From: Methanobacteriota archaeon | GTDB lineage: Archaea; Thermoplasmatota; Poseidoniia; Poseidoniales; Thalassarchaeaceae | Direction: 5' to 3' | NCBI GenBank assembly: GCA_002712645.1 | Contig: PAUH01000010.1 | Location: 39,101-55,099 of the forward strand | Length of the DNA: 15,999 nt | Shown here: one piece after another, positions 1 to 15,999 of the stretch | How the letters are laid out: the number at the start of each line of letters is the position of its first letter | Position numbering within the stretch: the stretch's first letter is position 1 | Notes under the pieces: model-generated | Told to the model about the DNA's origin: nothing | The model's input: the letters and a program-made list of their open reading frames with translations, nothing else | Databases searched by the model: none | Made by a program: the position numbers and the translations under genes

Positions 1-80
1 AGAGATGGTGGCCCTTCCATATATCGTGGTTGTAGAAGGTTGTCTTTAGTATTAACGCATACTTACGCTATTTTATTAGA

Positions 81-96
81 TATTAACGCATTAATA
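81..96. repeat. Short inverted repeat TATTAA-CGCA-TTAATA
   Basis: TATTAA at 81-86 is followed by CGCA and then its exact reverse complement TTAATA at 91-96. The structure includes one TTAACGC repeat copy (83-89). In such AT-rich DNA a perfect 6+6 palindrome could arise by chance, but its overlap with a repeat copy makes a dimeric binding site possible (inference). Confidence 0.45.
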
Positions 97-146
97 AATC
101 ATAATTACTCTTAAAATATGAATAAAGGCTTATTTTTACATATTTA

Positions 147-190
147 CTAACGCTTAGTTAACGCTTTGTTAACGCTTTGTTAACGCTTTA
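147..190 (+). repeat. Four-unit 11-bp tandem repeat (TTAACGCTTTG)
   Basis: Four consecutive 11-base units run without gaps: CTAACGCTTAG, TTAACGCTTTG, TTAACGCTTTG and TTAACGCTTTA. The junctions create the palindrome GTTAAC three times, at 157-162, 168-173 and 179-184. A fifth unit core follows after eight A/T bases, at 199-205. The unit length equals about one helical turn, so a bound protein would occupy one face of the DNA. Confidence 0.85.
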
Positions 191-327
191 AATTAAAATT
201 AACGCTTTTTATTTGTCTCTATTCTGTTGAAATGTGGTTTTACCAATAAGAATCGAGCTCCACATTATGCAGCCTTCACTTCCTAATTTTCCGCATTCCT
301 TACAACCCGCCAACCGAACCCAGCCTC

Positions 328-1620
328 ATGCCAATCGAAGATAGCAGGATGCCAGGCTTCCATCGCCTATCGCCCAAAGAACGTAGAGAGAAGCTCGCTG
401 AAGCCGCTAATCTTGATCAAGATCATCTAAAAGCCTGGGAAGCCGGAACTCTGGATAGCGATACTGCAGACAGGATGATTGAGAATGTCGTAGGCACCTA
501 TGCCCTGCCTATCGGTGTCGCTACTAATTTCGTAATTGACGGAGAGCACTATGCCATCCCTTTCGTAGTGGAAGAGGCCAGCGTAGTAGCGGCTGCTTCA
601 AACATGGCTAAGAGATGCCTCTCAAATGGTGGCTTCAAATCAAATAATGACGATCCGATAATGATTGGGCAGATACAAGTTGTTGGTCTTGATGATGCTG
701 ATTCCGGTGCGGAAAAGGTGCTATCTGCAAAAACAGAGATCATCGATATGTGCAATGATGTAGATCCAATCCTTGTTCGATTCGGGGGAGGATGTAGAGA
801 TATTGAAGCACGACCGATTGAGACCTCTTCTGGCCCCATGTTAATTGTGCATTTACTGGTTGATTGTAGAGATGCAATGGGTGCTAATGCCGTTAATACG
901 ATGGCGGAAACAGTGGCGCCGAAAATAGAGGAGTTGACCGGCGGCACTGTAATTCTTAGGATAATTAGCAATCTCGCAGTTCATCGCTTAGCACGTGTTT
1001 CTGCCATATTCACTCCAGAAGAAATGTCAGATGCTGGGGATAATGCATCCCAAGGGTCTGAAGTAATTGATGGGGTGATACAAGCATATCACTTCGCAGC
1101 AGCTGATCCATTCAGAGCCACCACGCACAATAAAGGCATAATGAACGCCATTTCTGCTGTGGCCATAGCCTGTGGACAGGATTGGCGCGCCATCGAATCT
1201 GGAGCGCACTCTTATGCCGCATATGGCCGAACGTATGGATCAATGACTAAATGGAGCACAGATTCAGATGGGAATCTCATAGGATCTATCGAACTACCAA
1301 TGGCCGTTGGCCTAGTAGGTGGAGCGATACGCATCCATCCTGGGGCAAAGGCGAATGTTGCACTACTCGGCGTGGAATCTGCGAATGATCTTGCAAAGGT
1401 CATGGCTGCAGCGGGTCTTGCCCAGAATCTAGGGGCTCTCAGAGCATTGGCTACTGTTGGTATTCAAGCAGGTCACATGAAGCTTCATCTTCAGAATATG
1501 ATAGTTGCCGCAGGTGCAGAGGACGGGGAAATAGAGGCAGTTTCCTCACTTGTCAAGTCAAGCGGAGAGAGGATAACGATGGCTGCGGTGGAGAAGGCAT
1601 TGAAAGCGATAAGGAATTGA
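328..1620 (+). CDS. hmgA: Hydroxymethylglutaryl-CoA reductase, class II (bacterial type)
   Basis: HMG-CoA reductase makes mevalonate, the committed precursor of isoprenoid lipids. The 430 residues align along their whole length with the Pseudomonas mevalonii class II enzyme as I recall it. The N-terminus is soluble and starts with the same short leader before the ENV(V/I)GT segment at 52-57. Family landmarks are visible: VVEEAS around E83, GGGCRDIE at 153-160, DAMGAN at 182-187 (nucleotide binding), THNKG with K269, D285 in GQDWRA, and H383 in the GIQAGHM segment. These are the four catalytic residues E, K, D and H. ATG 328 is chosen because the upstream in-frame ATG (232) meets a stop at once and the N-terminus matches the family. 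No Shine-Dalgarno sequence is seen. The stop lies only 9 bases from the convergent scpB stop. In an archaeon the role should be biosynthetic, although some bacterial class II enzymes are degradative. Cofactor preference cannot be read with certainty. Confidence 0.96.
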   Translation: MPIEDSRMPGFHRLSPKERREKLAEAANLDQDHLKAWEAGTLDSDTADRMIENVVGTYALPIGVATNFVIDGEHYAIPFVVEEASVVAAASNMAKRCLSNGGFKSNNDDPIMIGQIQVVGLDDADSGAEKVLSAKTEIIDMCNDVDPILVRFGGGCRDIEARPIETSSGPMLIVHLLVDCRDAMGANAVNTMAETVAPKIEELTGGTVILRIISNLAVHRLARVSAIFTPEEMSDAGDNASQGSEVIDGVIQAYHFAAADPFRATTHNKGIMNAISAVAIACGQDWRAIESGAHSYAAYGRTYGSMTKWSTDSDGNLIGSIELPMAVGLVGGAIRIHPGAKANVALLGVESANDLAKVMAAAGLAQNLGALRALATVGIQAGHMKLHLQNMIVAAGAEDGEIEAVSSLVKSSGERITMAAVEKALKAIRN

Positions 1621-1629
1621 TGTTGAATC

Positions 1630-2226
1630 TCACTCTTCTTCGTCTGATGGTCCGTATTCCATAATTGTGGCCTGGCCGCCACTCAATGAGGCTGCAAGTT
1701 CAGCGCCAGTCATTCCGGCGTCTGAAGCCTGTTTCCTAAACCATGCTCGTACTTTCGTAGACTCGACATCGGGGGCTCCGAAATATTCAGCGAATCTTCT
1801 TGTTGTCATCAGGCGTCTAGTCAATCCATCACGACGTCTGCTAATCAGGCCCATTGCAGATAGTTCGCGAACGTGGTCGTACGCCCTTTGCCCCAGCATA
1901 CCAACCAAAGTCGATTGCGACATTGGCTGGTGGTATGCTATCAATGCAGCAGCGGGCATCAGCCTCTGAGGTATATCTGGACGTACCCCGCCAGGCATTC
2001 GGTCTGAAAGACTGGGTTTCACCTCCATTATCCACCTTCCCGATACCTCAGATACCTGTAAGGCTCCTGATCGTCGGCGTGATAGTGTTGCCCTGAGATT
2101 CGAAAGCGCTCCCTCAACTAGGCCTTCGTCTTCCTGGGCTGCGAATGCGATCTCTCCGACAGTCATTGAGCGGCCCGCGCCGAACAAGATTGCTTCCAGA
2201 ATCGTGGAGAGTTCGGGCTGATCCAT
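1630..2226 (-). CDS. scpB: Segregation and condensation protein B (ScpB)
   Basis: ScpB forms a dimer of paired winged-helix domains that binds the ScpA kleisin and completes the SMC-ScpAB condensin complex. The 198-residue product opens with a typical first helix (LSTILEAILFGAGRSMTVGE, 7-26), has a first winged helix to about residue 80, and a second at about 86-150. The second contains AALIAYHQPMSQ (93-104), a form of the family's LAIIAYKQPIT motif, and ends in RRFAEYFG. A roughly 48-residue tail follows and is acidic at its end. The ATG at 2226 overlaps the scpA TGA by one base (TGATG), so translational coupling is likely. A TTG one codon upstream is open but less likely. It is the third gene of smc-scpA-scpB. 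Confidence 0.9.
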   Translation of the reverse strand: MDQPELSTILEAILFGAGRSMTVGEIAFAAQEDEGLVEGALSNLRATLSRRRSGALQVSEVSGRWIMEVKPSLSDRMPGGVRPDIPQRLMPAAALIAYHQPMSQSTLVGMLGQRAYDHVRELSAMGLISRRRDGLTRRLMTTRRFAEYFGAPDVESTKVRAWFRKQASDAGMTGAELAASLSGGQATIMEYGPSDEEE

Positions 2227-3218
2227 CAAACAGCCTCCTCTATCTCAGGGGGTGGATGCAGTCTCAAGGATAATTCCTCGAAGTCGGATTCGTCCGGGTG
2301 AAGATCAGTCAGAATCACCGATCCATCGATAGCGTCTTTCTGCTCGATTGAGGCATACCCCCTGTTGACCAGAAATAGTGTTGCAACCATTGCCGCGACC
2401 TGTGCTTCAGCATTTGCTTCCTCGCGTATTGTGCCGCTTTCCATGGATCTATCTGCCAGCTCCTCGGATATGGCTGAGAGAGTGCAGGTTTGATCTTCGG
2501 GGTTTGCGCGCATTCGCATGGCCTCCCACGTCCTCCGTATGTCTCCCTCCAAGTCTTCGACGTGCAGGCTCCCGCTGAATCTCTCACGTGCCATTTCAAG
2601 TGAGGCCCTCCGCTTCTCGGCAATCTTTAGACGTAAGTTCTGCTCTTCGGATATCCTGCTGGCAGCTTTCAATCCCATCAAGAGTTCTCCGAGAGTAACT
2701 GGGCGCCCCTCTTCCCTCTGAATTCTTCCAGAAAACATGTCTGGAAGACGTTCCTTGTGAGTTCCGGTTATTATCCCTACAGAGAAATTGTAATCATTGT
2801 CATCAAAATCAGACTCCCAACCACCATCGTAAATCCAAGGCTCATCGACTTCATCCTCGTGATTTTGTCTTTCTATGAGGGTTTCCGCCTGGCCTCTGAG
2901 CACCTGCCATGCCATGCGAATGAGACGGCCGCACGTGGGTAAGTCGATATCTTCTGTATCTTCGATTCTTGTTGAAAACATCTCAAGGAAAGCGGATAAA
3001 TCAACGGCCCATGGATCTAGATCTTTATCCTGAAATAGTTGTAATACAAGTGCTACTGACCTATCAAAGGGATCATTCAGAAATTGATGCTCGGCCTCTT
3101 CCATCTCAGCTAATTCTAGTATCCTATCCAGATAGGCACTAGTCTCCAAATCTACCTCGTCAGTGAGTAATCGAGCTACGATATCGTCGCGTAGGGCCTT
3201 CGCATCAAGGATGCCCAT
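2226..3218 (-). CDS. scpA: Segregation and condensation protein A (ScpA, kleisin)
   Basis: ScpA is the kleisin that bridges the SMC heads and recruits ScpB. In the 330-residue product, residues 48-115 (NDPFDRSVALVLQLFQDKDLDPWAVDL onwards, through LPTCGRLIRMAWQVLRGQAETL) correspond to the family's N-terminal 'GPLDLLL...LDIYDI...AEFLVMAATLLEIKS' region. Residues 270-305 (AAMVATLFLVNRGYASIEQ) look like the C-terminal winged helix that binds an SMC head. The middle, about 118-165, is rich in Asp and Glu, and the protein is longer than the 230-270 residues usual in bacteria. The gene starts 6 bases after the smc stop and overlaps scpB by one base. Assignment rests on sequence pattern plus the diagnostic gene order; the kleisin family is divergent, so context matters. 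Confidence 0.88.
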   Translation of the reverse strand: MGILDAKALRDDIVARLLTDEVDLETSAYLDRILELAEMEEAEHQFLNDPFDRSVALVLQLFQDKDLDPWAVDLSAFLEMFSTRIEDTEDIDLPTCGRLIRMAWQVLRGQAETLIERQNHEDEVDEPWIYDGGWESDFDDNDYNFSVGIITGTHKERLPDMFSGRIQREEGRPVTLGELLMGLKAASRISEEQNLRLKIAEKRRASLEMARERFSGSLHVEDLEGDIRRTWEAMRMRANPEDQTCTLSAISEELADRSMESGTIREEANAEAQVAAMVATLFLVNRGYASIEQKDAIDGSVILTDLHPDESDFEELSLRLHPPPEIEEAV

Positions 3219-3224
3219 GTAGCC

Positions 3225-6200
3225 TCACTCCGTCTCCGATACCTGTCCCAGGTCTTCTTCTCGTACGGTCGCATCAATCGATGCAGCGGGATTCCTCTCA
3301 CTTCCATCGTCTGCTGCTTCAGCACGATCTCGCAATTCGCCCAAAGGATCGTTCTCCCCCTGCCCGATCTTTTCAGGGTCTACCCCTGCGCGTTCCATGA
3401 CTCCCCCGATAGAGGATAGCGAGTCAATGGGTTCTGGCACAATTGGTCTCTTTGAAGGATGGGGGAGGTCTTCCGATAGCATGTCTGAAGTTGAGGGGGG
3501 GCCTTGAGCTTCCATTTCTTTCTCGAATGCTTCGCCGAGGGCCAATGCAGCCTCTCTGTTGAAATCGGTAATTCTCCTACTAACGCCATCTCCAGCATGA
3601 GTGATTCCAACGTGATGATTGGCCATTGAAAGACTGACTTTCCTCAATGTGACCATGATGAATTGAGCGGCCTCACTTCGCCGTCTACACAGCATTGCAA
3701 TCCGTTGACAATTGAATGGATCGAGATTTTGATCTACTTCGTCGAAATAATAGAATGTACTTGGCTCGAAATCTTGTATCGAGAAAACAAGTGCTAGTGC
3801 AGCCATGGACTTCTCTCCGCCGGAGAGTTGTGATCTTCGTGTTTTCTGACTCTTACCCGGAGGGACACAATCCATCTCCAACCCGCCCTCGAAGGGGTTT
3901 TCTGGGTTCTCGAGCCTCAATCTTCCATTGCCACCTGGTTGAAGAATAGCATATACCCTCGAGAAATTCTCGCTGATGTGCTCAAAGACAGCGAGGAGCC
4001 TACTCTTTCTTTCATTCTCGAGTCTATCCACGATATCAACGAGCATGTCGCGTCTCTTCCTAAGTGTGGAGCCATCTTCGATGAGTTGCTCTATCCTATT
4101 TGCAGTCTCATCATACTGTTCGATTGCTAGCATATTGACATCGCCGAGACTGTCGAGTTTCCTCTCGATCTTCGATATGAGTCGTTCAACCTCGGCCAGG
4201 GTTGGCATCTCTTCGTCGGAATCAGGGATTTCAATTTCCTGATCGATAAGCTCCTGTTTCAGACTCATTGCAGCGCTTTTGGCTGACGTGATACCATGAT
4301 CGAGTGCGTCAATTGTAACTTGTATTCGTTCTCTCTCGGATCGTTTGTTCTGAGCCTCGGTACGAGCCTGTGAACGCTCTTCGATGATTGAATCTCTCCT
4401 AGATGAGAGGATGCCAAGTTCCTCGCTTGCATGCTTTGCCTTGGATCTGAGTTCGGAAAGTTCGATTCCGGCATTTATCGCCGATGAGTTGATTTCTTCT
4501 ATCTCCTTTCTTTGGGATTCACATCGCTCACTGAGACGATTCTTCTTCTTCTCGAGTTCAGTGATTCTACCCCTTAGAACATCGAGGCTGACAACGGCTG
4601 ATTCCACTTTTGCAATGGCCTGCTGTCTTTTGACCAAGGCCTTGCCTTTCTCAGTCTCAGCCTCAGAAAGAGTTCTCGAGAGGTGATCTGGGGATTGCTT
4701 GAGGAGGTCTTCACTTGCTGCCTTACGTGCGTCTAATGCTTCCTCGAGACTTTCCTTCGCTGCGGTAAGATCGGAGGATGCCACTCTTCTTGCCGCCTCG
4801 CATCGCTCTAACTCGGATCTCGCACTTTCTAATCGCTTTGAGATGTTCTTCACATCAGCCTCTGCCCTATCCAGATCAGCTCTCCATTCCCTGACTCGGG
4901 ACTCTGACTCGGAGCCTGAAAATTCTGCAATTTTGTCAGTGAGTTGCTGAACTGAATCCCTGGTTTCCCTGAGAGCTGCTTCCACGGTGGCTCTGACCAA
5001 ACTTGCTTCATTGACGGCGCCCTCTAACGGCCTGAGTGAAAGAGAAGGATCGGAAGAGCCGAAGGAAGGAGCATTGCGAGATGAAGAGCCTCCTGTCATG
5101 GCGCCGCTGCCTTCCACTATGGATCCGTCGAGAGTGACTAATCTGACTCCCCCCATATTTCTTCGAGCGACGTCAAGGCTCTCCACGAGCAGTGTGCTTC
5201 TGCTTACAAGATGGATTGCATTCTCGATTTCTGAAGGATAGTCCAAGAGTTCGTGCACAAAACCGATCACCCCTGGATTTCTAGCAACCATCAAAGATCT
5301 GCCCTGAGGGCGTTGTCTTCCAAGTCGATTGAGCGGCAGGAACGTGGCTCTCCCACCGCCATTTTTCTTAAGCCAAGAGATGCAATCTGCTGCGACTTGA
5401 TCGTCTTCGACCACGATACTCCGCATGCCTCCGCCCAATGCATGTGCGATTCCCTCCGCATGATTGTCGTCTTTCGGGGATGCCAGTTCTGCAATGGAGC
5501 CAAGTATGCCCCTCACAGACCCCTCCTGTCGAAGTCTGGTCAATGCTGCAGCGACCGCTGCTGAACCGTGTGTCTGGGCATCTAACCTGGCTCTTGCCTT
5601 CTCGAGCCTCATCTCAGCCTCCCTATATCTTGAATCGGCTCTGTCTCTATCCTCGCGCAACTGTGATTCGATCTTTCTCAGTCGCATTAATTCCTCGCCA
5701 AGTTTAGCTGGATTTTCCCTCTCTGCCTCTATCTGCATGTCTTCGCCGTATATCTCCAGATCATCTCGTAGAAGAGTCGCCTGCTCATACTCCTCCTCGA
5801 GAGAGACTACTGCCTCCATGGCGATGGCCGTGGATTGATCTGCCCGATCAGAAGTCAGCGTGGCATTCGAATGGGAATCTTGTGCGGCGGTCACTGCATC
5901 ATTTGCCTTCCCAAGTGCTCTGCTAAGGTCCATCTGGATCTTGCTGCCTGTTTCCAGCGTGCTCTTCGCCTCTTTTATGGAGGCCTCATATTGCTCAATT
6001 TCAGCATCTGCATCTCGAATATCGTCAGAGGCCTCGGTCTTTGACGCTTCATATTCATCGATGGAGGTCTGAACGCGGTTGATCTCATCGATATCCGTCT
6101 CAAGATCGATCTGGGCCTCTTCAACGGATGTTTCGAGGTCACTTATCCTGTCCTTTGATCTCTCTATCTCTACCTCAAGAGTTCTCATCTTATCTATGAT

Positions 6201-7106
6201 TTCGCGATTTTCGCCCGTTGAGAGTTCCTCTATTTGCCGGCCTACCTCAGCAAGTTCTTCTTCTAGGGCAAGTAGGTCTTTCTCCCTCTGACGCGCTTCC
6301 TCGAGGAGTGCGTACGATCGTGTTCTATATCCTTCTTGCTCGGCCCTCAGTGCGTCTGATTCGTGTATCTTGGCAAGATATCTGCATTTGGATAAGGCTG
6401 CACGATTGATCTCGAGTTCGTCTTTGAGATGCTTGAATCGTAACGCTTGCTCGCGCTCCTTGCCCAGGCTTTCGAGTTGCTTCCTTTGATCGGCTTCGAA
6501 GAGATCTATTGTCTCCATTGATCCTTCGACTTGCTTTCTTTGTGTGGATGCCTTCCGTATATCTTCATCATAGGCTGTTACCCCTGCGACGTCTTCCAAA
6601 ATGGCCCTACGACGATGGGCGGTCATCGTGGCAAGAGTTGTCACGTCATTTTGTAGCACGACATTGTACCCGTCACCCCTGAGACCTGCTTCTTTGAGGA
6701 TTCTCCTGAATTCTCCAGAAGATGTTTTTTCGTTATTTATCCTAAACTCAGATTTAGGATCGCCTCTTTCAGTGAGTCTAACCGATCTAGTGAAGGCTAC
6801 CTCATCAGAATCAACCCTCAGTTGCCTAGAGCCGTCAGATGATTTTGGATTGGTGAAAGTCAGAGTTGCAGACATTCGCTTGGCTGCCCTTCCACTATTT
6901 CCCCCATTGAATATGAGTTGCTTGAGATTCTCGGCTCTGAGTGCCTTCGTTGATCTGGTTCCTAAAACGAATTGTATGGCATCTCCAGAGTTCGATTTAC
7001 CGGAACCATTTGGACCTGTTATAGCAGTGAATCCTGATTGGAATGGGATGGATACTTCTCCTCCAAATGACTTGAAGTTGAGGACGTCTATCCTTACTAA
7101 TCGCAT
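3225..7106 (-). CDS. smc: Chromosome segregation ATPase SMC
   Basis: SMC is the ATPase of the condensin-like complex that loops and segregates the chromosome. All family parts are present in 1293 residues: Walker A GPNGSGKSN at 31-39, a Q-loop with Q152 before the DVAGVTAYDE segment, a first coiled coil at about 175-510, a hinge at about 525-672 ending in a glycine-rich GSGAMTGGS, and a second coil at about 695-1040. After these come the LGDVNMLAIEQYDE motif, the ABC signature LSGGE at 1094-1098, and Walker B FYYFDE with the D-E pair at 1122-1123 and the DQNLD D-loop. The head should end near 1183; a further 110 or so acidic, Pro/Ser-rich residues form an unusual tail. It is first in the operon, with scpA starting 6 bases after its stop. 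No strong Shine-Dalgarno is seen. Confidence 0.97.
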   Translation of the reverse strand: MRLVRIDVLNFKSFGGEVSIPFQSGFTAITGPNGSGKSNSGDAIQFVLGTRSTKALRAENLKQLIFNGGNSGRAAKRMSATLTFTNPKSSDGSRQLRVDSDEVAFTRSVRLTERGDPKSEFRINNEKTSSGEFRRILKEAGLRGDGYNVVLQNDVTTLATMTAHRRRAILEDVAGVTAYDEDIRKASTQRKQVEGSMETIDLFEADQRKQLESLGKEREQALRFKHLKDELEINRAALSKCRYLAKIHESDALRAEQEGYRTRSYALLEEARQREKDLLALEEELAEVGRQIEELSTGENREIIDKMRTLEVEIERSKDRISDLETSVEEAQIDLETDIDEINRVQTSIDEYEASKTEASDDIRDADAEIEQYEASIKEAKSTLETGSKIQMDLSRALGKANDAVTAAQDSHSNATLTSDRADQSTAIAMEAVVSLEEEYEQATLLRDDLEIYGEDMQIEAERENPAKLGEELMRLRKIESQLREDRDRADSRYREAEMRLEKARARLDAQTHGSAAVAAALTRLRQEGSVRGILGSIAELASPKDDNHAEGIAHALGGGMRSIVVEDDQVAADCISWLKKNGGGRATFLPLNRLGRQRPQGRSLMVARNPGVIGFVHELLDYPSEIENAIHLVSRSTLLVESLDVARRNMGGVRLVTLDGSIVEGSGAMTGGSSSRNAPSFGSSDPSLSLRPLEGAVNEASLVRATVEAALRETRDSVQQLTDKIAEFSGSESESRVREWRADLDRAEADVKNISKRLESARSELERCEAARRVASSDLTAAKESLEEALDARKAASEDLLKQSPDHLSRTLSEAETEKGKALVKRQQAIAKVESAVVSLDVLRGRITELEKKKNRLSERCESQRKEIEEINSSAINAGIELSELRSKAKHASEELGILSSRRDSIIEERSQARTEAQNKRSERERIQVTIDALDHGITSAKSAAMSLKQELIDQEIEIPDSDEEMPTLAEVERLISKIERKLDSLGDVNMLAIEQYDETANRIEQLIEDGSTLRKRRDMLVDIVDRLENERKSRLLAVFEHISENFSRVYAILQPGGNGRLRLENPENPFEGGLEMDCVPPGKSQKTRRSQLSGGEKSMAALALVFSIQDFEPSTFYYFDEVDQNLDPFNCQRIAMLCRRRSEAAQFIMVTLRKVSLSMANHHVGITHAGDGVSRRITDFNREAALALGEAFEKEMEAQGPPSTSDMLSEDLPHPSKRPIVPEPIDSLSSIGGVMERAGVDPEKIGQGENDPLGELRDRAEAADDGSERNPAASIDATVREEDLGQVSETE

Positions 7107-7279
7107 TTCCCAATCCCCACAAAGCGGTTTTTTTTACCACTTCAGACGGGAAGCGGCTCTCGGCGGCATTATCAACATTGAGTATCAACGAGGGCGCAGC
7201 ATGTCGATTAGTAGGGTTAATTGTAATCACCGTTTTTTTCCTGCCAAGGTTCAATTCAGTGGGTCTTTTGCGATGATCG
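7107..7279. promoter_or_regulatory. Divergent promoter region between smc and nadB
   Basis: This gap of about 170 bases must hold the start signals for both the leftward smc operon and the rightward nadB gene. It has two T-tracts, at 7128-7135 and 7233-7239. No textbook archaeal TATA box (TTTAWATA) is visible on either strand. No hairpin, tRNA or other RNA gene was recognised. Confidence 0.55.
7126..7138 (-). promoter_or_regulatory. Possible A-tract promoter element of smc
   Basis: On the minus strand an eight-A run (7135-7128) reads GGTAAAAAAAACC and is centred about 25 bases upstream of the smc ATG at 7106. That is the distance expected between an archaeal TATA element and the start of a leaderless message. 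The sequence itself is not a canonical TATA box, so this is an inference from position. Confidence 0.3.
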
Positions 7280-8884
7280 ATGGAGAGCGTGCGTGGCATT
7301 GAGTTCGATGTCGTGATTGTCGGTTCTGGTATCGCTGGATTGTTCACTGCACTGAGGTGCACGCAAAGGGGGCTAAGTGTACTGGTTGTTACAAAGAGCA
7401 GGATTGCATCATCTTCGACTAATTGGGCTCAGGGAGGTATCGCTGCAGTTCTGGATGTGGATGATGAAAAGGCAATAGAAGCCCATGTCCTTGATACGAT
7501 ATCTTCTGGAAAGGGCCTATGTGACGAGGAAGTGGTTCGCTCGGTCGTGTCTGAAGCCACCCACAGAATATCCGATCTGGTATCTTTTGGCGTGGGATTC
7601 GATAGTGGGATTGACGGTTATCACAAAGCAAGAGAAGGCGGCCACTCCGAGGCTAGAATTCTGCATTCCAAGGATCGAACGGGTGCCGAAATTGAGGGTG
7701 CGTTAGAAGCGGCAACATCTGGAGAAGGGATGACAGGGCTTGTCATAAAGGAAGATTGGATGGCAATCGACATAATTCAGAAAAGGCATGAAGATCCACT
7801 TTCAGGGATCTGCGGTATATGGTGTCTAAAGCCGGATGGGGTAGTGGAAACGATACGTGGATCTGCAGTAATACTTGCCACAGGAGGCTGCGGAATGCTG
7901 TATAATTCAACAACAAATCCTACAATTGCAACGGGCGATGGTGTTGCAATGGCGTCAAGATGTGGTGCTGATATTCGCGATATGGAATTCATACAATTCC
8001 ATCCCACGGCATTAGAGGGTCAAGAACGACCTTTCCTGATCACTGAAGCAATGAGGGGGCATGGAGCGGTCTTGATGACTGTAGAAGACCACATCAGATG
8101 GCTCAAGGAAGGTGGATTGGCCTCTGATTACTCATACATGAAGAAATACTCTCCAATGGGTAGCCTGGGGACCAGAGATGTGGTGGCAAGGGCGACTGAC
8201 GCGGAGTTGAAGATGAGTGGAGAATCGCACGTTTTGTTGGTAACCGAACATCTCGATGAGGATTCTTTGCGCGACTCATTCCCGACAATATGCAAGCGTC
8301 TTGATGAACAGGGGCTGAGTCTTGGACCAGATCCAATACCCGTTCGCCCTGCTGCACACTATCTTGTCGGGGGGATATCTGTCGACCGGTTTGGCAGGGG
8401 CCTGAAAGATGGAGAGGCCATTCCAGGCCTATATGCCATTGGAGAAACAGCCTGCACAGGGCTCCATGGTGCCAATCGTCTCGCTTCGAATAGCCTTCTT
8501 GAAGCGGTGGTTTTTGCTGAAAGATGCTCGGAGCATGTGTCTGAATTCGCTCCTGGGGCGAATAAAATCGAAGATGTTCCAGATTGGAGGGCTGAGGGAC
8601 TGCCTGAGTTGATTGAGCATGCTCCTCTGGGAACCGATTTACTCGCTCTCAGGAACATGATGACGCGGGATGTCGGGCTTGTTAAGAGCGATTCAAGACT
8701 TATGAGAGCTAGGAGAAGGGTATCACATCTCGAAAATGAATTGGAGACCATATGGAGGGGGAGTCTTCCAACCAGGGAGTTGGTTGAGCTTCGAAATCTA
8801 ATCATATGTGCTGGGCTCATAATCGAATCTTCAATCGAAAGAAGAGAGAATGTCGGTCTGCATTACAACATTGACTTGGAGTGA
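7280..8884 (+). CDS. nadB: L-aspartate oxidase (NadB)
   Basis: NadB is an FAD enzyme that oxidises L-aspartate to iminoaspartate, which NadA condenses with dihydroxyacetone phosphate to quinolinate, the first step of de novo NAD synthesis. The 534-residue product has the N-terminal FAD motif VVIVGSGIAG (11-20) and the SSSTNWAQGG segment (44-53). It carries the succinate dehydrogenase/aspartate oxidase active-site signatures: REGGHS (118-123), HPTAL with H241, RDVVARA with R299, RPAAHYLVGG with H360, and GANRLASNSLLE with R400. The EGGHS and RPAAHY details favour NadB over the SdhA/FrdA paralogues, and no covalent-FAD histidine context is evident. ATG 7280 places the FAD motif at the usual distance; a GTG at 7289 is an alternative. 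nadA and nadC are not in the window. It ends 5 bases from the convergent panE stop. Confidence 0.94.
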   Translation: MESVRGIEFDVVIVGSGIAGLFTALRCTQRGLSVLVVTKSRIASSSTNWAQGGIAAVLDVDDEKAIEAHVLDTISSGKGLCDEEVVRSVVSEATHRISDLVSFGVGFDSGIDGYHKAREGGHSEARILHSKDRTGAEIEGALEAATSGEGMTGLVIKEDWMAIDIIQKRHEDPLSGICGIWCLKPDGVVETIRGSAVILATGGCGMLYNSTTNPTIATGDGVAMASRCGADIRDMEFIQFHPTALEGQERPFLITEAMRGHGAVLMTVEDHIRWLKEGGLASDYSYMKKYSPMGSLGTRDVVARATDAELKMSGESHVLLVTEHLDEDSLRDSFPTICKRLDEQGLSLGPDPIPVRPAAHYLVGGISVDRFGRGLKDGEAIPGLYAIGETACTGLHGANRLASNSLLEAVVFAERCSEHVSEFAPGANKIEDVPDWRAEGLPELIEHAPLGTDLLALRNMMTRDVGLVKSDSRLMRARRRVSHLENELETIWRGSLPTRELVELRNLIICAGLIIESSIERRENVGLHYNIDLE

Positions 8885-8889
8885 TTATC

Positions 8890-9840
8890 TCACACAGCAT
8901 TCGCAGTCTCGATTGCTTTCACCAGTGCGTAGAGTGTTGAATTTACAGGCACGGGAACTCCAGACGCCTCAGCCTCTTCGGAAATACGGCCGCAGAGCGA
9001 GTCGATTTCTGTTCTTCGTCCGGACATTAGGTCTTGGAGCATAGAACAGCGGTTGTTAGATGTCGATCTTATCACTTCGATTACCATGCTCTCGATATCG
9101 ATATCAGGAATATCGACCCCCTTATTTCTTGCAACTGTTGCCGCTTCGGATGCCGCTGCTAGGGAAAGTGAAAGAAGATACGGGTCGGACTCTATCATCC
9201 CGTTCTCGAGACCTGCGATAGCACAAATGGGATTAATTGCAACATTGATAATCGCCTTCATCCATATCGAAGAATTGAGATCTTCGGACCATGATGGTTT
9301 GAGGTTGGCATTCTCAAAAGCCTGAATCAGAGACGTTTCGATCTGTCCGGGGGACTTTCTCTCAAGAGATCCCACAGTTATACTTCCAAAACCAGCCCAA
9401 TGTATCCCCCCAGAATCGTCTTTCCAAGCACCATGAGTGGTCGAGCCCCCTAGTACCCTTTCTTTACCGATAATCTCGTTCAATTTCTCGACATTGCCCA
9501 GGCCATTCTGTAGACTCAGGACCATTCCAGACTGGGTGAGTACTTTGCGAGCAATCCGACCGAGTAGCTCGGTATCTCCTGACTTTCCGCATATTATTGC
9601 GATGTCGATCGATTTCGACACTTGGGACGCTTCTTCATCTATCGAGGTATCAACGACTTCAAATCTACCTGGAGGGATCATCTCGATTGGACCATCGTGA
9701 CGATGTAGTACCAATCCCTCAGCAGAGAGTCGTAGCGCTGTTTCTGCTCTGGATACGGCAACCAGATCGTGATCTGTCGTACTGAGCGCTCCTAAGATTA
9801 GTCCGCCTATTGATCCAACGCCAAGTACGGCTATGCGCAT
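8890..9840 (-). CDS. panE: 2-dehydropantoate 2-reductase (ketopantoate reductase, PanE/ApbA family)
   Basis: Ketopantoate reductase makes pantoate with NAD(P)H for coenzyme A synthesis. The 316-residue product begins with the nucleotide-binding motif MRIAVLGVGSIGG (1-13), has SLQNGLGN (109-116) with the family Asn at 112, WMKAIINVAINP with the catalytic-type Lys at 195 and Asn at 199, and a C-terminal segment with S266 and RTEID (276-280) carrying the conserved Glu 278. Length is normal for the family. The start at 9840 is chosen because the GxGxxG motif then sits at the extreme N-terminus, a GGGAGG lies 9 bases upstream, and the ATG overlaps the upstream gene's TGA by one base. A longer reading frame from 9864 would add eight residues inside the upstream gene. 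Family members with other 2-oxoacid substrates exist, so the exact substrate is inferred. Confidence 0.85.
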   Translation of the reverse strand: MRIAVLGVGSIGGLILGALSTTDHDLVAVSRAETALRLSAEGLVLHRHDGPIEMIPPGRFEVVDTSIDEEASQVSKSIDIAIICGKSGDTELLGRIARKVLTQSGMVLSLQNGLGNVEKLNEIIGKERVLGGSTTHGAWKDDSGGIHWAGFGSITVGSLERKSPGQIETSLIQAFENANLKPSWSEDLNSSIWMKAIINVAINPICAIAGLENGMIESDPYLLSLSLAAASEAATVARNKGVDIPDIDIESMVIEVIRSTSNNRCSMLQDLMSGRRTEIDSLCGRISEEAEASGVPVPVNSTLYALVKAIETANAV

Positions 9841-12284
9841 CAGGTACATCCTCCCGATGGGCATCTAGCTGCGAGGTGAAGGATTGCTCCATTGTCATCA
9901 GTGGTGAGCCATACGGAGCCGAAAACTCCTCCGCCACTATCGAAGCTAACTGTTACCTCTGCGGATTGGTTTGCAGCTATCGAATCAGGGCCCTCGACAT
10001 ACCAGACGTCAAGAGATGGCACGTCTCCAGACCATTCCCTGCTCACTGTAACTGTCATATTCTCCCTATTCTCGATTGAGAATGTCTCCGAATCAATAGC
10101 TATGCCCATGCCTGAAACTGATGATTGGATATCTAGGCCCTCTTTTATCCTCAGAACCTCGATCATCTCACGACCTTCACACACAGCCACCCAACCCTCA
10201 GAAGGGATTGTTAGATTGACTGAGATGGGATTGGAGGAGAGTATCAATGATGCAGTTCCGAGATTCCAATCGATGGGTCCGTCGAGATTTGTATGGGTAT
10301 CCATAGAAGATGTTTTTACGCAACTGGGATCGAAATCAGGGTTTCCATGGGATATTCTGACATTTGGAATGAGCATCCTATCCGGGACGCTCCAATTGCC
10401 ACTTGGCAGGCCTAACCAGGATTCGCTCGCTTTTATGGGGAGTCGCCAAGAACGTGCATCCCCCTGGTCTTCTCCTTCAGGCGTGAATATGATTTCTGGG
10501 GCCATCGCTCGCCCTCTGTCGTCCCTATCGGCGCCTTCTATGGCCCCTGGTAGAGGTTCTATGCAATGCCTACTCCGAACACCGGGTTCCATCTCAGTGT
10601 TCTCCGATAACCAGAATGGGTGGTCCACGGACCAGACACCTGGGTCGTCAATGGATGTCTCGATATCGATACATGCAGATGTGGAATTTCCTTCCAACAA
10701 CCAAGAAGACGAGAAAGGTGCACTTCCGCCTGGGATTGTGACGAGTATCGGATGCTGTCTGATAGTGACTCCGTCGTCGATTGTGAGAATTATTCTGGCT
10801 GGATGTACTAGATATGATTCAGGCGGATTGGATACCAGCTTCAGCGAAATCTTTTGCTCATTACTCTGGATGATATTCTCGAATTTGATCTCATCAACTG
10901 TGGTACCATCTGAATTCGTGACTTGCCAACCCGATTCAGAGGGGTCATCGATTTCAATCGCGATTTCCCCTGACAGGGGTATCGCCCCAATAGGAATGAG
11001 TGGAATTTCGAAATCTTGTGTGTCATTAACCTCGATACTTGATGGCCACGGTGTTGGGTCCAATCCCTCCGACCATTGTTCAAATTCATTGGCAGGGGAC
11101 ATTCCAGGAACCCCGAGAAGAAGTATGATGACTGTTGCAGCAGCATATCTCTCGAGAGATTCTCTTGGGAATCCATCGGCCAAGTTGACTACAAGAGGGG
11201 GTCTGAGCTGATCATTGCCGAAACGTCGCATACAGGCAATTGTTGCAATCAGTAACCATGGTACGAAGTCGCTTGAAACGAATACGAGGACCAAGGCACC
11301 CAGAGACGCTACAAATAGCATATTCTGAGAAGAAATATCCAGATGTCGCTCACTCCCCATTATGGCTGAAAGGATCCTATCTCCCGGGAGACCTGGAATC
11401 GGAAGTAACAGCAACCATCCAAGAACGCTCAAGGACAATCCTGCAAGACCCAGTGGGTGAATCCACTGAAGCCTGATTCCGACATCTGATTCGATTAGTA
11501 GCGGTGCGATTAGATTTGGTATGACGCTGCCGTGGAATACCAGTGGAGCAGATGCGAGATTCTCTGGGGGCGAGGAGGGGGTGAGGAGTATCCCTGCCAG
11601 AATTAACGGCTGACCTACTATGAATAGGATAGCAGGGATGGTTATCTCGATTTTGGCAAGTGTCCTTCTATCTGGAACGGGGGTGTGTTCGGAACTCTTC
11701 TGACTGAAGAGCCCAAAGAGTCCGAAAGGCCACCATATAGGTGAAATTTGAGGGATGGCGAGCGGTATTATCTGGCCAGACCTGATGCCTGCGTCTCGAT
11801 TCATCCTTCGCTTACACTCGCTGGCGAATGCCAACGTGAGGATGAGCGGCAAGACGTAGTATAGTATCGAAGTGACATACGTATTTCCAGGGGCGCCGAC
11901 ATTCCTGGACCATGCGCTTCCTGCGAATATGGCCATGATTGCTGAGAATAGCCAAATCGAGGTCAATTGCCACGCAGGGAGTATTTCGGACCCGTAGGAC
12001 CTGTCCCTGATTGTTAGAGTGGGGGGATCCATGGAGCTTATGGTTCCAATGAGTCCAAGTTCGACTAGTTCTTCATTGAGTCTTGAAATGGCATCTCCGT
12101 TTGAGTAGCCTGATCTGGCTTCGACTATCCAAGAGTATCGACTTATTGATTCGTCGCCGATGATGAAAAAGCGGGATGCCATACGCTCGATTAGTTCAGA
12201 ACGAGACCATTCTCTGCGGTGAATGGCGATGGTATTCTGCCCTGCCAAGTGTATCTCTCCGGGAATGTCACCCCGGGGAGTCAT
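9840..12284 (-). CDS. Site-2-protease-like (M50) membrane protein, predicted inactive, with large beta-rich C-terminal region
   Basis: The N-terminal 390 residues resemble archaeal/plant EGY-type site-2 proteases. A soluble domain (about 30-95) precedes membrane segments near 107-125, 135-155, 212-234, 277-298, 322-346 and 380-396. The conserved framework is recognisable: TPVPDRRTLAKIEITIPA (201-218) for the family's IPNRKALFDIGIAGP, and WIHPLGLAG (274-282) leading into LLLLPIPGLPGD (291-302) for NLLPIGQLDGG. The catalytic residues are gone: the HExxH position reads S155-E156-C157-K158-R159, and the LDGG aspartate is P300. Residues 397-814 are hydrophilic, beta-rich and contain six cysteines (538, 574, 655, 702, 808, 813), probably outside the membrane. 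ATG 12284 is the furthest upstream usable start; no Shine-Dalgarno precedes it. It lies 35 bases after atpD and overlaps panE. A non-proteolytic binding or scaffolding role is plausible but not shown. Confidence 0.7.
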   Translation of the reverse strand: MTPRGDIPGEIHLAGQNTIAIHRREWSRSELIERMASRFFIIGDESISRYSWIVEARSGYSNGDAISRLNEELVELGLIGTISSMDPPTLTIRDRSYGSEILPAWQLTSIWLFSAIMAIFAGSAWSRNVGAPGNTYVTSILYYVLPLILTLAFASECKRRMNRDAGIRSGQIIPLAIPQISPIWWPFGLFGLFSQKSSEHTPVPDRRTLAKIEITIPAILFIVGQPLILAGILLTPSSPPENLASAPLVFHGSVIPNLIAPLLIESDVGIRLQWIHPLGLAGLSLSVLGWLLLLPIPGLPGDRILSAIMGSERHLDISSQNMLFVASLGALVLVFVSSDFVPWLLIATIACMRRFGNDQLRPPLVVNLADGFPRESLERYAAATVIILLLGVPGMSPANEFEQWSEGLDPTPWPSSIEVNDTQDFEIPLIPIGAIPLSGEIAIEIDDPSESGWQVTNSDGTTVDEIKFENIIQSNEQKISLKLVSNPPESYLVHPARIILTIDDGVTIRQHPILVTIPGGSAPFSSSWLLEGNSTSACIDIETSIDDPGVWSVDHPFWLSENTEMEPGVRSRHCIEPLPGAIEGADRDDRGRAMAPEIIFTPEGEDQGDARSWRLPIKASESWLGLPSGNWSVPDRMLIPNVRISHGNPDFDPSCVKTSSMDTHTNLDGPIDWNLGTASLILSSNPISVNLTIPSEGWVAVCEGREMIEVLRIKEGLDIQSSVSGMGIAIDSETFSIENRENMTVTVSREWSGDVPSLDVWYVEGPDSIAANQSAEVTVSFDSGGGVFGSVWLTTDDNGAILHLAARCPSGGCT
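9850..9855 (-). promoter_or_regulatory. Shine-Dalgarno of panE
   Basis: GGGAGG on the minus strand, 9 bases before the panE ATG at 9840. It lies inside the last codons of the upstream membrane-protein gene and supports both the shorter panE start and translation from a shared message. Confidence 0.65.
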
Positions 12285-12319
12285 TTCAATGACTTGTTCA
12301 AATGGGGGTCGGGGCGAGT

Positions 12320-12330
12320 CTATTTATTCT
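12320..12330 (-). promoter_or_regulatory. Possible TATA-like element for the pseudoprotease gene
   Basis: On the minus strand GAATAAATAG overlaps the atpD stop codon and lies about 40 bases before the ATG at 12284. It is the most TATA-like sequence in the gap and, with the missing Shine-Dalgarno, would fit a separate message with a very short leader. Read-through from atpD is equally possible. Confidence 0.28.
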
Positions 12331-12937
12331 TGAATCGCTTTAGACGGAATGTCTCCTCGCGCTCCATTTCTTCGAGTCTTAATTGAATAAATGTCTGTGC
12401 CTCCTTCATTTCAGGGATGACCTTGAATTCAAGTGCATTCACTCTTCTTTTCGTGGCTTCTATTTCTGCAAGCAGTTTCTTGAGAGTTGCTTCCATCTCA
12501 GCAGCCTTTACGATGTTCTCGATTAGATTGGAATAAGCATCTGCTGCTTCATCGATATACGCCGATCCGCCAATGAGCCCTATACCGCGCTCTTGGATTG
12601 TTGAAGTGAGATGCTCCCCCGTTACGCTTGGGACGACGACGCCCATGATATTGCGCTTCGAAACTTCAACTTCGGGACGAGTGGCAATCGCAATAGCGGT
12701 GCTTTTGACGGGGAGCGCGCCCTCTATGCTGCTTGCAAGGCTGATTGACTTGATAGCGGCTCTGTAAGCCTCTAGCAGATCTTCTCGCGCTTTTATCATG
12801 TCTGCAAGGAGCATTCTGAACTCGTGAAAGAGTCCGTCCCTCTTCATTTTGAGAAGTTTGTACCCATTCTGGGTCTGCTTGATGCGTCGCTTGAGGTTGA
12901 TTAGTTCACTTCGAGTTGGTTTGATATCCAAAGCCAA
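12320..12937 (-). CDS. atpD: A-type ATP synthase subunit D (central stalk)
   Basis: Subunit D is the long coiled-coil rotor shaft inside the A3B3 head of the archaeal ATP synthase. The 205-residue product matches the family from end to end: the MALDIKPTRSELINLKRRI start, a long N-terminal helix, a central GVVVPSV and GIGLIGGSAYIDEAADAY segment (about 100-133), and a long C-terminal helix ending in a Glu/Arg/Lys-rich tail. Its length is normal. The start is a TTG at 12937; it gives the family N-terminus and is preceded by a near-perfect Shine-Dalgarno. The gene begins 36 bases after the atpB stop, as expected for the A-B-D order of archaeal atp operons. Confidence 0.95.
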   Translation of the reverse strand: MALDIKPTRSELINLKRRIKQTQNGYKLLKMKRDGLFHEFRMLLADMIKAREDLLEAYRAAIKSISLASSIEGALPVKSTAIAIATRPEVEVSKRNIMGVVVPSVTGEHLTSTIQERGIGLIGGSAYIDEAADAYSNLIENIVKAAEMEATLKKLLAEIEATKRRVNALEFKVIPEMKEAQTFIQLRLEEMEREETFRLKRFKNK

Positions 12938-12940
12938 AAC

Positions 12941-12949
12941 ATCACCTCC
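12941..12949 (-). promoter_or_regulatory. Strong Shine-Dalgarno fixing the TTG start of atpD
   Basis: GGAGGTGAT on the minus strand is complementary to the conserved 16S rRNA 3' end, and GGAGG ends 7 bases before the TTG at 12937. It supports the non-ATG start. The nearby ATG formed at 12942-12940 is out of frame. Confidence 0.8.
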
Positions 12950-12973
12950 AAATATGCCCTCTTTGCCTCAAAT

Positions 12974-14356
12974 TCATTCTTTCTTCTCTTCAGGATGATA
13001 CTTCTCGATGAGTTCTTGGTCAAGTCGGACGAGGTACTTTGTGTCGATATTCGTCATGAGTTCCCAACAGAGATTCAGAGTCTCATCGATGGTTCGGTCT
13101 TCATCCCTATCTTGCCTCAGGAACTTATCCTCGAAGATATCTGCGAACTTCAGAAGTTGCAAATCTCTCTCATTGAGTGCATCCTCGCCGACAATCGCAA
13201 CGAGACCTCTCAATTCTCTCCCTTGTGCATAAGCAGCATACATTTGATCGCTGACTTTCTTATGATCGTCCCGCGTAGTCTTCTCACCAATACAGGACCC
13301 CATCAGCCTGGATAGGGATGGGAGAACGTTGATCGGAGGATATATTCCAGCTTGGTGGAGTTCTCTTGAAATAACGATCTGTCCCTCTGTTATGTATCCC
13401 GATAGATCGGGTATGGGGTGAGTGATATCGTCCCCCGGCATGGTAAGAATAGGGAATTGGGTTATGCTGCCCTTCTTCCCCTTCACAATACCTGCGCGCT
13501 CGTAGAGCATGGCTAGATCTGTGTACATGTATCCAGGGTATCCACGTCGACCTGGGACCTCTTCCCTAGCCGCTCCAATCTGTCGTAGCGAATCACAATA
13601 GTTTGTCATGTCCGTGTATATGACAAGAACGTGATAGTCATGTTCGAAAGCGAGGTATTCGGCTGCGGTGAGCGCGAGGCGCGGCGTGATTAGGCGCTCA
13701 ACAGCAGGATCGTCTGCAAGATTCACGAATAACGCAGCATTCTCTAGAGCGCCTGTGCGCTCAAGATCCGATCTGAAGAAGTTGTACTCTTCCGCCGTGA
13801 TGCCCATTGCGCAGAAAACCACGATGAATTCCTCATCGCTATCCCTGAGCTTTGCCTGGCGTGCGATTTGAAGCGCGATATCGTTGTGTGGGAGGCCGGA
13901 TGCACTGAAAATAGGCAATTTTTGACCTCGTACTAGAGTCGTACAGCAGTCTATTGCACTGACCCCAGTTTGTATGAAGTCGTGGGGCGATTGTCTGGAA
14001 TAGGGGTTTATCGCAGCGCCGATGATATCTGCATTCTCATCCGCGATTATTTCGGGGCCTCCATCACGAGGACGTCCCGCTCCATCCAGGATTCTTCCAA
14101 CGAGACCCTTGCTCACTGGGAGCTTGAATACATCACCAAGGAACTTCACGCCCGCTTTACGATCTATCGCTTCCGTACCTTCGAAAACCTGTACTACGAC
14201 CATATCGTCTGAGGTATCTAGAACTTGGCCATTCTTCTGAGAACCGTCACTTAGACGAATACTCACTATCTCTCCATATGCCACCGGTTCAGTCTTCTCT
14301 AGGAAGACTAGCGGTCCCTTGATGTCTGTGATTGTCTTATACTCCTTGCTTGTCAT
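12974..14356 (-). CDS. atpB: A-type ATP synthase subunit B (non-catalytic head subunit)
   Basis: Subunit B alternates with subunit A in the A3B3 ring and supplies residues to the catalytic interface. The 460-residue product has the N-terminal beta-barrel (about 5-80, with [12 protein letters not shown]), the [15 protein letters not shown] segment (88-101), and [15 protein letters not shown] (117-131). At the position of Walker A it has [12 protein letters not shown] (150-161), the degenerate loop normal for this subunit. PSLSRLM (346-352) includes Arg 350, in the region of the family's arginine finger. [14 protein letters not shown] and the C-terminal helical domain are also present. The length is typical. 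The ATG at 14356 follows AGGAGG by 8 bases and lies 14 bases after the atpA stop. Confidence 0.97.
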
Positions 14357-14364
14357 TCATCATT

Positions 14365-14370
14365 CCTCCT
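14365..14370 (-). promoter_or_regulatory. Shine-Dalgarno of atpB
   Basis: AGGAGG directly follows the atpA TGA and lies 8 bases before the atpB ATG at 14356. Two other ATGs in the gap (at 14363 and 14360) are out of frame with atpB. Confidence 0.75.
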
Positions 14371-15999
14371 TCAGTTGGCCTCCGCAGTTGCTGCGATTTC
14401 GACCACCATGGCCTCGACGAGCCCGCCGATCTTCTCCAGGTAACCTTCAGCGAATCTGGCACGCATTAGCTCAGTACGGGCTGGTACGTTCACGACGTCT
14501 TGCAGTCGTGCACCGGCAGCCATTGCCTTCTTTGCCTCTTCCTGGAATGTTAGAATAGCCTGCGCCATAGCATACTGCTGCTGTACGCCGCTGTAGGCAT
14601 CAATAGGATCGAAACCATTCTGCTGCAGGAAATACTCGCGAATCATTCGAGCGACTTCCAGTGTCAATTGCTGATCGATTGGAAGTGCATCTGAGCCTAC
14701 GAGTTGAACGATCTCCTGCAACTCTGCTTCGACCTTCAGAAGTGCACTGATCTGAGTTCTGACTTCCGGGAAGTCGCTTGCGATGTTGTCGCGGAACCAT
14801 TGATTCAGGCTCTGAGGGTAGAGAGAATATGAACTGAGCCAGTTAATAGCGGGGAAATGTCGCTGTCTTGCCAGACCAGCATCGAGTCCCCAGAAAACCT
14901 TGACAATCCTGAGGGTTCCTTGACTGACGGGTTCGGATATATCTCCTCCTGGAGGAGAGACAGCGCCTATCACAGTGACTGAGCCATCTTCCCCATTGAG
15001 GGTCTCGACACGTCCTGCACGCTCGTAAAACTCCGCTAGTCGGCTAGACAAGTATGCTGGATATCCTTCTTCACCGGGCATCTCTTCTAGTCTGCTGGAT
15101 ATCTCCCTCATGGCCTCTGCCCATCGGCTGGTGGAATCTGCCATCAGAGCAACGTCGTATCCCTGATCTCGGAAGTATTCGGCAATCGTGATCCCTGTGT
15201 AGACGGATGCTTCACGAGCTGCCACGGGCATGTTCGAGGTGTTTGCAATCATGACTGTCCTGTTCATCAGAGGCTTTCCAGTGTTGGGATCGATAAGATG
15301 AGGGAACTCATCTAGAACTTCGGTCATCTCATTGCCTCTCTCACCACAACCAATGTAGACAACGAGTTGGGCATCCGAGTACTTTGCGAGTGACTGCTGT
15401 GTAACGGTCTTGCCTGATCCGAAGGGACCTGGTATTCCAGCTGCTCCGCCCTTGGCGAGAGGGAATAGGAAATCGAGTATTCTCATGCCCGTAACCAGAG
15501 GTGTGTCTGGAGCATACTTCTGGGAAAAGGGACGAGGATGGCGTACTGGCCACTCTTGCATCATCTGAATTTCAGTTCCATCATCAAGTTTGCAGACCGT
15601 CTGAGTGACGTTGAATTCTCCTGATTTGATGGACTTTATCTTTCCAGATGCCTTTGGAGGCACCATAATCTTGTGAGTGATCGTATCTGTCTCTTGGACG
15701 GTTCCAATTACTTGGCCCCCAGTGACGTCATCGCCAACAGACGCTGTCGCAACGAACTCCCACTTTTTCTTTAGATCGAGTCCATCAGCATCCACACCAC
15801 GCGTGATGAATACACCCATGACCTCTTCAAGAGTCTGAAGAGGTCTCTGTATTCCATCATAGATTTGGGTGAGTAGCCCTGGCCCCAATTGAACAGACAG
15901 GGTCTGTCCTGTACTCAGAACGGGTTCACCAGGACGTATTCCTGATGTGTCCTCATAAACCTGAATGACAGATTGCTCGCCATGTATCTCAATGACCTC
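14371..15999 (-). CDS. atpA: A-type ATP synthase subunit A (catalytic), 5' end outside the window
   Basis: Subunit A binds and turns over ATP in the archaeal rotary ATP synthase. The reading frame is open to the right edge; 542 residues are visible and about 40 N-terminal residues should be missing, judged from the family's length of around 580. The visible part starts within the N-terminal barrel ([15 protein letters not shown]), continues through [17 protein letters not shown] and the non-homologous bulge region with VPPKASGKI, and has Walker A GPFGSGKT with its Lys at 15411-15409. GERGNEMTE and [15 protein letters not shown] follow, then the C-terminal helical domain. The codon at 15888 is an internal Leu (TTG), not a start. 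No intein interrupts the Walker A region, a known insertion site in some archaeal and fungal homologues. Confidence 0.96.

Follow-up and report, generated by a model that had tools for sequence, protein, structure and literature searches.

One gene in the 15,999-nucleotide stretch of archaeal DNA analysed here (the window) encodes a homologue of the EGY-type site-2 proteases (M50) that shares common descent with the active enzymes but lacks their metal and catalytic residues, as do its counterparts throughout the order examined. Because the residues required for cutting are lost, yet the protein is kept with a large external part, its framework seems to have been turned to a non-cutting role. 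The product is probably a maintained EGY-type pseudo-site-2-protease whose task is to bind, but not cleave, membrane clients, whether as holdase, adaptor or decoy. The gene, its neighbours and the parts of its product are given in Table 1. Among the relatives discussed below, which we take to be marine, are two families (f1 and f2) of one order, presumably Poseidoniales (marine group II), and a sister family of the same class (f3), presumably marine group III.

Table 1. Positions of the pseudo-site-2-protease gene, its parts and its neighbours in the window.
Feature	Positions	Strand	Details
Pseudo-site-2-protease gene	9840..12284	-	814 codons, ATG start; EGY-type M50 core and external beta-rich tail
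N-terminal alpha/beta domain, predicted cytoplasmic	12000..12209	-	residues 26-95; matched in active EGY-type proteases
TM2, HExxH-bearing helix in active relatives	11793..11882	-	residues 135-164
Former HExxH site, ASECK	11811..11825	-	residues 154-158
Counterpart of membrane reentrant beta-loop, with conserved WPF	11706..11768	-	residues 173-193; from alignment
Former LDGG site, PIPGLPGDR	11376..11402	-	residues 295-303; P300 in place of zinc-binding aspartate
TM5-TM7	11112..11336	-	residues 317-391; model helices 317-337, 342-355, 374-391
Tail, predicted external, all beta	9843..11099	-	residues 396-814; six cysteines, six N-glycosylation sequons
First tail domain, Ig-like fold (predicted)	10728..11063	-	residues 408-519
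Stretch with four conserved cysteines	10179..10673	-	C538, C574, C655, C702
atpD, A/V-type ATP synthase subunit D	12320..12937	-	Pfam E 6.2e-55; adjoins pseudo-site-2-protease gene upstream
panE/apbA-type ketopantoate reductase	8890..9864	-	Pfam E 5.2e-34; 25-base overlap with 3' end of pseudo-site-2-protease gene

Profile and structure comparisons both point to M50, bearing out the EGY/S2P framework that an earlier note on this DNA had read in the membrane half. In hhalign comparisons, the family profile aligns with the active EGY-type profile at E 2.4e-28, over a span that starts at residue 27 and covers the membrane core, and at E 1.4e-29 when sister-family rows are added, against E 0.17 for the best of 20 column shuffles. 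The transmembrane part gives E 4.3e-22, and residues 20-100 alone still align with the active EGY-type at E 1.1e-6. When 5.8 billion proteins were searched with the profile, annotated M50 proteins came up with E values between 3.2e-7 and 9.0e-4. Fold searches with the whole-protein model were filled by beta domains, with no site-2 protease among the best 50 matches listed for each, and the core was therefore modelled alone; its best structural matches are site-2 proteases, it has the S2P core fold, and no rhomboid appears among the 50 fold matches listed for it. Searching the sequences of solved structures with profile A1 brought up nothing but WD-repeat chains, none better than E 0.026, which were disregarded. 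Neither Pfam nor NCBIfam recognises the protein alone at its cut-offs, with Pfam M50 at a sub-threshold E of 0.16. An origin unrelated to M50 is nonetheless ruled out by the profile homology, the 5.8-billion-protein search and the fold matches of the core model.

Within M50, the protein has a domain before TM1 (helix-strand-strand-helix-strand-strand in the model), has no PDZ domain among its Pfam matches and is closer to the EGY-type than to the classical PDZ-type, the only two types compared; the subfamily name is our label. Against two classical M50 sequences, the pseudoprotease profile gives an hhalign E of 0.25, versus 0.00017 for the active EGY-type. The N-terminal domain, transmembrane core, loop region, core HP and last transmembrane helix are all shared with active EGY-type proteases of archaea and of what are, in our judgement, cyanobacteria (P0028-P0030).

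The former active site was compared by aligning 61 distinct order orthologues with 14 active relatives belonging to the phylum. The orthologues comprise the window protein and, among the others, two partial sequences, after removal of ten duplicate loci; the active relatives come from 14 of the 16 best-scoring among 72 outside-order genomes with a match. The H, E, H and D of HExxH and LDGG are each present in 14/14 active relatives, and an N precedes LLP in 13. In the order, by contrast, HExxH is absent from all 60 orthologues with letters at this site, the remaining one having a gap. Position 154 is A in 49/60 and H in none, position 155 is S in 57/60 and E in none, and position 158 is R, Q or K in 59 and H in one; position 292 is never N. 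The earlier note had HExxH reading SECKR, which was right about the loss of ligands but one residue off, as the aligned site is A154-S155-E156-C157-K158; neither register holds ligands. Its claim that the LDGG aspartate had become proline stands, P297 and P300 both being present in 61/61 orthologues. Position 300 is A in G257 and P0024, which lie outside the 61 aligned. Since the ligands are missing from the orthologues as well, the window copy is not an isolated mutant; and with S155, P297, P300 and W185 (61/61) fixed, the former site is not simply drifting.

The serine that occupies the catalytic glutamate's place, together with two conserved polar residues of the core, H276 (58/61) and R303 (57/61, otherwise H), could be taken to mean that the protein is still an enzyme, relying on a different metal site or a newly acquired catalytic residue. 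This is extremely improbable, as the 61-orthologue alignment reveals no obvious conserved group of replacement metal ligands and H276 is common to active relatives (12/14). H276 also lies where TM4 begins, 24 residues ahead of P300, and so is probably far from S155.

The gene is real, intact and under purifying selection, which acts on both halves, in keeping with the absence of decay noted earlier for the open frame. It is matched in 59 of 60 genomes of relatives, with no stop inside the matched stretches there; its absence from the remaining genome, G017, is likely an assembly gap because the atpD match is missing there too. In a second genome set, 47 of 48 order genomes carry it. Within the genus, dN/dS is 0.062-0.082 for the full-length gene and 0.073-0.093 for the tail (10 of 15 pairs, the five with L006 left out), and 0.040-0.078 for the membrane half (15 pairs). 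Residues 285-305 show a dN of 0-0.045 (15 pairs), and residues 140-165 are looser, with dN/dS of 0-0.278 among genus pairs. A random mutant or decaying copy is excluded by the presence in 59/60 genomes, the fixed site residues and the low dN/dS. Two copies look broken, that of G016 (L026, G016:C9), split over two overlapping frames, and that of G200 (L053, G200:C8), with a single TGA within the matched stretch; either may reflect an assembly error or genuine decay. The copy in G023 is spread over two contigs.

Active EGY-type proteases occur in the sister family. Of 118 class genomes searched with the active EGY-type profile, all 21 from f3 gave a strong match (E below 1e-119), and 21/21 fetched f3 sequences carry HExxH and LDGG. 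Among the other 97, 41 genomes, all of the order, matched at E 1e-5, and 56 were without a match, 36 of these not being listed. Judged by listed range and frame length, the 41 matches are the pseudo gene or Ig-like stretches of other large proteins; the frames read were those of nine order loci, which lack HExxH, and of three others. Outside f3, the 97 remaining class genomes of this search yielded no intact EGY-type protease, nor was any found in the order. A different M50-like frame, small at 289 residues and bearing HELAH and PLDG, is present in G207 (L158, G207:C85, minus strand) and is unlike both the classical and the EGY types. In a tree of 48 core sequences, a branch supported at 100/100 sets the 24 pseudoprotease rows apart; f3 is not shown there as their closest relatives. 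At four loci, the active f3 gene adjoins not atpD but a gene that we take to be dihydroorotase-like. These sequence comparisons are most simply explained by one loss before the order diversified, the pseudo form having apparently replaced the active EGY-type protease in the order.

In the order, atpD lies immediately upstream of the pseudoprotease gene at 61/61 loci, the distance from its stop to the earliest possible start being -4 to 112 bases in 60 and 546 bases in the broken G016 copy. Such an arrangement would suit a factor that assembles or controls the A-type ATP synthase and is probably co-transcribed with it. We consider such a role very unlikely, however: the string atpA-atpB-atpD-gene-panE is kept in 15/15 loci (stretches up to 20 kb), of which 12 also have nadB and 13 smc, and because this entire string is conserved, the linkage to atpD is not selective and is weak evidence for an ATP-synthase role, let alone proof of one. 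In f3, moreover, atpD and the active EGY-type gene are on different contigs in the five genomes where both could be placed, and no EGY-type gene stands beside atpD at the three f3 atpD loci listed out of five.

Beyond panE, the window holds genes for an FAD-dependent oxidoreductase (presumably nadB), smc, scpA-like and scpB-like proteins, and HMG-CoA reductase. The gene between smc and scpB (window 2226-3218, minus strand) matches Pfam ScpA at only E 0.034; it is a divergent ScpA, identified by its position, and is present in 12 of the 15 loci compared. No nadB was found downstream of panE in the fetched stretches of L013-L016, L018, L019, L022, L053 and L055 (f1 genomes), and panE is followed by smc in L018, L019 and L055.

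The charges of the loops place the tail outside. Earlier described as roughly 400 residues with six cysteines, it measures 419 residues, with cysteines at 538, 574, 655, 702, 808 and 813. The first four are conserved in 61/61, 61/61, 60/60 and 58/60 orthologues, respectively, and those at 808 and 813 in 32/61 each. Tail length (397-463 residues) and cysteine number (6 or 8) hold in 60/61 copies, and the sequons all lie within the tail. This constancy, together with the Ig-like first domain, would fit a protein whose membrane half is a mere anchor or export frame and whose tail acts as a surface receptor or adhesin. Such a division of labour is nevertheless distinctly unlikely, as the membrane half is constrained at least as much as the tail and the former active-site residues are fixed.

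The earlier note took such a tail to be no part of ordinary S2P proteins, but C-terminal extensions do occur within the EGY-type subfamily: 8 of the 14 active relatives have 126-356 residues after the core, shorter than the tail of the window protein, and the active sister-family sequence L112 also extends past its last transmembrane helix. The tail was thus rejected as a distinguishing hallmark, because active relatives carry tails too. Its homology to their tails is not established, as hhalign between them gives E 0.18, and a protein search with the tail alone gave no match at E 0.001 among 2758 candidates. Stretches similar to the tail portion of the active EGY-type profile (positions 360-563) recur in very large frames of the same class, up to about 3,190 residues (for example G242:C3:109017-109391). 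The tail may be a ligand-binding part, and the protein may act as a binding or trafficking factor.

A possible basis for client binding is provided by the counterpart of the membrane reentrant loop, in which P186 (59/61) and F187 (60/61) accompany W185; the model has two strands here, at low confidence, and is least sure in this region. In SpoIVFB, as described in PMC11486902, the bound substrate joins as an extra strand the membrane reentrant loop that lies between TM2 and TM3, both in the wild type and in the E44Q variant without zinc density. Because this variant still holds substrate, binding is separable from cutting. The retained loop counterpart and the fixed W185-P186-F187 suggest, by analogy, a client-binding scaffold. 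The old substrate cleft would take transmembrane or membrane-proximal client segments against the reentrant beta-loop, and the bound clients would not be cut, the protein acting as holdase, adaptor or decoy. The external and probably disulfide-bonded tail could meanwhile recognise the client's outer portion or a signal from outside. More speculatively, and rather doubtfully, the order might have converted its EGY-type protease into a dedicated intramembrane holdase or receptor. Its loop would capture unfolded or orphan membrane segments by strand addition, and its Ig-like ectodomain, disulfide-bonded and about 420 residues long, would sense the outside, which would make it the first such counterpart of EGY3 and the iRhoms in a prokaryote.

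The protein might instead regulate the cell's own classical site-2 protease, which has about 520 aa and carries HEYGH and FDGG, through substrate competition or presentation, in the manner of iRhoms. An intact classical M50 is present in its own genome, and M50 matches above the cut-off occur in 279 of 292 class genomes. Published descriptions have iRhoms blocking rhomboid cleavage by destabilising substrates (PMC3149277) and participating in ADAM17 maturation (PMC7554728). This alternative is unlikely, however, given that the pseudoprotease profile shows the weaker similarity to classical sequences, that its gene and the classical M50 gene are on different contigs, and that no substrate shared by the two proteins is known. 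Client binding without cutting remains the preferred reading.

The comparison with iRhoms drawn in the earlier note holds insofar as both are inactive relatives of intramembrane proteases, but plant EGY3, from the same family, is the nearer precedent. We know of no homology between iRhoms and M50. iRhoms are described as inactive proteins used as regulators and as relatives of rhomboid serine proteases (PMC3149277). EGY3 is presented as a site-2-protease family member without HExxH, conserved in its lineage and classed as a pseudoprotease. It affects how stable other proteins of the chloroplast are (PMC9355673, PMC10978774) and reportedly stabilises them (PMC10978774). Unlike the archaeal protein, it is a thylakoid protein described as plant-only (PMC9355673, PMC10978774), and the archaeal protein additionally lacks the LDGG aspartate and has the long tail. 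Judging from their lineages, the two would have arisen independently. The solved site-2 proteases mjS2P (3b4r) and SpoIVFB (8vjm), the latter with a C-terminal CBS domain (PMC11486902), differ in being active metalloproteases.

Among the papers listed from the open-access literature, none described an inactive site-2 protease, M50 pseudoprotease or non-peptidase M50 homologue from archaea, and none linked Poseidoniales with a site-2 protease. Pseudo-site-2-proteases are already known as a kind; as far as the searches go, the novelty lies in the lineage, in the apparent replacement of the active protease and in the large tail outside the membrane. The gene, found in 59 of the 60 relatives and missed by Pfam and NCBIfam at their cut-offs, thereby gains a likely identity. 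With a dead protease kept through two families and the active form present in the sister family, these archaea offer a before-and-after pair, which lets the function of a dead intramembrane protease be asked in single cells.
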